Positions 1 to 64,000 of a stretch of DNA of 64,000 nt are shown piece by piece (the first letter of the stretch is position 1; every line of letters begins with the position of its first letter). A model generated the notes under the pieces. That model saw only the letters and a program-made list of their open reading frames with translations, did not search any database and was not told where the DNA came from. Source of the stretch: Turicibacter bilis (GTDB lineage: Bacteria > Bacillota_I > Bacilli_A > MOL361 > Turicibacteraceae). A program made the position numbers and the translations under genes. Location of the stretch: positions 558,001 through 622,000 of the forward strand of contig NZ_CP071249.1 of NCBI RefSeq assembly GCF_024499055.1. The letters run 5' to 3'.

Positions 1-538
1 TTAATTCATATTGCATATCTTGACGTAATTTTAAATCTAATGCACCTAGAGGCTCATCTAATAATAAAACTTTAGGGCGATTAACTAATGCACGAGCAAT
101 GGCAATACGTTGTTGTTGTCCACCTGATAATGAATCAATACTTCGTTTGGCATAATCAGTAAGTTTAATCATTTTTAACATGCGGTTTACACGTTCTGTC
201 ACCTCTGCTTCAGGGACGTTTTTCATACGTAAACCAAACGCGATATTATCAAACACATTTAAATGCGGAAAAAGGGCATATTTTTGGAAGACCGTATTAA
301 TCTCGCGCTTATACGATGGGATTTGAATTAAATCTTTTCCGTTGAATTCAACTTCACCCGATGTTGGTGTATCGAATCCACCAATAATACGTAATAATGT
401 TGTTTTCCCACACCCAGATGGCCCAAGTAATGTCACAAACTCATTCTCATGAATGGTTAAGTCAATCCCTTTTAAAACGATATCCCCATCGTATTCTTTA
501 GTTAAGTTTTTGATTTCAATTAATGGTACTTTAGTCAT
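1..538 (-). CDS. potA: Spermidine/putrescine ABC transporter ATPase PotA (partial, C-terminus cut by window edge)
   Basis: The ATPase energises polyamine import with PotB, PotC and PotD at the inner face of the membrane. The 179 visible residues hold Walker A (GPSGCGKT, about 39-46), the Q-loop (FQKYALFPH), the signature LSGGQQQR and Walker B (VLLLDEP) followed by LGALD. This is the PotA/MalK-type order. Members of the family are about 350-370 residues, so the C-terminal regulatory TOBE part lies outside the window. The ATG at 538 follows a strong AAGGAGG site. The gene lies 22 bp after the XRE-cupin regulator gene on the same strand, so the two are probably one operon. The polyamine assignment rests on family resemblance and the neighbouring regulator; another spermidine-like substrate cannot be excluded. 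Confidence 0.85.
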
Positions 539-560
539 ACTTGACCCTCCTTAAATAATG

Positions 561-1103
561 CTAGAATGTTGGGGGTGTTGCAACCCAAAGAACAGATGCG
601 GGCACTTTTGAATTGTTTTTTAATTTATGATCCACATCCGCTTTATAATAAAAGCTCTCACCTTTTTTAACTTTATATCTTTTGGCACCTAAAACAAGTT
701 CTACCTCACCTTTTAAAACATAACCGAACTCTTCTCCGTGATGTGGCTCATCATCGTAAGACATCCCTCCAGGTTCGAGATCAATAATGATAGGCTCCAT
801 TTCATTTTTTTGGGCATTAGGAATAATCCAACGAATGGTCATATTATAATCTGGTTCTTCTTTTATGAAAACATCCTCCTGTTTAAAAACAATCTTTTCA
901 TCTGATTTTTCATCTGAGAAAAATTCACCCAATGTTGTTCCTAAGGCTTCTAAAATGTCAACAAGTGTTGCAATGGATGGAGAAGCTAAATCACGTTCTA
1001 CTTGAGAAATATATCCTTTAGTTAATTCAGTACGATCAGCTAACTCTTCTTGAGTTAATTGAAGTTCCATTCTTAGGCGCCTTATTTTTTCTCCTATAAT
1101 CAT
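561..1103 (-). CDS. XRE-family regulator with C-terminal cupin domain (PuuR-like), likely controls the pot operon
   Basis: This is a 180-residue transcription factor. Residues about 4-58 form a lambda-repressor-type helix-turn-helix (IRRLRMELQLTQEELA...KGYISQVER). Residues about 105-178 form a small beta-barrel cupin with the HHGEEFGYVL and FYYKADVDH motifs. The architecture matches PuuR-type polyamine or amino-acid responsive regulators. A GTG six bases upstream (1109) is in frame but lies inside the GAGGTG ribosome binding site, so the ATG at 1103 is preferred. It is first in an operon with potA. A near-consensus promoter and a TAAACAA/TTGTTTA palindrome sit directly upstream, which suggests autoregulation. 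The ligand is unknown from sequence. Confidence 0.85.
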   Translation of the reverse strand: MIIGEKIRRLRMELQLTQEELADRTELTKGYISQVERDLASPSIATLVDILEALGTTLGEFFSDEKSDEKIVFKQEDVFIKEEPDYNMTIRWIIPNAQKNEMEPIIIDLEPGGMSYDDEPHHGEEFGYVLKGEVELVLGAKRYKVKKGESFYYKADVDHKLKNNSKVPASVLWVATPPTF

Positions 1104-1132
1104 AATCACACCTCAAATTTCTATTAAATAAA

Positions 1133-1194
1133 TAAACAATTTGTTTACTTATAATAAACCTCTTCTATTATAATATGATTCGTGATTTTGTCAA
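1133..1194 (-). promoter_or_regulatory. Promoter and candidate operator of the regulator-pot operon
   Basis: On the minus strand a -35 TTGACA (1189-1194) and a -10 TATAAT (1167-1172) are separated by 16 bp. Just downstream of the expected start point lies a perfect 7-bp inverted repeat TAAACAA-T-TTGTTTA (1133-1147). A further TAAAC half-site faces it at 1155-1159. Placement of the palindrome over the early transcript suits a repressor operator. Binding by the adjacent XRE protein is inference. Confidence 0.7.
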
Positions 1195-1420
1195 TATTAT
1201 ATCAGTCAAAAATATACCTTTTTTTTAATCAATTTTTACATTTTTTAAGGTGAGCTTCATTCCTTATTGTTTGAGATGCTCGACAATTTATACAAATCCT
1301 CACTTAAAATGAAAAATCATTTTTAGTGACTCCTCTTTTCCTCTTCTATAAAGCTATGTGCCTTTCTAATTTAATTCTTCATCACATTCAAAACCTATTT
1401 CTAACTTAAGTTAAAAATAA

Positions 1421-1462
1421 AAAAACCCAATCAATGAAGAAGGATTTTCTTCATCGATTGAG
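1421..1462 (-). terminator. Intrinsic terminator of typA
   Basis: A 15-bp stem (1426-1440 with 1448-1462, one wobble or mismatch) with a 7-nt loop is followed on the minus strand by a U-rich run. It lies 11 bp after the typA stop codon. The rest of 1195-1420 shows no gene. Confidence 0.9.
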
Positions 1463-1473
1463 TTAAAAAATAA

Positions 1474-3303
1474 TTATTGATCAGCGTATTTTTTACGTTT
1501 ATCGAATTTTTTACGCTCATTTGTATCTAAAATTTTCTTACGTAAGCGAACTGATGTAGGAGTAATTTCTACTAATTCGTCTTCATTAATATATTCTAAG
1601 GCATACTCTAATGTGATTAGACGTGGTTTCTTTAATACAACTGTATTATCTTTACCCGCTGAACGGCAGTTTGTTAATTGTTTTGCACGTGTAACATTGA
1701 CTGCTAAGTCTAAATCTTTGTTGTTTTCACCAACGATCATTCCTTCGTAAACAGGAGCTCCTGGTTCAATGAACATGATTCCGCGATCTTCTAATCCCAT
1801 TAAACCGTAGTTTGTTGCTTTTCCATTTTCCATAGAAACTAAAGCACCATTTTTACGTTCTCCAACTGATCCTTTTTCCATTGGGCGGTATTCAGAGAAT
1901 GTATGGTTGATGATTCCGTAACCTTTTGTTAATGTTAAGAATTCTGTCATGAATCCGATTAAAGCACGAGATGGTACATCATAAATTAAACGAACTTGTC
2001 CATTTTCGTTATGAATCATATTTTGTAATTGACCTTTACGGTATCCCATCGCTTCAATGACACTTCCAACATGTTCTTCAGGTGCTTCGATTTGAACATA
2101 CTCATATGGTTCACATAATACACCATCGATTTCACGAATGATAACTTCTGGTTTAGAAACTTCTAATTCGAATCCTTCACGGCGCATGTTTTCAAGTAAG
2201 ATTGATAAGTGAAGTTCTCCACGTCCTGAAACAACCCACTCTTCTTTTGTTCCAACACGTTCAACTAATAATGAAACGTCACGTTGAATTTCTTTGTATA
2301 AACGTTCATCAATTTTAGATGCTGTCACGTGTTTTCCTTCTTGTCCTGAGAATGGAGAAGAGTTTGTTGAGAATGTCATTTTTAATGTTGGTTCATCAAT
2401 GTGTAAGATTGGTAACGCTTCTTCTTTACCGATTTCACAAACCGTTTCCCCAACGTTGATATCTGGTAAACCAGCGATTGCAACGATATCTCCAGCTTGT
2501 GCTGATTCAATTTCAACACGCTTTAATCCTAAGAATCCAAATAATTTTGTGATACGGAATTGTTGCGTTGATCCATCTAAACGACAGATTGAAACCATTT
2601 GGTTAACATTGATTGTTCCTCGAACGATACGTCCAATCCCAATACGTCCAACATAATCATTATAGTCTAATAAAGCTGGTTGGAATTGTAATGTTCCATT
2701 CGGATCCATTCCTGGATCTGGAATATTTTCTAAGATTGATTCAAAGATTGCTTCCATGTTTTCTTCTTGATCAGCTGGATCAGAGCTTATGCTTGCTGTT
2801 CCGTTTAATGCTGAACAATAAACAACAGGGAATTCTAATTGATCGTCGTCAGCTCCTAATTCGATGAATAATTCTAATACTTCATCAACAACTTCTTCAG
2901 GTCTTGCAGCTGGACGGTCAATTTTATTAACCACCACGATTGGTGTTAATTTTTGCTCTAATGCTTTCTTTAATACGAAACGAGTCTGAGGCATTGTTCC
3001 TTCGTAAGCATCAACAACTAATAAAACACCATCTACCATGTTCATAATACGTTCAACTTCTCCCGCGAAGTCAGCATGTCCTGGTGTATCTAAAATGTTA
3101 ATACGATAATCTTTATAATCAATCGCAGTATTTTTCGCTAAAATCGTAATTCCACGCTCACGCTCTAAATCGTTAGAGTCCATGACACGGTCAGCTACTG
3201 CTTCATTTTCACGGAATGTTCCCGCTTGACGTAATAACTGATCGACTAACGTCGTTTTACCGTGATCGACGTGGGCAATAATGGCAATATTTTTAATATT
3301 CAT
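1474..3303 (-). CDS. typA: Ribosome-associated translational GTPase TypA/BipA
   Basis: This 609-residue GTPase binds the 70S ribosome and supports 50S assembly and stress growth. The start [14 protein letters not shown] gives G1. [13 protein letters not shown] is the switch I region, DTPGHADF is G3 and VVNKIDRP is G4. EF-G-like domains III and V and the BipA-specific C-terminal domain follow, ending in [14 protein letters not shown]. Length matches the family (about 605-615). The ATG at 3303 follows AGAGGTG. It is a monocistronic unit with its own terminator. It is distinguished from LepA, which is present separately at 58.4 kb, by the absence of the LepA C-terminal domain. Confidence 0.97.
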
Positions 3304-3346
3304 ATAGGCACCTCTGTCTGGTAAATTTAAAATTTCATACTGAAAT

Positions 3347-3376
3347 ATTATACAACAAAATAAGAGTTCCTGTATC
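3347..3376 (-). promoter_or_regulatory. Probable typA promoter
   Basis: A perfect -10 TATAAT (3347-3352) lies 18 bp from a weak -35 GATACA (3371-3376), about 45 bp before the typA start. The remainder of 3377-3512 shows no gene. Confidence 0.45.
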
Positions 3377-3512
3377 GAAATTTGACTTAAAATTATGAAA
3401 AATTTTCAAAAGCCTTTTCAAATCGATGTCACCTCTACATGATCAACGCCTTTATTATCATGACGCTTGTCACTTATAATATCCATAAACTTTACTTCCA
3501 ACTCTAGACAAC

Positions 3513-3541
3513 CAAAAAAGATGAGCTAATACGCTCATCTT
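3513..3541 (-). terminator. Intrinsic terminator of holA
   Basis: The 9-bp stem AAGATGAGC (read on the minus strand) overlaps the holA stop codon, has a 6-nt loop and runs into a six-U tract at 3513-3518. Confidence 0.9.
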
Positions 3542-4505
3542 ATAAATTTAGGATAAACATCTCTAGTGCTAACTCTTTTTGTAGTACACCAGATTTAATC
3601 TTATAATCAATATCCGCTAATTGATATAAATACTTTGCAATCGTCTCTTGTTCAAAACGATGGGATTGTCCATGAATTAACTTCACACGATACGGATGCA
3701 CATTAAGTGTTTTTGCAATATCAGTCTCACGATAGCCTTGTTTACTTAGCCCAATCACTTGAGACATTAATCGAAATTGATTCGCAATTAAAATGAGTAA
3801 CTTAAATGGCTCTTCATTTTGTGTCATTAAATCTTCATAGATGAGATAAGCCTCTTTAATCTTACGTTGAACCAGTGCATCTGTTAGTAAAAACACGTTA
3901 TCTTCTAATTGACGGGCCACTAACAACTCAACGACTTCTACTGATAAAATTTTTGATGGTTGATCAATGAAATAAAGATAAATCTTCTCAATTTCATGGT
4001 ACAGCACATCAATTTTAGCATGGGTCAATTTAATCAATAATTCTATGGCTTTTGGATGACATTCAATTCCTTCAGCTTTTAACTTCTTCTCTGCCCACTG
4101 TTTGAGCGATTGCTCTGAATAAGTTTCAAATGTAAACACTTCTGATTGCTTCCTTAAAATCTTTACTACTTTTTTACGTTCATCGAGTTTTTCATAAGGA
4201 GCATAAATAATGAGGATATTTTCTGTCACAGGATGTTCTAAAAAGTTTATAAAAGCATTTAAATCATGTGCGGGATCACCCTTCCCCTCCTTACCAGTTA
4301 AAAAGGATGGGTTACGAACGATCACCGCTTTTTTATTACTTAAGAAGGCGACTGTTTGTAAATCAAAAAGTGCTTCTTGAATGGTCGCTTCTTTCATGTC
4401 ATAGGACACCACATCGAATGATTCAATTTGATGTTTCGTTAATAAATCATTAATTTTTTTCTCGCACAAAACTGTTTGTTCGCCGAGGATTGTATAAATC
4501 GCCAT
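3540..4505 (-). CDS. holA: DNA polymerase III delta subunit HolA
   Basis: HolA is the clamp-loader subunit that opens the beta sliding clamp. The 321 residues match the family length (about 340). An N-terminal AAA-like fold begins AIYTILGEQTVLCEKKINDLL, with NILIIYAPYEKLDERKKVVK about residues 95-115. The C-terminal helical region has LLILIANQFRLMSQVIGLSKQG and the typical DIDYKIKSG...LALEMFILNL tail. The ATG at 4505 follows GAGGTGA. It lies downstream of comEC as in Bacillus subtilis. The rpsT gene that usually sits near it is not in this window. Confidence 0.92.
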   Translation of the reverse strand: MAIYTILGEQTVLCEKKINDLLTKHQIESFDVVSYDMKEATIQEALFDLQTVAFLSNKKAVIVRNPSFLTGKEGKGDPAHDLNAFINFLEHPVTENILIIYAPYEKLDERKKVVKILRKQSEVFTFETYSEQSLKQWAEKKLKAEGIECHPKAIELLIKLTHAKIDVLYHEIEKIYLYFIDQPSKILSVEVVELLVARQLEDNVFLLTDALVQRKIKEAYLIYEDLMTQNEEPFKLLILIANQFRLMSQVIGLSKQGYRETDIAKTLNVHPYRVKLIHGQSHRFEQETIAKYLYQLADIDYKIKSGVLQKELALEMFILNL

Positions 4506-4678
4506 GGCTTCACCTCACTCTTATTTTAACATAAAACAAATTCTTCAAACAAGATGACCGTAAGTTCTTTTCAATCATGACGAGAATGGTTGCTTTTTTA
4601 TGGATTCATTGAGCTACCATTTTTATAAAACGAGATATTTAGAGTATTATCTAATTTTTTAATTTTTAAATAAAATAA

Positions 4679-6877
4679 TCAATGAAATCGATGAACTAAA
4701 GTTTTACCTCTCTTCATTTCAAATTGAATCGTTCCATCAACCTGCGTATTAAGGAGTGGAATGTTTAATGTTGATAAGGTCGATAAAAATTCCTGGCTAG
4801 GATGGCCATAGCGATTATTTTTTCCACTGGAAACGACACTAATAGATGGCGCGAGTTGTTCTAGAAAGAATAATGAATTCGATGTCTTTGAACCATGATG
4901 TGCCGCTTTATAAACATCTAGCTTTAATCCTGGATACTGGGAAAGAATATCTGTCTCCACTTCTGTACTTATATCTCCTGTTAATAAAACAGTTAAATCA
5001 GAAATGTCAACCGTCAATACGAGTGATTGATCATTTTCATTAGCTTGCTTCTCATCAGGTTGTAAAAAGGTTAATGTTTGATTTCCACAAGTTAATGTAT
5101 CATTCGTTTTTGGAGTTAAAATATTCACATTTAATTGTTTAGCTAATTTAATGACATCCTTTAATCGTTCACTCTCTGAATACTTAGGAACAACTAAATG
5201 TTTAACATTGAACGTTTCCATTAATGAAGTAGCTTCTCCAATGTGATCAACATCACCATGAGATAAGATTAAATAATCAATCGCTCTAATCCCTTCCCCT
5301 AACAAATACGGCTCTAATGTTTGATTAAAAATGGAAGTTACCTCACCTGTAAACGAGACTTTTCCTCCTGTATCAACAACAATCGTACAACGTTGATAGG
5401 GGGATTGAATAATCGTACTATCTCCTTGTCCAACATCTAAAAAGGTGACTTTACTTGTCGGTTGGGCACTTCTGACTATCTCTAAAAGAACAAAGGTTGA
5501 CACCAAAACAATCATCCATTTTTTAGACTGACTATTTTTTTCAACGAACCAACCTGCTAAAAAGAGCAATAAAATCATTAAAATGACCATTGATAAATTA
5601 AGACTCCCAATGACCCAACGAAGATCCAAGTACTTTCCCGCTACAAGGATGACCTGTTCAAAGACACTTAAGATTTTTTCTGTAATTAAAGAAAATGGTG
5701 GAATCACTAGCGTTATCAATAGGCAAGGAATCAAAAGAGTCGTGACAACTGGAATTAAAACTAAATTAGACACGTAACTTAACAGATTAATAGAATAATC
5801 TTGCGAAATTTGAATTGGTAAGATCGCAAGTTGAGCTAAAAAGGGGATGATAAAAAAAGTGACCTTGGGTGAAAGGGGCTTAATAACTGATTGACATATA
5901 ATCAAACAAAAGGTTAACCAATAGGAATAAATAAAGCCGATTTGATACACTTGTAGTGGAAAAGCGATGAAATTGATTAAAAAGACGATAGAGAAAATAT
6001 CGAGTGAAGAAAGATTCCATTTAAATCTTGAATTAACCTTTGCTAGGATCGCCATACTGGCCGCTCGCACAATCGATGGACTCGCTCCACTAATCATCAT
6101 GAAACAAAAAAGTAACATCACTACCATTAAATCAGCTAATTCTTGAATGACCCCTAAACGCTTGAGCACATAACTGACTATTCCTACTAATAAACCAACA
6201 TGTAATCCGCTGACCGCAAACAAATGAATAATACCAAGGGTCGCATAGCTATCACTGACCTCTTCAGATAAGTCATTCCGGACTCCTAAAAACCAGGATT
6301 GAAGATAAGTTGCTGTTAAAGGGGGATAATGTTCTTTGATCCAATTGACCAATTCAAACTGATAGGCTCTAACCGACCACTCTTGATCAATCACTCGTGT
6401 TGAAGACAGATAAATGGTTCCTTTCATTCCATTAGATTGTAGATATTGTTTAAAGTTAAAGGCATGAGGAACCGTCGGATTAGTGATTTCTGAGACTTCC
6501 GTATTGACGTCGATCCAATCACCTGGCATTAATCGTGGCGTTGAGTTGGTAAGTGTTAAATAATAAAGACCCGCTTCTGTTTGTACTTTAGCTATTTGCT
6601 TTTCTTCATTTTGCTTTTTCACTTCTATTACTTTTGCTTTATCTATATAGATTAAATCATCACTTTTGACCTGGACGGATGTTAACGCAACATCAATGTA
6701 AATCATAGATATGAGACTTATAAGGAAATAAATCCAGTATGTCTTAGGAAATCGTTTAAAATAGACAAAACCCATTAAAAGCAAGATAAAAACGCCTTCC
6801 TTTATGAGTAATCCGACAATGACACTTACAACAATATAAATCACATGTTGCCGAAATTTAAAGTTCAAGAGAATCAC
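4679..6877 (-). CDS. comEC: Competence membrane channel ComEC (DNA import)
   Basis: ComEC forms the inner-membrane pore for single-stranded DNA in natural transformation. The first 60 residues are strongly hydrophobic and an OB-like soluble stretch (about 70-170) follows. The competence domain then brings many membrane helices, with LFAVSGLHVGLLVG at its start. From about residue 475 a metallo-beta-lactamase-like domain follows (FLDVGQGDS, LSHGDVDHIGEA, AAHHGSKTSN). At 732 residues it is full length. It overlaps the end of comEA by 20 bp, so translation is coupled. The start is uncertain: the GTG at 6877 has no clear ribosome binding site and later starts are possible. comEB is absent between comEA and comEC. 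Confidence 0.93.
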   Translation of the reverse strand: MILLNFKFRQHVIYIVVSVIVGLLIKEGVFILLLMGFVYFKRFPKTYWIYFLISLISMIYIDVALTSVQVKSDDLIYIDKAKVIEVKKQNEEKQIAKVQTEAGLYYLTLTNSTPRLMPGDWIDVNTEVSEITNPTVPHAFNFKQYLQSNGMKGTIYLSSTRVIDQEWSVRAYQFELVNWIKEHYPPLTATYLQSWFLGVRNDLSEEVSDSYATLGIIHLFAVSGLHVGLLVGIVSYVLKRLGVIQELADLMVVMLLFCFMMISGASPSIVRAASMAILAKVNSRFKWNLSSLDIFSIVFLINFIAFPLQVYQIGFIYSYWLTFCLIICQSVIKPLSPKVTFFIIPFLAQLAILPIQISQDYSINLLSYVSNLVLIPVVTTLLIPCLLITLVIPPFSLITEKILSVFEQVILVAGKYLDLRWVIGSLNLSMVILMILLLFLAGWFVEKNSQSKKWMIVLVSTFVLLEIVRSAQPTSKVTFLDVGQGDSTIIQSPYQRCTIVVDTGGKVSFTGEVTSIFNQTLEPYLLGEGIRAIDYLILSHGDVDHIGEATSLMETFNVKHLVVPKYSESERLKDVIKLAKQLNVNILTPKTNDTLTCGNQTLTFLQPDEKQANENDQSLVLTVDISDLTVLLTGDISTEVETDILSQYPGLKLDVYKAAHHGSKTSNSLFFLEQLAPSISVVSSGKNNRYGHPSQEFLSTLSTLNIPLLNTQVDGTIQFEMKRGKTLVHRFH

Positions 6878-7454
6878 GCAACTTTTCTAGTGTCTTTTCT
6901 CCAATCCCACTCACATTCGTTAACTCGTCAATTGACTTAAACTTTCCAAACTCCTCCCGATAATTAATAATAGCTGCCGCTTTAGAGGGACCAATCCCGG
7001 GTAACGTTTCAAGTTCTCCTACAGTTGCTTGATTAAGAGAGACCTTTTTCTCATCTTGCGAAGGGCTCCATGCATCAGTTGAAGTATTATTTATTTCTTC
7101 ATCTAGATGTGGAACATAGATGACCATTTCATCACTAATTTTTTGTGCTAAATTAATGGCTGTTTCATTAGCCATCTCTAAAAAGCCTCCAGCTAATTGA
7201 ATCACATCATGAACTCTTAAATGCTCTTCAACCTCATACACACCTGGAAAATTAACTTGGCCCTTAACATCCACAATATAATGGTTGACTTCTTCTTCAG
7301 CGCTTTCTATCTCTTCTATTTCAGTGACTTCGCGTTCATTTTCTACATAACTGTCTAATGAAACCGAATCAATAGAAGAAGGAGATGGATTTAAATAAAA
7401 AATTGTTATCATGATTAACGAAGCTAATCCAATAATGATTATTTGCTTTTTCAT
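6858..7454 (-). CDS. comEA: Competence DNA-binding protein ComEA
   Basis: ComEA is a membrane-anchored receptor that binds double-stranded DNA outside the cell and hands it to ComEC. One N-terminal membrane helix (IIIIGLASLIMITIFYL) is followed by an acidic linker. A SLBB-like domain comes next (YIVDVKGQVNFPGVYEV...AGGFLEMAN). The C-terminal helix-hairpin-helix pair is VSLNQATVGELETLPGIGPSKAAAIINYRE. The ATG at 7454 is 6 bp after GAGGTG; the in-frame GTG at 7463 lies inside that site and was rejected. 198 residues is normal. It forms an operon with comEC. Confidence 0.94.
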   Translation of the reverse strand: MKKQIIIIGLASLIMITIFYLNPSPSSIDSVSLDSYVENEREVTEIEEIESAEEEVNHYIVDVKGQVNFPGVYEVEEHLRVHDVIQLAGGFLEMANETAINLAQKISDEMVIYVPHLDEEINNTSTDAWSPSQDEKKVSLNQATVGELETLPGIGPSKAAAIINYREEFGKFKSIDELTNVSGIGEKTLEKLRDSLEL

Positions 7455-7536
7455 GAGTATCACCTCATTTTAACTTACGTTAATCACCGTTCAATTCCTT
7501 TTTATTTGACAGATTGTAATATTAAGTGCGACACAT

Positions 7537-7565
7537 AAAAAATCCTAGATTCTATTCTAGGATTT
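7537..7565 (-). terminator. Intrinsic terminator of the small membrane-protein gene
   Basis: A perfect 10-bp stem (7540-7549 with 7556-7565) overlaps the stop codon of the gene at 7552 and leads into a short U run. Confidence 0.8.
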
Positions 7566-7737
7566 CATCCCAATCATAATTTTTTTCTTCAAGATGTATT
7601 TTCAATTGCTCCAACTGATCGTGATCAAATGTTTTTGTATCTGACGTATAGAATAAACAAACTAAAGTTAAAGCTAAGAGTAACAAGCCGGAAACGCCAC
7701 ACATAAATTTATCAAGGCTTGACATTTTCACATCCAT
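7552..7737 (-). CDS. Small single-pass membrane protein, unknown function
   Basis: This is a 61-residue protein that I do not recognise. Residues about 12-30 form one membrane helix (CGVSGLLLLALTLVCLFY). The charged cytosolic-type tail HDQLEQLKIHLEEKNYDWDEILE may form a short helix. A terminator overlaps its stop codon and supports a real transcript. The start is uncertain: an ATG at 7737 (or GTG at 7740) has only a weak AAGAAG site. A later ATG at codon 6 is also possible. It sits between the yqe ribosome cluster and comEA. Confidence 0.55.
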   Translation of the reverse strand: MDVKMSSLDKFMCGVSGLLLLALTLVCLFYTSDTKTFDHDQLEQLKIHLEEKNYDWDEILE

Positions 7738-7803
7738 CACTTCTTTCGCAAAAGATATGATATTTTATGTTAATTGCCTAGATTGGGTGAGTATATCCTT
7801 AGA

Positions 7804-7827
7804 ATAAAAAAGAGCCTTATGGCTCTT
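7804..7827 (-). terminator. Orphan intrinsic terminator
   Basis: A perfect 7-bp stem AAGAGCC/GGCTCTT with a 4-nt loop is followed on the minus strand by a U run. No gene lies between it and the terminator at 7929-7984, about 100 bp upstream. The two would bracket a very short transcript. Confidence 0.7.
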
Positions 7828-7928
7828 ATACTAATAAACATACAACCGTTAAAATAACAACAACTCATGGAGAACCACTACATAAAAACTTTTCTATTTT
7901 TTAGTTGATACGATTAGTTTTCATAACA

Positions 7929-7984
7929 AAAAAAGCACCTCATATCCCTTAATTTTTTATTACAAGGATATAAGATGCTTTTTT
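7929..7984. terminator. Terminator of the yhbY-yqeK-rsfS-yqeM operon, possibly bidirectional
   Basis: A long imperfect hairpin has a 9-bp outer stem AAAAAAGCA/TGCTTTTTT and a 6-bp inner stem ATATCC/GGATAT. It is A-rich on one side and T-rich on the other. It lies 60 bp after the yqeM stop codon. Confidence 0.75.
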
Positions 7985-8043
7985 ATTATTATTTAAATTG
8001 AATAATTGTTATGATAATACTTTAATCTAATCGATATGACTAT

Positions 8044-8769
8044 CTATTTTTGAGCCACGAAGACGATGCGTTCTGATTCTTCTGTTGGGGCTTCATCTAA
8101 GAAATCAGCTGAGATTTCTAAGATTTTGAATCCGATGTCTTCTAGCCATTGTCTGTACTCTTCAATCGCAAAGGTACGTTGATAGTGTGTTTCTTCGAAA
8201 CGCTCATAACGTTCTCCTTCACGTTTAAAGAATGTTAATTCGTGTTCAATGCTGTATGGATATTTTCCTTCACAAACATGCCAGATATACGTTAAATCTG
8301 GATTTGTATCAGCATATAAGTAATCTTGGAAGATTTCAGTCACTTTAAATAATGAGTGAACATCAAAGATTAAAATGCCACCTTCTTTTAAACTTTCATA
8401 AAGATGTCTAAATGTTTGAAACACTTCTGTATCTTTTTTTAAGTAATTTAATGAATCGACGTAAATAACCGCTCCATCAAATCCACTAAATCCTTCTAAA
8501 CGGCACATATCTTGTTGAACATAATGAATGCCTAAGCCTTCTGATAATGTTTTTTCATAAGCAAGTGATAACATATCTTCTGATAGGTCGATTCCAGTGA
8601 CGTTATATCCTTCTTTTGCTAAAAGAATTGAAATTGTTCCTGTTCCACATCCTACATCTAAGATTGAACTTCCAATCGGTAAGTATTGCTTTGTTTTCGC
8701 AATCCATTTATGATAAGGAACATCTTGCATTAAAATATCATAATAATATGAAAATGCTTCGTATGCCAT
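8044..8769 (-). CDS. yqeM: Class I SAM-dependent methyltransferase, YqeM-like
   Basis: The protein has 241 residues. Motif I is ILDVGCGTGTISILLA (about 35-50), followed by VTGIDLSEDML (motif II) and an aromatic DGAVIYVDSLNYL region. The substrate is unknown. The synteny rsfS-yqeM matches Bacillus subtilis. Its ATG overlaps the rsfS stop codon as TAATG, so translation is coupled to the ribosome-silencing factor. This suggests a role close to ribosome biology, but that is inference from position only. Confidence 0.85.
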   Translation of the reverse strand: MAYEAFSYYYDILMQDVPYHKWIAKTKQYLPIGSSILDVGCGTGTISILLAKEGYNVTGIDLSEDMLSLAYEKTLSEGLGIHYVQQDMCRLEGFSGFDGAVIYVDSLNYLKKDTEVFQTFRHLYESLKEGGILIFDVHSLFKVTEIFQDYLYADTNPDLTYIWHVCEGKYPYSIEHELTFFKREGERYERFEETHYQRTFAIEEYRQWLEDIGFKILEISADFLDEAPTEESERIVFVAQK

Positions 8770-9128
8770 TAGACTAACATCCCTTCGATATTCACACGAG
8801 GAACGTCAGCCCATAATTTTTCTAAGTTATACTCTAAACGAGTTTCTGGTGTAAAGACATGAACAACGATTGTTCCAAAGTCAGCTAAAACCCACTCAGC
8901 ATGGTGTGCTCCTTCAATATGTTTTAATGTTAAATCTGTTGTTCCTTCTAAATCTTTTAATTCACGAATGATCCCTTGAGCTAAACGGTCATTTTTAGCT
9001 GTTGTGATAATCATGTAATCATAGATTGGTGAATGGTTTTGCATATCTAAAACAACGATATCTTCTGCATGTTTTTCATCTAAAGATTTTACGAATTTTG
9101 CTAAGTTTTCCAAATAAATCAACTCCAT
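8769..9128 (-). CDS. rsfS: Ribosomal silencing factor RsfS
   Basis: RsfS binds ribosomal protein uL14 on the 50S subunit and blocks joining with 30S when nutrients are scarce. The 119 residues fit the family. The hallmark stretches are ILDMQN-like VVLDMQNHSPIYDYMIITTA (about 24-44), HIEGAHHAEWVLADFGTIVVHVF and the final YNLEKLWAD. Both ends overlap neighbours in TAATG junctions (with yqeK before and yqeM after), giving a tight translationally coupled unit. Confidence 0.95.
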   Translation of the reverse strand: MELIYLENLAKFVKSLDEKHAEDIVVLDMQNHSPIYDYMIITTAKNDRLAQGIIRELKDLEGTTDLTLKHIEGAHHAEWVLADFGTIVVHVFTPETRLEYNLEKLWADVPRVNIEGMLV

Positions 9129-9688
9129 TATAAATATTGACGGTAGTATTCATACGCGGCTAACGTGTCCGGATGAATATCGCCCTTCCCTTTGCTACTT
9201 AAATAAGCAACAGTATTAGCAAGTGTTTGTGCAACAGCAACGTCTAAATCTTTCGTTGCCAGCTCACGAATCTCTTCAACTCCAGGTTGCGTCCGATTCG
9301 GTTCAATATAATCGGCTAAAAACACAATTTTTTCAAGAGTCGTCATAGCTGCTTTACCGGTTGTATGATATTTAATTGCATTTAAAATATCCGAATCTTT
9401 AATTTGATACGTTTCTTTTGCGACAATCGCACCCACTGGTGCATGCCACACTAATGGGCTATAGTTGAGATAATCGGTCTCCTTCGCAGACTCTAATTTT
9501 TCTTTTAAAAGGTCATTAGGTAAATACTTTGCAATATCATGCAATAAAGCGGCGATTTGTGCCGATTCAACTGAGGTATTATAACGCTTCGCTAGTTGCT
9601 CACTTGTAGCGACAACACCTAGCGTATGATCATAACGCTTGCTCGGCAACTGTTGTTTAACTTGTGATTTTAACGTTTCTAAATTCAT
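9128..9688 (-). CDS. yqeK: HD-domain Ap4A hydrolase YqeK
   Basis: YqeK-type proteins split diadenosine tetraphosphate symmetrically to ADP in Gram-positive bacteria. The 186 residues hold the HD motifs RYDHTLGVVATSEQLA (first His), ALLHDIAKYLP (HD pair, about 48-58), WHAPVGAIVAKE and the late AIKYHTTGK with IVFLADYIEPNR. Length is typical. It starts 5 bp after yhbY. The usual upstream partner nadD is missing here and sits instead beside nadE at 14.6 kb. Confidence 0.92.
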   Translation of the reverse strand: MNLETLKSQVKQQLPSKRYDHTLGVVATSEQLAKRYNTSVESAQIAALLHDIAKYLPNDLLKEKLESAKETDYLNYSPLVWHAPVGAIVAKETYQIKDSDILNAIKYHTTGKAAMTTLEKIVFLADYIEPNRTQPGVEEIRELATKDLDVAVAQTLANTVAYLSSKGKGDIHPDTLAAYEYYRQYL

Positions 9689-9693
9689 TATGA

Positions 9694-9987
9694 CTATTTC
9701 GGTAAGATGATTTGTTTCTTCTTACTTGACTCTTTGTAGAAAACAATTGTTTTCCCAATCACTTGAATTACCTCAGCATTAATGACTTCAGCAATTTCTG
9801 CTGCAATCGCTTTCGGTTCTTCAAAGCAGTTTTGTAAAATTGAAACTTTAATTAATTCGCGCGCTTCTAATGCATCATAAACCGTTTTGATTAACGCATC
9901 ATTAACCCCATTTTTTCCAACTTGAATAATCGGTTGCATCGTATGTGCTAATCCTTTTAAATAACTTTTTTGTTTACCTGTTAACAT
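9694..9987 (-). CDS. yhbY: CRM-domain RNA-binding protein YhbY (YqeI)
   Basis: This 97-residue pre-50S-associated protein consists of a single CRM fold (LTGKQKSYLKGLAHTMQPIIQVGKNG, with the GKNG signature at about 23-26). It is proposed to act in large-subunit assembly. The ATG at 9987 follows AGAGGTGG. It is first in the operon yhbY-yqeK-rsfS-yqeM and has a promoter and a folded leader directly upstream. The last 15 residues (YKESSKKKQIILPK) extend slightly past the CRM core. Confidence 0.94.
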   Translation of the reverse strand: MLTGKQKSYLKGLAHTMQPIIQVGKNGVNDALIKTVYDALEARELIKVSILQNCFEEPKAIAAEIAEVINAEVIQVIGKTIVFYKESSKKKQIILPK

Positions 9988-10002
9988 AATTGCTCCACCT
10001 CT

Positions 10003-10149
10003 AACTGGTTTTCATATTTAAGCTCTTTTTTAAAGAGCAGTTGTTGATCGTTCCTTTAGTTGACCAGTTGATCTTCATTGATTGATTAGGTCCAAGACAT
10101 TAAGATGTCATCGAACCTGAATTGTGTCATATTTGATAACTTTTGTCAA
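10003..10149 (-). promoter_or_regulatory. Promoter and structured 5' leader of the yhbY operon
   Basis: On the minus strand TTGACA (10144-10149), 16 bp, and CACAAT (10122-10127) form a promoter. The roughly 115-nt transcript leader can fold into three elements. The first is a two-part hairpin pairing AGGTTC with GGACCT around GACAT/ATGTC (10089-10119). The second is a long-range 7-bp helix AACTGGT/ACCAGTT (10063-10069 with 10003-10009). The third, inside it, is a 7-bp hairpin GCTCTTT-AAA-AAAGAGC (10022-10038). The long-range helix closes immediately before the ribosome binding site. No known riboswitch class was recognised. Confidence 0.6.
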
Positions 10150-10170
10150 GTTTACCACAAGTGACACCAC

Positions 10171-11280
10171 TTAAATTAATGATGGACGAACTAAAACACC
10201 CACACCTTTTGGTGCATGAACCGTAATTTCTTGGCCTGTCCCGACTAAGGTAATCCAACCTAATCCTGAAATCACGACATCTGTTTTTTCTTTTCCAATA
10301 CGATACACATGTTTTTCCATAGCCATCGGTTGACCATTTTCTTCAACGATTGGCTTTAACACTTGACCGGCTTGTGTTTGCCATAATTGATCGGCCTTTT
10401 CTAACTTTGTACGGTGAATATGTAAGGCATTCGAGAAATGCGTGATAAATGAAGTGCGTTCTCCCTTCACAAAGTCCATCCGAGCTAATCCACCGATATA
10501 TAAGGTCTGCTCAGGATTTAATTGATAAACTCCTGCTTTGATTTCTTTTTTCGGTGTAATTTCTTTTAATACTTTTGGCGTCACATAATGAGCTAATTGA
10601 TGATCATTAATAATTCCTGGTGTATCAATAATGGCTGTATCATCATCTAATGGAATCTCAATAATATCTAATGTTGTTCCAGGGAAGTGAGACGTTGTGA
10701 TAATATCTTCACGCTCCTCTGTAAAACGTTTAATAATACGGTTGACTAATGTTGATTTTCCAACGTTTGTACATCCAACAATATAAACGTCACGACCTTT
10801 ACGATACTTTTCAATCATTTCCATTAATTCGTCGATTCCTAAACCTTTAGCCGCACTTACTAAAGCAACATCTAATGGTTTTAATCCCATCTCTTTTAAT
10901 GAACGTCGCATCCAATGATTTAATTTCGTTTTATTAACTGATTTCGGTAATAAATCAACTTTATTTCCAACTAATAAAATATCATTTCCATTGATGTGTC
11001 GTGAAATTCCAACGACCATACTTCCAGAAAAATCAAAAATATCAACGATATTAATAACTAATGCATCTGTTTCTCCGACACGTTGTAAGATTTTTAAGAA
11101 ATCGTCACTCGTTAAAGACACATCTTGTACTTCATTATAATGTTTTAATTTAAAACAGCGTTGGCAATAAATAATTTGATTTTCCATTTTCTCAACGCTT
11201 GATTTTGGCGTATATCCAATTTCTTTTGGATTTTCTGTTTGAATGGTTGCTCCACAACCAATACATTTTAATTGTTCCAT
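10171..11280 (-). CDS. yqeH: Circularly permuted ribosome-assembly GTPase YqeH
   Basis: YqeH is needed for 30S subunit maturation. A zinc-finger-like CIGCG...CQRCF at residues 5-42 precedes a permuted GTPase domain. The motif order is G4 (VGNKVDLLP, about 104), G5, then G1 (GCTNVGKST, about 169) and G3 (DTPG, about 220). A C-terminal RNA-binding region follows. The 369 residues fit. The ATG at 11280 follows GGAGG. It forms an operon with yqeG, which ends 16 bp before it. aroE, which lies between yqeH and yhbY in Bacillus subtilis, is absent here. Confidence 0.95.
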   Translation of the reverse strand: MEQLKCIGCGATIQTENPKEIGYTPKSSVEKMENQIIYCQRCFKLKHYNEVQDVSLTSDDFLKILQRVGETDALVINIVDIFDFSGSMVVGISRHINGNDILLVGNKVDLLPKSVNKTKLNHWMRRSLKEMGLKPLDVALVSAAKGLGIDELMEMIEKYRKGRDVYIVGCTNVGKSTLVNRIIKRFTEEREDIITTSHFPGTTLDIIEIPLDDDTAIIDTPGIINDHQLAHYVTPKVLKEITPKKEIKAGVYQLNPEQTLYIGGLARMDFVKGERTSFITHFSNALHIHRTKLEKADQLWQTQAGQVLKPIVEENGQPMAMEKHVYRIGKEKTDVVISGLGWITLVGTGQEITVHAPKGVGVLVRPSLI

Positions 11281-11296
11281 GAGGGCCTCCTCTATA

Positions 11297-11821
11297 TTAA
11301 TCTAAGTATGGTGGAGTCGGTAATTGACGTTTTTTTAATTGTTTCACGACAAAGCGCTCTAAACGACGATTAAATTTTGTTGAATTTTCATCTGAATGTA
11401 GATGAATTGGTTCCACTAAAATCGTATATAAGCCTAAACGTTTAGCGACTAACACATCCGTCATTAATTGATCGCCAATCATGATGACTTCAGAACGATG
11501 ATACTGTTTTAAAATTTTACGTAATTTTAACTTCAATGGCTTTAATGCTTTATGATGAGCCGCTTTAATCGATAAATCTTTCGAAAAATAGGAGACACGC
11601 TCTTTATTATTATTTGAAACGATAATGACTTCAAATCCTAATTCTTTTGCGCGATTTAAAAATTCGATGACTTCTGGTGTAGGCGCCTTTACCGCAGCAC
11701 CCACTAACGTATTGTCTAGATCAGTTAAAATCACACGTTTTCCGTTAGTTTTTAATTTTTCTAAATCAATTTGAAAAACATTTTTAACATATTCATCAGC
11801 TACGAAATGATGGATCAACAC
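11297..11821 (-). CDS. yqeG: HAD-superfamily phosphatase YqeG (subfamily IIIA)
   Basis: This is a 174-residue phosphatase of unknown substrate. HAD motif I is ILTDLDNTLVG (about 30-40), motif II is VIIVSNNN, and motif III/IV is KALKPLK...EVIMIGDQLMTDV. It is placed directly before yqeH as in many Bacillota. The start is ambiguous: a GTG at 11821 is only 3 bp after GGGGAG, while the TTG just after it would have 6 bp spacing. Divergent from sigK, with 159 bp between them. Confidence 0.88.
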   Translation of the reverse strand: MLIHHFVADEYVKNVFQIDLEKLKTNGKRVILTDLDNTLVGAAVKAPTPEVIEFLNRAKELGFEVIIVSNNNKERVSYFSKDLSIKAAHHKALKPLKLKLRKILKQYHRSEVIMIGDQLMTDVLVAKRLGLYTILVEPIHLHSDENSTKFNRRLERFVVKQLKKRQLPTPPYLD

Positions 11822-11916
11822 AATCTCCCCTTTCCAACTTTAAAGTGATGTTCATCAATGAACTTCATTTTTCTACGTATTCATTTCATTTTATCATAAA
11901 TTCACTATAGTTTTAA

Positions 11917-11945
11917 GTCTATCGACACGAAGTTGCGCATATAAT
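11917..11945 (+). promoter_or_regulatory. Candidate SigE-type promoter of sigK
   Basis: CATATAAT (11938-11945) matches the SigE -10 consensus CATACAAT at seven of eight positions. A GTCTAT element lies 15 bp upstream. Mother-cell SigE control of sigK is known in Bacillus. The -35 match is weak. Confidence 0.4.
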
Positions 11946-11980
11946 CTACTAAGTCGATTTATGAGGGAGGATTTTAACCT

Positions 11981-12670
11981 ATGTTTTTATTTCAATTTAT
12001 CGCCTCACTCTTCTCTAATCTGATTCCACTCGTTGGTGCCATTAATAATCAAGCCTTTCCAGATCCCCTAACTCCTGAAGAAGAAGAATATTACCTCAAT
12101 CAAATGGCACAAGGAGATAAAGGAGCTCGTGAGAAGTTAATTGAACATAATTTACGACTCGTCGCACACATCGTCAAAAAATATCAAAATCAAAGCGATG
12201 ATAAGGAAGATTTAATCTCAATCGGAACCATTGGACTGATTAAAGCGATTGATTCATTTTCTCCAGATAAAGGCACTAAATTAGCAACCTATGCCGCTCG
12301 ATGCATCGATAATGAAATTTTGATGTTATTTCGCTCTACTAAAAAAATGAGAAATGATGTCTCTTTATATGATCCCATTGGATTTGATAAAGAGGGAAAT
12401 GAGATTTGCCTTATTGATGTCGTGAAAGATGAAGAGAAAGATATAAATGATGTGATTATCCAACAACTTGCGATTGAAAAAATTGAAAAAAACCTTGATG
12501 CGCTTACTGAACGGGAACGTGATATTATTATTCGACGATTTGGACTTGGAAATCACGAAGAAGAAACACAACAAGAAATTGCAAAGTCATATAATATTTC
12601 TCGTAGTTATGTCTCTCGAATCGAAAAACGTGCTTTAATGAAACTATATCGAGAGTTTATTAAAAGCTAA
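11981..12670 (+). CDS. sigK: Sporulation sigma factor SigK (pro-sigma-K)
   Basis: This is the late mother-cell sigma factor that drives coat and dipicolinate genes. Residues 1-about 20 are a hydrophobic pro-sequence (FLFQFIASLFSNLIPLVGAI). It is followed by NNQAFPDPLTPEEEEYYL, close to the Bacillus processing region. Region 2 has IEHNLRLVAHIVKKY and DLISIGTIGLIKAIDSF. Region 4 has LTERERDIIIRRFGL with QQEIAKSYNISRSYVSRIEKRAL. The 229-residue frame is continuous, so it is not split by a skin-like element. The ATG follows GGGAGG. It is one of only two plus-strand genes here. Confidence 0.95.
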   Translation: MFLFQFIASLFSNLIPLVGAINNQAFPDPLTPEEEEYYLNQMAQGDKGAREKLIEHNLRLVAHIVKKYQNQSDDKEDLISIGTIGLIKAIDSFSPDKGTKLATYAARCIDNEILMLFRSTKKMRNDVSLYDPIGFDKEGNEICLIDVVKDEEKDINDVIIQQLAIEKIEKNLDALTERERDIIIRRFGLGNHEEETQQEIAKSYNISRSYVSRIEKRALMKLYREFIKS

Positions 12671-12676
12671 CAGACA

Positions 12677-12702
12677 AAAAGGGGACCTCTATCCCCTTTT
12701 TT
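12677..12702. terminator. Bidirectional terminator between sigK and nadE
   Basis: A perfect 9-bp stem AAAAGGGGA/TCCCCTTTT with a 6-nt loop has an A run on one side and a T run on the other. It serves the convergent sigK (+) and nadE (-) genes. Confidence 0.92.
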
Positions 12703-12710
12703 ACTTTACC

Positions 12711-14633
12711 TTATACGCGACGTCGATAATTCGCATCTGATGGCATACGCCAATCTGTACGTGGTGAAAGTGAAATGTCTAACACTTTTGGTCCATCTGG
12801 CATCGCTGAACGTTTAAATTGTTGTGAGTAGAAACGACGATAGAAAATTTGTAAATATTCTAATAATTTCTCTTCTTCGAACTCCCCTTTAAACGCCTCT
12901 TTCATTAAAGCATAAATACGATCTTCGGTATCCCCGTTGTTTAACATATGATATAAGATAAAATCATGAATTTCATATTTACCAATGATTTCTTCAGTAT
13001 GTTGTTCCGTATTAATTAACTCTGGTGAAATTGGGGTATCTAAAACATCACCTAGCGTATACTGTAACAATTTTGCATCTTCATCATTTGCTGTTAAAGC
13101 TTGTGACTCACGTAACATAAATTGTTTGACCATAAACTTAACGAGTGTTTTTGGAATTCCCGCATTTATCGCATACATTGACATTTGATCGCCGTTGTAC
13201 GTACACCATCCAAGCGCTAACTCAGACATATTTCCTGTTCCAAGAACAAGTCCATTCATTTTATTAGCTAAGTTCATTAAAATATTCGTACGTTCACGCG
13301 CTTGGGCATTTTCATAGGTCACATCGACTACATTTGGATCATGTCCAATGGTTTCAAAATGTGCTAAAACCGATTCACGCAAATCAATATCATGATGTGT
13401 CACACCTAAAGTTTTCATTAAGTTATTTGCATTAGTATTCGTACGATTAGATGTTCCAAATCCACGAATCGTATAAGCGATAATATTTTTGCGTGGCATA
13501 TTGATTAAGTCGAATGTTTTAGCCGCTAATAATAACGCTAAAGTTGAATCTAATCCTCCTGACACCCCAATTAAAATCGTTTGTGCACCCGTGTGCTCAA
13601 TACGTTTAGCTAATCCTGCCATTTGAATGTTCATCATTTCTTCAAACGCTTCTTTTTCCTCTGACTTTGGAACAAATGGCGTGGGATCAAGTGGCTGTTC
13701 AAACGTATAGTTTTGATTTTCTACTAAATCGAATGAAACATGTTGTAAAAAATCCATATTATCTTCTGCACTTTGTCTAAAAGCAGAAGAACGACGACGA
13801 TCAAATTGAATTTTAGAAATATCTAAATCGGCAAACATGACATTCAATTCTTCACGAGAGAACATATCAGACTCCGCTAATAACGTCCCATTTTGTGAAA
13901 TTAAGCTATGTCCACCAAATACGCCATCAGTCGTTGATTCATAAACACCTGATGAACAGTAAATATATCCCGCTACTAATTTTGAACTTTGAATGCGCAC
14001 TAAATCACGACGCATACGGCTTTTTTGGTAAACTTCATTACTTGTTGATAAATTTAAAATAATATCTGCACCATTTAATGCTAAACGTTGACTTGGAGAA
14101 GAAGGGACCCATAAATCTTGGCAAATCTCAACTCCAAATGAAAGATCATACGTATAGTTATCGAAAATTAAATCTCCAAATGGAACTTTACGTCCTAAGA
14201 ACTCAATCTCCTCATAATGCTTTACAATTTCATATCCGCGTGTAAACCAACGCTCTTCATAAAACTCCATATCATTTGGAAGATAATATTTTGGAATAAT
14301 TCCTAAAATTTTATCTTTTTGAATCACGATTGCACAGTTATATAAATTACGATGAATCGCAATCGGTGCACCAACCGTAAAGACTCCATCAAATGGATTA
14401 CGCTCTAATAAAATTTCAATGGCTTTTTTAACATCTTGTAATAAATACGTTTGGAATAATAAATCACCACACGTATAACCACAAATCGATAATTCAGGAA
14501 AAACAAGAACGCCTGCCTGATGATCTTGAGCCACTTTTAATGACTTTAACATCACTTCTACATTTGCAATCGGATCTCCGACTGAAACTTTTGGTGATGA
14601 TGTCGCAACTTTTAAAAATCCATTATGAAACAT
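12711..14633 (-). CDS. nadE: Glutamine-dependent NAD+ synthetase NadE
   Basis: NadE performs the last step of NAD synthesis, amidating deaminoNAD with ammonia from glutamine. Residues 1-about 290 are a nitrilase-type glutaminase. The catalytic Glu is in VFPELSICGY, the Lys in GIIPKYYLPN and the Cys in FGVEICQDLW. From about 340 the synthetase domain carries the PP-loop GVSGGLDSTLALLLA and GTGNMSELALGW. The 640 residues fit the two-domain form. It starts 3 bp after the nadD stop codon, so the two final NAD steps form one operon. Confidence 0.97.
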   Translation of the reverse strand: MFHNGFLKVATSSPKVSVGDPIANVEVMLKSLKVAQDHQAGVLVFPELSICGYTCGDLLFQTYLLQDVKKAIEILLERNPFDGVFTVGAPIAIHRNLYNCAIVIQKDKILGIIPKYYLPNDMEFYEERWFTRGYEIVKHYEEIEFLGRKVPFGDLIFDNYTYDLSFGVEICQDLWVPSSPSQRLALNGADIILNLSTSNEVYQKSRMRRDLVRIQSSKLVAGYIYCSSGVYESTTDGVFGGHSLISQNGTLLAESDMFSREELNVMFADLDISKIQFDRRRSSAFRQSAEDNMDFLQHVSFDLVENQNYTFEQPLDPTPFVPKSEEKEAFEEMMNIQMAGLAKRIEHTGAQTILIGVSGGLDSTLALLLAAKTFDLINMPRKNIIAYTIRGFGTSNRTNTNANNLMKTLGVTHHDIDLRESVLAHFETIGHDPNVVDVTYENAQARERTNILMNLANKMNGLVLGTGNMSELALGWCTYNGDQMSMYAINAGIPKTLVKFMVKQFMLRESQALTANDEDAKLLQYTLGDVLDTPISPELINTEQHTEEIIGKYEIHDFILYHMLNNGDTEDRIYALMKEAFKGEFEEEKLLEYLQIFYRRFYSQQFKRSAMPDGPKVLDISLSPRTDWRMPSDANYRRRV

Positions 14634-14636
14634 GGA

Positions 14637-15218
14637 TTATTCACCTCTTCCATATAATTGATGTTGTTGAACATATTGATCCACACAATTTAATACTAAA
14701 TCAGAGCGATCAAGATTTTCTCGATACTCCGTTGATGAAACATTCATTTTCTCAAATGAATCTAAAAGAATAAATTGGTGCTCAAATGTTTTAAATTGTC
14801 GATGGATAATTTCATCAACGTCAATGTCATCACGTCGAAAGACAATTAATTTATAGTTTTGAATGAGTTGTTCATATTGAACCCAATTCGGTAAATCTTC
14901 TAAATTATCAGCTCCAATGACAAACGCAATCTCTTCATTAGGATATTGACTCTTCACAAGCGTTAACGTCTCGAAGGTCGTTAGAACTTTCTTTGCCTCA
15001 ACTTCTATGGTTGAAACAAAGGTATTCGTTAAATGCTCACAAACTAATTTTAACATGGCTACACGATGAACTGAAGAAATTAATCCTTTTTTAGGATAGC
15101 GATCACCAACTGGTAAAAAATAAAACTTATCACAATCAATTTGTTTTAAAATATGGTTTGCGATTTGATAATGCGCAATCGTTGGAGGATTAAAGGAACC
15201 ACCAAAGATAACAATCAT
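14637..15218 (-). CDS. nadD: Nicotinate mononucleotide adenylyltransferase NadD
   Basis: NadD adenylates nicotinate mononucleotide to deaminoNAD. The nucleotidyltransferase signature GGSFNPPTIAHYQIAN is at residues 6-21. VIGADNLEDLPNW is at about 107, and the C-terminal SSTEYREN replaces the family ISST-x-R. The ATG at 15218 has GGAGTG 8 bp upstream. An ATG at 15245 would add nine residues but has no ribosome binding site, so 193 residues is preferred. It is translationally coupled to nadE. In Bacillus subtilis it lies between yqeI and yqeK, so it has been relocated here. Confidence 0.94.
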   Translation of the reverse strand: MIVIFGGSFNPPTIAHYQIANHILKQIDCDKFYFLPVGDRYPKKGLISSVHRVAMLKLVCEHLTNTFVSTIEVEAKKVLTTFETLTLVKSQYPNEEIAFVIGADNLEDLPNWVQYEQLIQNYKLIVFRRDDIDVDEIIHRQFKTFEHQFILLDSFEKMNVSSTEYRENLDRSDLVLNCVDQYVQQHQLYGRGE

Positions 15219-15295
15219 GCCAAAATCACTCCATTTCCTTTTCATTTGTAGTATGAGCTATGAGTCTATCATTTAATCTAAAATAGATAAAAAGA

Positions 15296-15324
15296 AAACA
15301 ATCGCAAATGATTTGCAATTGTTT
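15296..15324 (-). terminator. Terminator of mtnN
   Basis: A 13-bp stem with one wobble (15296-15308 with 15312-15324) and a 3-nt loop is followed by TTTTCTTTTT on the minus strand. Confidence 0.85.
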
Positions 15325-15334
15325 ATTTATGACC

Positions 15335-16024
15335 TTAAATCATAGACACTAATTCAGTGACCATTTCTGAAGATTCTTTTGCTGCAACCGCTAAAAATTC
15401 ATTAAATGAAATATGTGATTCTTTTCCTGCAATGTCTGATAACGCACGTACAATAATAAATGGTTTCTCATAATGATGACATACTTGTGCTACTGCAGCT
15501 GCTTCCATTTCGATTGCAACAACCGAAGGACAGTTCTTTTTAATTAATTCCATTTGATCTGGTCGATTGATAAATGAGTCTCCCGTTCCAATTTGTCCTA
15601 ACCAGTATGTTTTATTTGCTTTCGTTAACACTTCTTCTGTTTTTCTCATTAAATCAGCATTTGGTTCATAAATCGCAGGCATTCCTGGTACTTGCCCATA
15701 GGCATAATTAAATCCAGTCACATCAACATCATGATATAATGTTCCGTTCGATACGACCACATCTCCAATATTTGCTTCTGGGTGTAATCCACCGGCTGAT
15801 CCTGTATTAATCACACAATCAATCGCATAGTGTTCAAATAATAATGTCGTTGCAATGGCAACATTTACTTTACCAATTCCACTTTTTAATAAAACGACAT
15901 CTTTTCCATTTAACTTTCCTTTTGTAAATTCAACGTGAGCAATTGTTTTAACTTCTTCAACTTCCATTGCTTCACGTAATAATGTTACTTCTTCCTCCAT
16001 TGCGCCAATAATTGCAACTGTCAT
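15335..16024 (-). CDS. mtnN: 5'-methylthioadenosine/S-adenosylhomocysteine nucleosidase
   Basis: The enzyme removes adenine from methylthioadenosine and S-adenosylhomocysteine, recycling by-products of methylation. The 229 residues start AIIGAMEEEV, a family hallmark with the catalytic Glu. NTGSAGGL (about 76), DVDVTGFNYAYGQVPGMP and VAIEMEAAAVAQVC (about 170-184) follow. RALSDIAG carries the catalytic Asp. The ATG follows AAGGTGG. Flanking terminators make it a single-gene unit. It may serve the several SAM methyltransferases nearby. Confidence 0.96.
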   Translation of the reverse strand: MTVAIIGAMEEEVTLLREAMEVEEVKTIAHVEFTKGKLNGKDVVLLKSGIGKVNVAIATTLLFEHYAIDCVINTGSAGGLHPEANIGDVVVSNGTLYHDVDVTGFNYAYGQVPGMPAIYEPNADLMRKTEEVLTKANKTYWLGQIGTGDSFINRPDQMELIKKNCPSVVAIEMEAAAVAQVCHHYEKPFIIVRALSDIAGKESHISFNEFLAVAAKESSEMVTELVSMI

Positions 16025-16057
16025 GATTCAGACCACCTTTTTTAATTAATTAATTTG

Positions 16058-16083
16058 AAAAAAGAGCTGCTTGTGGGCAGCTC
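16058..16083 (-). terminator. Terminator of greA
   Basis: A perfect 7-bp GC-rich stem GAGCTGC/GCAGCTC with a 6-nt loop and a six-U tract lies 5 bp after the greA stop codon. Confidence 0.9.
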
Positions 16084-16087
16084 AAAA

Positions 16088-16558
16088 TTATTGAACATTT
16101 ACAATAGCAACTGTTACAACACCTTTTGGTGTAGAGACCATTGCAGTCTCACCCTGACGTTTCCCCATTAAAGCTTGAGCAATTGGAGATTCGTTTGAGA
16201 TTTTTGAGTCAAATGGGTTTGCCTCTGCACTACCTACGATTTTATAAGTTAATTCTTCATTTGTTTCATCATCACGGTAAGTTACAGTTGAACCGATGGT
16301 AATAACGTCACTTCCTTCATCTGATTCAATAACAACAGCATTTTTTAAAATGTATTGTAATTCTTGAATGCGCTCATAAACCATTGCTTGTTCTTCACGT
16401 GCTGCATCATATTCAGCATTTTCAGAAAGGTCCCCTTGTGCGCGAGCTTCTTGTAACTTAACTTTAATTTCTTCCATACGCACTTGCGTTAAGTGATCTA
16501 ATTCATCTTGAAACTTTTTAATCCCTTCTAGGGTTAAATGTTGTTGTTTTTCTTTCAT
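16088..16558 (-). CDS. greA: Transcription elongation factor GreA
   Basis: GreA inserts its coiled coil into the RNA polymerase secondary channel and stimulates cleavage of backtracked RNA. An N-terminal coiled coil (LTLEGIKKFQDELDHL) carries the tip LSENAEYDAAREEQ with the two acidic catalytic residues. The C-terminal FKBP-like domain ends SPIAQALMGKRQGETAMVSTPKG. The ATG at 16558 has GGAGG 8 bp upstream and gives 156 residues, the family length. An upstream in-frame extension of 16 residues has no ribosome binding site and was rejected. Confidence 0.96.
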   Translation of the reverse strand: MKEKQQHLTLEGIKKFQDELDHLTQVRMEEIKVKLQEARAQGDLSENAEYDAAREEQAMVYERIQELQYILKNAVVIESDEGSDVITIGSTVTYRDDETNEELTYKIVGSAEANPFDSKISNESPIAQALMGKRQGETAMVSTPKGVVTVAIVNVQ

Positions 16559-16765
16559 TAAAAATTCCTCCGAATCAATTGAAACCAATAAGATTGATAA
16601 TTTCAACTATATATTATACATGAACTTAATCGTTTAGTAAACATTATGCCATTAATCCACTAAAAGTGAATGGTTCCTAATTCAGTACATCTTCTTTTAG
16701 TATTCCATTTTTAGGATAACTTATTCTATTTTTTTTAAATTATCAAAATTAAAAACGCTAAAGAG

Positions 16766-16793
16766 ATAAAAAGTAAGGCAGCAAGCCTTACTT
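16766..16793 (-). terminator. Terminator of udk
   Basis: A perfect 9-bp stem AAGTAAGGC/GCCTTACTT with a 5-nt loop is followed by a short U run, 21 bp after the udk stop codon. Confidence 0.85.
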
Positions 16794-16814
16794 CAAGTCC
16801 TATATTTAGATTGA

Positions 16815-17435
16815 TTACGCGTTTAAAATACTATTAATTTTTGTAATTAATAAATCAAGAGCAACCGTATTTGTTTTTCCATCCGGAACAATGATATCTG
16901 CATATTTTTTCGTTGGTTCAACAAACTCCTCATGCATTGGCTTTACTGATTCAATATATTGAGAGATGACTGAATCAATCGTACGACCACGCTCTGTTGT
17001 ATCGCGAAGTAAACGGCGAATGAAGCGAATATCATCATCACTTTCAACGAAAATTTTAATATCTAATAATTCACGGATTTTCACATCTTCTAAGACGAAT
17101 AATCCTTCAACAATAATAATTTTAGTTGGTTCAATTTTTTCTGTTTCTTCACTTCTTGTATGTTGTGTGTAATCATAAACTGGCTTCTCAATTGAATAAC
17201 CTAACATTAATTTCTTTAAGTGTTTCACTAATAATTCATTATCCATTGATAACGGATGATCATAGTTTGTTTTCACGCGTTCTTCCATAGTCATATGACT
17301 TTGATCGTTGTAATAATCATCTTGTCGTAATAACGTAATCGTGCGATCTGAGAATGCATCATATAAAATACGAGACACACTCGATTTTCCAGAGGCTGTT
17401 CCACCAGCAACACCGATAATTAATGGTTTGTTCAT
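16815..17435 (-). CDS. udk: Uridine/cytidine kinase
   Basis: The kinase phosphorylates uridine and cytidine in pyrimidine salvage. The P-loop GVAGGTASGKSSV is at residues 8-20. QDDYYNDQSHM, NYDHPLSMDNELL, PVYDYTQHTRS and IVEGLFVLED follow, all typical. The 206 residues fit. It lies in the Bacillus order trhP2-udk-greA, but here with its own promoter and a folded leader (see 17436-17587). Together with the nucleoside transporter at 30-39 kb it points to active nucleoside salvage. Confidence 0.96.
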   Translation of the reverse strand: MNKPLIIGVAGGTASGKSSVSRILYDAFSDRTITLLRQDDYYNDQSHMTMEERVKTNYDHPLSMDNELLVKHLKKLMLGYSIEKPVYDYTQHTRSEETEKIEPTKIIIVEGLFVLEDVKIRELLDIKIFVESDDDIRFIRRLLRDTTERGRTIDSVISQYIESVKPMHEEFVEPTKKYADIIVPDGKTNTVALDLLITKINSILNA

Positions 17436-17587
17436 ATTTCTCTACCTCATTTTTAGCAATATTTTCAAAAAGATGTCGGGATGATTCCATGATCAAAGCA
17501 TGGGGATTCAAACTTCTTTATCGTCTTCCAGCCTAGCTGGTTCGATTTCCAAATACGTAGTATACACTATCTTTCTACAAAATTCAA
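17436..17587 (-). promoter_or_regulatory. Promoter and hairpin-rich leader of udk
   Basis: On the minus strand TTGAAT (17582-17587), 17 bp, and TATACT (17559-17564) form a promoter. The leader of about 115 nt contains CCAGC-TAG-GCTGG flanked by ATCG/CGAT, and a second CCATG...CATGG hairpin. No PyrR-binding consensus was recognised. Confidence 0.55.
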
Positions 17588-17646
17588 CAACATTTCAATA
17601 AGAAAAAAGCCTCTCTTTTATCATGCCACTTTCCTCAAACTTCATT

Positions 17647-17680
17647 AAAAAACCATAGCGAAATTTCGCTATGGTTTTTT
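17647..17680. terminator. Bidirectional terminator after trhP2
   Basis: This is a perfect 34-nt palindrome (two 17-nt arms) with terminal A and T runs, directly at the end of trhP2. Confidence 0.92.
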
Positions 17681-17681
17681 A

Positions 17682-18947
17682 CTATTGCACGTGCTTACGC
17701 ATCATATCATTTGGATATAACTTAAATGGAACTTTGAACTTTAAAACCTGTTTCGGATGACGAGCGACTTCTAATTCTTGTCCACGCTCATCAAACAATT
17801 CATCAATCGTCATGATTTGAGTCTCAATTTTTGGTCCAAAGAATTCAACCACTTCACCTTTACGGAAATGGTTACGTTGCTGTAACGTCACTTCCTGTGT
17901 GTCCTCGTTATAATCTAAGACTAACCCAATAAATTCTTGAGTTGGATGCTCGTCACGATTATTAAACATTTGCTCCTCATGTGATGGAATTCCTTCAAAG
18001 AATGCTGGCGCTGTTTCACGGTTCGCACATTTTGATAATTCCACTAAAAGATTTTCATTGAAGACAAAGTTATCTGGATCTTCACAATATAAATCAATTA
18101 ATTTACGATACGTGCTAACAACAGTTGCCACGTAATGAATCGATTTCATACGTCCCTCAACTTTTAAACTATCGATTCCTAACTCAATCATTTCAGGAAC
18201 TGATTGTAATAAGTTTAAGTCTTTTGGACTCATCGCAAATTTAATATCATCTTCACCAAATAAAGCTTTTGTTTCATCTTGATCTTGTTTCACTAAATCA
18301 TATTCCCAACGACACGATTGGCAGCATCCTCCACGATTTGAATCACGCGCCGTCATATGATTTGATAACGTACAACGTCCTGAGTAGGCAATACACATGG
18401 CACCATGAACAAACGCCTCAATCTCAACATCTGTTTTCTCCATGATTTCTTTAATTTCTTCTTTTGTTGTTTCACGAGCTAATACAACACGATGTAATCC
18501 TTGTTGTTCCCAAAACTTAACTGCCATATAGTTCATTGTCGATTGTTGTGTACTTAAATGCACCTCAACATTTGGGGCACAACGTTTACATGTTTCAATG
18601 ATTAATGGGTCCGCTACAATAATCCCAGCGACTCCAATTTCACCTAAGGCTGTTAAGTATTCTTCAAGGCCTTCCATGTTTTCATTATGGGCGATAATGT
18701 TTGTTGTAATATAAATTTTTGAACCATACTCTTTCGCAAACTCTACTCCTTCACGAATCTCGTCTAAAGAGAAGTTTTGTGCATTTGAGCGTAAACCAAA
18801 CTCACGTCCACCGATAAAGACTGCATCGGCACCATACATAACCGCAATCTTTAATTTTTCAAGTGAACCTGCTGGGGCTAATAATTCTGGTTTTTTTACG
18901 ATGATGCGTTTTCCATCAACGATTGCTGATACTGGTTTTCTTGCCAT
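17682..18947 (-). CDS. trhP2: Peptidase U32-family tRNA uridine 5-hydroxylation protein TrhP2 (YrrO)
   Basis: YrrN and YrrO of Bacillus subtilis are required to make 5-hydroxyuridine at tRNA position 34. The 421 residues show KPELLAPAGSLEKLKIAVMYGADAVF (split motif near residue 18), the U32 signature EAFVHGAMCIAYSGRC (about 172-187) and the cysteine set CTLSNH...GGCCQSCRW. A beta-barrel tail (VTLQQRNHFRKGE) follows. It lies 21 bp after trhP1 with trmR upstream, giving a tRNA-modification unit. Peptidase activity, implied by the family name, is not expected. Confidence 0.92.
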   Translation of the reverse strand: MARKPVSAIVDGKRIIVKKPELLAPAGSLEKLKIAVMYGADAVFIGGREFGLRSNAQNFSLDEIREGVEFAKEYGSKIYITTNIIAHNENMEGLEEYLTALGEIGVAGIIVADPLIIETCKRCAPNVEVHLSTQQSTMNYMAVKFWEQQGLHRVVLARETTKEEIKEIMEKTDVEIEAFVHGAMCIAYSGRCTLSNHMTARDSNRGGCCQSCRWEYDLVKQDQDETKALFGEDDIKFAMSPKDLNLLQSVPEMIELGIDSLKVEGRMKSIHYVATVVSTYRKLIDLYCEDPDNFVFNENLLVELSKCANRETAPAFFEGIPSHEEQMFNNRDEHPTQEFIGLVLDYNEDTQEVTLQQRNHFRKGEVVEFFGPKIETQIMTIDELFDERGQELEVARHPKQVLKFKVPFKLYPNDMMRKHVQ

Positions 18948-18968
18948 GACCCAGCACTCCTTCCTATC

Positions 18969-19904
18969 CTACTTATTTTTATAAATTGATGGTTTATAGA
19001 AGAATCCACGATCTAACAAACGGTGCTTCGGTTGAATTTCTTCCATTTTTTTATATAAGGCACGTCCAACTTGGTTATATTTTGCACGGTCCTCAATGCA
19101 TAAATCAATCGCAAAACGATAAGCTTTCGTCGCATTGATTAAATAGTCGCTTGATTTTAAGACTCCATCAATACGAAGGCTATCCACGCCTGCATCAATG
19201 AAATCTGCTAAATCATCAATCATACACACATCACTTCCATTAAAGATATGTGTTCCTTGTTGGTCTTCAAAAACTGGGTAATATAATTGGCGTTCAGAAT
19301 CAAATAAGAGTAATCCTTCTTCACGAGATTGTATTTTTTCAACAACTTGTCCTTGGAATTTTAAATAGTTTCCTACTAAATTGCGACGTGATTGGAACAT
19401 ACAAATCGCACCATGAACTAAAATTTCCACTTCACCTTTCGCCTGTTCTTTTGTTTCAATCACAGGCTCTTTCATGATTTCTGGCGCTAATACCGTACGT
19501 AAAACGCCACGATCATACCAGTAATTCACTGTGAAATAGTTCGTTCCAAGCGTCTCACTACTCCAATGTAAAGTCATGTCTGGTGCAACTTCTTTTGCGA
19601 TCATGTAAGCTCCTGGATCAGAAAAACGAAGGGCATCAATCGGTAATGATTTAATTTCATCAATATATGTTTTTAAATCGTCTAGTAATCCATTAGGCAT
19701 AATCGCATTAATGGCTACATATACTTTTTTATTATGTTTTTTAATTAACTCAACGGCTTGACGTAGTTCATCTCTGTTAAAATGACCAGCTAATCGTAAA
19801 CCGAACTTTTCTTCACCGATAATAAAGGCATCGGCACCTGCTTCAATTAATGGTTCAATCTCATGTAAATCATGAGGAGTAACAACTAATTCGGGTTTTT
19901 TCAT
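18969..19904 (-). CDS. trhP1: Peptidase U32-family tRNA uridine 5-hydroxylation protein TrhP1 (YrrN)
   Basis: This is the 311-residue partner of TrhP2. It starts KKPELVVTPHDLHEIEPLIEAGADAFIIG and carries the U32 motif EILVHGAICMFQSRRNLVGNY (about 175-195). In that motif the cysteine-rich stretch of TrhP2 (GGCCQSC) is not present. This pattern, a shorter U32 protein with fewer cysteines paired with a longer one, matches YrrN/YrrO. It lies between trmR and trhP2 on the same strand. A terminator 20064-20094 separates it from trmR, so it may have its own promoter. Confidence 0.9.
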   Translation of the reverse strand: MKKPELVVTPHDLHEIEPLIEAGADAFIIGEEKFGLRLAGHFNRDELRQAVELIKKHNKKVYVAINAIMPNGLLDDLKTYIDEIKSLPIDALRFSDPGAYMIAKEVAPDMTLHWSSETLGTNYFTVNYWYDRGVLRTVLAPEIMKEPVIETKEQAKGEVEILVHGAICMFQSRRNLVGNYLKFQGQVVEKIQSREEGLLLFDSERQLYYPVFEDQQGTHIFNGSDVCMIDDLADFIDAGVDSLRIDGVLKSSDYLINATKAYRFAIDLCIEDRAKYNQVGRALYKKMEEIQPKHRLLDRGFFYKPSIYKNK

Positions 19905-20063
19905 TTTATCAACTCACTTTATAATAATGACAATATAAAATTATAAACTACTTAAAAAATATTTGCACTTATTTTGACCTAAATTGTTAAAAATAATCGT
20001 TCGAGTACTTCTCTCTTAGTTTATACAAAATTCAAATTTTTTATAAAATGGATCATTTTCAAT

Positions 20064-20094
20064 CAAAAACCACCGCTAAAGTCTTAGCGATGGT
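20064..20094 (-). terminator. Terminator of trmR
   Basis: An 11-bp stem with one wobble (20069-20079 with 20084-20094) is followed by a U-run on the minus strand, 8 bp after the trmR stop codon. Confidence 0.85.
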
Positions 20095-20101
20095 GTCCTG
20101 T

Positions 20102-20752
20102 TTATTTAACTTTTTTCTTTAAACTAATCGCCACGCCATCTCCAATTGGAAGTAATAACGTGTCATAATTTGGATGGTTAGCCAACCAATCATTATAACG
20201 ATTAATTTTACGAACTAATTGTTTTAAGTTGCGGCTTTGTTTTTGATTATTATCAAAAATATGTCCATGGAAGATTAAGTTATCACTGATAATCATACCA
20301 TCTTCTTTTAATAACGGCTCATATTTTTCAAAGAATTTTTGATATTGAGCTTTCGCTGCATCAATGAAAATGACATCATATTTTTGAATCGGTAACTCTT
20401 CATTGGCAATCTCAAGGGCATCGGCCTCAATTAACGTTACCTGCTCTTTAATGGTTGATCGTTCGTGATAAGCGATGGCTTCATTATAACGCTTTGGATC
20501 ACGCTCGATACTCACGATGTGAGTATTTGGTAAATGTCTGGCCATCATTAAGGAAGAATACCCAATGGCTGTCCCAATTTCTAAAATGGATTGCGGTTGT
20601 TTAATGCGTAATAATTGAAGCATTAACTCAAGTCCTTGATCTTGAATAATAGGCACATCAAAGTCTTGTGCATATTGTTTCATTTCTAATGAGAGATCAT
20701 CATGAATAATCGTTTTAAAACGACCCATTAACTCTAATAATTGTTCATTCAT
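20102..20752 (-). CDS. trmR: tRNA 5-hydroxyuridine methyltransferase TrmR (YrrM)
   Basis: TrmR methylates 5-hydroxyuridine 34 to 5-methoxyuridine, widening wobble decoding. The 216-residue O-methyltransferase fold has ILEIGTAIGYSSLMMA (SAM motif I, about 55-70), VSIERDPKRYNEA and YDVIFIDAAKAQYQKFFE (metal-binding Asp). LLKEDGMIISDNLIFHG follows. It sits beside trhP1/trhP2, whose product is its substrate. The ATG at 20752 follows AAGGTGG. The general catechol-type O-methyltransferase family is the alternative; the neighbourhood favours TrmR. Confidence 0.9.
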   Translation of the reverse strand: MNEQLLELMGRFKTIIHDDLSLEMKQYAQDFDVPIIQDQGLELMLQLLRIKQPQSILEIGTAIGYSSLMMARHLPNTHIVSIERDPKRYNEAIAYHERSTIKEQVTLIEADALEIANEELPIQKYDVIFIDAAKAQYQKFFEKYEPLLKEDGMIISDNLIFHGHIFDNNQKQSRNLKQLVRKINRYNDWLANHPNYDTLLLPIGDGVAISLKKKVK

Positions 20753-20770
20753 TTGTTTACCACCTTATTG

Positions 20771-21862
20771 TTACTTACAAACGCTCGCTCCTGCTTCATA
20801 AGATGGAAGCAAGTTCGCACGATAGAACGCCATATGTTCCTCATATGTTTCAAAGAAATGTGTTTTTCCATCGACACAGTTAAACATATCAGCAATAAAG
20901 TAAAGATATTTATGCTCTTCGGGCTGTAAAACTGCCTCAATGGCATCGAGTGTTGGACTACTTACAGGCCCAATTGGAATTCCTTGCGTCACGTAGGTAT
21001 TATATGGAGAATCAACACGTGTCATTGCTTCTGTTACACGAACAGAATGATCACCTAATGCATATAACACGGTCATATCACTTTGTAAATACATGCCTGA
21101 ATTGATACGATTAAAGAAAACCCCAGCGACAGTTGGCATTTCTTCTGTACGTTGAGTCTCTCCTTCCACAACAGACGCTAATGCCATGACTTGATGAATA
21201 CTTAATGAACTTTTCTCAAATAAATCACGCAATGGATTTAACTTACGCTCAGTAAGATTTAATAACTCATGCGTTAATTCATCTACCGTATAAATATCAT
21301 CAACAAAGGCATAGGTAATCGGGTAAATATACCCTTCTAGTGGATATTTAATGCCTTCCTGTAAAACATCCTCCGTTAAAAACCAATACTCATCAATTAA
21401 AGTTCTTACATAACTAGGATTTTTCCATTCCATTAATAAATCCTCAGCTGTCAATCCTACTAAGGGTGACATCACGGCTGCAATGTATTCTAAATCATAA
21501 CCTTCTGGGATTGTCACTTTAACCATATCAGGTTCCGTGACATCTCCCGCTTCAAACTTTTGATACATTTCCTCTAATGTTAACGATGGGGATAAGGCAT
21601 ATTCTCCGGCTTGAATATGAGACCAATCGTTTAGGCGGACAATTAAATCTGCCATTTTAGGATGTTTAATTAAACCAAGTTCAGCTAATTGTTGATTCAC
21701 TCTCTTAGTCGTTGTTCCAGGTTCAATTTTATAATTCATTACCGTTTCATCCTGTGAATCAACGGGTTTTAAGGTTGAATCATATAAATAATATCCATAC
21801 CCTCCTACTGCTATTACGATAAGTAGGATTAGTCCCATGATAAGACGTGCAATTTTCCTCAT
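20771..21862 (-). CDS. mltG: Endolytic murein transglycosylase MltG (YrrL/YceG-like)
   Basis: MltG cuts nascent glycan strands at the membrane. One N-terminal membrane helix (LIMGLILLIVIAVGGYGYYLY) is followed by a LysM-like YceG subdomain (YKIEPGTTTKRVNQQLAELGLI). The catalytic domain has MALASVVEGETQR (catalytic Glu, about 237), NRINSGMYLQSDMTVLYALG, SPYNTYVTQGIPIGPVSSP and FIADMFNCVDGKTHFFETYEEH. The 363 residues fit. The ATG at 21862 follows AGAGGTGA. A stable hairpin precedes the ribosome binding site (21883-21924). Confidence 0.94.
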   Translation of the reverse strand: MRKIARLIMGLILLIVIAVGGYGYYLYDSTLKPVDSQDETVMNYKIEPGTTTKRVNQQLAELGLIKHPKMADLIVRLNDWSHIQAGEYALSPSLTLEEMYQKFEAGDVTEPDMVKVTIPEGYDLEYIAAVMSPLVGLTAEDLLMEWKNPSYVRTLIDEYWFLTEDVLQEGIKYPLEGYIYPITYAFVDDIYTVDELTHELLNLTERKLNPLRDLFEKSSLSIHQVMALASVVEGETQRTEEMPTVAGVFFNRINSGMYLQSDMTVLYALGDHSVRVTEAMTRVDSPYNTYVTQGIPIGPVSSPTLDAIEAVLQPEEHKYLYFIADMFNCVDGKTHFFETYEEHMAFYRANLLPSYEAGASVCK

Positions 21863-21882
21863 CTATCTTCACCTCTAAAATA

Positions 21883-21924
21883 AACAGTGCAAAAACGAAC
21901 CCGTAGGTCCGCCCTTGCACTGTT
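21883..21924 (-). terminator. Intercistronic hairpin between the DUF1292 gene and mltG
   Basis: A 10-bp outer stem AACAGTGCAA/TTGCACTGTT encloses an inner GGACC-UACG-GGUUC hairpin with the very stable C(UACG)G loop. Only TTTATTTT follows before the mltG ribosome binding site. It could be a weak terminator, an attenuator or an RNA-processing site. Confidence 0.5.
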
Positions 21925-21933
21925 GTTTATGAA

Positions 21934-22230
21934 TTATTCTTCACCTTCAGCTTCTTCATCTGCTAAGAATGTATTGATCACTTCTTCGATCATATCCCAC
22001 TCAGCATCTGTTTCAACTGGAAGTAATTCTCCACCTTCATTGTTATTGCTTGGAACGTAAGCAGAAACGTGTAAATCCACATTTCCATCTTCGTCTTCAT
22101 GTTCAGCACCCGCTGGGTAATAAACAACATATGATTTATTATAATCATCTGAATCAAATGTGAATAAGATCTCACATAATAATTCATTTCCGTTTTCATC
22201 GATTACTGTTAATTGATTTTCATCTAACAT
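21934..22230 (-). CDS. yrzB: DUF1292-family protein (YrzB)
   Basis: This is a 98-residue acidic protein of unknown role. The family pattern is visible as [33 protein letters not shown] (about residues 6-38). A glutamate-rich C-terminus follows ([11 protein letters not shown]). It lies between ruvX and mltG as in Bacillus subtilis. The ATG at 22230 is 6 bp after AGAGGTG; the in-frame GTG at 22239 is inside that site. Confidence 0.9.
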
Positions 22231-22252
22231 AGTTAACACCTCTTACTGTAGT

Positions 22253-22684
22253 TTACACGAATGAACGTGCTTGGCTTGAATCTAAATAACTTTGCAAAAT
22301 AATCGTTGCTGCCATTTTATCAACGACTTTTTTACGTTTATTACGGCTAACATCTGCTTGGATTAAAACGCGCTCGACTTGCATCGTAGTTAAACGTTCA
22401 TCCCACAGAATGACCTTAATATTTGTAGCTTCCTCTAATTTCTTAGCGAAGTCTTGCGTCACTTGACCGCGTTCTCCAATTGATCCATTCATGTTTTTTG
22501 GCAATCCTAAAACAATTTTTGAAACGTGCTGTGTTTTGACTAGTTGTTGAACGTGTTGAATTGCTTTTTTATAATGATTCTCTTCAAAACGGAACGTTTC
22601 GACTCCATGAGCCATCATTCCTAATGCATCACTAATTGCGATACCTAATGTGCGTGTTCCTAAATCTAATCCGAGTGTTTTCAT
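22253..22684 (-). CDS. ruvX: Holliday-junction resolvase-like/pre-16S rRNA nuclease YqgF (RuvX)
   Basis: This 143-residue RNase H-fold nuclease is thought to process the 5' end of 16S rRNA. The motifs are LGLDLGTRTLGIAISD (catalytic Asp at about 6), IVLGLPKNMNGSIGERG, LWDERLTTMQVER and DKMAATIILQSYLD, which carries the last catalytic Asp. It overlaps the ireB stop by 4 bp (ATGA), so translation is coupled. The family name RuvX is historical; the rRNA role is the better supported one. Confidence 0.93.
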   Translation of the reverse strand: MKTLGLDLGTRTLGIAISDALGMMAHGVETFRFEENHYKKAIQHVQQLVKTQHVSKIVLGLPKNMNGSIGERGQVTQDFAKKLEEATNIKVILWDERLTTMQVERVLIQADVSRNKRKKVVDKMAATIILQSYLDSSQARSFV

Positions 22685-22947
22685 TTTTTCGTCTCGACAA
22701 ACTTTTCTAATAAAACTTCAATAATTTCATCACGTTCAATTTGTTGGATTTTATTGCGTGCCCCTTGATAGCTTGAAATATATGCTGGGTCTCCTGAAAT
22801 CAAGTATCCAACAACTTGATTAATTGGGTTATATCCTTTTGTTTCTAATGCTTCGAAGACATCCGTTAAAATTAATTCAACTGTTTCATTTTGATTTAAT
22901 TTATCTTGTAGGGCCTCATCTAGCATCATAGTATGATTTGAGATCAT
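22681..22947 (-). CDS. ireB: IreB-family regulatory phosphoprotein (UPF0297, YrzL)
   Basis: IreB in Enterococcus is a substrate of the PASTA kinase IreK and controls cell-wall stress resistance. The 88 residues contain the near-invariant core EALETKGYNPINQVVGYLIS, followed by GDPAYISSYQGARNKIQQIER. The ATG at 22947 is 6 bp after GGTGGTGA. A GTG at 22959 would add four residues but overlaps that site. It comes between alaS and ruvX as in other Bacillota. The kinase is not in this window. Confidence 0.92.
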   Translation of the reverse strand: MISNHTMMLDEALQDKLNQNETVELILTDVFEALETKGYNPINQVVGYLISGDPAYISSYQGARNKIQQIERDEIIEVLLEKFVETKK

Positions 22948-23012
22948 GCAATTCACCACCCATAAATAGTCATTAACTTTATTTTACAATATTGTTAAAG
23001 GGATGAAAAGAA

Positions 23013-25634
23013 TTATAAATTATTTTTTAACCATTCATCAACATTTTGAAGAGCTTCATTAATTTTGCTAGCGTCTTTTGCTCCGGCTTGGGCCATATCT
23101 GGACGTCCGCCTCCGCCTCCGCCACAAATACTTGCAACCTCTTTAACAATCTTACCAGCATGTACCCCTTGTTTCACGTAATCGTTTGTTACACCACAAG
23201 AGATGGCTACTTTACCGTCTACTGCACTTGCTAAAACGATAACGGCTGACGTTAATTGTTGTTTGAATTCATCGATCATTTGACGTAAATGATTCATATC
23301 CACATCAACTAAGTTAGCTGTTAAGACAGTGAATCCATTCACTTCATGTGTATTATTGACAATTTCCTTCATTTTTAAATGCGATAATTTAGATTTTAAT
23401 GATTCATTTTCGCGATGTGCTTCTTTTAATTCGTCTAACACACCCTCTACACGTTCTTCAAGTAAGGCTGGTTTTGTTTTTAATGTTTCAGCAACAGCTG
23501 CAAATCGGTTAATGAATGTATTCATATATTCAAAGGCTGCTTGACCTGTTACAGCTTCAATACGACGTGTTCCAGCTCCGATTCCTGATTCAGAAATAAT
23601 TTTGAATAATCCGATTTCTGATGTGTTTGAAACATGGCATCCCCCACATAACTCAATACTGTATTCTCCAGCTTTAACTACGCGAACTGTATCTCCGTAT
23701 TTTTCACTGAATAATGCCATAGCTCCCATTGTTTTTGCTTCTTCGATTGATTTTTCGAACACTTCAACAGGAAGTGATGCCCAGATTTTTTCATTGACAA
23801 TGGTTTCAATGCGTTGTAACTCTTCAGGCGTTAATCCTTGCATATTTGTAAAGTCAAAACGTAAACGGTCAGCTGATACTAATGATCCTGCTTGGTTCGC
23901 ATGCTCTCCAATAACATCTTTTAATGCTTGATGTAAAAGGTGAGTCGCTGTATGGTTTTTCGTTAAAGCTAAACGTGCATCGACAGTCACTTGTGACGTT
24001 ACTGCATCATTTAACGATAATGTTCCATTAACATTAACTGTATGTAAATGTTGACCATTAGGAGCTTTAATCACATCTAAAACTTCTACCGTTGCGTTTG
24101 TTGTTGTCATTAATCCTGTATCTGCTACTTGTCCTCCGCTTTCAGCGTAGAATGGTGTGATATCTAAGATAACTTGTCCTTGACCCGTTAATGAATCAAC
24201 CACTTCACCATCTTTTAATAATAAGATGACTTTTCCTGTTGTTGACAATTGCGTGTAACCAACAAATGTTGATTCTTCCTTGAAGTTCATTAATGCTTCA
24301 TTTTGTGATTGCATACTTGCGACATCTTCACGAGCATTACGAGCACGTTCACGTTGAGCTTCCATTTCCGCATCAAATCCAGCTTTATCCACTGTAAATC
24401 CTGATTCTTCAGCATATTCTAATGTTAACTCATATGGGAATCCATAGGTATCGTATAACATGAAGGCATCTTTACCATTGATTGTTTTTGTTTCACTCTT
24501 AGTCATTAATTCAGTTAAGATTTTTTCACCATCAGCTAATGTTTGACGGAAACGATCTTCTTCTGACTTGATAACTTTTTGAACTAATTCAACTTTATCG
24601 CAAACGTATGGATAATAATCTTTCATGATGTCTGCTACAACTGGAACTAATTCATACATAAATGCACGGTCAATTCCTAAGTTTTTACCGTAACGAACGG
24701 CACGACGTAATAAACGACGTAAGACGTATCCACGACCTTCATTTGATAATAAAGCTCCATCTGCAACAGCAAATGTAACAGTACGTACGTGGTCAGCGAT
24801 GACTTTGAAGGCAACTCCTGTTTCTTCTGTATACTTCACTCCAGAAATTTCTTCAGTCTTTTTAATAATTGGCATGAATAAGTCTGTATCGAAGTTTGTT
24901 TCTACTCCTTGTAGGACACAAGCCATACGCTCTAGACCCATCCCAGTATCTATGTTTTGATTTGGAAGTAATGGATATTCACTACGTTCTAATCCTTCTT
25001 TAGAGTTAAATTGAGAGAATACGATGTTCCAAATTTCGATATAACGATCATTTTCAATATCTTCTTCTAATAAACGAATTCCGATATTTTCTGGGTCGTA
25101 TTTTGTTCCACGATCAAAGAAGATTTCCGTGTTTGGTCCACATGGTCCTTCTCCAATTTCCCAGAAGTTATATTCTAATTTAACAATGTGATCAGGTTTA
25201 ACCCCTAATTTAATCCATAAATCGTATGTTTCTTGGTCGTTTGGATAAATCGTTACGTATAATAAATCTTTATCGAATCCAAACCATTCTGGTGATGTTA
25301 ATAATTCCCAACCCCAAGTAACAGCTTCTTCACGGAAGTAATCTCCGATTGAGAAGTTTCCTAACATTTCGAAGAACGTATGGTGACGAGCCGTCTTTCC
25401 TACATTTTCAATGTCATTCGTACGAATTGATTTTTGAGCATTTGTAATACGTGGATTGTTTGGAATTTCACGCCCATCAAAATATTTCTTTAAAGCAGCA
25501 ACCCCACTGTTAATCCATAATAACGTTGGATCGTTTACTGGTACTAATGGTGCACCTGGTTCGATCATATGTCCTTTTGATTTAAAGAAATTTAAATACA
25601 TTGATCGAATTTCTGAACCTGTCATGTATTTCAT
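23013..25634 (-). CDS. alaS: Alanyl-tRNA synthetase
   Basis: AlaS charges and proofreads tRNA-Ala. The class II core starts [17 protein letters not shown], with [36 protein letters not shown]. The editing domain carries [12 protein letters not shown] (about 560) and [13 protein letters not shown], which together supply the HxxxH and CxxxH metal ligands. A C-terminal DHHA1 domain ends [16 protein letters not shown]. The 873 residues fit. The ATG at 25634 follows AGAGGTGA. A T-box leader upstream couples expression to uncharged tRNA-Ala. Confidence 0.98.
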
Positions 25635-25663
25635 ATTTTGTCACCTCTTTTGAAAAATGAGTA

Positions 25664-25898
25664 TAAAAAAAGCCCTTACGAAATAAGGACGATTTGAACG
25701 CGGTACCACCTTAATTTTATTTTTTCGTTTGAAAAAATAACACTCGAAGGCAATAACGGCGCCAACCGATAGGTTTTACCTACACTCCAGAAGTAGCTTT
25801 CGAGTATTTTTCGTTAGGATTTATCTCAGCCTAGAAATCCCTCTCTGTGAAACTGCAAATCTCTACTTTCTTCTATCAACATTTTGTTATTCGACTCT
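25664..25898 (-). promoter_or_regulatory. T-box leader of alaS
   Basis: The T-box sequence GGTGGTACCGCG is at 25699-25710 on the minus strand. It is followed by a terminator stem GTCCTTA/TAAGGGC (25672-25691) and a seven-U run. Upstream stem I features include an AGTAGAGA element and AGAGGGATTTC. A GCT alanine codon at 25795-25797, within GAAAGCTACTTC, is a likely specifier. Uncharged tRNA-Ala should favour the antiterminator. Confidence 0.92.
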
Positions 25899-25927
25899 AT
25901 TTTATCGATTTTATCTCAGGGTTTCAA
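25899..25927 (-). promoter_or_regulatory. Promoter of the alaS T-box transcript
   Basis: TTGAAA (25922-25927) and TAAAAT (25899-25904) are separated by 17 bp, immediately before the T-box leader. Confidence 0.65.
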
Positions 25928-25980
25928 GCTTTTTTTTGGATTTCACCAAATAATTACGTGAAATCTGACTAAAATGAAGA

Positions 25981-26007
25981 AAAACTCTCCCACCAGGAGA
26001 GAGTTTT
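25981..26007. terminator. Terminator after the 55-residue small ORF
   Basis: A 9-bp stem AAAACTCTC/GAGAGTTTT with a 9-nt loop has A and T runs on either side. It begins 3 bp after the stop codon of the small ORF. Confidence 0.85.
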
Positions 26008-26010
26008 TTC

Positions 26011-26178
26011 TTAAAATGGCATCATATCATGAATACAATCTTGCCAACAATCCATTTGTCGGCGACATTTTCTCATTTGTCGCTGAAATTGTCTTCGATA
26101 ATAGCGTGGATCATCATAATACATAAATGTTGCCACTAACGTAACAGCAAAGAATAAGAATAATACCATCTTCTTCAT
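26011..26178 (-). CDS. Small membrane-anchored protein of 55 residues, cysteine-containing, unknown
   Basis: This short gene has a strong GAGGTGA site 6 bp before its ATG and a terminator right after its stop codon. The protein begins with a membrane helix or uncleaved signal (KKMVLFLFFAVTLVATFMYY). It continues with a very basic Arg/Gln-rich part (RYYRRQFQRQMRKCRRQ) and ends CWQDCIHDMMPF. Three cysteines lie in the last 20 residues. I do not recognise the family. It sits between recD2 and the alaS T-box as a separate downstream unit. Confidence 0.7.
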   Translation of the reverse strand: MKKMVLFLFFAVTLVATFMYYDDPRYYRRQFQRQMRKCRRQMDCWQDCIHDMMPF

Positions 26179-26264
26179 GTAGTTCACCTCACTTCAACAT
26201 GATAGTCTTAGTTTGGGTGATTTCACTTTTTTTATGTCCGAATTCCGACAAAATTAGCAAATAA

Positions 26265-28691
26265 CTATTCCTCCATAAAGTCGTATGGCGTTATCCCTTC
26301 CAATTGTTCTTCATCCAAATAATCAAATGGAATATGGTGCTCTTTAAAGTAATCAGCAAATGGATTTTCTTTTGGCACTTGTTCCTTCTGAAGATCAAAA
26401 CGAAGTCTTAATGTCGTTTGACGTTCTTCGCCTTCATTTTTAACTCCTTTATCAAAGGCTAAATATTCACCAATGACAATCAATGATCTTTTAGCACGCG
26501 TAATTGCTGTATAAATGAGCTTTTTTTGAAGCATGACATGATAAGCATGCGTCATTGGTAAAATTACAATGGGATATTCTGATCCTTGTGATTTATGAAC
26601 TGAGACACAGTAAGCGTGTGTTAAGTTTTGAAGATCACCTTTTTTATAGGTCACTTCTTTCGTATCAAAACAAGCAATCAGCTTTTCTTCTTTATCATCA
26701 TTTTCATTTTTATAAGAAATACCAATGACTTCTCCTACATCACCATTCATCACTCCCGTTTCTGGTTGATTGGCTAACTGTAAGACTTTATCACCAATTC
26801 GAAAAATACGTTGACCAAACGTCATCTCACGCTTATTTTGTTCATCAGGTGGATTGAAAATTTCTTGTAACATGACATTTAAACTATCAATCCCACAATC
26901 ACCTCGATACATCGGAACTAGAATCTGAACCTCATTAGCCGTATACCCTTTGGAAATGGCATTTTCAACAATTTGCTTTAAATAAACAGGAATCTGTTGG
27001 TGTGTCGCTTCAACATATAAACGGTCAGGCTTTTTCACTCGTAAATCATCTGGAAGATGATTATTTTTCACCGCATGAGCTAAGGAAATAATGGATGAGT
27101 CTTGTGCCTGACGATGAACGGTTAATAATCTCGTTAGGGGAATAGCCCCACTTTCAATTAAATCTTTCAATACCTGTCCCGGCCCAACCGACGGTAACTG
27201 ATTATCATCACCAACTAAAATAACTTGTGCGCCAGTTTTGATACTTTGAAAAAGCTGAAAAGCAAGTAGGGTATCAAGCATTGAACTTTCATCAATGATA
27301 ATTAAGTCATAGTCAAGCTGAGAAAACTCATCATGCTGAAAAACACCATCTACGCCATAACCAAGTAAACGATGGATGGTTGAGGCCTTAAGTCCTGTCG
27401 TTTCTGTCATTCGTTTGGCAGCACGCCCAGTGGGGGCAGCTAAAGCAATTGGAAATGGCTTTTCAGAAGTAGCATATTTAGTGGGATCAAGTGAAAGGTG
27501 ATGAAGTAAGCCGTAAGCTTTTAAAATCCCTTGAACAACGGTCGTTTTACCTGTTCCTGGTCCACCTGTAATGATACTAACTGGCTGTTTTAACGCCATT
27601 TTAATAGCCTCTTCTTGCTCAGGAGAATAAGTGATCGCCATTTCGTCCTTTAATTCGCTAATCGTATTTAAGACTTGCTCATCTTCTGCTTGAACTTCGG
27701 TTTGAAGCCTCATGATTGATTCAGCAATGCCCTTTTCACTATTCACAAGAAGCGGAATAAATAGAAAATCTCCTTCAATATAGATCTTTTTCTTTTGAAT
27801 TAACGCTTGGATTTGACCTTCAATTTGAGCTAAGTCCAATAATTGATTCGACTTTTGATTTAAATATTGTAGAGCACTTTGAAGAAGCTGTTTATGATAC
27901 ACATACGTATGACCTTTTTGAATCGCAATTTGATCGATGACATAAAGTAAAGCTGCACGAATGCGTCTTGGGTCATCACTTGCAACCCCTAATCGTTTTG
28001 CCAGTTCATCAGCTTTAATAAAACCGATTCCCTCAATATCATCAATTAAACGATAAGGATTCTCTTGAATAATCTCAAGGGCCTGATACTGATATTTTTT
28101 AAAAATCTTCATGACTAATCGAGGGCTTAAATCGTAACCGTAAAGTGGTGCTAAAATTTGTTCCGTCCCTTGTTGATCAACTAACGTTGCATATAATTTA
28201 TCGGCTAACTTCTTAGAAAGTTTCGGCACCTCATCTAACGCTTGACGATTTCTTAAAATGACATCAATCGCATTTTCTCCTAATGTCTCTACAATCTTTT
28301 CAGCTGTTTTTTGTCCAATTCCCTCAAAGATATCGCTACTCAAATAATGAACAAGTGACGATTTCCCACGAACCGTGACACTGTCATATGACGTCGCTTG
28401 AAATTGCCACCCGTATTTTGGATGTTGCGTCAAACTTCCATTAAAACGATACGTTTTATGAGACACTAATTTAGGAAAATAACCTGATACTGTAATTTTA
28501 TGATGTTCTTCTTTATCATTTAACCCTAACGTATCAATCACTTTCTCATCCACGGATTTATATGCCAATTTTAGTTGTTCTTCGTTGCATTGGTACTCAG
28601 TCACTAAAACAGTTCCAATAGAGAAGCCATTGTCCTCATTAAAAAATATAGAATCTAAAAATATCCCTTGAATATAGTTGGCTTCTCCCAT
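26265..28691 (-). CDS. recD2: ATP-dependent DNA helicase RecD2
   Basis: RecD2 is a 5'-3' SF1B helicase for DNA repair that works without RecBC. A long N-terminal domain includes IFEGIGQKTAEKIVE and a helix-hairpin-helix (YRLIDDIEGIGFIKADELAKRLG). Walker A GGPGTGKTTVVQG is at about residue 377 and motif II is IIIDESSML. ILVGDDNQLPSVGPGQVLKD is motif III. The end has VSVHKSQGSEYPIV and YTAITRAKRSL. The ATG at 28691 is 6 bp downstream of the AGAGGATG element; an ATG nine bases upstream overlaps that site. 808 residues. Placed near alaS as in Bacillus subtilis (yrrC). Confidence 0.95.
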   Translation of the reverse strand: MGEANYIQGIFLDSIFFNEDNGFSIGTVLVTEYQCNEEQLKLAYKSVDEKVIDTLGLNDKEEHHKITVSGYFPKLVSHKTYRFNGSLTQHPKYGWQFQATSYDSVTVRGKSSLVHYLSSDIFEGIGQKTAEKIVETLGENAIDVILRNRQALDEVPKLSKKLADKLYATLVDQQGTEQILAPLYGYDLSPRLVMKIFKKYQYQALEIIQENPYRLIDDIEGIGFIKADELAKRLGVASDDPRRIRAALLYVIDQIAIQKGHTYVYHKQLLQSALQYLNQKSNQLLDLAQIEGQIQALIQKKKIYIEGDFLFIPLLVNSEKGIAESIMRLQTEVQAEDEQVLNTISELKDEMAITYSPEQEEAIKMALKQPVSIITGGPGTGKTTVVQGILKAYGLLHHLSLDPTKYATSEKPFPIALAAPTGRAAKRMTETTGLKASTIHRLLGYGVDGVFQHDEFSQLDYDLIIIDESSMLDTLLAFQLFQSIKTGAQVILVGDDNQLPSVGPGQVLKDLIESGAIPLTRLLTVHRQAQDSSIISLAHAVKNNHLPDDLRVKKPDRLYVEATHQQIPVYLKQIVENAISKGYTANEVQILVPMYRGDCGIDSLNVMLQEIFNPPDEQNKREMTFGQRIFRIGDKVLQLANQPETGVMNGDVGEVIGISYKNENDDKEEKLIACFDTKEVTYKKGDLQNLTHAYCVSVHKSQGSEYPIVILPMTHAYHVMLQKKLIYTAITRAKRSLIVIGEYLAFDKGVKNEGEERQTTLRLRFDLQKEQVPKENPFADYFKEHHIPFDYLDEEQLEGITPYDFMEE

Positions 28692-28706
28692 TAAATTCAT
28701 CCTCTC

Positions 28707-29840
<1,134 letters not shown>

Positions 29841-30008
29841 TTATTGAACCTCCAATATTCTTATATATATATCTTTATCGTCTAACAGACGGCATCATTT
29901 TCAAGCAAGTTTACTATAGTATCGTGCATGGACATGATGTTCTATTCTTTATTATAAGCAAAAACGACTGGATAAGCAATGCTTGACGATTTTCGACCAC
30001 TTTTAATC

Positions 30009-30040
30009 AAAAAAAAGACAGTTTAAACTGTCTTTTTTTT
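30009..30040. terminator. Bidirectional terminator after nupQ
   Basis: This is a perfect 32-nt palindrome AAAAAAAAGACAGTTT and its complement, overlapping the nupQ stop codon, with long A and T runs. Confidence 0.9.
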
Positions 30041-30989
30041 AACGTTTTCCTTTATCGTATGGCTCACCCGCTGCTTTTGGTCCAACAATGTTGCGACTAA
30101 AAATCATTAAGGCAACAAGTGTCATCACATATGGTAACGCATTATAGAATTCCATTGGAATTTCAAGTGATTTTAATGTATCGTTAATTAAAGCTAATTG
30201 TCCTAATGTCTTCATAAATCCGAAGAAGAATGAAGCAAATAAAACTGACCATGGATTCCATTTACCGAAGATTAAAGCGGCTAATGCTAAGAATCCAAGA
30301 CCGGCTACTGATCCATTAAACTCATTCGATGTCGTAACAATAATAATTGCTCCTCCAAGACCGGCTAAGAATCCTGAAGCTAATACACCAATGTAACGCA
30401 TTTTATAAACATTGATTCCCATTGAATCGGCTGCTTGAGGATGCTCCCCACAAGCACGTAAACGTAAACCAAATGATGTTTTAAAAACAATATACCATGT
30501 TAAGATAACTAATCCTAAAACGATGAATGTTGTTAAATACATTTTACTAAAGAATAATGGCCCAATGACAGGAATATTAGATAAAACTGGCGCATCAAAG
30601 CGAGAAACACCTTTAACGATACTAATATTTTGTGATCCTGTTAACGTACGAGCTAAGAAGATCGTTACAGCAGGTGCTAATAAGTTAATGGCTGTCCCTG
30701 AAATAACTTGATCGGCCTTTAAATTAATACTTGCATAGGCATGAAGTAATGAGAAGGCACAACCGGCCACTCCTCCTAATAAAATTCCGATCCAAATAAT
30801 CGAATCATTTCCAGCATAAAATTGATTAATAAATAAGGCTGTTGTAAAGCTTCCGACAATCATTAATCCTTCAAGACCAATGTTGACAACCCCACTACGC
30901 TCACTAAATAAACCACCTAATGCCGTCACTAACATAGGTGCTGTGAAGGCTAAGGCATAAGGCATCATTGAAACAATAAAATCCCACAT
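30039..30989 (-). CDS. nupQ: Nucleoside ABC transporter permease NupQ-like
   Basis: This is an inner-membrane permease of the BMP-dependent nucleoside importer, 316 residues with about eight membrane segments. Characteristic stretches are LGGLFSERSGVVNIGLEGLMIVGSF (about 25-49) and LRLRACGEHPQAADSMGINVYKMRYIGVL, the coupling loop. Its ATG overlaps the nupP stop as TAATG. Family members carry guanosine and other nucleosides (Bacillus nupNOPQ); exact substrates are inferred. It is the last gene of the operon. Confidence 0.9.
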   Translation of the reverse strand: MWDFIVSMMPYALAFTAPMLVTALGGLFSERSGVVNIGLEGLMIVGSFTTALFINQFYAGNDSIIWIGILLGGVAGCAFSLLHAYASINLKADQVISGTAINLLAPAVTIFLARTLTGSQNISIVKGVSRFDAPVLSNIPVIGPLFFSKMYLTTFIVLGLVILTWYIVFKTSFGLRLRACGEHPQAADSMGINVYKMRYIGVLASGFLAGLGGAIIIVTTSNEFNGSVAGLGFLALAALIFGKWNPWSVLFASFFFGFMKTLGQLALINDTLKSLEIPMEFYNALPYVMTLVALMIFSRNIVGPKAAGEPYDKGKR

Positions 30990-32086
30990 TATTTCGCACC
31001 TCCATCTTTTTTCTTAGGAGCTACTTTTTTAAAGAAGCTTTGGATTAATAAAGCAATTGCTGAGAAGTAAATAATTGTTGAAATAATAATATCAATTAAT
31101 TCACTTGGGATATTTGACATAGCTTGCATGAATGCTCCCCCAACCTTCATAAATCCAAATAACGCTGCTGATAAGAACACTCCGATTGGTGTATTTAAAC
31201 CAAGTAATGCAACGGCAATTCCATCAAAACCTTGTGCTGGTAAAACCCCAACCTTAATATGGTTTGTATATCCTACATAGAATGTTGCCCCTGCAAGACC
31301 TGCTAATACACCGGCAATAATCATTGAAAGAATAATATTACGTGTTACTTTCATCCCTGCATATTGAGCGGCATCTTGATTATATCCAACGGCTTTTAGC
31401 TCATAACCAAATGTTGTTTTCTCTAAAATAAACCAAACAATAAAACATGCAATAATGGCAAGGATTAACCCTAAGTTAACCGCTGACCCACTAAAGAATG
31501 AAGTCATCCATTCTGTTTTTAATGACGCCGTTTCTAAAATAGTCGCTGACTCAGTTGAATACTTACCAGGAATTAATACTTTAACCGCGTATTGTACACC
31601 CCAAAGCGCAATATAGTTCATCATGATTGAAGTAACAACCTCATGAATTTTAAACTTTGCTTTTAAAAGACCTGGAACAATCGCCCAAACCCCACCAGCA
31701 ATCATCGCACCAATCACCGCGACCGGTAAGTGAATAAAACGTGGTAAATCAAGAGTTGCCCCTAAATAGACCGCCATAAATCCACCGACTAACATTTGAC
31801 CTGTGACCCCGATATTAAATAATCCTGTTCTAAAGGCAAATGCTACAGAAAGACCTGTTAAAACCAATGGTGTCATTTGTAATAGCCCATTACCAAATTG
31901 TTTAAAGTTTCCTGATAAAATCCCTTTAAATCCACCTTGGAATAAATAAGTGAATCCTTCAACTGGATTATATCCTAATAGGAATAAAACAACAAATCCA
32001 ACCATAAATCCAAGAACTACTGAAGCAAAAGGTGATAATTTCTTTTGAACAGCATCATCTGATAAATTAAACTTAAATTTCTTCAT
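30989..32086 (-). CDS. nupP: Nucleoside ABC transporter permease NupP-like
   Basis: This is the second permease, 365 residues. It opens with a cytosolic stretch (KKFKFNLSDDAVQKKL) and has roughly nine to ten hydrophobic segments. GLSVAFAFRTGLFNIGVTGQMLVGG is the family signature, and YELKAVGYNQDAAQYAGMKVTRNI is the coupling loop that docks on the ATPase. The start overlaps the nupO stop codon as TAATG. The pairing with NupQ gives a heterodimeric channel. Confidence 0.9.
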   Translation of the reverse strand: MKKFKFNLSDDAVQKKLSPFASVVLGFMVGFVVLFLLGYNPVEGFTYLFQGGFKGILSGNFKQFGNGLLQMTPLVLTGLSVAFAFRTGLFNIGVTGQMLVGGFMAVYLGATLDLPRFIHLPVAVIGAMIAGGVWAIVPGLLKAKFKIHEVVTSIMMNYIALWGVQYAVKVLIPGKYSTESATILETASLKTEWMTSFFSGSAVNLGLILAIIACFIVWFILEKTTFGYELKAVGYNQDAAQYAGMKVTRNIILSMIIAGVLAGLAGATFYVGYTNHIKVGVLPAQGFDGIAVALLGLNTPIGVFLSAALFGFMKVGGAFMQAMSNIPSELIDIIISTIIYFSAIALLIQSFFKKVAPKKKDGGAK

Positions 32087-33615
32087 TACTGCTCACCTCT
32101 TTCGCGACCGGCACCAGCCATTAACAATCCAATTTCTTGTTCATTCGTTTTAGCTGTTTCAAGGATTCCAACAATCTCTCCTTCATAAATAACAGCAATA
32201 CGGTCTGAAACATTTAAAATCTCATCTAATTCTAAGGAAATTAATAAGACTCCACGACCTTTATCGCGTTCTGCAATTAATTCACGATGAACATATTCAA
32301 TCGCACCAACATCAAGTCCACGTGTTGGTTGAGCAGCAATTAATAATTTTGGTGAACGAACAACTTCACGACCGATAATCGCCTTTTGTTGATTACCACC
32401 AGACATACTACGTGTTGTAGTGATACTTCCTTGACCACTGCGAACATCAAAACGTTCGATTAATGTTTCTGATTGCTCACGAATCGCCTTACGGTTTAAA
32501 ACTCCACCTTTACTGAATGGTTGTTGATAGTATGTTTGTAAAATGAAGTTATCTTCTAATGAATACTCTAAGACTAATCCATGTTTATGACGATCTTCTG
32601 GAATATGACCGATTCCTGCTTCTGTACGCTGACGAACTGACATTTTACTAATATCTTTACCATTTAATTTAACTACTCCGCTATCTGCTGGTTTTAATCC
32701 TGTAATAGCTTCAATTAATTCGGTTTGCCCATTTCCTTCAATTCCAGCAACCCCTAAGATTTCACCTTCACGCAATGTTAATGATAAATTCTTAAGCGCC
32801 TCAACACCGCGAGCATTTTTCACACATAAATTTTCAACTTCAAGAATTGGAGCCCCTACTTTAGCTTCTTCTTTGTCTAATTTAAATGTAACTTTACGTC
32901 CAACCATTAAATCAGCTAAATCTTGTTCTGATACTTCATCAACGACAACCGTTCCAATTCCCTTACCTTTACGGATAATCGTACAATGTTTAGCAACAGC
33001 TTTAATTTCTTTTAATTTATGGGTGATAATAATGATTGATTTTCCTTCAGCTGTTAATTGCTTCATGATTTGCATTAAATGCTCAATTTCTTGAGGTGTT
33101 AAAACAGCTGTTGGCTCATCGAAAATTAAAATTTCAGCATCACGATATAACATTTTTAAGATTTCAACACGTTGCTGCATCCCAACTGAGATATCCTCAA
33201 TTTTCGCATATGGATCAACGTGCAGGTTGTAACGATCTGATAATTCAGCGACGCGTTTTGCGGCCTTTTTAATATCAACGCGACCTCCAAATAGTTTGGG
33301 TTCACTTCCTAAAATGATATTTTCAGTAACAGTAAAGTTGTGAACTAATTTAAAGTGTTGGTGCACCATCCCAATTCCAAGTTCCGTTGCAACGTTCGGA
33401 TCGGTAATTTTCACTTCTTTCCCGCGAACCTTGATGCATCCACCATCTGGTTTATAAAGCCCGAATAATACACTCATTAACGTCGACTTTCCAGCACCAT
33501 TTTCTCCTAAAAGGGCATGAATTTCTCCTGGCTCGACTTGCAACGTAATATTATCGTTGGCTTTAATCCCTGGAAACTCTTTTGTAATATTGAGCATCTC
33601 AATAACGTATTCCAT
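32086..33615 (-). CDS. nupO: Nucleoside ABC transporter ATPase NupO-like (tandem ATPase domains)
   Basis: A single 509-residue chain carries two ABC modules, as in ribose/nucleoside-type importers. Module one has Walker A LLGENGAGKSTL (about 35-46), ISVGMQQRVEIL and ILIFDEPTAVLT. Module two has a degenerate P-loop GIEGNGQTELIEA, SMSGGNQQKAIIGRE and LIAAQPTRGLDVGA. The second Walker A lacks the lysine, which is normal for the family. The ATG at 33615 follows AAGGGG. It is separated from bmp1 by a terminator and has its own promoter. Confidence 0.93.
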   Translation of the reverse strand: MEYVIEMLNITKEFPGIKANDNITLQVEPGEIHALLGENGAGKSTLMSVLFGLYKPDGGCIKVRGKEVKITDPNVATELGIGMVHQHFKLVHNFTVTENIILGSEPKLFGGRVDIKKAAKRVAELSDRYNLHVDPYAKIEDISVGMQQRVEILKMLYRDAEILIFDEPTAVLTPQEIEHLMQIMKQLTAEGKSIIIITHKLKEIKAVAKHCTIIRKGKGIGTVVVDEVSEQDLADLMVGRKVTFKLDKEEAKVGAPILEVENLCVKNARGVEALKNLSLTLREGEILGVAGIEGNGQTELIEAITGLKPADSGVVKLNGKDISKMSVRQRTEAGIGHIPEDRHKHGLVLEYSLEDNFILQTYYQQPFSKGGVLNRKAIREQSETLIERFDVRSGQGSITTTRSMSGGNQQKAIIGREVVRSPKLLIAAQPTRGLDVGAIEYVHRELIAERDKGRGVLLISLELDEILNVSDRIAVIYEGEIVGILETAKTNEQEIGLLMAGAGRERGEQ

Positions 33616-33765
33616 AGCGTTACCCCTTTCTACAATTAGTGTAATGTCCTCTGTACCTTTTTTGATTCTTCATTTAATTTCGGGATTTTCGAATCGTTTT
33701 GCTGTTAGAGTTTAATAATTTTTAGAACTATAGACGACTTTTCAAACTAGTGCCTATTCCTATCT

Positions 33766-33795
33766 ATTATAGGATATTCCGAGCTCCATAATCAA
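33766..33795 (-). promoter_or_regulatory. Promoter of nupO-nupP-nupQ
   Basis: TTGATT (33790-33795) and a perfect TATAAT (33766-33771) are 18 bp apart. The leader of about 145 nt to the nupO start shows no riboswitch that I recognise, and the rest of 33616-33864 holds no gene. Confidence 0.55.
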
Positions 33796-33864
33796 CAAAA
33801 AATATCGAAATTTGTAAAAAGTTATGTAATTTATGAATATTCTTTCAAAAATCATTACTTTTTC

Positions 33865-33901
33865 ATAAAAAAAAGTACACGAACATGAGTCCGCGTACTT
33901 T
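33865..33901 (-). terminator. Terminator of bmp1
   Basis: An AAAGTAC/GTACTTT outer stem with an inner CGGAC/GTTCG helix and a seven-U run lies 20 bp after the bmp1 stop codon. It separates the binding-protein gene from the transporter genes, so the two can be expressed at different levels. Confidence 0.88.
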
Positions 33902-33920
33902 CATCCTCTTTAATCAATGA

Positions 33921-35048
33921 TTAGTTCCCTGATAAATTAAGATGACTTGCATCAAATCCTAAGTCTTCTAACATTGCTGTCACTTCATCTAATTCAGTTG
34001 GAACTACAATTGTTCCATTTTTAATTAATTCGAATGCTTCATCAGCTGCTTGTTGTGTCGCTTCAGATAAGTTTGGATTTTCAGCTGGTAATCCTACTCC
34101 ATCATTTTTAGCATCCATTGTGATCACTTGCCCACCAGTAAATGTTCCATTTACTAATTCATCAATTTTGTCATATGCTGCATTATCGATACGTTTAATC
34201 GCTGATGTTAAAATAACTGAACTTCCATCAGAAATGATTCCATCTTCATATTGGTCAACGTCTACACCGATGACGTAAACATCATCTCCAGCTTCAGCGC
34301 GTTGTTTTGCCTCAGCAATAACACCGTTTCCAACTCCACCTGCTGCAACAAAGACAACATCAATACCTTTATCATACATTCCACCAGCTTGAGCTTGTCC
34401 ACCTGCTACATCATTGAATGTCCCATTATATAAATAGTCTGCCACTTCAACATTTGTTCCTAAATTTGCATTAGCATATGCAACCCCTGTTACAAATCCG
34501 TATCCGAATTTTTGCACGGCTGGAATAACCATTCCACCGATGAATCCAACTTTACCTGTTTTTGTTTCAAGAGCTGCCGCAATTCCTGCTAAGAATCCAG
34601 CTTCTTGCTCAGCAAAGTAAATTGCAACTGAATTTTCAGCTACTCCACCTTCAGGTTCTCCATCAAGAATCACAAATTTTGTTTCTGGATTTTCTCCTTG
34701 TAATTTTCCAATCGCTTCTTCAAATTTAAATCCTGGTGCAATAATCATTTCATTTCCTGCTGTTAATAAGTTACTAGCAGCTTCTAAATAATCTTGAGTT
34801 GCTTCTCCACCTGGTTGGATGTATTGAGCTACAATTGACCCTTTTTCTGATTCGTAACGTTTAATCCCTTCCCAAGTTCCTTGGTTAAATGACTTATCAT
34901 CAATTGTTCCTGAATCTGTCATCATTCCGACTTTAATTTTGGCTTCTCCGTTTGTTGTTGTTCCTTTGTCACCCTCACCTGTTCCACAAGCTACTAATCC
35001 TAAACTTGCAGCTAAGGCAATCGTTAACATTGAAAATTTCTTTTTCAT
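33921..35048 (-). CDS. BMP/PnrA-type nucleoside-binding lipoprotein (copy 1)
   Basis: This surface lipoprotein should deliver nucleosides to NupOPQ. The signal peptide KKKFSMLTIALAASLGLVAC ends in a lipobox with the lipidated Cys at residue 21. The mature protein has the BMP stretch VGMMTDSGTIDDKSFNQGTW (about 41-60). EEAIGKLQ, AIYFAEQEAGFLAGIAAALE, VGFIGGM and VIGVDVDQYEDG follow. 375 residues. Leader and first codons are nearly the same as in the divergent copy at 36249. It belongs by position with the transporter genes downstream (Bacillus NupN equivalent). Confidence 0.93.
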   Translation of the reverse strand: MKKKFSMLTIALAASLGLVACGTGEGDKGTTTNGEAKIKVGMMTDSGTIDDKSFNQGTWEGIKRYESEKGSIVAQYIQPGGEATQDYLEAASNLLTAGNEMIIAPGFKFEEAIGKLQGENPETKFVILDGEPEGGVAENSVAIYFAEQEAGFLAGIAAALETKTGKVGFIGGMVIPAVQKFGYGFVTGVAYANANLGTNVEVADYLYNGTFNDVAGGQAQAGGMYDKGIDVVFVAAGGVGNGVIAEAKQRAEAGDDVYVIGVDVDQYEDGIISDGSSVILTSAIKRIDNAAYDKIDELVNGTFTGGQVITMDAKNDGVGLPAENPNLSEATQQAADEAFELIKNGTIVVPTELDEVTAMLEDLGFDASHLNLSGN

Positions 35049-35082
35049 ATTTATATGGCCTCCTCATAATCAATACAGCAAT

Positions 35083-35111
35083 AGTGTAACAAATTTCATA
35101 AATTATGTAAA
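35083..35111 (-). promoter_or_regulatory. Promoter of bmp copy 1
   Basis: TTTACA (35106-35111) and TACACT (35083-35088) are spaced by 17 bp. The same TTTACA-17-TAnAnT/TAGAnT type precedes both other bmp genes. Confidence 0.6.
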
Positions 35112-36185
35112 TCTTTATTCGTCATTTTTTTACTTTTTTTCATATTTTTTTCTCATTTATTACTTTTTTCTGTATTAAATTACATTTTATACCTTATAGT
35201 AACTAAACTATAATTTTAACGCTGATCTAATTCCCTTTGATTTACCGTCATTCATATAAAATCGCCATCGTAGTTTCGTACTATCACTCCCTTTGATTTG
35301 CAACTCAATTGATCTTCAACTTTTGTCGATTAAAAAACTCAAATTCAAGCATTCCTACACTTTTATATTTTTCATTCGTGTTTCACCCAAATATAGTCAG
35401 AAAAAGCTTAATTTATTTGAACTTGATTTACAAGATAAGCTCTATACTAGAACTACTTTTTGCATTTTTTAAGTGTCTACATTGATTTTTTGAGCTCTAT
35501 TAAACAAAACTGTTGTTATCAACTCTTTTTCTACTTGAAAGAGATAGACTCTTTAAAAACGATATTCAATAACCATTGATATCAAACGATTCATCATCAA
35601 TAAGATGATCTAATATAGCTATTTTTTTCGACAACATTTTTATCCGCAACAAATAGCACCTAAGAAGTCATTTAAGTCTTTTAAACGTTTGTTTATTTCT
35701 TTTGATGAAAGCCCCTCTGTTGTTCAAATAGTTTGTGATCCACCCCTTAGCATCGTAAGTCAGATTGAGGCAATAACACTTTCCAATGAATATTTAATCT
35801 TTTAAGTAATCCCCTATTTTCATTTACACTCCATTATGACAATCCACTCATTTTTTTCAAGAAAGATAAGTGTCCAAGAAATGTTTTTATTCCTCCTGCT
35901 TATTCAATCACTTTTTCCCCTAAAATATTTGAGTCATAATGCTTTAATCATTTGACAAGTTATAGCTTAAAAGATGATTCCATTAAATAAAAACTGTGAT
36001 CCCTTCATAAAATTTCTGCTTTAGAATCGGTGAAATCGTTAGGACACGATAAATCAGAATTAGATTTTTATTCTTAGTTATCTAGCACTTTCAACGAATT
36101 AAAAACCATAAAAATACCATTAAAACCTATTTTTGTAATAAATTCGACAAAAACTGAGTTTTTTGAAAAAATTAAAAAAAAATAA
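35112..36185. other. 1.07-kb intergenic region without recognisable gene
   Basis: This AT-rich region lies between the divergent bmp copies. I see only short items: a direct repeat TCCCTTTGATTT near 35231 and 35289, a small ATCATC/GATGAT hairpin near 35595, and scattered short frames without ribosome binding sites. It is unusually long for this compact genome. Confidence 0.5.
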
Positions 36186-36214
36186 TTTACAAGCTAAAAT
36201 TATTTTGTTAGAAT
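36186..36214 (+). promoter_or_regulatory. Promoter of bmp copy 2
   Basis: TTTACA (36186-36191) and TAGAAT (36209-36214) are 17 bp apart, 35 bp before the bmp2 start. Confidence 0.65.
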
Positions 36215-36248
36215 GAAAATTCATCACAAATGAGGAGGCCATACAACG

Positions 36249-37352
36249 ATGAAAAATAAATTTTCAATGTTAACTATTGCTATCGCTGCAAGTTTAGGCT
36301 TAGTAGCGTGTGGAGGAACAACTGAATCAGCAGGAGACAACATTAAAATTGGGATGATGACGGATTCAGGAACAATTGATGATAAATCATTCAACCAAGC
36401 AACTTGGGAAGGAATCAAACGTTACGAATCAGAAAACGGGACAATCGTAGCTCAATACATTAAACCAATTGGAGAAACAACAGCTGATTATATGCAAGCA
36501 GCTGATGACTTAATTACAGCTGGAAATCAAATGATCATTGCCCCAGGATTCAAATTTGACGAAGCCATTACAAAATTACAAGAACAATACCCAGACATTA
36601 AATTTGTAATGATTGATGGACAACCAGAAGAGGTGGCTGAAAATACAATTGCTATTTATTTCGCTGAGCATGAAGCCGGATTCTTAGCAGGAATTACAGC
36701 AGCCTTAGAAACAAAAACTGGTAAAGTTGGATTCATCGGTGGAATGAAAAGTGAATCTATTGAAAAATTCGGATATGGTTATGTTGCTGGTGTAGCCTAT
36801 GCTAATAAACACTTCGGAACAAATGCTGAAGTGGTAGACTACTTATATAATGGAACATTTACAGATGTTGCTGGTGGACAGGCACAAGCAGGTAGTATGT
36901 ATGACAAAGGAATCGATATCATCTTCACAGCTGCTGGACGTGTAGGTAGTGGTGTTATTACAGAAGCAAAAACACGTGCTGAAGCTGGAGACAAAGTTTA
37001 CGTCATCGGTGTCGATGTTGATCAATATGAAGATGGAATCTACAACCAAGAAACTAATGAATCAGTCATCTTAACATCTGCACTTAAACGAGTGGATAAT
37101 GCCTCTTACACTAAAGTTGATGAATTTATCAACGGAACATTCACAGGTGGAGAAGTGATCACAATGACTGCTGAAGTTGATGGAGTTGGTTTACCAGAAA
37201 CAAACCCTAACTTAACAACTGAGACACAAGAAACAGTCAATGAATTATTAGCAAACATTAAAGCTGGAAACTTAGTTATTCCTTCAACCGAGGCCGATGT
37301 ACAATCTTTCTTAAGTGAGATGGGATACCAAGGAGCAAAAATTAACTTTTAA
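36249..37352 (+). CDS. BMP/PnrA-type nucleoside-binding lipoprotein (copy 2)
   Basis: This is a 367-residue lipoprotein, the closest paralogue of copy 1. The signal peptide KNKFSMLTIAIAASLGLVAC has the lipobox Cys at residue 21. The conserved core is IGMMTDSGTIDDKSFNQATW, with AIYFAEHEAGFLAGITAALE and VIGVDVDQYEDGI. Its leader TGAGGAGGCCATA and first 20 codons closely repeat copy 1. The genes are divergent, so the duplication also inverted. It is a plus-strand monocistronic unit with its own promoter and terminator. A differing ligand pocket is possible but cannot be judged here. Confidence 0.92.
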   Translation: MKNKFSMLTIAIAASLGLVACGGTTESAGDNIKIGMMTDSGTIDDKSFNQATWEGIKRYESENGTIVAQYIKPIGETTADYMQAADDLITAGNQMIIAPGFKFDEAITKLQEQYPDIKFVMIDGQPEEVAENTIAIYFAEHEAGFLAGITAALETKTGKVGFIGGMKSESIEKFGYGYVAGVAYANKHFGTNAEVVDYLYNGTFTDVAGGQAQAGSMYDKGIDIIFTAAGRVGSGVITEAKTRAEAGDKVYVIGVDVDQYEDGIYNQETNESVILTSALKRVDNASYTKVDEFINGTFTGGEVITMTAEVDGVGLPETNPNLTTETQETVNELLANIKAGNLVIPSTEADVQSFLSEMGYQGAKINF

Positions 37353-37362
37353 TTATTAATTA

Positions 37363-37399
37363 AAAAGAGTCGTCTTTAACACTAAGACGACTCTTTTTT
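37363..37399 (+). terminator. Terminator of bmp copy 2
   Basis: A perfect 14-bp stem (37363-37376 with 37385-37398) with an 8-nt loop and a six-T run follows the stop codon by 10 bp. Confidence 0.93.
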
Positions 37400-37510
37400 G
37401 TATTGAAATCTAATCCCGATCATAGTTCTCTTGTCAAAAGATTTCATACAACGTTCCTTTTATCTCTATGAATAAAAATTATCGCTAGATTTTGTACAAG
37501 CCCTGGATTA

Positions 37511-37556
37511 AAAATCTATGTTCTATTAAATCTAATAATTTTAGAACATAGATTTT
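37511..37556. repeat. Orphan 14-bp inverted repeat
   Basis: A perfect 14-bp inverted repeat (AAAATCTATGTTCT and its complement) encloses an 18-nt spacer and stands alone in the gap 37400-37973. That gap shows no gene otherwise. On the minus strand the arm is followed by TTTTTAAT. It could be a terminator of a lost gene or of a small RNA. Confidence 0.6.
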
Positions 37557-37973
37557 CTTAAAGATTAGATTATTTTCCATTAATTTTAAAGAAATTTTCC
37601 CTCTTCCCCCCCCTCATTCAATAACTCTGCCTCACTAGAATCTTTTAATCCCCTTCTCTTCACTAGAATAATTATTGAAATTTTATGACTAATGAATGCT
37701 TGATCTATTTAATATCAAGCCAGCCAAATTGTCCTTTTGAATAAAAAATACTTGTTAATTCTTACTTATAAAATATAAATCATATAATGTTTGATAATAA
37801 TAGACGCTACTCATCAGAGGACATGTCTCCAATCACTTTTGAAATTCAACTTTTCTAACATTCACGTCCCATCTTTTTTCGCGAAAAAATCAAATTTAAA
37901 TAACTAACCCCATGGCTATTCTCATAAACATACAAACCTATCTTAATGATAGTTATTAACAAACTTCAATTAA

Positions 37974-38008
37974 ACAAAAAAACTAACTATCATATGATAG
38001 TTAGTTTT
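37974..38008. terminator. Terminator of bmp copy 3
   Basis: A perfect palindrome of two 15-nt arms (37979-38008), with ATG-CAT-like centre CATATG, has a long A run on the left. It lies 5 bp after the stop codon. Confidence 0.85.
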
Positions 38009-38013
38009 GATTA

Positions 38014-39135
38014 TTATTTATAGTTGATTGTATTTGCTTGGTATCCAACTTCAGCTAAGAATGTATCTAATTCTTCGCCTGTTACTGGGACAACTAATGC
38101 ACCTGATTGAATTTGAGCTAAAGTATCATCAACTTTCGCTTGTGTATCTGTTGTTAAGTTAGGGTTAGTTTCTGGTAACCCAACTCCGTTAGTTTTTGCA
38201 TCCATTGTAATAATTTGTCCACCTGGGAAGTTTCCTTCACCGTAAGCTTTTAATGCATCATAAACGGCAACGTCAATACGTTTAATAGCAGATGTTAAAA
38301 CAACAGAACTTCCATCATTCATTAATCCTTCATCGTATTGATCCACATCAACTCCGATGACGTAAACTTTTTCTCCAGCTTCAGTACGTGCCTTCGCTTC
38401 ATTGATAACTCCATTTCCAACTGCTGCTGCTGCCGAGAAGATGATATCAATTCCTTTATCATACATTCCACCAGCCATCATTTGACCACCTTGAACATCA
38501 TTGAATGTTCCTTGATATTGATAGTCAACTACTTCTACATTTGTTGCATAAGCCTCGTTTGCATAAGCGACACCTGCTAAGTAACCCCATCCAAAACGTT
38601 CAACAGCTGGAATTTTCATACCACCAATAAATCCAACTTTTCCTGTTTGTGATTGTAATGCTGCAGCCACACCTGCTAAGAATCCAGCTTCATGTTCTGC
38701 GAAATAAATAGCTGTTGTATTCTCAGCCATTGTCGCTGGTTCTCCATCTAAAATAACAAATGAAACTTCTGGATTCGCTGTTTGAAGTTCAGTGATGGCT
38801 TCTTCAAACTTAAATCCTGGAGCAATAATTACATTATTTCCAGCCATCATTAAGTTATCTGCAGCACTTAAATAATCAGCTGTCGTTTCACCATTTGGCT
38901 GAACGTGTTGCCCTTTAACTCCTTTATGATCATCTGTATAAGCTAAAATTCCTTCCCAAGTTCCTTGGTTAAATGATTTATCATCAATTGTTCCTGAGTC
39001 GATCATCATTCCTACTTTGAAGTTTACATTATCAGTTCCAGTTGTCGAACCTGATTCCCCCTTGTCACTACTACATGCTACTAAAGCGATCATAGCAACC
39101 ATCGTTACGATTAACATTGATGTGAATTTTCTCAT
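38014..39135 (-). CDS. BMP/PnrA-type nucleoside-binding lipoprotein (copy 3)
   Basis: This is a 373-residue lipoprotein and the most divergent of the three. The signal peptide RKFTSMLIVTMVAMIALVAC has its lipobox Cys at 21, followed by a serine-rich linker (SSDKGESGSTTG). The core VGMMIDSGTIDDKSFNQGTW (about 43-62) and VIGVDVDQYDEG are kept. The ATG at 39135 follows AGGAGGACAACT. A frame extension of 22 codons upstream lacks a ribosome binding site and runs into the promoter, so it was rejected. It is a single-gene unit. Confidence 0.92.
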   Translation of the reverse strand: MRKFTSMLIVTMVAMIALVACSSDKGESGSTTGTDNVNFKVGMMIDSGTIDDKSFNQGTWEGILAYTDDHKGVKGQHVQPNGETTADYLSAADNLMMAGNNVIIAPGFKFEEAITELQTANPEVSFVILDGEPATMAENTTAIYFAEHEAGFLAGVAAALQSQTGKVGFIGGMKIPAVERFGWGYLAGVAYANEAYATNVEVVDYQYQGTFNDVQGGQMMAGGMYDKGIDIIFSAAAAVGNGVINEAKARTEAGEKVYVIGVDVDQYDEGLMNDGSSVVLTSAIKRIDVAVYDALKAYGEGNFPGGQIITMDAKTNGVGLPETNPNLTTDTQAKVDDTLAQIQSGALVVPVTGEELDTFLAEVGYQANTINYK

Positions 39136-39169
39136 AGTTGTCCTCCTAGTTCTAAAATTTCCTTGAATA

Positions 39170-39198
39170 AGTCTATCAGAAAGAGGTGGTTTTGTAAA
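39170..39198 (-). promoter_or_regulatory. Promoter of bmp copy 3
   Basis: TTTACA (39193-39198) and TAGACT (39170-39175) are 17 bp apart, and the -10 element ends 34 bp before the start. The remaining gap 39199-39496 shows no gene. Confidence 0.65.
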
Positions 39199-39496
39199 CA
39201 TATATATTAAATTTACATTTTTTTACAAAAACACTACATTCATTGACTAATTTTATTATTTGAACTTTTTAAAACGATATGAGTTTTTTTTCACTTTCTA
39301 TTATTAAATAAGCATAAAAACCACTTTCATTAAAGAATTCACCTAACAAAAGCAATTCTATCAACTAGTCTTAACCTTCTCCATAAGTGAAATCATCTCC
39401 TGCTATCTACTCACTCAAATCTTTCATTTCTCTTCATGACTTCTTACTGCTTTTACTAGATGATGACGTGTGCCTCTTCTTTTGGCCTTTAAATCT

Positions 39497-39532
39497 AAAA
39501 GAAGGTCGTTGTAATGACAACGACCTTCTTTT
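39497..39532. terminator. Strong hairpin terminator downstream of ftsK
   Basis: A perfect 16-bp stem AAAAGAAGGTCGTTGT and its complement has a 4-nt loop. It lies about 105 bp after the ftsK stop codon and could work in both directions. Confidence 0.85.
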
Positions 39533-39638
39533 ATTTTTAGAACACCCAATTTCTAATGATTCTAATCACTAACTACATCTCTGCCGATTAATCTAGAACA
39601 AGTTAATTTTTAATAGGAAGGTGCTTGTATCGATATTT

Positions 39639-41918
39639 TTATAAATTCGCTACCATCTCATGATACTGACTTTCGGTCATTAATACCTCTCGCGGTTTGC
39701 TTCCTTCACTTGGTCCAATTAATCCACTTGATTCTAAATCATCCACAATACGTGCTGCACGATTATACCCGATTCTAAATCGACGCTGCAATAAAGAAGC
39801 CGAAACTTTCTTCGTTTCAACAATATAAGCTAGTACTTCTCTCATCAGTGGGTCCTCCATCATTTGTCCTTCATTTTGTACCTGCTCAATATTTTCTAAG
39901 AAGTCTTGCTTCACCTCTTCAGGTTCAACTTGTGATTTAATAAATTCAACGATTCGAACGACTTCATCATCTGAGATAAATGCTCCTTGAACACGAGTTG
40001 GATTTGATGCTCCCATCGGTAAAAATAGCATATCCCCTTTACCGAGTAATTTCTCAGCTCCTGGCATATCAATAATCGTACGTGAATCAACAGCCGATGA
40101 AACCCCAAATGCAATACGTGATGGAATATTTGCTTTAATAACTCCTGTAATAACATCTACTGAAGGGCGTTGCGTCGCAATAATCAAATGAATCCCTGCG
40201 GCACGCGCCATCTGTGTTAAACGCATAATACATTCTTCCACTTCTTTTGAAGCCACCATCATTAAATCCGCTAACTCATCAATAATAACCACAATAAATG
40301 GAAGCAACGGTTTAGTACTCTCTTGCGTTTCATTATATTGCTTCAAATACTCATTATAACCTTCGATATTACGTGTTCCACTTTCACTAAACAACTCATA
40401 ACGATACTCCATCTCAGAAACAACTTTCTTCAAAGCTAATGAAGCTAGACGTGGATCCGTTACAACCGGTGCGAGTAGATGGGGAATGCCATTATAACCA
40501 TTTAACTCTACCTTTTTCGGATCAATCATTAACATTTTTACCTCATTTGGTGTCGAACGCATTAAAATACTACAAATAATCGTATTAATACAAACCGACT
40601 TTCCTGAACCTGTTGCCCCAGCAACGAGTAAGTGCGGCATTTTATTTAATGGAGAATAGACCGTTTTCCCTGAAATATCTCGCCCTAATACCATTAATAA
40701 TTTTTCTTTTTGTTGTTTTTGAGGGACTTCTTTAACAATCTCTTTAAAAGTAACCAGCGTTTGCTTTGGATTTGGCACCTCAATTCCAATCGCTGATTTC
40801 CCTGGAATCGGAGCTTCAATTCGAATTCCTTTTGCAGCTAAAGCTAAGGCGATATCATCCGTTAAGTTTAAGATTTTACTGACCTTAACTCCGACATTCG
40901 GTAAGATTTCAAACCTTGTGACGGCAGGGCCAATATGAACCTCCTGTACCTTTGCCTTGACATCAAAGTTTTTGAACGTATCCTCTAATTTTCTAGCTTG
41001 GGCCTTTGCACTAACAAGCAATCGTTGTGAATTATTCGTTTGTTGATAATCAACCAATAAGTCAAGTGGTGGCAAAATATAGTTTTCATCATTTAAAACA
41101 GGTAAATCCATCTCAATGACAGGCTCACTCACTTCATGCGGAGGCTGCTTATCAAACTCTTTAATTTTAAATTCATTTCCTTCATCTATGAGTTCTTCTA
41201 CTTCTTCAATTTCAATTGCTTCCTCATCTACTGTTTCATTAAGTAAGGTCACGACTGTCGCATGATCAGGTTCCTCTTCCTGAACTTCCTGGCGTTGACG
41301 AATTTTTTTAGCTTTAACACTTTTCTTTTTAGAGGCCTGCTCTTGACGCTGCTTCATCTGATAATCTTTGATTCCCTCGTATAAGTCTTTAAACGTTAAA
41401 TTACAGATGAGTAAAGTTCCATAACAAAGGACTAATAAAGCTACAGCATACAAACCAATGGACGTAATTAATGGAACTAATACCCCATAAATCACAGCTC
41501 CAATCAACCCACCTCCGACTGTAAATGACGAATTTAAAAGATCGTTCGAAAAATAGTAATTCCACATCCCTCCAAGTAATGCAATATCATGAGCATTAAA
41601 CTCTCGGTATACCGGAAGATGACTAAAAACAATTAGTGAAATAAACACTAAATACCAACCAATCTGCTTTGCGCTAAAGAAAGTTGGAATTTGACGTTTA
41701 ACGATCATACGCCCCCCATTTACAAGCATCGCAATGGCAATGAGCCAAAAAAATTCTCCAAAGACAAATAATCCGACTTGCTTAAAAAATGTTCCAATTA
41801 ACCCAAGCTGACCAAGCATCAAAATAGCTAGTAACACTAAGACAATTCCGATCAACTCTAAATATAAATCATTTAAAATAGTTTGTTTTTTATGTTTAAC
41901 TTTCTTTTTGCTTGCCAT
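39639..41918 (-). CDS. ftsK: FtsK/SpoIIIE-family DNA translocase
   Basis: This septal motor pumps DNA during division or sporulation. Four to five membrane helices occupy residues about 20-165. A charged linker follows (KKKSVKAKKIRQRQEV). The motor domain has the alpha-beta region (PAVTRFEILPNVGVKVSKI), Walker A VAGATGSGKSVCIN (about 430), Walker B PFIVVIIDELADLMM and ATQRPSVDVITG. The C-terminal winged helix ends RRFRIGYNRAARIVDDLE. The ATG at 41918 is 6 bp after AGAGGT; one 6 bp upstream abuts that site. 759 residues, close to SpoIIIE. Which role (division or spore) cannot be decided, as no second copy is seen. Confidence 0.94.
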   Translation of the reverse strand: MASKKKVKHKKQTILNDLYLELIGIVLVLLAILMLGQLGLIGTFFKQVGLFVFGEFFWLIAIAMLVNGGRMIVKRQIPTFFSAKQIGWYLVFISLIVFSHLPVYREFNAHDIALLGGMWNYYFSNDLLNSSFTVGGGLIGAVIYGVLVPLITSIGLYAVALLVLCYGTLLICNLTFKDLYEGIKDYQMKQRQEQASKKKSVKAKKIRQRQEVQEEEPDHATVVTLLNETVDEEAIEIEEVEELIDEGNEFKIKEFDKQPPHEVSEPVIEMDLPVLNDENYILPPLDLLVDYQQTNNSQRLLVSAKAQARKLEDTFKNFDVKAKVQEVHIGPAVTRFEILPNVGVKVSKILNLTDDIALALAAKGIRIEAPIPGKSAIGIEVPNPKQTLVTFKEIVKEVPQKQQKEKLLMVLGRDISGKTVYSPLNKMPHLLVAGATGSGKSVCINTIICSILMRSTPNEVKMLMIDPKKVELNGYNGIPHLLAPVVTDPRLASLALKKVVSEMEYRYELFSESGTRNIEGYNEYLKQYNETQESTKPLLPFIVVIIDELADLMMVASKEVEECIMRLTQMARAAGIHLIIATQRPSVDVITGVIKANIPSRIAFGVSSAVDSRTIIDMPGAEKLLGKGDMLFLPMGASNPTRVQGAFISDDEVVRIVEFIKSQVEPEEVKQDFLENIEQVQNEGQMMEDPLMREVLAYIVETKKVSASLLQRRFRIGYNRAARIVDDLESSGLIGPSEGSKPREVLMTESQYHEMVANL

Positions 41919-42003
41919 ATTCATACCTCTATCATTTCAATGTTAATGTAACTATTATCTCATAAAATTCATTTTTTTCCATTATTATTCTGACTTCTTC
42001 TCA

Positions 42004-42038
42004 CAAAAAAACTACCTCTCGATCTGAGAGATAGTTTT
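42004..42038 (-). terminator. Terminator of the RNase J gene
   Basis: A 13-bp stem with one G-U pair (42008-42020 with 42026-42038), a 5-nt loop and a seven-U run lies 8 bp after the stop codon. Confidence 0.88.
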
Positions 42039-42045
42039 CTAAATA

Positions 42046-43734
42046 TTATAAATTAAACTCTTCAACAATAGGAATGATAATAGGTTTGCGTTTCGTTTTA
42101 TTAAATAATAATTTTCCAACTTTATCACGTAACTCTTGACGTAATCCTTGCCAGTTAACATACTGTTCTGTCACGAATTGACCAATAATGTTACGAACTA
42201 ATTCATCTAATAATTTATATAATTCTTCATTTCCTTTTTCGTAAACAAATCCTTTACTTACGATTTGTGGTCCCGCTACAATTTCTTTTGTATTTTTATT
42301 TAAGTTAGCAATCACAACGATAATTCCGTCATTTGCCATGAGTTGACGATCACGTAAGACAACACTTCCAATGTCACCAACACCTAATCCGTCCACTAAT
42401 ACTTGATCAATTTGAATATGTTCTGTATGGTTCACTAGTTCCCCTTGTTGGAACTCAACGACATCACCATTATCTAATAAAATAATGTTCTCTGAATGAT
42501 ATCCCATTTGCTCTGCTACTTTCGCATGAGCCACTAAATTGCGATATTCCCCAATAACCGGCATAACGTACTGTGGTTTTAATAAATTCATCATTAACTT
42601 CAAATCTTCACTACTTGCATGTGACGATGGTAATAGATTTTTATTAATCACACAAACTTGTGCTCCTGTGCGATATAACATATCAATCGTACGTGCCGCT
42701 TTAATCTCATTCCCTGGAATTGGCGGTGTCGCTATAATGACTGTATCTGTTTTTTCGATATGAATTAAACGGTCTTGATGTTTAGCCATACGAATTAATG
42801 AATTAAATGGCTCATAACGATTACCTGTCGCTAATACGACTAAATTTGATAAGTTATTATCATTTTTCTCATCAATATATAATAAGTTCATTAACATTGA
42901 TTTTGGAATACGTAAGTATCCTAATTTTACTGCAATATCGACAATACGTTGCATTTTACGTCCAATAATGGCAATCTTACGTTTATATTGAACAGCTAAG
43001 TCAATGACTAACTGAATTCGATGTAAATCTGAAGAGTATAATGAACAAATAATACGCCCACTCGCACGAGAGAAAACTTCATCTAACTCATACTGAAGTG
43101 AGGTTCCCGTACTTGTATGTCCAGCTTTTTCAGCATTGATACTTTCTGACAATAAGCAAAGAACACCTTCTTTTGAAATTTCTGAAATACGTGCATAATT
43201 TGTTTGATAGCGACCCTTTGCACTTTGATCAAACGTAAAATCAGAAGTATAGACAATCACTCCGTCAGTTGTATGAATACAAATCGCTACTGAATCTGGA
43301 ATACTATGAGTGGTTTTAAAGAAGGTTACTTTAATCTCTCCAAAGAATAATTCATTATTTTCACGGATTTTATAAAGTTTATATTGTTTAAAATCTAGTC
43401 CATTCTCCGTTAATGAATCTTCTACTAAAGACATCGTTAAGCGTGTTCCATAGACTGGAACATTAATAATACTCAATAATTGAGGAATAGCGCCAATATG
43501 ATCTTCATGACCATGTGATAAAAAGACCCCTTGAATGCGAGAAGCGTTCTCTTTTAAATAAGTGAAATCTGGGATGACGGCATCAACCCCTAATAAATCT
43601 TCCGTTGGATATTTTAACCCTGCATCTAAAATAAAGATTTTATCATTAACTTCTACTACATATAAGTTTTTCCCATTTTCATCGAGTCCACCTAAAGCAA
43701 ATACTTTAATTTTTTGTTCTACTACTGATGCCAC
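42046..43734 (-). CDS. rnj: Ribonuclease J
   Basis: RNase J is the 5'-3' exonuclease and endonuclease of mRNA decay. The protein has the metallo-beta-lactamase motifs VFALGGLDENGKNLYVVEV, FLSHGHEDHIGAIPQLL (about 76-92) and TTHSIPDSVAIC. The beta-CASP motifs include ATGNRYEPFNSL and LPSSHASSEDLKLMMNLL. A C-terminal domain follows. The start is unusual. The only strong ribosome binding site (AAAGGAGGTGA, 43801-43811) is separated from this frame by a 60-nt hairpin. I prefer the GTG at 43734 (563 residues, MASVVEQKIKVFALGG). With the hairpin folded out it lies 9 nt after GGAGG. The frame stays open to a TTG at 43764, which has no good site. Confidence 0.92.
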   Translation of the reverse strand: MASVVEQKIKVFALGGLDENGKNLYVVEVNDKIFILDAGLKYPTEDLLGVDAVIPDFTYLKENASRIQGVFLSHGHEDHIGAIPQLLSIINVPVYGTRLTMSLVEDSLTENGLDFKQYKLYKIRENNELFFGEIKVTFFKTTHSIPDSVAICIHTTDGVIVYTSDFTFDQSAKGRYQTNYARISEISKEGVLCLLSESINAEKAGHTSTGTSLQYELDEVFSRASGRIICSLYSSDLHRIQLVIDLAVQYKRKIAIIGRKMQRIVDIAVKLGYLRIPKSMLMNLLYIDEKNDNNLSNLVVLATGNRYEPFNSLIRMAKHQDRLIHIEKTDTVIIATPPIPGNEIKAARTIDMLYRTGAQVCVINKNLLPSSHASSEDLKLMMNLLKPQYVMPVIGEYRNLVAHAKVAEQMGYHSENIILLDNGDVVEFQQGELVNHTEHIQIDQVLVDGLGVGDIGSVVLRDRQLMANDGIIVVIANLNKNTKEIVAGPQIVSKGFVYEKGNEELYKLLDELVRNIIGQFVTEQYVNWQGLRQELRDKVGKLLFNKTKRKPIIIPIVEEFNL

Positions 43735-43740
43735 ATTCTT

Positions 43741-43800
43741 ATCGTTGTCAATGATATGAAACAAAATTTCGTTTCACTGGTTACGTCAGTTGACAACGAT
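43741..43800 (-). promoter_or_regulatory. 60-nt hairpin in the translation-initiation region of RNase J
   Basis: On the minus strand the first 11 nt (ATCGTTGTCAA, 43790-43800) are perfectly complementary to the last 11 (TTGACAACGAT, 43741-43751). An inner TGAAAC/GTTTCA stem has an 8-nt loop. A TTG inside the outer stem (43796) is 7 bp after GGAGG. It opens a 24-codon frame (43722-43796) that is out of frame with RNase J. The hairpin either brings the ribosome binding site to the GTG at 43734 or hides a leader start. Confidence 0.7.
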
Positions 43801-43811
43801 TCACCTCCTTT

Positions 43812-44336
43812 AATTTAATTTTTTAACTTAAAAGTTTCTCACTGTAACCTAATTAGTCACAATCTGACTCACTATGTCATTTTCATATCAATGATATAAA
43901 AGGTAAGATACCCCTTACTTTTTATCATGAGTTTATAGGTTTCCTTTTTTTGAACGGGTCTTCTCTTCATTAAACTTTGATTTCTCATTCCAAATTGATC
44001 GTTTTATTTATTAAATGATACGGATACAAATTTGATTTTAAAAATAAATGAGCATGAGTTAGTGTCAATAAACATAAAATTTATGTTGTCCTATTTATCA
44101 TTCGACGTCACGCATTATTACATACGTCCTTAATGTTCACTTTCTAAAAAACAATGACGACTAATCTATCAAAACGTTCCTCGTTTTGCAAAACTAAAGC
44201 TTAAACTAATCAGGAAAAGATACCATTCAATATGTGTTAATTATCAACTTAAGGATTGTTCTCTTTAACTAACTAAAAAAGATAGAGAACCTAACCTTCA
44301 TTCGTATAAAAAGGAAAATGTTTATCTTCTACAATC
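43812..44336 (-). promoter_or_regulatory. Long 5' leader of RNase J, no gene seen
   Basis: The region of about 520 nt from the probable promoter to the ribosome binding site has no coding frame with a ribosome binding site. It includes hairpins GTTCTCT/AGAGAAC and AAAACG-AGGAA-CGTTTT on the minus strand. A long leader would suit autoregulation by the nuclease, as known for other major RNases. Confidence 0.4.
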
Positions 44337-44366
44337 ATTATAGTACATCACGTCAGTAACTGACAA
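44337..44366 (-). promoter_or_regulatory. Probable promoter of the RNase J transcript
   Basis: TTGTCA (44361-44366) and a perfect TATAAT (44337-44342) are 18 bp apart. The spacer and -35 contain a small palindrome GTCAG-TTA-CTGAC that may be an operator. Confidence 0.55.
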
Positions 44367-44543
44367 GTGTTACCGTCTTTTTTTTAGACAAACTATCGAA
44401 AATAAAGTCTATATAGAAACAGAGATGTATTTTAAAATTTAGATTCAATTTTAGTTTGTCAATCGATTCGATACTGGCTTCCCTCGCATTTACCAAGAAA
44501 ATGTATCCTCTAATGATAGGGCTTTAAATCTTTTCATCATATA

Positions 44544-44580
44544 AAAAAACATCTGCCATTTAACAGAACAGATGTTTTTT
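44544..44580. terminator. Terminator of the dpaA-asd-lysC-dapA operon
   Basis: A perfect 12-bp stem AAAAAACATCTG/CAGATGTTTTTT with A and T runs lies 7 bp after the dapA stop codon. Confidence 0.92.
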
Positions 44581-44587
44581 TACAAGT

Positions 44588-45469
44588 TTATTCATCCAAT
44601 AGTCCTCTAAGTTCATTAAAAAGTTCTAGAGCTTCGAATTGATCCATCTCAACTAGCGGAAGTCGAAGTCCTCCAACCTCCATTCCAAGTTGATTTAATA
44701 TCGCCTTAATTGGAATTGGGTTGGTTGTACAGAACAATCCTTTATAAAGAGGTTTTAACTTCTCATTCAAAGCTTCAGCTTCTTCAACTTTACCTTTTTG
44801 ATAAAGCTGATAAATTTGATTCATTTGTAAACCAGCAACATGTGAAGCAACTGAGATTACGCCATCGCCTCCTAGTTTAATTGTTTCCAAATAATTAGAA
44901 TCATCCCCACTATAGAGACAGAAGTGATCAGGGGCTTGTTCTTTTAACGCTTTTAATAAGTTTAAATCTCCACTAGAATCTTTAATCCCAACAATATTTT
45001 TGATTTCTGCTAATTCTAAAATACTTTCTAACGTTAAGCTAACGCCCGTCCGTGAAGGAATGTTATATAAAAGAATCGGCAAATCAGTTGAATTAGCAAT
45101 TTCTTTAAAATGTGTCATCAATCCAACCTGATTCGGCTTATTATAATAAGGAGTGACCACCAACACCGCATCTGCACCAATTTCTTCAGCTAATTTCACA
45201 TTATGAATCGTTGTTTTTGTATTATTCGTTCCTACACCTGCAATAATCGGAACCGTTCCACCCGCAAAATCAACTGCTGTTTCCCAAATTCTTAAGCGCT
45301 CAATCGCTGTTAAAGTAGGCGCCTCTCCCGTTGTTCCCGTAATCACTAAACTCGTTGATCCGTGTTTTAATAAATGAATAATCAACTTTCGTAAACTACT
45401 AATGTTTAGTTGATTATATTCATCAAATGGGGTTACCATCGCCGTAATAACCGGACCAAAACTTTTCAT
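44588..45469 (-). CDS. dapA: 4-hydroxy-tetrahydrodipicolinate synthase DapA
   Basis: DapA condenses aspartate semialdehyde with pyruvate, the entry to lysine, diaminopimelate and dipicolinate. The TIM barrel shows GTTGEAPTLT (about 44), VVTPYYNKPNQVGL, the proton-relay Tyr in LYNIPSRTG (about 133) and the Schiff-base Lys in NIVGIKDSSGD (about 161). It ends GLRLPLVEM. 293 residues. The ATG at 45469 follows AAAGGATG; a GTG nine bases upstream overlaps that site. It is the last gene of the spore dipicolinate operon. Confidence 0.96.
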   Translation of the reverse strand: MKSFGPVITAMVTPFDEYNQLNISSLRKLIIHLLKHGSTSLVITGTTGEAPTLTAIERLRIWETAVDFAGGTVPIIAGVGTNNTKTTIHNVKLAEEIGADAVLVVTPYYNKPNQVGLMTHFKEIANSTDLPILLYNIPSRTGVSLTLESILELAEIKNIVGIKDSSGDLNLLKALKEQAPDHFCLYSGDDSNYLETIKLGGDGVISVASHVAGLQMNQIYQLYQKGKVEEAEALNEKLKPLYKGLFCTTNPIPIKAILNQLGMEVGGLRLPLVEMDQFEALELFNELRGLLDE

Positions 45470-45487
45470 AACTCTCACATCCTTTAC

Positions 45488-46525
45488 TTAAATTAAATTA
45501 TAATGTAAAAAGTTTAATGTATCCTCAAGCTTCAAAGCATCGACGTAGAAGGTTAGTTCAACCGGTGTTCTTTGTTGATTCATCCAGCTCACACGAACAT
45601 AATTTTCACTTTTAATGAATTCTAATTCGTTTTCTTTCAAGTAATGTTCAACTGCTTCTTCATCATGAACTTGTGCATACCAATACGCCCCTTGTTTAAT
45701 TAATAACTCACAATTAATGGGGCAATTTAGCCCTAAAATTTCATAACGAGTATATCCTGATTTATACGTCAAGCTTAAGGTATTCACCTCCTCATCAACG
45801 ACATAAGTTCCAATATGATCAGCCGTTGTGGAACGCAAACGTAAATTGACATGATTTTTTTTAGCTAACTCGACGGCTTTTAAATGAATAACTTTTGCTC
45901 CTCTTGCAGCAAGCGCAATCAAATTATCATAACTAATTTTCTCTAAGACACGTGCATTTTTCACTAATTTCGGATCAGCGGTCATGACCCCTTCAACATC
46001 GGAGTAAATATCAACATAACTCGCCTTTAAGGCACCCCCTAAGGCAACAGCTGACGTGTCACTCCCTCCTCGTCCGAGTGTGGTAATATGCCCTTCTAAT
46101 GTTGTGCCTAAAAATCCCGGGGCAACTAACACATCATATTCATTAAATAAAGAAACTATTTTACTCGTTTCAATGGTAATAATATTAGCATTACTATAAT
46201 TATTATCAGTTTTAATCCCTACTTCATCTGGAGCTAAAGAAGTGACGTTTAACCCTTGTTGTTGTAAAAAGTCAGACATCACAATACTCGAAATAATTTC
46301 TCCACATGAAAGTAGACGATCATTTTCACGCTTAGACACATGATAAGTCACAAGTTCCTTTAACGTATCAGTGGCGTATGGCTCCCCGCTTCTACCCATT
46401 GCTGATACAACAACTACAACTTTGTACCCTGCACTTACCTCACGCCGAATATGCTTAAATGCTTGAAATCTTGTTGCTTGATCCCGTACTGAGGTTCCAC
46501 CAAATTTCATAACTACAATATCCAT
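45488..46525 (-). CDS. lysC: Aspartate kinase with shortened, divergent regulatory domain
   Basis: The enzyme phosphorylates aspartate for the dipicolinate and diaminopimelate route. The catalytic motifs are MKFGGTSV (residues 6-13), VVVSAMGRSGEPYATD, TLGRGGSDTSAVAL (about 155) and SDVEGVMTADPK. At 345 residues it is about 55 shorter than the usual 400. The last 100 residues (from YKSGYTRYEILGL) lack the two ACT-domain signatures expected there. The ATG at 46525 follows AGGTGA. It holds the dapG position of Bacillus subtilis. Loss of feedback inhibition is possible, but that is inference. Confidence 0.88.
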   Translation of the reverse strand: MDIVVMKFGGTSVRDQATRFQAFKHIRREVSAGYKVVVVVSAMGRSGEPYATDTLKELVTYHVSKRENDRLLSCGEIISSIVMSDFLQQQGLNVTSLAPDEVGIKTDNNYSNANIITIETSKIVSLFNEYDVLVAPGFLGTTLEGHITTLGRGGSDTSAVALGGALKASYVDIYSDVEGVMTADPKLVKNARVLEKISYDNLIALAARGAKVIHLKAVELAKKNHVNLRLRSTTADHIGTYVVDEEVNTLSLTYKSGYTRYEILGLNCPINCELLIKQGAYWYAQVHDEEAVEHYLKENELEFIKSENYVRVSWMNQQRTPVELTFYVDALKLEDTLNFLHYNLI

Positions 46526-46526
46526 T

Positions 46527-47564
46527 TTAATCACCTAACAATCCATGACGATGCATATAATAAGCAATTTGCACACTATTTAAGGCGGCTCCTTTTAAGA
46601 TATTATCAGCAACGACCCAAAAATGAACAACATTTTCCTCAAATAAATCTTTTCGAACACGTCCAACAAACACCTCATCTTGATGAGCTAAATACGAAGG
46701 CATTGGATATTCTTGATGTAAAATATTATCACGTAAGATGACATCAGGACTTTGCTTAAATACCTCAATAATTTCTTCTCGATCGTTAACTGGTTTTTTC
46801 AACTTAACTGTCACTGAGACACTATGACCATACCGAACAGGAACTCGAACACAAGTCGCATTCACTTTTAGCTCATAATCATCTAATATTTTTTGTGTTT
46901 CATTGATCATTTTGATTTCTTCTTTCGTATAACCTGATGACAAGAAGACATCAATTTGTGGAATGACATTATGGGCAATTTGATAATAAATTTTATCTGA
47001 ACGCGTAGGTAAAATCTGTGGCTCATAAGACTCGTCACTTAATTCTTGCTCATACTCATATAAGGCTTTAGCTCCCGCTCCTGAAATCGCTTGATATGTT
47101 GAAACATTAACCGATTCAATCCCATAGGCTTCAATTAATGGTTTAAGTGCCACCACTAATTGAATAGTTGAACAATTTGGGTTCGCAATTAATGGCGTAT
47201 TTTTGGATAAGACATGAGCATTTACTTCAGGAACGACTAATGGAATCGTTGGATCCATACGGAAAGCACTCGTATTATCAATGACAACTGCACCTTTTGA
47301 CACGGCAATTGGAGCATACTTTAATGATACACTCCCACCCGCACTAAAAAACGCTAAATCAATGCCTTCGAATGAATCTTCTGATAACTCCTCAATGACA
47401 ATTGGTTCCTTTTTAAACAAGAGAGTTTTTCCTGCCGATCGTTTGGAGGCGAGTAAACGTAAGGAAGAGACTGGAATAGGATAACGCTCTAGTGTTTCAA
47501 TCATACTTCTGCCAACCTCACCACTTGCCCCAACGATTGCGACCGCATATCCATGTTGATTCAT
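46527..47564 (-). CDS. asd: Aspartate-semialdehyde dehydrogenase
   Basis: The enzyme reduces aspartyl phosphate to aspartate semialdehyde. The NADP-binding VAIVGASGEVGRSMIETLE is at residues 8-26. VIDNTSAFRMDP, the catalytic Cys in IANPNCSTIQLVVAL (about 129), QAISGAGAKALYE and the late VPVRYGHSVSV follow. 345 residues. The ATG at 47564 overlaps the dpaA stop as TGATG and lies 6 bp after GGGGAG. The lysC start is directly after its stop codon. It is a core member of the operon. Confidence 0.96.
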   Translation of the reverse strand: MNQHGYAVAIVGASGEVGRSMIETLERYPIPVSSLRLLASKRSAGKTLLFKKEPIVIEELSEDSFEGIDLAFFSAGGSVSLKYAPIAVSKGAVVIDNTSAFRMDPTIPLVVPEVNAHVLSKNTPLIANPNCSTIQLVVALKPLIEAYGIESVNVSTYQAISGAGAKALYEYEQELSDESYEPQILPTRSDKIYYQIAHNVIPQIDVFLSSGYTKEEIKMINETQKILDDYELKVNATCVRVPVRYGHSVSVTVKLKKPVNDREEIIEVFKQSPDVILRDNILHQEYPMPSYLAHQDEVFVGRVRKDLFEENVVHFWVVADNILKGAALNSVQIAYYMHRHGLLGD

Positions 47565-48400
47565 CACAATCTCCCCTTTTTTTCATTTAAGGCGATGTAA
47601 TCTCTCACAAAGCGAAACAAATAATAAGCAGCTGTTTTTGGAGCGACAATACTAGGTAATGAACCAGCTAATTCTGATTGAATCCCTAATTGTTTCGCAT
47701 AGTCAAAATCAACACCACCTGGTTTACTACTCACATCCATGATGTAACAATCTTTTCTCACATGGTTCAAGGCTTTTTCATCAAGTACCATCGCAGGTAC
47801 AGTATTTACAATCACATCATAATGATGTAAATCTTCAACCATCAAGTCAATATGAATCGGATGCAATCCCATTTCAAATAATCGGGCTTCATCTTTTTTC
47901 TTTCTGAAGGTTACACTCACATATGCACCTAACGCTTTTAAATCTCTTGCAATCGTTAATGAAGTTCGACCTGATCCAATCACTAAAATCTCTGCTTGAT
48001 GAATTGTAATATCTGTATTTTTAATGATGTTATAAATCACTCCTTCCGCTGTAGGAATAGAGTTATAAATTGCGACTTCATCATAATCAAAAATAACTTC
48101 ACATTTTCTTGGAACAGACTTTAACAATGCCATTAATTTAGGATATCGAATCGGCGTAAAAATCACACAATCTTCTGGTAAACTTAATAAAACTTCTTCT
48201 GTTAAACGTAAATGAGTATTTGCAATTTGTCCACTTTCACTAATTCCACCAAAAGGCAAAATAAAATAATGCGTTTCCTTTAAAATATGAAAATCAAAGC
48301 TCACTGAATCACGATAATACTGAACAAGATCTAACCCACTATCACGGATGTACTCAGACAAATAATTCATCCGCTTATCATTGTTTATGATCAATATCAT
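47564..48400 (-). CDS. dpaA: Dipicolinate synthase subunit A (SpoVFA-like)
   Basis: Dipicolinate synthase makes the spore-core chelator dipicolinic acid in the mother cell. The 278 residues carry an N-terminal Rossmann-like part (ILIINNDKRMNYLSEYI), then SIPTAEGVIYNIIKNTD, the nucleotide-binding ILVIGSGRTSLTIARDLKALGA (about 140-161), VNTVPAMVLDEKAL and the tail LAGSLPSIVAPKTAAYYLFRF. All are typical of DpaA. The ATG at 48400 follows AGGTGG. Subunit B, which normally follows at once, is missing: asd overlaps directly. A SigK-type promoter lies upstream. Confidence 0.9.
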   Translation of the reverse strand: MILIINNDKRMNYLSEYIRDSGLDLVQYYRDSVSFDFHILKETHYFILPFGGISESGQIANTHLRLTEEVLLSLPEDCVIFTPIRYPKLMALLKSVPRKCEVIFDYDEVAIYNSIPTAEGVIYNIIKNTDITIHQAEILVIGSGRTSLTIARDLKALGAYVSVTFRKKKDEARLFEMGLHPIHIDLMVEDLHHYDVIVNTVPAMVLDEKALNHVRKDCYIMDVSSKPGGVDFDYAKQLGIQSELAGSLPSIVAPKTAAYYLFRFVRDYIALNEKKGRL

Positions 48401-48432
48401 AATAACCACCTACCTCCTATCTACTTACGTAG

Positions 48433-48460
48433 TATTTTATGAAAACGAGAAAGGTCTGGT
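48433..48460 (-). promoter_or_regulatory. SigK-type promoter of the dpaA operon
   Basis: CATAAAATA (48433-48441) fits the SigK -10 pattern CATAnnnTA. An ACC (48458-48460) lies 16 bp upstream, as the SigK -35 requires. The intact sigK at 12 kb would supply the factor. Confidence 0.6.
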
Positions 48461-48486
48461 GACATATATCGATGTGATACTTCGGC

Positions 48487-48526
48487 AATAAAAAAAGCAA
48501 CTCTTCATTTAAAAAGAGTTGCTTTT
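48487..48526 (-). terminator. Terminator of the ylxY-like gene
   Basis: A perfect 13-bp stem AAAAGCAACTCTT and its complement with an 8-nt loop has a U run on the minus side. It isolates ylxY from the dpaA operon. Confidence 0.9.
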
Positions 48527-48534
48527 AATTTTAA

Positions 48535-49467
48535 TTAACTACATTCTGGCCTAGTTCCTTGAACTATTTCATCAACAGTTTTAAATTGATATCCTTTTTC
48601 TTTTAATTGATTAATCATTGGTTCTAGTGCAATGACTGTTTCTGGTTTAGGATGCATTAAAATGAGAGCACCCGGCTCTAATTTTTTCATCACCCGACTA
48701 ATCAGAACATCAGCACTTCCTCCCATCCAATCGATCGTATCTGCTGTCCACATAATTGAATACATTCCTTGATCATACGCAGCTTTTAACGTTCGATCAT
48801 TAAACTCTCCAGCTGGAGGGGCAAAATAAATAATAGGTTCATTAATAATTGAACTTAAAACATCATTCGTCTTTTTAATTTCCTCAACGTATTGATCATA
48901 AGTAAATCCACCCCAACGTGAAGGATGCGAGTAAGAGTGGTTACCGATCAGATGACCATCATTATAAAGTTTTAACACTTGATTCTTATGATTTTCTGCA
49001 TAACGACCTTCAAAGAAAAATGTGGCACGTACTCCCAAACGATCTAAAATCGTCATCATTTTATCCAACTCTTCTTCTCCCCAAGCCACATTAATGAGTA
49101 AAGAGACGTACTGACCTTCTTCATTTCCTTTATAGATAGGTCTTTCACGGAATTGTTCAGGATCTTGTTTATAATCAATTTTCTTACAAACAATGAGTGA
49201 AGGATCAAACTCTCCATTTAACAACATCTTATTATAAGACAACTCATAATCAACTTCAGCACCTACTAGACCAGGAACAAAATCCCAAACACTATCTATT
49301 CTCGGTTCAACAGCTTCAAATCGATGAGTTTCCATATACTCAACTAGCTTCAAATGAATTTCATCATTCATATTTGAAACTGAATAGGCTTTATGATAAA
49401 AATTAACACCGATTAACAGTGTGACATAAGCAACAATCCCTAAGACTGCTCCTATCTTTTGCTTCAC
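48535..49467 (-). CDS. ylxY: YlxY-like polysaccharide deacetylase-fold protein, probably altered active site
   Basis: A membrane anchor (IGAVLGIVAYVTLLIGVNFY) is followed by a linker and a NodB-type domain (about residues 125-305). Motif 2, GNHSYSHPSRWGG, keeps both metal-binding histidines. Motif 1, usually T/S-F-D-D, reads LLINVAWGEEE, so the catalytic and metal aspartates are absent. Motif 3 reads APPAGEFN instead of R-P-P-x-G. LILMHPKPET matches motif 5. This resembles YlxY, which lies beside pnp in Bacillus. The GTG at 49467 is preferred, as an earlier GTG lies inside AGAGGTGA. 310 residues. A secreted or surface role in spores is possible. Confidence 0.85.
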   Translation of the reverse strand: MKQKIGAVLGIVAYVTLLIGVNFYHKAYSVSNMNDEIHLKLVEYMETHRFEAVEPRIDSVWDFVPGLVGAEVDYELSYNKMLLNGEFDPSLIVCKKIDYKQDPEQFRERPIYKGNEEGQYVSLLINVAWGEEELDKMMTILDRLGVRATFFFEGRYAENHKNQVLKLYNDGHLIGNHSYSHPSRWGGFTYDQYVEEIKKTNDVLSSIINEPIIYFAPPAGEFNDRTLKAAYDQGMYSIMWTADTIDWMGGSADVLISRVMKKLEPGALILMHPKPETVIALEPMINQLKEKGYQFKTVDEIVQGTRPECS

Positions 49468-49619
49468 AGCTTTCACCTCTAGTCATACGATTTAATCTTT
49501 AACAGTGTGCCACGATTACTATCAGTTTATTCATTTTTTACTCAAATTTATCATTTGACTTTAATGTTTGATGACATAAATCTAATAAATTGTAAAAAAA
49601 TGCTATTTTAAGCTAGAGG

Positions 49620-49763
49620 AGTCATGACCAAAGATTGAATACCTTATCTCTCATTTATTAAAAAACTAAATCATCCTCTCTTCAAATATTATTATTAAAA
49701 TGCCCCTATGGATCAGTAGCAGTCCCTGTCTAACAGGAGAGCACAACCTTCATAATCCTCCTT
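49620..49763 (-). other. Orphan leader-like stretch between pnp and ylxY
   Basis: The gap 49468-49835 has no gene. On the minus strand AAGGAGG (49757-49763) is followed after 3 nt by an ATG that opens a seven-residue frame, MKVVLSC. Its TAG stop codon (49730-49732) sits exactly in the loop of a CCTGT-TAG-ACAGG hairpin. A comparatively GC-rich stretch follows (to about 49700). It may be a leader of ylxY or a relic. Confidence 0.35.
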
Positions 49764-49835
49764 ATCCTATTAACATCAACTCTTTTGAATCTATCTATTT
49801 TATGATACAAAAATTTGTTAAAATAAATCCAAAAT

Positions 49836-49860
49836 AAAAACTCGCCAATGGCGAGTTTTT
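49836..49860. terminator. Terminator of pnp
   Basis: A perfect 11-bp stem AAAAACTCGCC/GGCGAGTTTTT with a 3-nt loop lies directly after the pnp stop codon. Confidence 0.92.
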
Positions 49861-49861
49861 A

Positions 49862-51970
49862 TTATTCTGCTTGTTGCTCCGCTTGTACTTTCATCGCTTC
49901 TTTGCGTGATAAATTCACACGTCCACGATCATCAATTTCTGTTACTTTAACATAAATTTGATCCCCAACATTCACAACATCTTCTGTTTTAGCTACACGT
50001 TCTTCTGCTAATTGAGAAATATGTACTAATCCATCTTGTCCAGGGAAGATTTCAACAAAGGCACCGAATTTTTCAATACGAACAACTTTACCTAAATAAA
50101 TCTTACCGACTTCTACCTCACGAACGATATCCTCAATCATCGCAACCGCTTGATTAATATTTTCTGTGTTGTCATGTAAGATATAAACTGTTCCATCTTG
50201 TTCAATATCGATTTTAACCCCTGTTTTATCAATGATTTCATTGATTTGTTTTCCACCAGGTCCAATCACATCACGGATTTTATCCACTTTAATTGTCATC
50301 ACTTTAATTTTTGGAGCGTAAGCTGATAAATCGTCACGAGTTTCAGCAATTGTTCCTAACATATGATTTAAGATTTGCATACGTCCAACTTTAGCTTGTT
50401 GAAGGGCCTCTTCTAAAATCTCACGGCTTAACCCTTCAATTTTGATATCCATTTGTAAAGCAGTAACCCCTTGCGCTGTTCCCGCTACTTTGAAGTCCAT
50501 ATCTCCTAAATGATCTTCCATCCCTTGGATATCAGTTAAAACTGTATAATTTTCACCTTTTTTAACAAGCCCCATGGCAATCCCTGCAACTGGTGCTTTA
50601 ATTGGAACTCCAGCCGCCATTAATGCCATCGTAGATGCACAAATTGAAGCTTGAGACGTTGAACCATTTGATTCTAAAACCTCAGATACTAAACGCACTG
50701 TATATGGGAATTCTTTTTCAGATGGCATTACTTGTTTTAACGCACGCTCTCCTAAAGCCCCATGACCAACTTCACGACGACCTGGTGCTCCATAACGTCC
50801 CGTTTCTCCAACTGAGAATGGAGGGAAGTTATAGTGGTGCATGAAGCGTTTTGTTTCTTCAACTTCAAGTCCATCTAACATTTGGTGCTCATTTAAAGCG
50901 CCTAATGTACAAATTGATAAGGCTTGTGTTTGTCCACGTGTGAATAACGCTGATCCATGTGTACGAGGTAATAAATCGACACGAGATGATAATGGACGAA
51001 TCTCATCAATTTTACGACCATCCGGACGTACTTTTTCATCTGTGATTAAACGGCGTACTTCTTCTTTAACGATTTTATTTAAAACTTCTTTAACTTGTTT
51101 TAATTCTTTTTCAGTGACCTCTTCTGCCTCAAACACTTCTAACACACGTTTCTTTACCGCATCAATTGCTTCTTGACGTGCATGTTTTTCAACTACTTGA
51201 ATAGCCGCTAACATATCTGCTTCTGCCATTTCACGTACACGTGCATTAATGTCTGCATCGATTTCATATAAGTTTAATTCCATTTTTTCCTTTCCAATTT
51301 CAGCAACAATTTGCTCTTGGAAGGCAATAATTTGTTTGATAGCATCATGACCGAACATGATAGCTTCTAACATCACTTCTTCTGGAACTTCTTTTGCTCC
51401 AGCTTCAACCATGTTGACTGCATCTTTTGTTCCAGCTACTGTTAAATCGATATCTGAATTTTCTAATTGCTCAACCGTTGGATTTAACACGAATTCTCCA
51501 TTGACACGACCTACAATGACCCCAGCAATTGGTCCTTCAAACGGAATATCTGAAATAGATAAAGATAATGATGATCCAATCATCGCTGATACTTCTGGTG
51601 AGTTATTATGATCCACACTCATGACATAGTTGATGACTTGTACATCATTACGGAATCCATCAGGGAATAATGGACGAATAGGACGGTCAATTAAACGACC
51701 TGCTAAAATCGCATGTTCACTTGGACGCCCCTCACGTTTAATAAATCCACCAGGTACTTTACCTACGGCATAAAGACGTTCTTCATATCCAATTGTTAAT
51801 GGGAAAAAATCTATATCTTTAGGTTCTTTTGAAGCAACACATGTTGATAAAACAACTGTATCACCATAACGTACTAAAACCGAAGCATTCGCTTGCTTTG
51901 CTAACTCACCAATCTCAAAAGTTAATGGACGGCCAGCTAACTCAAACGAATAAACGTGTTTATCTGACAT
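49862..51970 (-). CDS. pnp: Polyribonucleotide nucleotidyltransferase (PNPase)
   Basis: PNPase degrades mRNA from the 3' end by phosphorolysis. Two RNase PH domains ([24 protein letters not shown] at the start; [16 protein letters not shown] at about 325) flank a helical domain. A KH domain follows ([18 protein letters not shown], about 568) and an S1 domain ([28 protein letters not shown]). The 702 residues fit. The ATG follows AAGGAGT. It is downstream of rpsO as usual, but a group II intron separates the two, so it needs its own promoter. Confidence 0.98.
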
Positions 51971-52009
51971 ATATATTACTCCTTCATTTTCTACATTTAT
52001 ATTTATTCT

Positions 52010-52030
52010 TTTCTATCATACCATAAGCAA
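52010..52030 (-). promoter_or_regulatory. Possible extended -10 promoter of pnp
   Basis: TGGTATGAT, with the extended TGn motif and -10 TATGAT (52015-52020), lies 45 bp before the pnp start. The -35 is weak. It sits between the intron 3' end and pnp. Confidence 0.45.
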
Positions 52031-52189
52031 ATAATTTAAAGAAATAATTTTTTTCATATTCATACCTAATTTGGCAACTTCACTAAAATTTTGCTTAAAA
52101 ATAACCTTTTTCTTTATTTTATCACCTGACATCCTTATTATAAGCACTCTCAACAAGAATTATCAGCCTTCATCTGAAAGAGCAATCGA

Positions 52190-52262
52190 GTAGGAGATAA
52201 TTAATTAATTTAATCATCGTCCTCTCACACCACCGTACGTACGGTTCCGTATACGGCGGTTC
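52190..52262 (-). ncRNA. Group II intron domains V and VI
   Basis: Domain V forms a hairpin from ACCGCCGTAT to ACGGTGGT (52229-52260) with a CGC catalytic triad typical of class C. TGTGAGAGG follows, then an AT-rich domain VI stem up to CTACTCGATT. Confidence 0.85.
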
Positions 52263-52272
52263 TATTTTATCT

Positions 52273-53550
52273 CTAAATATGAACAGTTTGATAGTGGTCT
52301 AGTAGTGATACTAGACCTCTTCTTTTTAGTCTTTCATTCGTGATGGTTCGACATAAAATAAATGAGCGAGCGACTCTCGCATATCCTTTTCGGGTATTTG
52401 CCCATTCCCACGCCTTATCCTTATCGATTCCCAACCTCATTAAACTTCTATATTTGGTTTGAACCTTCTTCCATTGTTTCCATATACACATTCTTAATCG
52501 GAATCGAATATTTTTATCTAGATTTCCACATACCGTCCTCATCTTAGCGATTTTAAAATAATTCACCCATCCGATGATTAACTGCTTTAGTTTCTTCAGT
52601 CGATAGTCAAAACTCACACTCCAACTTCGTCGGGTGAGTCTTTTTAATTTCTCTTTCACTCTCATGATCGATATCTGGTGAGGTTTAGCTTTGAACTGAT
52701 AGGCATTTTTATCCCAAAAGAAACCGAATCCTAGAAATTTAATTCCACTTGGTCGCTCAACCTTACTTTTTGTCACATTGACTTTAAGACCTAGCGTTTC
52801 TTCAAGGTATTTCGTCATGCTTTTCATCACTCGCTTCGCTGCCTTCTCACTTTTCACTAGAATTAAACAATCATCTGCGTATCGGACAAAATTTAACCCT
52901 CTTGCTTCTAGCTCTTGGTCAAGTTCATTTAACATGATATTGCTCAGTAATGGGGATAGATTGCCTCCTTGTGGGGTTCCAATCACCGATTCTTTATATT
53001 CATCATCCATCATGACTCCACTGACTAAGAATTTTCGGATGAGTGAAATGACATCTCCGTCCTTAATCGTATTTGATATCAACCTCATTAACTTATCATG
53101 GTTGACTTTATCAAAGAACTTTTCTAAATCGATATCAACAATCCATGTATACCCATCATTCATGAATTCTAGACTTTTAATAATCGCCATTTCTGCACAT
53201 CGTCCCGGTCTAAATCCATAGCTGTTTTCATGAAACTTTTCTTCATAGATAGGGGTGAGAACTTGAGCCATCGCTTGTTGAATGAATCGGTCAACCACGG
53301 TTGGGACACCTAAATTTCGCACACCCCCATCTGCCTTGGGAATCTCGATTCGTTTCACCGGTTTAGGTTGATACGAACGCGTACGAATTTGGTCCTTTAT
53401 CTCTTCACCATTTTCTTTTAAATAGTGTCCCAATTCATTAATCGTCATCCCATCCACTCCTGCCGCACCTTTATTACGCTTAACTTGTAAATAAGCTTGG
53501 TTTAGATTATTTGGGTGTAGGATTTGTTTTAATAAATTCTCTGTGTTCAT
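52273..53550 (-). CDS. ltrA: Group II intron reverse transcriptase/maturase (no endonuclease domain)
   Basis: The protein reverse transcribes and helps splice its host intron. The 425 residues show the RT domains: RNKGAAGVDGMTINEL (RT0-1), VDRFIQQAMAQVL, YGFRPGRCAEMAI, WIVDIDLEKFFDKVNHDKL (catalytic Asp), GTPQGGNLSPLLSNIMLNELD and the YADD box FVRYADDCLILV (about 228). A maturase X domain follows (RLRMCIWKQWKKVQTKYRSLMRLG). No H-N-H endonuclease follows, as in class C introns. The ATG at 53550 is 8 bp after GGAGG; the ATG at 53565 overlaps that site. Confidence 0.95.
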   Translation of the reverse strand: MNTENLLKQILHPNNLNQAYLQVKRNKGAAGVDGMTINELGHYLKENGEEIKDQIRTRSYQPKPVKRIEIPKADGGVRNLGVPTVVDRFIQQAMAQVLTPIYEEKFHENSYGFRPGRCAEMAIIKSLEFMNDGYTWIVDIDLEKFFDKVNHDKLMRLISNTIKDGDVISLIRKFLVSGVMMDDEYKESVIGTPQGGNLSPLLSNIMLNELDQELEARGLNFVRYADDCLILVKSEKAAKRVMKSMTKYLEETLGLKVNVTKSKVERPSGIKFLGFGFFWDKNAYQFKAKPHQISIMRVKEKLKRLTRRSWSVSFDYRLKKLKQLIIGWVNYFKIAKMRTVCGNLDKNIRFRLRMCIWKQWKKVQTKYRSLMRLGIDKDKAWEWANTRKGYARVARSFILCRTITNERLKRRGLVSLLDHYQTVHI

Positions 53551-54075
53551 ATTTGTTACCTCCATGAGTTTCGTAACCTTCCATCCATCGTATCTATTTT
53601 TTTTTTTTTTTAGATATGTGTCTTATCACCTAATGGTTAATTAGGAAGGTGCAAGTATCATTTCTTTAACGGATAAAATAGTTCGGTCCTTCGCTCCTTT
53701 TAGTTTTCACTAACTCTCTTCACTACTACGACCTCGGCTGACTTCTTATATTCCATGTTTACCTCACGGTCAACCTTTGGGATAGAATATAAGACCTCCC
53801 CGGGTAAGGTGTATTATCTTCCCTTCCATCTATCTGCCACATTTACAACATACATTTTTTTTTTCTGTGTAGCTATTGGACTTTAACTTGTTATGCAGTC
53901 TTATCCTTGTATCCTGCCTGATGTGATTCCTGTTCGTCAGACCAGAAGTTTGCCCACGGACTTCCTTCAGATTCCTCCTCGCAGAGGACACCCTTGTCTT
54001 AGGCTATGTACTTTCCGCTACTTGGACGTACTCGGGACTTTAACCCGTTAGATAATACCCATGCCGGGCGCACAT

Positions 54076-54107
54076 AAAAAAAAGAACCTTCAAATGAAGG
54101 TTCTTTT
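54076..54107 (-). terminator. Terminator of rpsO, and target of the intron
   Basis: An 11-bp stem AAAAGAACCTT/AAGGTTCTTTT is followed by an eight-U run that ends 2 nt before the intron 5' end. Confidence 0.93.
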
Positions 54108-54110
54108 TAA

Positions 54111-54380
54111 TTAGCGACGTAATCCTAAACGCTCGATTAATGAAGCATAACGGTTGATATCTTTGTTACGTAAGTAAGTTAATAAGTTACGACGTTTACC
54201 AACCATGCGTAATAATCCACGGCGTGAATGATGGTCATGTTTGTGTTGTTTTAAGTGATCGTTTAAACGATTGATTTCAGCAGTTAAAACTGCAACTTGT
54301 ACTTCTGGAGAACCTGTATCTCCTTCGTGTACTGCATAAGCTTTGATGATTTCTTGTTTTTCTACTTTAGAAATAGCCAT
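54111..54380 (-). CDS. rpsO: 30S ribosomal protein uS15
   Basis: uS15 binds the central domain of 16S rRNA. The 89 residues are canonical: [27 protein letters not shown]-like [40 protein letters not shown] and [13 protein letters not shown]. The ATG follows GGAGGTAATAGTA. In most Bacillota rpsO and pnp are neighbours; here the intron separates them. Confidence 0.98.
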
Positions 54381-54487
54381 TACTATTACCTCCTATAATT
54401 CTGATAAATACGCCTCAATCCAAGCCAATCGCTGGAGGAGCTAAAAGCATAGAATAAGGACATGTTTAATTGTATCATACTTTTTAA

Positions 54488-55414
54488 TTAATTCAAGTTT
54501 AATTTAAAATAACTTCTGACATATTGATGATCAGCCTCTAATTGCTTCATCAGTTCTGCAATGGAACCAAAACGCTTTTCCTCTCGTAAATACTCACAAA
54601 AATCAAGCGTCATCTCTTTGCCATAAATATCCTCACTAAAATCTAGAATATACGTTTCAATTGAAACTTGATCATTAAAGTTAAACGTTGGATTATGACC
54701 AATATTACACATTCCCACATAACGTTGTCCTTCAATTTCAACCTCAACTGCATAAACACCTTTTTTAGGAATCACATAGTCTTCACTTAACTGAAGATTA
54801 GCCGTTGGAAAACCAATTTGACGCCCTCGTTGTTGACCGCTCACAACCATTCCGTGGATACGATACGGTCGACCCAGCATTTGTGTCACTTTTTTAATAT
54901 TTCCATCTGCTAAATAACGCTTAATTTCAGTGGCTCCTATTTTCTCTTGTTCTAATTCATATTTAGGGGTGATATTTAAGCTAAATCGATCTGAGTAACC
55001 TCCCAATAATTCCACCTCACCTTCCCCCATTCGTCCGAATCGGAAATCAAATCCTGTTGAGACATGTGCTACCCCATACTGAATGAGATAACGTTCAACG
55101 AAATCAATCGCTCTCATATTTGCTAACGTTTCATTAAATGGTAAAATAATCAATTCATCCACACCTAATTCAGTTAAGCGGCTTACTTTTTCTTGATAAG
55201 GTGTTAATAAACGTTCGCTGTCTAATTTCTTTAAAAAGATATTCGGACTGGGAGAAAAGGTCATCACGGCACTTCGCATTTGATGAGCCTTCGCATAATC
55301 TACTACTTCTTTAATCACCGCTTGATGCCCAAGATGTAGCCCATCAAAGTAACCTAAGGCGACAGCAATCGGTTGATCCAATTTTTTACTTAAATTTAAA
55401 TGTATAACTTCCAT
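54488..55414 (-). CDS. ribF: Bifunctional riboflavin kinase/FAD synthetase RibF
   Basis: RibF makes FMN and FAD. The N-terminal adenylyltransferase has ALGYFDGLHLGHQAVIKEV (about 18-36) and VSTGFDFRFGRMGEG. The C-terminal kinase has GRQIGFPTANLQL, KKGVYAVEVEIEGQRYVGMCNIGHNPTF and an IETYILDFSEDIYGKEM stretch. 308 residues. The ATG at 55414 is preferred, as the GTG at 55423 overlaps the AGGAAGTG site. It follows truB by 12 bp and precedes rpsO, the usual truB-ribF-rpsO order. Confidence 0.96.
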   Translation of the reverse strand: MEVIHLNLSKKLDQPIAVALGYFDGLHLGHQAVIKEVVDYAKAHQMRSAVMTFSPSPNIFLKKLDSERLLTPYQEKVSRLTELGVDELIILPFNETLANMRAIDFVERYLIQYGVAHVSTGFDFRFGRMGEGEVELLGGYSDRFSLNITPKYELEQEKIGATEIKRYLADGNIKKVTQMLGRPYRIHGMVVSGQQRGRQIGFPTANLQLSEDYVIPKKGVYAVEVEIEGQRYVGMCNIGHNPTFNFNDQVSIETYILDFSEDIYGKEMTLDFCEYLREEKRFGSIAELMKQLEADHQYVRSYFKLNLN

Positions 55415-55426
55415 CTCAATCACTTC

Positions 55427-56326
55427 CTAAAAGAAGCCCCTCATTGATCGATAGACATCATTAGTTGGGTGCTTTTCATATACTGCTAAACATTGTCCAC
55501 TTTGACTATAAAGTGCCACTGGAGACACTGTGACATGATTAACTTGTTTCGGATATAATTGTACGCCATTTCGTACTAGTTTTTCAACCCAAGAATCGAC
55601 CACAACCGATGGGAAATCTGCCATTGCCTGTTCTAATGTCAACAAAGTTAATGTATTCGATTCAGCCTTTTCTTTGAAAGCCTCTAAACTTAAGCAATCA
55701 GAAATATTAAAAACACCTGAAGCAATACGCCTTAAATGAGACATATGTGCTGGATATCCAAGCTTTTCTCCAATCGTTACAGCTACGGTGCGAACGAATA
55801 ATCCCTTACTTCCTTTGACACGGAAACTAAATTTAACTAATCCATCTTCACTTTGATGAACGTTGCCTAATAGTTCTAATTCATAAATCGTGACCTCACG
55901 ACGTGGACGCTCAACTTCAAGTCCAGCACGTGCGTATTCGTATAGCTTTTTACCATTAACCTTAACTGCTGAATACATCGGTGGGACTTGAATACTACTT
56001 CCGAGCATACTTTTTAAAACTGCTTCCACTTCTTCCTTCGTTATCGTACGGTCGACTCGTTTTTCTTCAACTAATTCACCATCAGCATCTTCAGTGGTCG
56101 TTGAAAAACCGATTGTAACTTCACCTAAATATTCTTTTTCATTTGCTGTTAAAAACTGCGAAATCTTCGTGGCACGTCCGACACAAATCGGTAAAACACC
56201 TGTTACACTTGGATCAAGCGTTCCGGTATGCCCAACCTTTTTCGTTTTCAACACTTTACGGACAATATTGACACAATCATGCGATGTCATTCCTGCCGGC
56301 TTATCTAGTAACAATACCCCGTCCAT
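55427..56326 (-). CDS. truB: tRNA pseudouridine-55 synthase TruB
   Basis: TruB makes pseudouridine 55 in the T-loop of tRNAs. The 299 residues show GVLLLDKPAGMTSHDCVN at the N-terminus, then KVGHTGTLDPSVTGVLPICVG with the catalytic Asp at about 39. PMYSAVKVNGKKLYEYAR and KGLFVRTVAVTIGEKLG follow. The ATG follows GAGGTGA. It forms an operon with ribF. Confidence 0.97.
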   Translation of the reverse strand: MDGVLLLDKPAGMTSHDCVNIVRKVLKTKKVGHTGTLDPSVTGVLPICVGRATKISQFLTANEKEYLGEVTIGFSTTTEDADGELVEEKRVDRTITKEEVEAVLKSMLGSSIQVPPMYSAVKVNGKKLYEYARAGLEVERPRREVTIYELELLGNVHQSEDGLVKFSFRVKGSKGLFVRTVAVTIGEKLGYPAHMSHLRRIASGVFNISDCLSLEAFKEKAESNTLTLLTLEQAMADFPSVVVDSWVEKLVRNGVQLYPKQVNHVTVSPVALYSQSGQCLAVYEKHPTNDVYRSMRGFF

Positions 56327-56347
56327 AATTCACCTCATCACTTTCTT

Positions 56348-57484
56348 TTAAATCGATAATAAAAATTGTTCAAACACATCATTTGCCATGAGCAAACCTT
56401 GACGCGTTAAACGAATTTGATTTCCAACGCGCTCTAAATCATGAGCTTGAATTAATTTTTCCAACGCTTCTTGATAAATTGCTTCTACGTTCACACTATA
56501 TTTTTTTGAAATCTGTTCTAGATTAATTCCTTCCATGAGGCGTAAACCTAAAAACATTTCTTCTTCAATTTTTTCTTCTTTCGATAAAACACTTGACTCA
56601 ATCACAGGTAATTCTTGTTTTTTCAATGACTCAATATATGTATTAATAGAGCGTGTATTTTGATAGCGGGTCCCCTCTACATAACCATGCGCACCGAGTC
56701 CCGTCCCAATATACTCTTCATTTTTCCAATACCATTGATTATGAAGACTTGGAATTGATTTTGCAAAATTACTAATTTCATAGTGATGGTAGCCATGTTG
56801 AGCCAACATCTCTATAACGATTTCATACATGTTTGCTTCAATTTCATTATCTGTTAATTTTAACTGATCTTTCATATAAGCTAAATACAACTGCGTATGC
56901 TCCTCAACAATTAAAGAATACGCTGAAATATGTTCCACATCAAGAGCAATTGCCTTCTTTAAATCTTCTTTTAACTGTTCAATGGTCTGTCCAGGAATGG
57001 CATAAATCAAATCTAAATTAATATTATACATTCCATGAGCCTTTAATGTCGCAACCGCTTGTTCTACATGTTGACTCCCATGTTGGCGGCCAATTCGTTT
57101 CAGCAGTGTTTCATGAAAGGTTTGAACGCCCAAACTGAAGCGGGAAATTTGTTGTGAAAGTAAGTATTCCACCTTTTCTTCCGTTAAGTTCTCTGGATTG
57201 GCTTCAATACTAAATTCGACGATTTGTTCCATTTTAATCGCTTCATGTAAATAGTCAAATAACGGCTGAATTTGCTCGACGCTTAAAGCTGTGGGCGTTC
57301 CTCCTCCGATATAAATCGATTGAAGCTCGTCAAATCCGACCTGTTGCTCATAATACTTTAGCTCTTGTAGGAGTGCTTGAATGTATTCCTCATGACGTTG
57401 TCCCTTCGTGATTAACTTAGGAAAATCACAATACGTACAAATATGATCACAAAATGGAATATGTATATATAATCCTTTCGCCAT
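56348..57484 (-). CDS. hemW: Radical SAM heme chaperone HemW
   Basis: HemW binds heme and an iron-sulfur cluster and is thought to insert heme into respiratory proteins. LYIHIPFCDHICTYCDF (residues 5-21) supplies the CxxxCxxC cluster ligands. SIYIGGGTPTALS, SIEANPENLT, FSLGVQTFHE and a NLDLIYAIPGQT segment follow. A HemN C-terminal domain ends the 378 residues. It is separated from true HemN by the lack of a fourth cysteine after the CxxxCxxC motif (the next residues are DF). It sits between the phosphatase gene and truB. Confidence 0.92.
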   Translation of the reverse strand: MAKGLYIHIPFCDHICTYCDFPKLITKGQRHEEYIQALLQELKYYEQQVGFDELQSIYIGGGTPTALSVEQIQPLFDYLHEAIKMEQIVEFSIEANPENLTEEKVEYLLSQQISRFSLGVQTFHETLLKRIGRQHGSQHVEQAVATLKAHGMYNINLDLIYAIPGQTIEQLKEDLKKAIALDVEHISAYSLIVEEHTQLYLAYMKDQLKLTDNEIEANMYEIVIEMLAQHGYHHYEISNFAKSIPSLHNQWYWKNEEYIGTGLGAHGYVEGTRYQNTRSINTYIESLKKQELPVIESSVLSKEEKIEEEMFLGLRLMEGINLEQISKKYSVNVEAIYQEALEKLIQAHDLERVGNQIRLTRQGLLMANDVFEQFLLSI

Positions 57485-57493
57485 ATGACACCT

Positions 57494-58270
57494 CTATAGA
57501 CGTTCAATGACATTTAAATTTAAGCGTTTCGCCATGTCACGGGCCATTTGCATATACTCATCATTTAGATAAGCCGGATTATGACAATCTGAATTAACAA
57601 TCACTTTTACGGTTGGGAATTCATTCGCAATAATTGACCAGAATTTTTCAGATGGATACGGATAACGAACCCCATCTTGATACGTTTGCTTCCCACGCCT
57701 TAATCCATTAGCGTTCACTTCTAAAATGACATCATTATCTAATGCCGCTTGTGCAATTTGGCGTGTGGCTGCTTCACAAGCCTCATCCCAACGTGGATAA
57801 AGAGTCATAAAAACGTCAGGATGTGCTAAAATTGCAAATAACTTTGTTGCCAGTGCCTCTTCAATACACGATGCATACACGTTTAATTGTTCAGGTTTTG
57901 TGAAATGGAAGGCATCTTTGAATTTACCATCAATTTCAATATAGTGTTGCGCTAAAATTAAATAATCGGTTTGTTGTTTTAATTCCGTCATATAATCATG
58001 AAGGTGTGGAAAATATTCACACTCTAAGGCTTTTAAAACTTTAATTTGTGGATATTTTTTCTGAGCTTGTTCAATATCTTTAAAATATGTTGCTAACTCA
58101 GAGTAATCCATACGACGTGTTCCCATCTGAGGGAAATTTTGATGTGGCGTGTGACAACTCATTCCAATTTCAGCGTAATTATGCTTAACTGCTTCTTTAA
58201 CATAAGCCTCAACATCACCTTTGGCATGTTTACAACGATCATGATGCGTATGATAATTCGTTAATAACAT
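57494..58270 (-). CDS. PHP-domain histidinol-phosphatase-like hydrolase (HisJ/HisK type)
   Basis: This is a 258-residue metal-dependent phosphoesterase. The N-terminal NYHTHHDRCKHA carries the first metal-binding histidines. EIGMSCHTPHQN, LKALECEYFPH, LILAQHYIE, ILAHPDVFM and VNSDCHNPAYL (C-terminal) supply the rest. The fold and motifs match histidinol phosphatase of the PHP family, but no other his genes are near, so the substrate may differ. The ATG at 58270 follows AGAGGTGA; the earlier GTG lies inside that site. Confidence 0.85.
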   Translation of the reverse strand: MLLTNYHTHHDRCKHAKGDVEAYVKEAVKHNYAEIGMSCHTPHQNFPQMGTRRMDYSELATYFKDIEQAQKKYPQIKVLKALECEYFPHLHDYMTELKQQTDYLILAQHYIEIDGKFKDAFHFTKPEQLNVYASCIEEALATKLFAILAHPDVFMTLYPRWDEACEAATRQIAQAALDNDVILEVNANGLRRGKQTYQDGVRYPYPSEKFWSIIANEFPTVKVIVNSDCHNPAYLNDEYMQMARDMAKRLNLNVIERL

Positions 58271-58362
58271 ATTTCTCACCTCTTTATTATGATTCTTTTT
58301 TAGTTTATCTTAAACATTCCAAACAATAAATGAACTTGCTTAGTTTTTACTCCCTATTAATA

Positions 58363-58389
58363 GAAAAAGAGAGGTCTTTGCCCTCTCTT
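58363..58389 (-). terminator. Terminator of lepA
   Basis: A perfect 8-bp stem AAGAGAGG/CCTCTCTT with a 7-nt loop overlaps the lepA stop codon and runs into a U tract. Confidence 0.85.
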
Positions 58390-60220
58390 AATCTTCGTCC
58401 ATTGATAATACAGCCATGAATGCCTCTTGTGGAACCTCAACTGATCCAACAGACTTCATACGTTTCTTACCTTCTTTTTGTTTTTCAAGTAATTTACGTT
58501 TACGTGAAATGTCTCCTCCGTAACATTTAGCTAAGACGTTTTTACGTAAGGCCTTAATCGTTGAACGGGCGATGATTTTCCCACCAATCGCAGCTTGAAT
58601 TGGAACCTCGAACTGTTGTCTTGGGATAATTTCTTTTAACTTTTCAGTGATCACTTTACCACGTGAATAGGCAAAATCTTTATGAACAATTAAACTTAAC
58701 GCATCGACAATTTCACCATTTAATAAGATATCCATCTTCACAAGTTTTGATGGCTTGTATCCAATTAACTCATAATCAAATGATGCATATCCTTTTGTTG
58801 ATGATTTTAATTGGTCAAAGAAGTCATAAACGATTTCTCCAAGTGGAATTTCATAGTTAACATGAACACGTGTTTCATCTAAATATTGCATATCGATGAA
58901 GACACCACGTTTTTTCTGACATAATTCCATGATAGCTCCAACATAATCATTTGGTGTCATGATTGATGCCTTAACATAAGGTTCTTCAATTGATTTGATG
59001 GTCTGTGGTTCAGGCATTTGTGATGGGTTATCGACAATTAACTGCGTTCCGTCTGTTAAGTAAACATGATAGATTACCGACGGTGCTGTTGCGATTAAGT
59101 CAATGTTAAACTCACGTTCAATACGTTCTTGAATCACATCCATGTGTAATAATCCTAAGAATCCAGTACGGAATCCGAATCCTAAGGCTTGTGATGTTTC
59201 AGGCTCGAATTGTAATGATGAGTCATTTAAAACTAATTTTTCTAATGCATCACGTAAATCGTTATAACGAGCAGCATCAATCGGATATAATCCACAGAAA
59301 ACCATTGGGTTTAATTTACGGTACCCTGGTAATGGTTCTTCCGCTGGATTATCTACTGATGTAATCGTATCCCCCACGCGAACCGTCTTCACATCTTTAA
59401 TTGACGCTGTCACGAATCCTACATCACCAACACTTAAATAGTCGACTACTTTTTCATGTGGTGTGTGAACTCCAACTTCAACGACTTCGTATTCAGCACC
59501 TGTTGCCATCATACGAATGATTTGACCTTTTTTCATCGTTCCATTTACCACACGGATTGAAGCAATAATTCCACGATATTGATCATAAACTGAGTCGAAA
59601 ATTAAGGCCTGAAGTGGTGCATCAGGATCTCCTGTTGGTGCTGGGACTTTTTCAACAACTTGTTCTAAAATTTCTTCAATTCCGATTCCCGCTTTAGCAG
59701 AAGCTAACACAGCATCATCAGCTGGTAATCCGATGATATCTTCTACTTCTTGCTTCACACGATCTGGATCGGCACTTGGTAAATCAATTTTATTGACTAA
59801 AGGTAAAATTTCTAAATCATTATCTAAGGCTAAATAAACATTCGCTAAGGTTTGGGCTTCAATTCCCTGTGCCGCATCGACCACTAATACGGCTCCTTCA
59901 CAAGCAGCTAGTGAACGTGATACCTCATACGTAAAATCGACGTGTCCTGGGGTATCAATTAAATGTAAAATATACTCATTTCCATCTTTAGCTTTATATG
60001 TCAACTGCACGGCATTTAACTTAATCGTAATTCCGCGCTCACGCTCAAGTTCCATTGAGTCTAACAGCTGATTTTTCATCTCACGTTTTTCCAACGCATT
60101 CGTTCGCTCTAAGATACGATCCGAAAGTGTTGTTTTCCCATGATCGATGTGGGCTATAATTGAAAAGTTGCGAATTCGTTTTTGTCGCTCTTTGATTTGT
60201 TCGCTATTAATCGCACTCAC
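58388..60220 (-). CDS. lepA: Elongation factor 4 (LepA) GTPase
   Basis: LepA back-translocates or rescues stalled ribosomes and aids initiation. [20 protein letters not shown] (G1) is followed by [33 protein letters not shown] (G3) and [13 protein letters not shown] (G4). The family-specific C-terminal domain has [23 protein letters not shown] and ends [16 protein letters not shown]. 610 residues. The start is a GTG at 60220, 6 bp after GGAGTG; the GTG at 60229 lies inside that site. Confidence 0.97.
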
Positions 60221-60366
60221 AAAGCTCACTCCATTTCGGTAAAATAATATCCACTCTATTTTACTTTAAATTTACTTATCTCACAAGAAAAATTTGTGGA
60301 ATCTCTTGTTTTTATCATGATTTAGCCATTTTTATGACCTCTTTATTTTGGAGATAAGAAGCCATA

Positions 60367-60409
60367 CAAAAAGACTATTGCCCCAAATACTCACTCGGTC
60401 AATAGTCTT
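60367..60409. terminator. Terminator downstream of the yqxA-like gene
   Basis: A perfect 10-bp stem AAGACTATTG/CAATAGTCTT with a 19-nt loop and a short U run lies about 40 bp after the yqxA-like stop codon. It separates the spore genes from lepA. Confidence 0.75.
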
Positions 60410-60447
60410 ATGTTATCCCATTTTTTATATTAAATGAAATTCAACTC

Positions 60448-60846
60448 TTATTCACTGATTAGTTGATCAAAAAATCTAACCACTGTACGCAAAACCTCAC
60501 GCACAATGGTTTTTAATACATCTGCGATGTCTTGTCCTAATTTAGAGATATTATTGTGACTAACCCCACTCACTTTGTTTAATGCGGATGTCGTAGGTGA
60601 AGGTTGACTTGAAGTTTGAGTAATGGGTTTACTACTGTTCATTTGGCTGGTTTGCACGGTCTGACTATAGGGAATAAACGTATTTTCTTCGTCTTTTAAA
60701 CTCGCTTCGTATTGCTCAATTTGTTCATTTAAAAATGTTGAGGCTTGCGCTGTCGATTGAATTTTCAAGTCTTCAACGTGAAGACTATACGACATCCCTA
60801 GCATAAAACAAGAAATGGCTATGATGATTAGCCCCCCTTTTTTCAT
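60448..60846 (-). CDS. YqxA-like membrane-anchored protein, spore locus, unknown
   Basis: This is a 132-residue protein of unknown function. One N-terminal membrane helix or signal (GGLIIIAISCFMLGMSYSL) is followed by a Gln/Ser/Thr-rich linker. An amphipathic C-terminal helix ends it (DIADVLKTIVREVLRTVVRFFDQLISE). The place between spoIIP and lepA is that of yqxA in Bacillus subtilis; the sequence match is only tentative. The ATG at 60846 is 5 bp after GGGGGAG, and a GTG-type upstream extension into spoIIP was rejected. A surface role in sporulation is inferred from position. Confidence 0.65.
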   Translation of the reverse strand: MKKGGLIIIAISCFMLGMSYSLHVEDLKIQSTAQASTFLNEQIEQYEASLKDEENTFIPYSQTVQTSQMNSSKPITQTSSQPSPTTSALNKVSGVSHNNISKLGQDIADVLKTIVREVLRTVVRFFDQLISE

Positions 60847-60859
60847 AAGCACTCCCCCA

Positions 60860-61906
60860 TCATTCATGCGCTTTAATATACGTTGTTAAAACATCTGCCA
60901 CTGCCTGGGCTGAATTAGTGACTTCTTCATAAGTGTTATAATCACTTCCCACCTCAATTAAAATCATCGTCGTGGCAAAATCTTGATTATAAACGCCGTT
61001 ATAGCCAACCCCGCCGTTTTCACGAATCCCTCGCGATAATCCAGGATACTTTTCGCTCAATAAGGCTTCCAACTCTTGAATAATTTTTTGATTTTCTTTA
61101 TATCGCTCATTATCAGTTCCTAACACAAACATCACTTTGGCATACGGTTTCCCATCAATCGTTGTCACAGATTTCTCATAACTAATCGAATCCCGATGAA
61201 AGTCAATAAAATAGCGTAATGTCTCATGTTGACTCGCCGTATCCTCTAAATACATTCGTGATGCCTTATAAGATAATGAATAATGCCACTTATTTTTACT
61301 CACAACCTCTGCCGCTGAACGAGATTCAACTAATGTATTTATATTTTGACTTTGTAACTGCTCAGCTACCATGTAAGATAAATCAACCACACTAACTGGC
61401 CGACCTAACTGCTCATTCACAGCTCCACCTTCATATAGTTCACCGTCATGAGAATTAAAGATATAAACCAACGGATCGGTTGTGATTACTTCTTGCATCG
61501 GTTCGACATCTAACTCCTCACTAACATATGTATATTTATAATCTTGTGGTGGCGTTGCTGCTGTTGCACTTTGACTCGGTGCCTTCATATTAATAAAAGC
61601 AAACCCATCATTGATAAAGGAGCAAAGTTGATTCAAGTCCAGTGAAGTCATGATTTCTGCAAAGTATTTTTGTAAATTCATCACCACATCCACAATATCT
61701 CCCGCGGTTGAAAAATCAAAAATACTTGATAAAATTGTTTCTTGTTTCACATGTTTATCGTAAGCTTCTTTTTGATTAACATATAGCAACTGAAAAAACT
61801 GCGTGAAGCAAAGTGTGAGAACAAATCCCAGTATGATGATATAGGGTGTTAATTTATTCAGCTTTTTCTTCCATTTTTTTCTCCTTAAACGTTGTTTTCG
61901 ATTCAA
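60860..61906 (-). CDS. spoIIP: Stage II sporulation protein P (SpoIIP)
   Basis: SpoIIP is the amidase and endopeptidase of the engulfment complex with SpoIID and SpoIIM. A basic N-terminus and one membrane helix (LTPYIIILGFVLTLCFTQFFQLL) precede an extracellular domain. The catalytic zone has VYIFNSHDGELYEGG (about 147-161), NINTLVESRSA, SYKASRMYLEDTASQ, RYFIDFHRDS and ENGGVGYNGVYNQDFATTMILIEVGSDYNTYEEV. 348 residues. The start is a TTG at 61906 very close to GGGGGAG. It follows gpr as in Bacillus. Confidence 0.93.
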   Translation of the reverse strand: MNRKQRLRRKKWKKKLNKLTPYIIILGFVLTLCFTQFFQLLYVNQKEAYDKHVKQETILSSIFDFSTAGDIVDVVMNLQKYFAEIMTSLDLNQLCSFINDGFAFINMKAPSQSATAATPPQDYKYTYVSEELDVEPMQEVITTDPLVYIFNSHDGELYEGGAVNEQLGRPVSVVDLSYMVAEQLQSQNINTLVESRSAAEVVSKNKWHYSLSYKASRMYLEDTASQHETLRYFIDFHRDSISYEKSVTTIDGKPYAKVMFVLGTDNERYKENQKIIQELEALLSEKYPGLSRGIRENGGVGYNGVYNQDFATTMILIEVGSDYNTYEEVTNSAQAVADVLTTYIKAHE

Positions 61907-62037
61907 TCTCCCCCGCCCCCTGACTGTTGTATTTCATCGAAAGATGCTTACCTTTCGCGTAACATTTACCTCTTTAAAACATATACGTTATTATACAAAA
62001 TCAGTGGTGTTAATTATTGTTGTTTTATGGTCAAGAA

Positions 62038-63105
62038 TTAGCTAAATTGTACATTTGGATGTAAGGCTCGATTGAGACCATTGGAAATTAATGTCGCTAA
62101 ATCCTCCATTTCTGTATCGATTTCTTTTGGGGTCACGATTAGATTATAACCATTTGGTGTTAAGACCTCAGAAATCAATTGGCGCTTCTCTTCTTCTTCT
62201 AAGTTTCCGACTTGCCCCATAAATTGCTCACGAAGTTCTGGAGACGGTAAATCTTCATCGGTATATATTTGACGTGCACTTGAAAATGGCACGAGTTTTT
62301 TATAAGAGCGCGACTCCTCTTTTAACGATTTCCCAATATGTTTAAGAAGAAAATCGATCGTATCACTCGTAATCGAAACCGCATCGACAACAGTTGGAAC
62401 CCCGATTGCAAAAACAGGGATACCTAGCGATTCCTCATCAACTGCCTTACGTTTATTTCCGACCCCGCTACCTGGTGCAATTCCTGTATCAGTCATTTGA
62501 ATCATTTTATTGACACGAGTAATCGAACGCGAAGCTAAAGCATCCACAACGACTAAGAAATCTGGCTTCACTTTTTTGACCAGTGATTCAATCACATCAT
62601 ATGTTTCGATTCCAGTCATCCCCATCACACCTGGTGCTAATGCACTGACTTCACGATAACTTCGATCCACTTCATTTGGACGAAGCTCATATAAATGACG
62701 CGTCACAATGACTTCATCAACGACCATTGGTCCTAATGCATCAGGCGTCACATGATCATTTCCGAGTCCAATCACTAAACAAGTATCTGTTTCTTTAATG
62801 TCTCGATGTTTTAATAGCTTCGATAATTGCTCTGCAAAGACTTCCATCGCCACCGTTAACTGATCATGTTCATGAGTAATGATAGAAGACGTATCGAGTG
62901 TCATATAACGACCTGCCTTTTTTCCCACACGTTCAACTGCTTCAGGTGCTACATCAATGCAAGTCACTTTTAATCCTTTAATATTATCTTCTTCGTATTT
63001 CACCCCTTCTTGAGACGCCTCATTCACTTGCCCGACCATTTGTTCAACGGCTTCTAACGCTAAATCTGAACGACATTGCCACTTTTTCATTTCCTGTTCA
63101 TTCAT
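62038..63105 (-). CDS. gpr: Germination protease GPR
   Basis: GPR is an aspartate-type protease that degrades small acid-soluble spore proteins at germination. It is made as a zymogen. The 355 residues begin with a short pro-region (NEQEMKKWQCRSDLALEA). VKVTCIDV-like LKVTCIDVAPEAVERVGKKAGRY, GLGNDHVTPDALGPMVVD, VSALAPGVMGMTGIET and FLVVVDALASRS (catalytic Asp) follow. GIAPGSGVGNKR comes next. The ATG at 63105 follows GAGGTGA. spoIIP lies downstream. Confidence 0.95.
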   Translation of the reverse strand: MNEQEMKKWQCRSDLALEAVEQMVGQVNEASQEGVKYEEDNIKGLKVTCIDVAPEAVERVGKKAGRYMTLDTSSIITHEHDQLTVAMEVFAEQLSKLLKHRDIKETDTCLVIGLGNDHVTPDALGPMVVDEVIVTRHLYELRPNEVDRSYREVSALAPGVMGMTGIETYDVIESLVKKVKPDFLVVVDALASRSITRVNKMIQMTDTGIAPGSGVGNKRKAVDEESLGIPVFAIGVPTVVDAVSITSDTIDFLLKHIGKSLKEESRSYKKLVPFSSARQIYTDEDLPSPELREQFMGQVGNLEEEEKRQLISEVLTPNGYNLIVTPKEIDTEMEDLATLISNGLNRALHPNVQFS

Positions 63106-63142
63106 AATAATCACCTCAAAAATAGTGTGAGCTAGTTTTAGT

Positions 63143-63173
63143 TATTTCATGAAAATTTATTCAAAATTTATTC
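63143..63173 (-). promoter_or_regulatory. Possible forespore (SigG-type) promoter of gpr
   Basis: GAATA (63169-63173) and CATGAAATA (63143-63151) lie 17 bp apart, as SigG promoters require. The -10 departs from the CATACTA consensus, so the call is tentative. Confidence 0.35.
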
Positions 63174-63180
63174 TCAAATT

Positions 63181-63208
63181 AAAAAAAGACAATTTAAGCT
63201 CGTCTTTT
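63181..63208 (-). terminator. Terminator of the EamA transporter gene
   Basis: The stem AAAAGAC/GTCTTTT with an 11-nt loop overlaps the stop codon and leads into a U run. Confidence 0.7.
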
Positions 63209-64000
63209 ATTCTTGTTGTATCACTTGTTTTCTTTTTAACACGCCAGGGTCCCATTCAATCATTAAGACAGCTAAGACACTGAAAATTCCACCGATACAA
63301 AGCTTGACTGTCACAGGATCGCCTAAAATAAGAACAGATAAAATGGCTCCAAATAATGATTCAAATGATAAAATCAATCCTACTTTTGCTTCAGATGTGT
63401 GACGTTGCGCGATCGATTGAATCAAGAAAGCAAACAGCGTACTCAATAACCCTAAATACAAAACGGCGATTCCACTACGAAATGAGACCTCGACCCAGGG
63501 CATCCTCAATGACCAAATGAACGATAAAACAGCAACAGTTACCATCTGTATTGTATTAAAACAATACGGATTACAACGCGGACTAAATAAGCCGGTGATC
63601 ACAATTTGAACAGCAAAACCAATTGCACAAATTAAGGTCAAAATATCCCCTATGTTCATGGAAAAATCTTTTTCAAGAGATAAAAAACTAACGCCTAACA
63701 CCATGAGTAAAATCCCAGTCCATTGTGTAACTGTTAAACGACGTTTAAAAAAGATAACTCCAAGTAGCGGGACAAGTAAGACATAAGTAGATGTAATAAA
63801 GGCATTTTTTGAAGCTGTCGTATACTGCATGCCAATTGTTTGAAACGAAAAGCCAATGAATAAAAAGATTCCGGCTAAGACTCCCCCTATCACGTCAATT
63901 TTTTTAATAGATTTTAACACTTTAAAGAAAATCATCACCATTCCTACGGCTGCAACGATAAATCTCAAAGCAGTTAACTGTGCTGGCCCCATCCCACTCT
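63207..64000 (-). CDS. EamA/DMT-superfamily permease (partial, N-terminus cut by window edge)
   Basis: About 263 residues of a drug/metabolite-type membrane transporter are visible. The frame stays open to the window edge, upstream of an internal ATG at 63992. The stretch SGMGPAQLTALRF is normally about 35 residues into the protein, so the start lies outside. Two EamA repeats of about four to five helices each are visible; QTIGMQYTTASKNAFITSTYVLLVPLLG marks the end of the first repeat. GLLSTLFAFLIQSIAQRHTSEAKVGLILSFESLFGA marks the second. The substrate is unknown. It is a separate unit from gpr. Confidence 0.85.
   Translation of the reverse strand, partial: SGMGPAQLTALRFIVAAVGMVMIFFKVLKSIKKIDVIGGVLAGIFLFIGFSFQTIGMQYTTASKNAFITSTYVLLVPLLGVIFFKRRLTVTQWTGILLMVLGVSFLSLEKDFSMNIGDILTLICAIGFAVQIVITGLFSPRCNPYCFNTIQMVTVAVLSFIWSLRMPWVEVSFRSGIAVLYLGLLSTLFAFLIQSIAQRHTSEAKVGLILSFESLFGAILSVLILGDPVTVKLCIGGIFSVLAVLMIEWDPGVLKRKQVIQQE

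Follow-up and report, generated by a model that had tools for sequence, protein, structure and literature searches.

How does a ribosome find the start codon of an mRNA whose strong Shine-Dalgarno (SD) sequence lies 69 nt upstream of it? SD elements act by pairing with the anti-SD of 16S rRNA, and textbook start-site prediction expects them 5-10 nt from the start codon. In the window studied here, a 64,000-nt stretch of the Turicibacter bilis genome, this question is raised by an RNase J gene (rnj) that has a hairpin set between its SD and a GTG. By sequence, the encoded protein is of the RNase J2 type (rnjB) and closer to J2 than to J1: its best PDB match is RNase J2 (6k6w, 507 bits), with RNase J1 second at 480 bits, its score with the NCBIfam J1 model is 582 bits, below the cutoff of 820, and it scores 582 bits with TIGR00649. 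With dapA on its upstream side and a gene for an FtsK-type translocase on the other, the gene occupies the position that rnjB has in Bacillus subtilis. A canonical J1 gene is found elsewhere in the genome (G000:C1:2751009, 917 bits). There is also a third RNase J gene (L066, G000:C1:2030212-2031861), which is J1-like at 748 bits, under the J1 cutoff of 820, and is kept in at least G000, G001 and G004. A hairpin between SD and start is absent at the genome's two other RNase J genes.

The elements of the rnj site, in window coordinates, are the following.

42046..43734, minus strand: rnj coding sequence, RNase J2-type, GTG start, 562 aa (sequence reading and protein matches)
43732..43734, minus strand: GTG start codon (the equivalent GTG of G006, a relative from another genus, has an in-frame stop one codon upstream)
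43801..43811, minus strand: Shine-Dalgarno sequence AAAGGAGGTGA (direct reading; AAAGGAGGTG is identical in 5/5 Turicibacter)
43741..43800, minus strand: 60-nt hairpin in the SD-start interval, predicted to be looped out (folding and comparison)
43790..43800, minus strand: 5' arm of the outer stem, ATCGTTGTCAA (pairing comparison)
43741..43751, minus strand: 3' arm of the outer stem, TTGACAACGAT (pairing comparison)
43786..43788, minus strand: TGA, 5' side of a 3-bp extension of the outer stem (fold and alignment)
43752..43754, minus strand: TCA, 3' side of the same extension (fold and alignment)
43779..43784, minus strand: GTAACC in the one-sided bulge of the hairpin (invariant in 5/5 Turicibacter)
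43769..43777, minus strand: 5' arm of the inner stem (all comparable cells paired)
43756..43764, minus strand: 3' arm of the inner stem (alignment)
43735..43740, minus strand: linker AAGAAT from the hairpin to the GTG (direct reading)
43844..43849, minus strand: leader GGTTAC, complement of the bulge GTAACC (hexamer comparison)
44337..44366, minus strand: promoter-like TTGTCA-18-TATAAT (TTGTC and TGTACTATAAT conserved in 5/5 Turicibacter)
43722..43796, minus strand: 24-codon TTG frame (not conserved, probably not functional)

The initial annotation had placed a 60-nt hairpin exactly between the SD and the likely RNase J start, with perfectly complementary 11-nt ends and a distance from GGAGG to GTG of 9 nt once the hairpin is excised, and direct reading bears out each of these points. 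It had also described an inner stem of 6 bp; the stem is present, but its length is 9 bp, and it lies beyond an extra 3 bp and a bulge. The hairpin begins 3 nt past GGAGG and stops 6 nt short of the GTG, and the SD-like match closest to the GTG is 3 nt long. The 24-codon TTG frame (43796-43722) and an in-frame TTG at 43764 are both there as described. Separately, an out-of-frame ATG (43736-43734) overlaps the GTG (AATGTG) and opens a 4-codon frame (43736-43722, minus strand) reading MWHQ or similar in all five Turicibacter; competition between the two starts is possible.

In the predicted fold, the 11-bp outer stem continues past a 1-nt bulge with 3 bp more; 7-8 nt then bulge out on the 5' side, before a 9-bp inner stem capped by a 4-nt loop. 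From SD to start the folding energy is -21.4 kcal/mol, and 0 of 500 dinucleotide shuffles are as stable (z -4.6). Across the genus z ranges from -3.5 to -7.1, and in G006 it is -2.9. For the window sequence, the probability of the closing stem is 0.97-0.98 at all context lengths tried, and it is at least 0.94 in the other Turicibacter in contexts of up to 300 nt, except for G002. In this MAG-derived genome (L006) the stem probability is 0.00-0.13 given at least 160 nt of upstream context, the TTTCATATC arm being taken up in long folds by an upstream GATATGAAA segment. The leader segment GATATGAAA is found in G000, G002 and G003 (window ~43880-43900, minus strand) and is complementary to the 3' inner arm TTTCATATC of the hairpin; their predicted pairing could possibly form an alternative fold, one that is not conserved in G001 and G004. 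Rfam contained nothing matching the rnj site up to E 1, and no match at the gathering score for the L002, L010, YabE-like and ArsR loci.

The genus comparison covered five Turicibacter genomes (G000-G004) that are related to one another, and the order of SD, hairpin and GTG is present in all five species. An upstream alignment of relatives, which the initial annotation had proposed as a check for compensatory changes, revealed pairing-preserving changes in these species. In the MAFFT alignment, 97.3% of cells are in standard pairs and 4 pairs have changed on both sides; one of 500 column shuffles reached either pairing value, and sliding the 3' partners by 1-3 columns left 25-60% paired. After re-gapping, pairing survives in 27 of the changed cells and is lost in 3. 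The inner stem of G004 (L005) is rebuilt as CUGUUAUC/GAUAGCAG. Of the 14 outer-stem pairs, 7 never vary among the five. By type, the cells are 90 Watson-Crick, 19 G-U, 1 A-C and 2 other, and the imbalance between G-U and A-C cells indicates that selection acts on the mRNA strand rather than on double-stranded palindromy. The frame relation is identical in independent genomes, which excludes an assembly indel as the explanation. Judged by these comparisons, the hairpin is real, selection acts on it as coding-strand RNA, and both its position and the spacing left after its excision are conserved.

Outside the genus, the comparison included G006, a termite-gut relative that belongs to another genus of the same family and whose protein is 82% identical. 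In its site AAAGGAGGTGA leads into a hairpin of unrelated sequence (ATCGCCA...TGGCGGT) ahead of the GTG, and the in-frame stop just before this GTG forces the start there. The rnj site is also the top match of the genus hairpin model in the G006 genome (E 0.006). In a different family, f8, a short hairpin (ATCCGT/ACGGAT or GTCC/GGAC) follows GGAAGGTGA-like SDs in 6/8 genomes. Neither G006 nor L010, L011 and L013 has a start codon in the stretch 3-15 nt downstream of the SD core. Relatives with a normal site and no hairpin, which the initial annotation had named as contrary evidence, do exist: ordinary rnj sites, with 4-11 nt after an SD match, occur in genus g2 (same family), in two of the eight f8 genomes and in the other families examined. 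The hairpin is present in Turicibacter, G006 and the remaining f8 genomes. Across the 12 genes compared, the linear gap spans 24-69 nt and the hairpin 13-60 nt, and the excised gap is 8-12 nt. On this comparative evidence, the rnj hairpin is specific to certain lineages, its length and letters being free and the spacing left after excision being constrained.

These observations lead us to consider a split ribosome-binding site, with the hairpin looped out, the probable means of initiation at rnj, and we hold this with good confidence. In the linear mRNA the strong SD and the GTG would be too far apart; the 60-nt intervening segment would fold into a stable hairpin, the 30S subunit would bind SD and GTG together with the hairpin looped out, and the effective spacing would become 9 nt, so that the SD would select the GTG, as in T4 genes 38 and 25. 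Hairpin-assisted initiation, which the initial annotation had raised among its suggestions, appears well supported by the pairing changes within the genus, the different hairpin of G006 and the near-constant excised spacing. We infer that initiation depends on the hairpin fold, and our guess is that opening or cutting the hairpin would lower expression.

The region upstream of the SD may add a further layer. A promoter-like element, TTGTC-N-TGTACTATAAT, is conserved in 5/5 Turicibacter at 500-602 nt upstream of the start, and this distance suggests that the rnj leader is probably long, roughly 500-600 nt. The leader evolves fast, has 24-28% GC and lacks a conserved reading frame. Within the 120 nt before the SD, GTTACA is the only hexamer common to the five leaders (0.046 shared hexamers expected from shuffling), and it is complementary to GTAAC of the invariant GTAACC bulge. 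Pairing of GGTTAC with GTAACC can be drawn in four species, and G004 may shift to GTTACA-TGTAAC. We therefore offer the suggestion that the leader GGTTAC and the bulge GTAACC make a tertiary contact, a putative pseudoknot, and it would be a guess that this contact stabilises or switches the hairpin. We regard it as less likely that GGTTAC is a -10 promoter element: a consistent -35 was not evident, and the promoter ~490 nt upstream is conserved far better. The idea that the GTAACC bulge mimics the 3' end of 16S rRNA was dropped, the pattern used having matched nothing in the genome.

Similar arrangements precede other genes. In the window's own genome, the genus hairpin model also matched at an ArsR-family regulator, among whose orthologs those of G000, G002 and G003 have GGAGG, hairpin and start, those of G001 and G006 have variant forms, and that of G004 (L130) has a plain, hairpin-less AAGGAGG-TAAGTTA-GTG. 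A YabE-like DUF348-G5 gene shows the split layout in nine genes from three genera, with wholly different stems (CUGUUGCUAAAA/UUUUAGGCAACAG; CUGUUAUAAUUG/CAAUUAUAACAG; CCUGCC/GGCAGG); no YabE-like gene was found in family f8. In genera g1 and g3 (L138 ~533-544; L139, L140, L143, L136, L141), the split SD of the YabE-like gene is directed at a minigene of two codons, ATGAGATGA or ATGTTATGA, and the gene's own ATG overlaps the minigene's stop; in genus g2 the gene itself starts at the first ATG.

Scanning 724 kb, or 26% of the genome, brought up two further genes with SD, hairpin and start, one for a GNAT protein and one GHL10 glycosyl-hydrolase-like, and orthologs of both in G001, G002 and G003 have hairpins of unrelated sequence at the same place. 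The hairpin of the GHL10 gene (L113:5657-5709; L155, L156, L157) differs entirely in sequence from species to species. GNAT in G004 has a plain site with normal SD spacing, and in G002 and G003 it has weak purine-rich stretches near the start besides the hairpin. At ArsR and GNAT (L130 and L150), G004 has thus lost the hairpin or never had it, which makes these loci natural excision controls. Four scan matches reach -10 kcal/mol or below (rnj, GHL10, GNAT and ArsR), the rnj hairpin being the most stable one between GGAGG and a start codon in the sample, and the layout is kept in relatives of all four, a check that covered these four matches. The excess of the GGAGG-hairpin-start motif over permuted motifs was not significant in the 724 kb (5/677 versus 24/5936 sites), and we therefore claim recurrence for the named genes on the basis of conservation and not as a genome-wide excess. 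A P-type ATPase candidate (L074:16911) was set aside, as close relatives of it are lacking in the other Turicibacter and its relative in G006 is without the layout. Single SD-hairpin-ATG candidates occur in other families at L194:3343 (G056) and L211:11718 (G018). In G003, L102:1307-1572 holds two near-identical AAGGAGGTG(T/C)ACCGTTTTGGAG... units spaced by ~194 nt; a small frame opens in each, and they match the rnj hairpin model weakly. As similar hairpins precede unrelated genes, this architecture is no peculiarity of RNase J.

This last point bears on a role suggested by the product itself. As the gene encodes an RNase, the hairpin could be a control site for RNase J (or RNase Y or RNase III), where cutting or exonuclease stalling in the long leader and the hairpin would split the SD from the start and produce negative feedback. 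The ~500-600-nt leader of 24-28% GC and the conserved bulge motif would fit such a site, and a long low-GC leader recalls RNase leaders in general; there is also a precedent in RNase Y, which according to PMC10303841 autoregulates by cleavage of its own mRNA. However, the same SD-hairpin-start layout is found at unrelated genes, the hairpin is missing from the two other RNase J genes, a literature search found no paper on the rnjB leader, and the stem sequence differs between genera, which leaves no shared recognition sequence. We consider an RNase control site unlikely; it could be compatible with the split-site explanation. It is distinctly unlikely, in our judgement, that the hairpins are neutral or mobile insertions, tolerated since they fold away, with no regulation and a fold that only undoes the damage. 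Presence and absence do vary at the same gene among related species, as at ArsR and GNAT in G004, and the stems are unrelated between genes and genera. Set against this are the deep conservation at rnj, which takes in the genus and G006, and that of the YabE-like gene across three genera, the conserved bulge and leader motif, and the lack of other strong copies when eight genomes were searched with the rnj model.

Two further readings turn on the TTG codons. The TTG at 43796 lies 7 nt from GGAGG in 5/5 Turicibacter and opens 24 codons in 4/5, so that a leader peptide could control RNase J translation via ribosome occupancy of the stem. This switch, which the initial annotation had also put forward, is not supported, since in G004 a stop cuts the frame to 4 codons and the SD of G006 has no start codon within range; moreover, the variable inner stem alters the peptide freely while pairing is kept. 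We reject it for want of conservation and regard it as very improbable. Barely credible is the proposal that a protein binds the inverted repeat as a DNA operator, with RNase J starting at the in-frame TTG 43764: the 11-bp arms are perfect and this TTG occurs in 4/5 Turicibacter, but the 19 G-U cells against 1 A-C cell reflect pairing kept on the mRNA strand, the in-frame TTG is missing in G004 and has no nearby SD, and in G006 the stop sits right before the GTG. The split ribosome-binding site with its hairpin looped out therefore remains the reading that we prefer. An extended version of it, in which Turicibacteraceae reuse hairpin-split sites on the chromosome and the one at rnj is regulated by the GGTTAC-GTAACC pseudoknot, with opening or cutting of the hairpin uncoupling SD and start and so providing RNase feedback, we regard as quite doubtful.

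The arrangement has so far been demonstrated mainly in phage T4, where intervening RNA structure cuts the SD-start distance from 22 nt to 5 nt in gene 38 and from 27 nt to 11 nt in gene 25, the latter structure being kept in close T-even phages and missing in distant ones (PMC3014915). As in these phage genes, the rnj SD is too distant and the intervening structure would restore a functional spacing. Unlike them, the Turicibacter site is chromosomal, reaches a linear distance of up to 69 nt with a 60-nt hairpin, has a stem that is fully replaced between genera, and carries a conserved bulge with a complementary leader motif; its function is here predicted from sequence comparison. In Escherichia coli rpsA, a folded leader aids initiation of a chromosomal gene that lacks a strong SD, whereas Turicibacter rnj has a near-perfect SD that is merely far off. 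The rpsA translation initiation region is the subject of a title cited in PMC4611024. For B. subtilis RNase Y, PMC10303841 places cleavage within ~100 nt of the start of its own reading frame and in one further region. RNase Y is, like RNase J, a Gram-positive RNA-decay enzyme, and its post-transcriptional control of its own mRNA is a precedent for rnj; any action of RNase J on the rnj hairpin is, by contrast, conjectural. Our literature searches for chromosomal split ribosome-binding sites and rnjB leaders returned nothing beyond T4.

Seen in this context, the rnj site is likely a split ribosome-binding site of a variant kind, located on a bacterial chromosome and conserved in evolution. Applied here, the 5-10-nt rule would choose the wrong start or label the gene leaderless. 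Orthologs with and without hairpins, together with hairpins of 13-60 nt, offer a ready test of how much structure can be looped out of the SD-start interval on the 30S subunit, and the same natural set could show whether cells exploit split sites for control.
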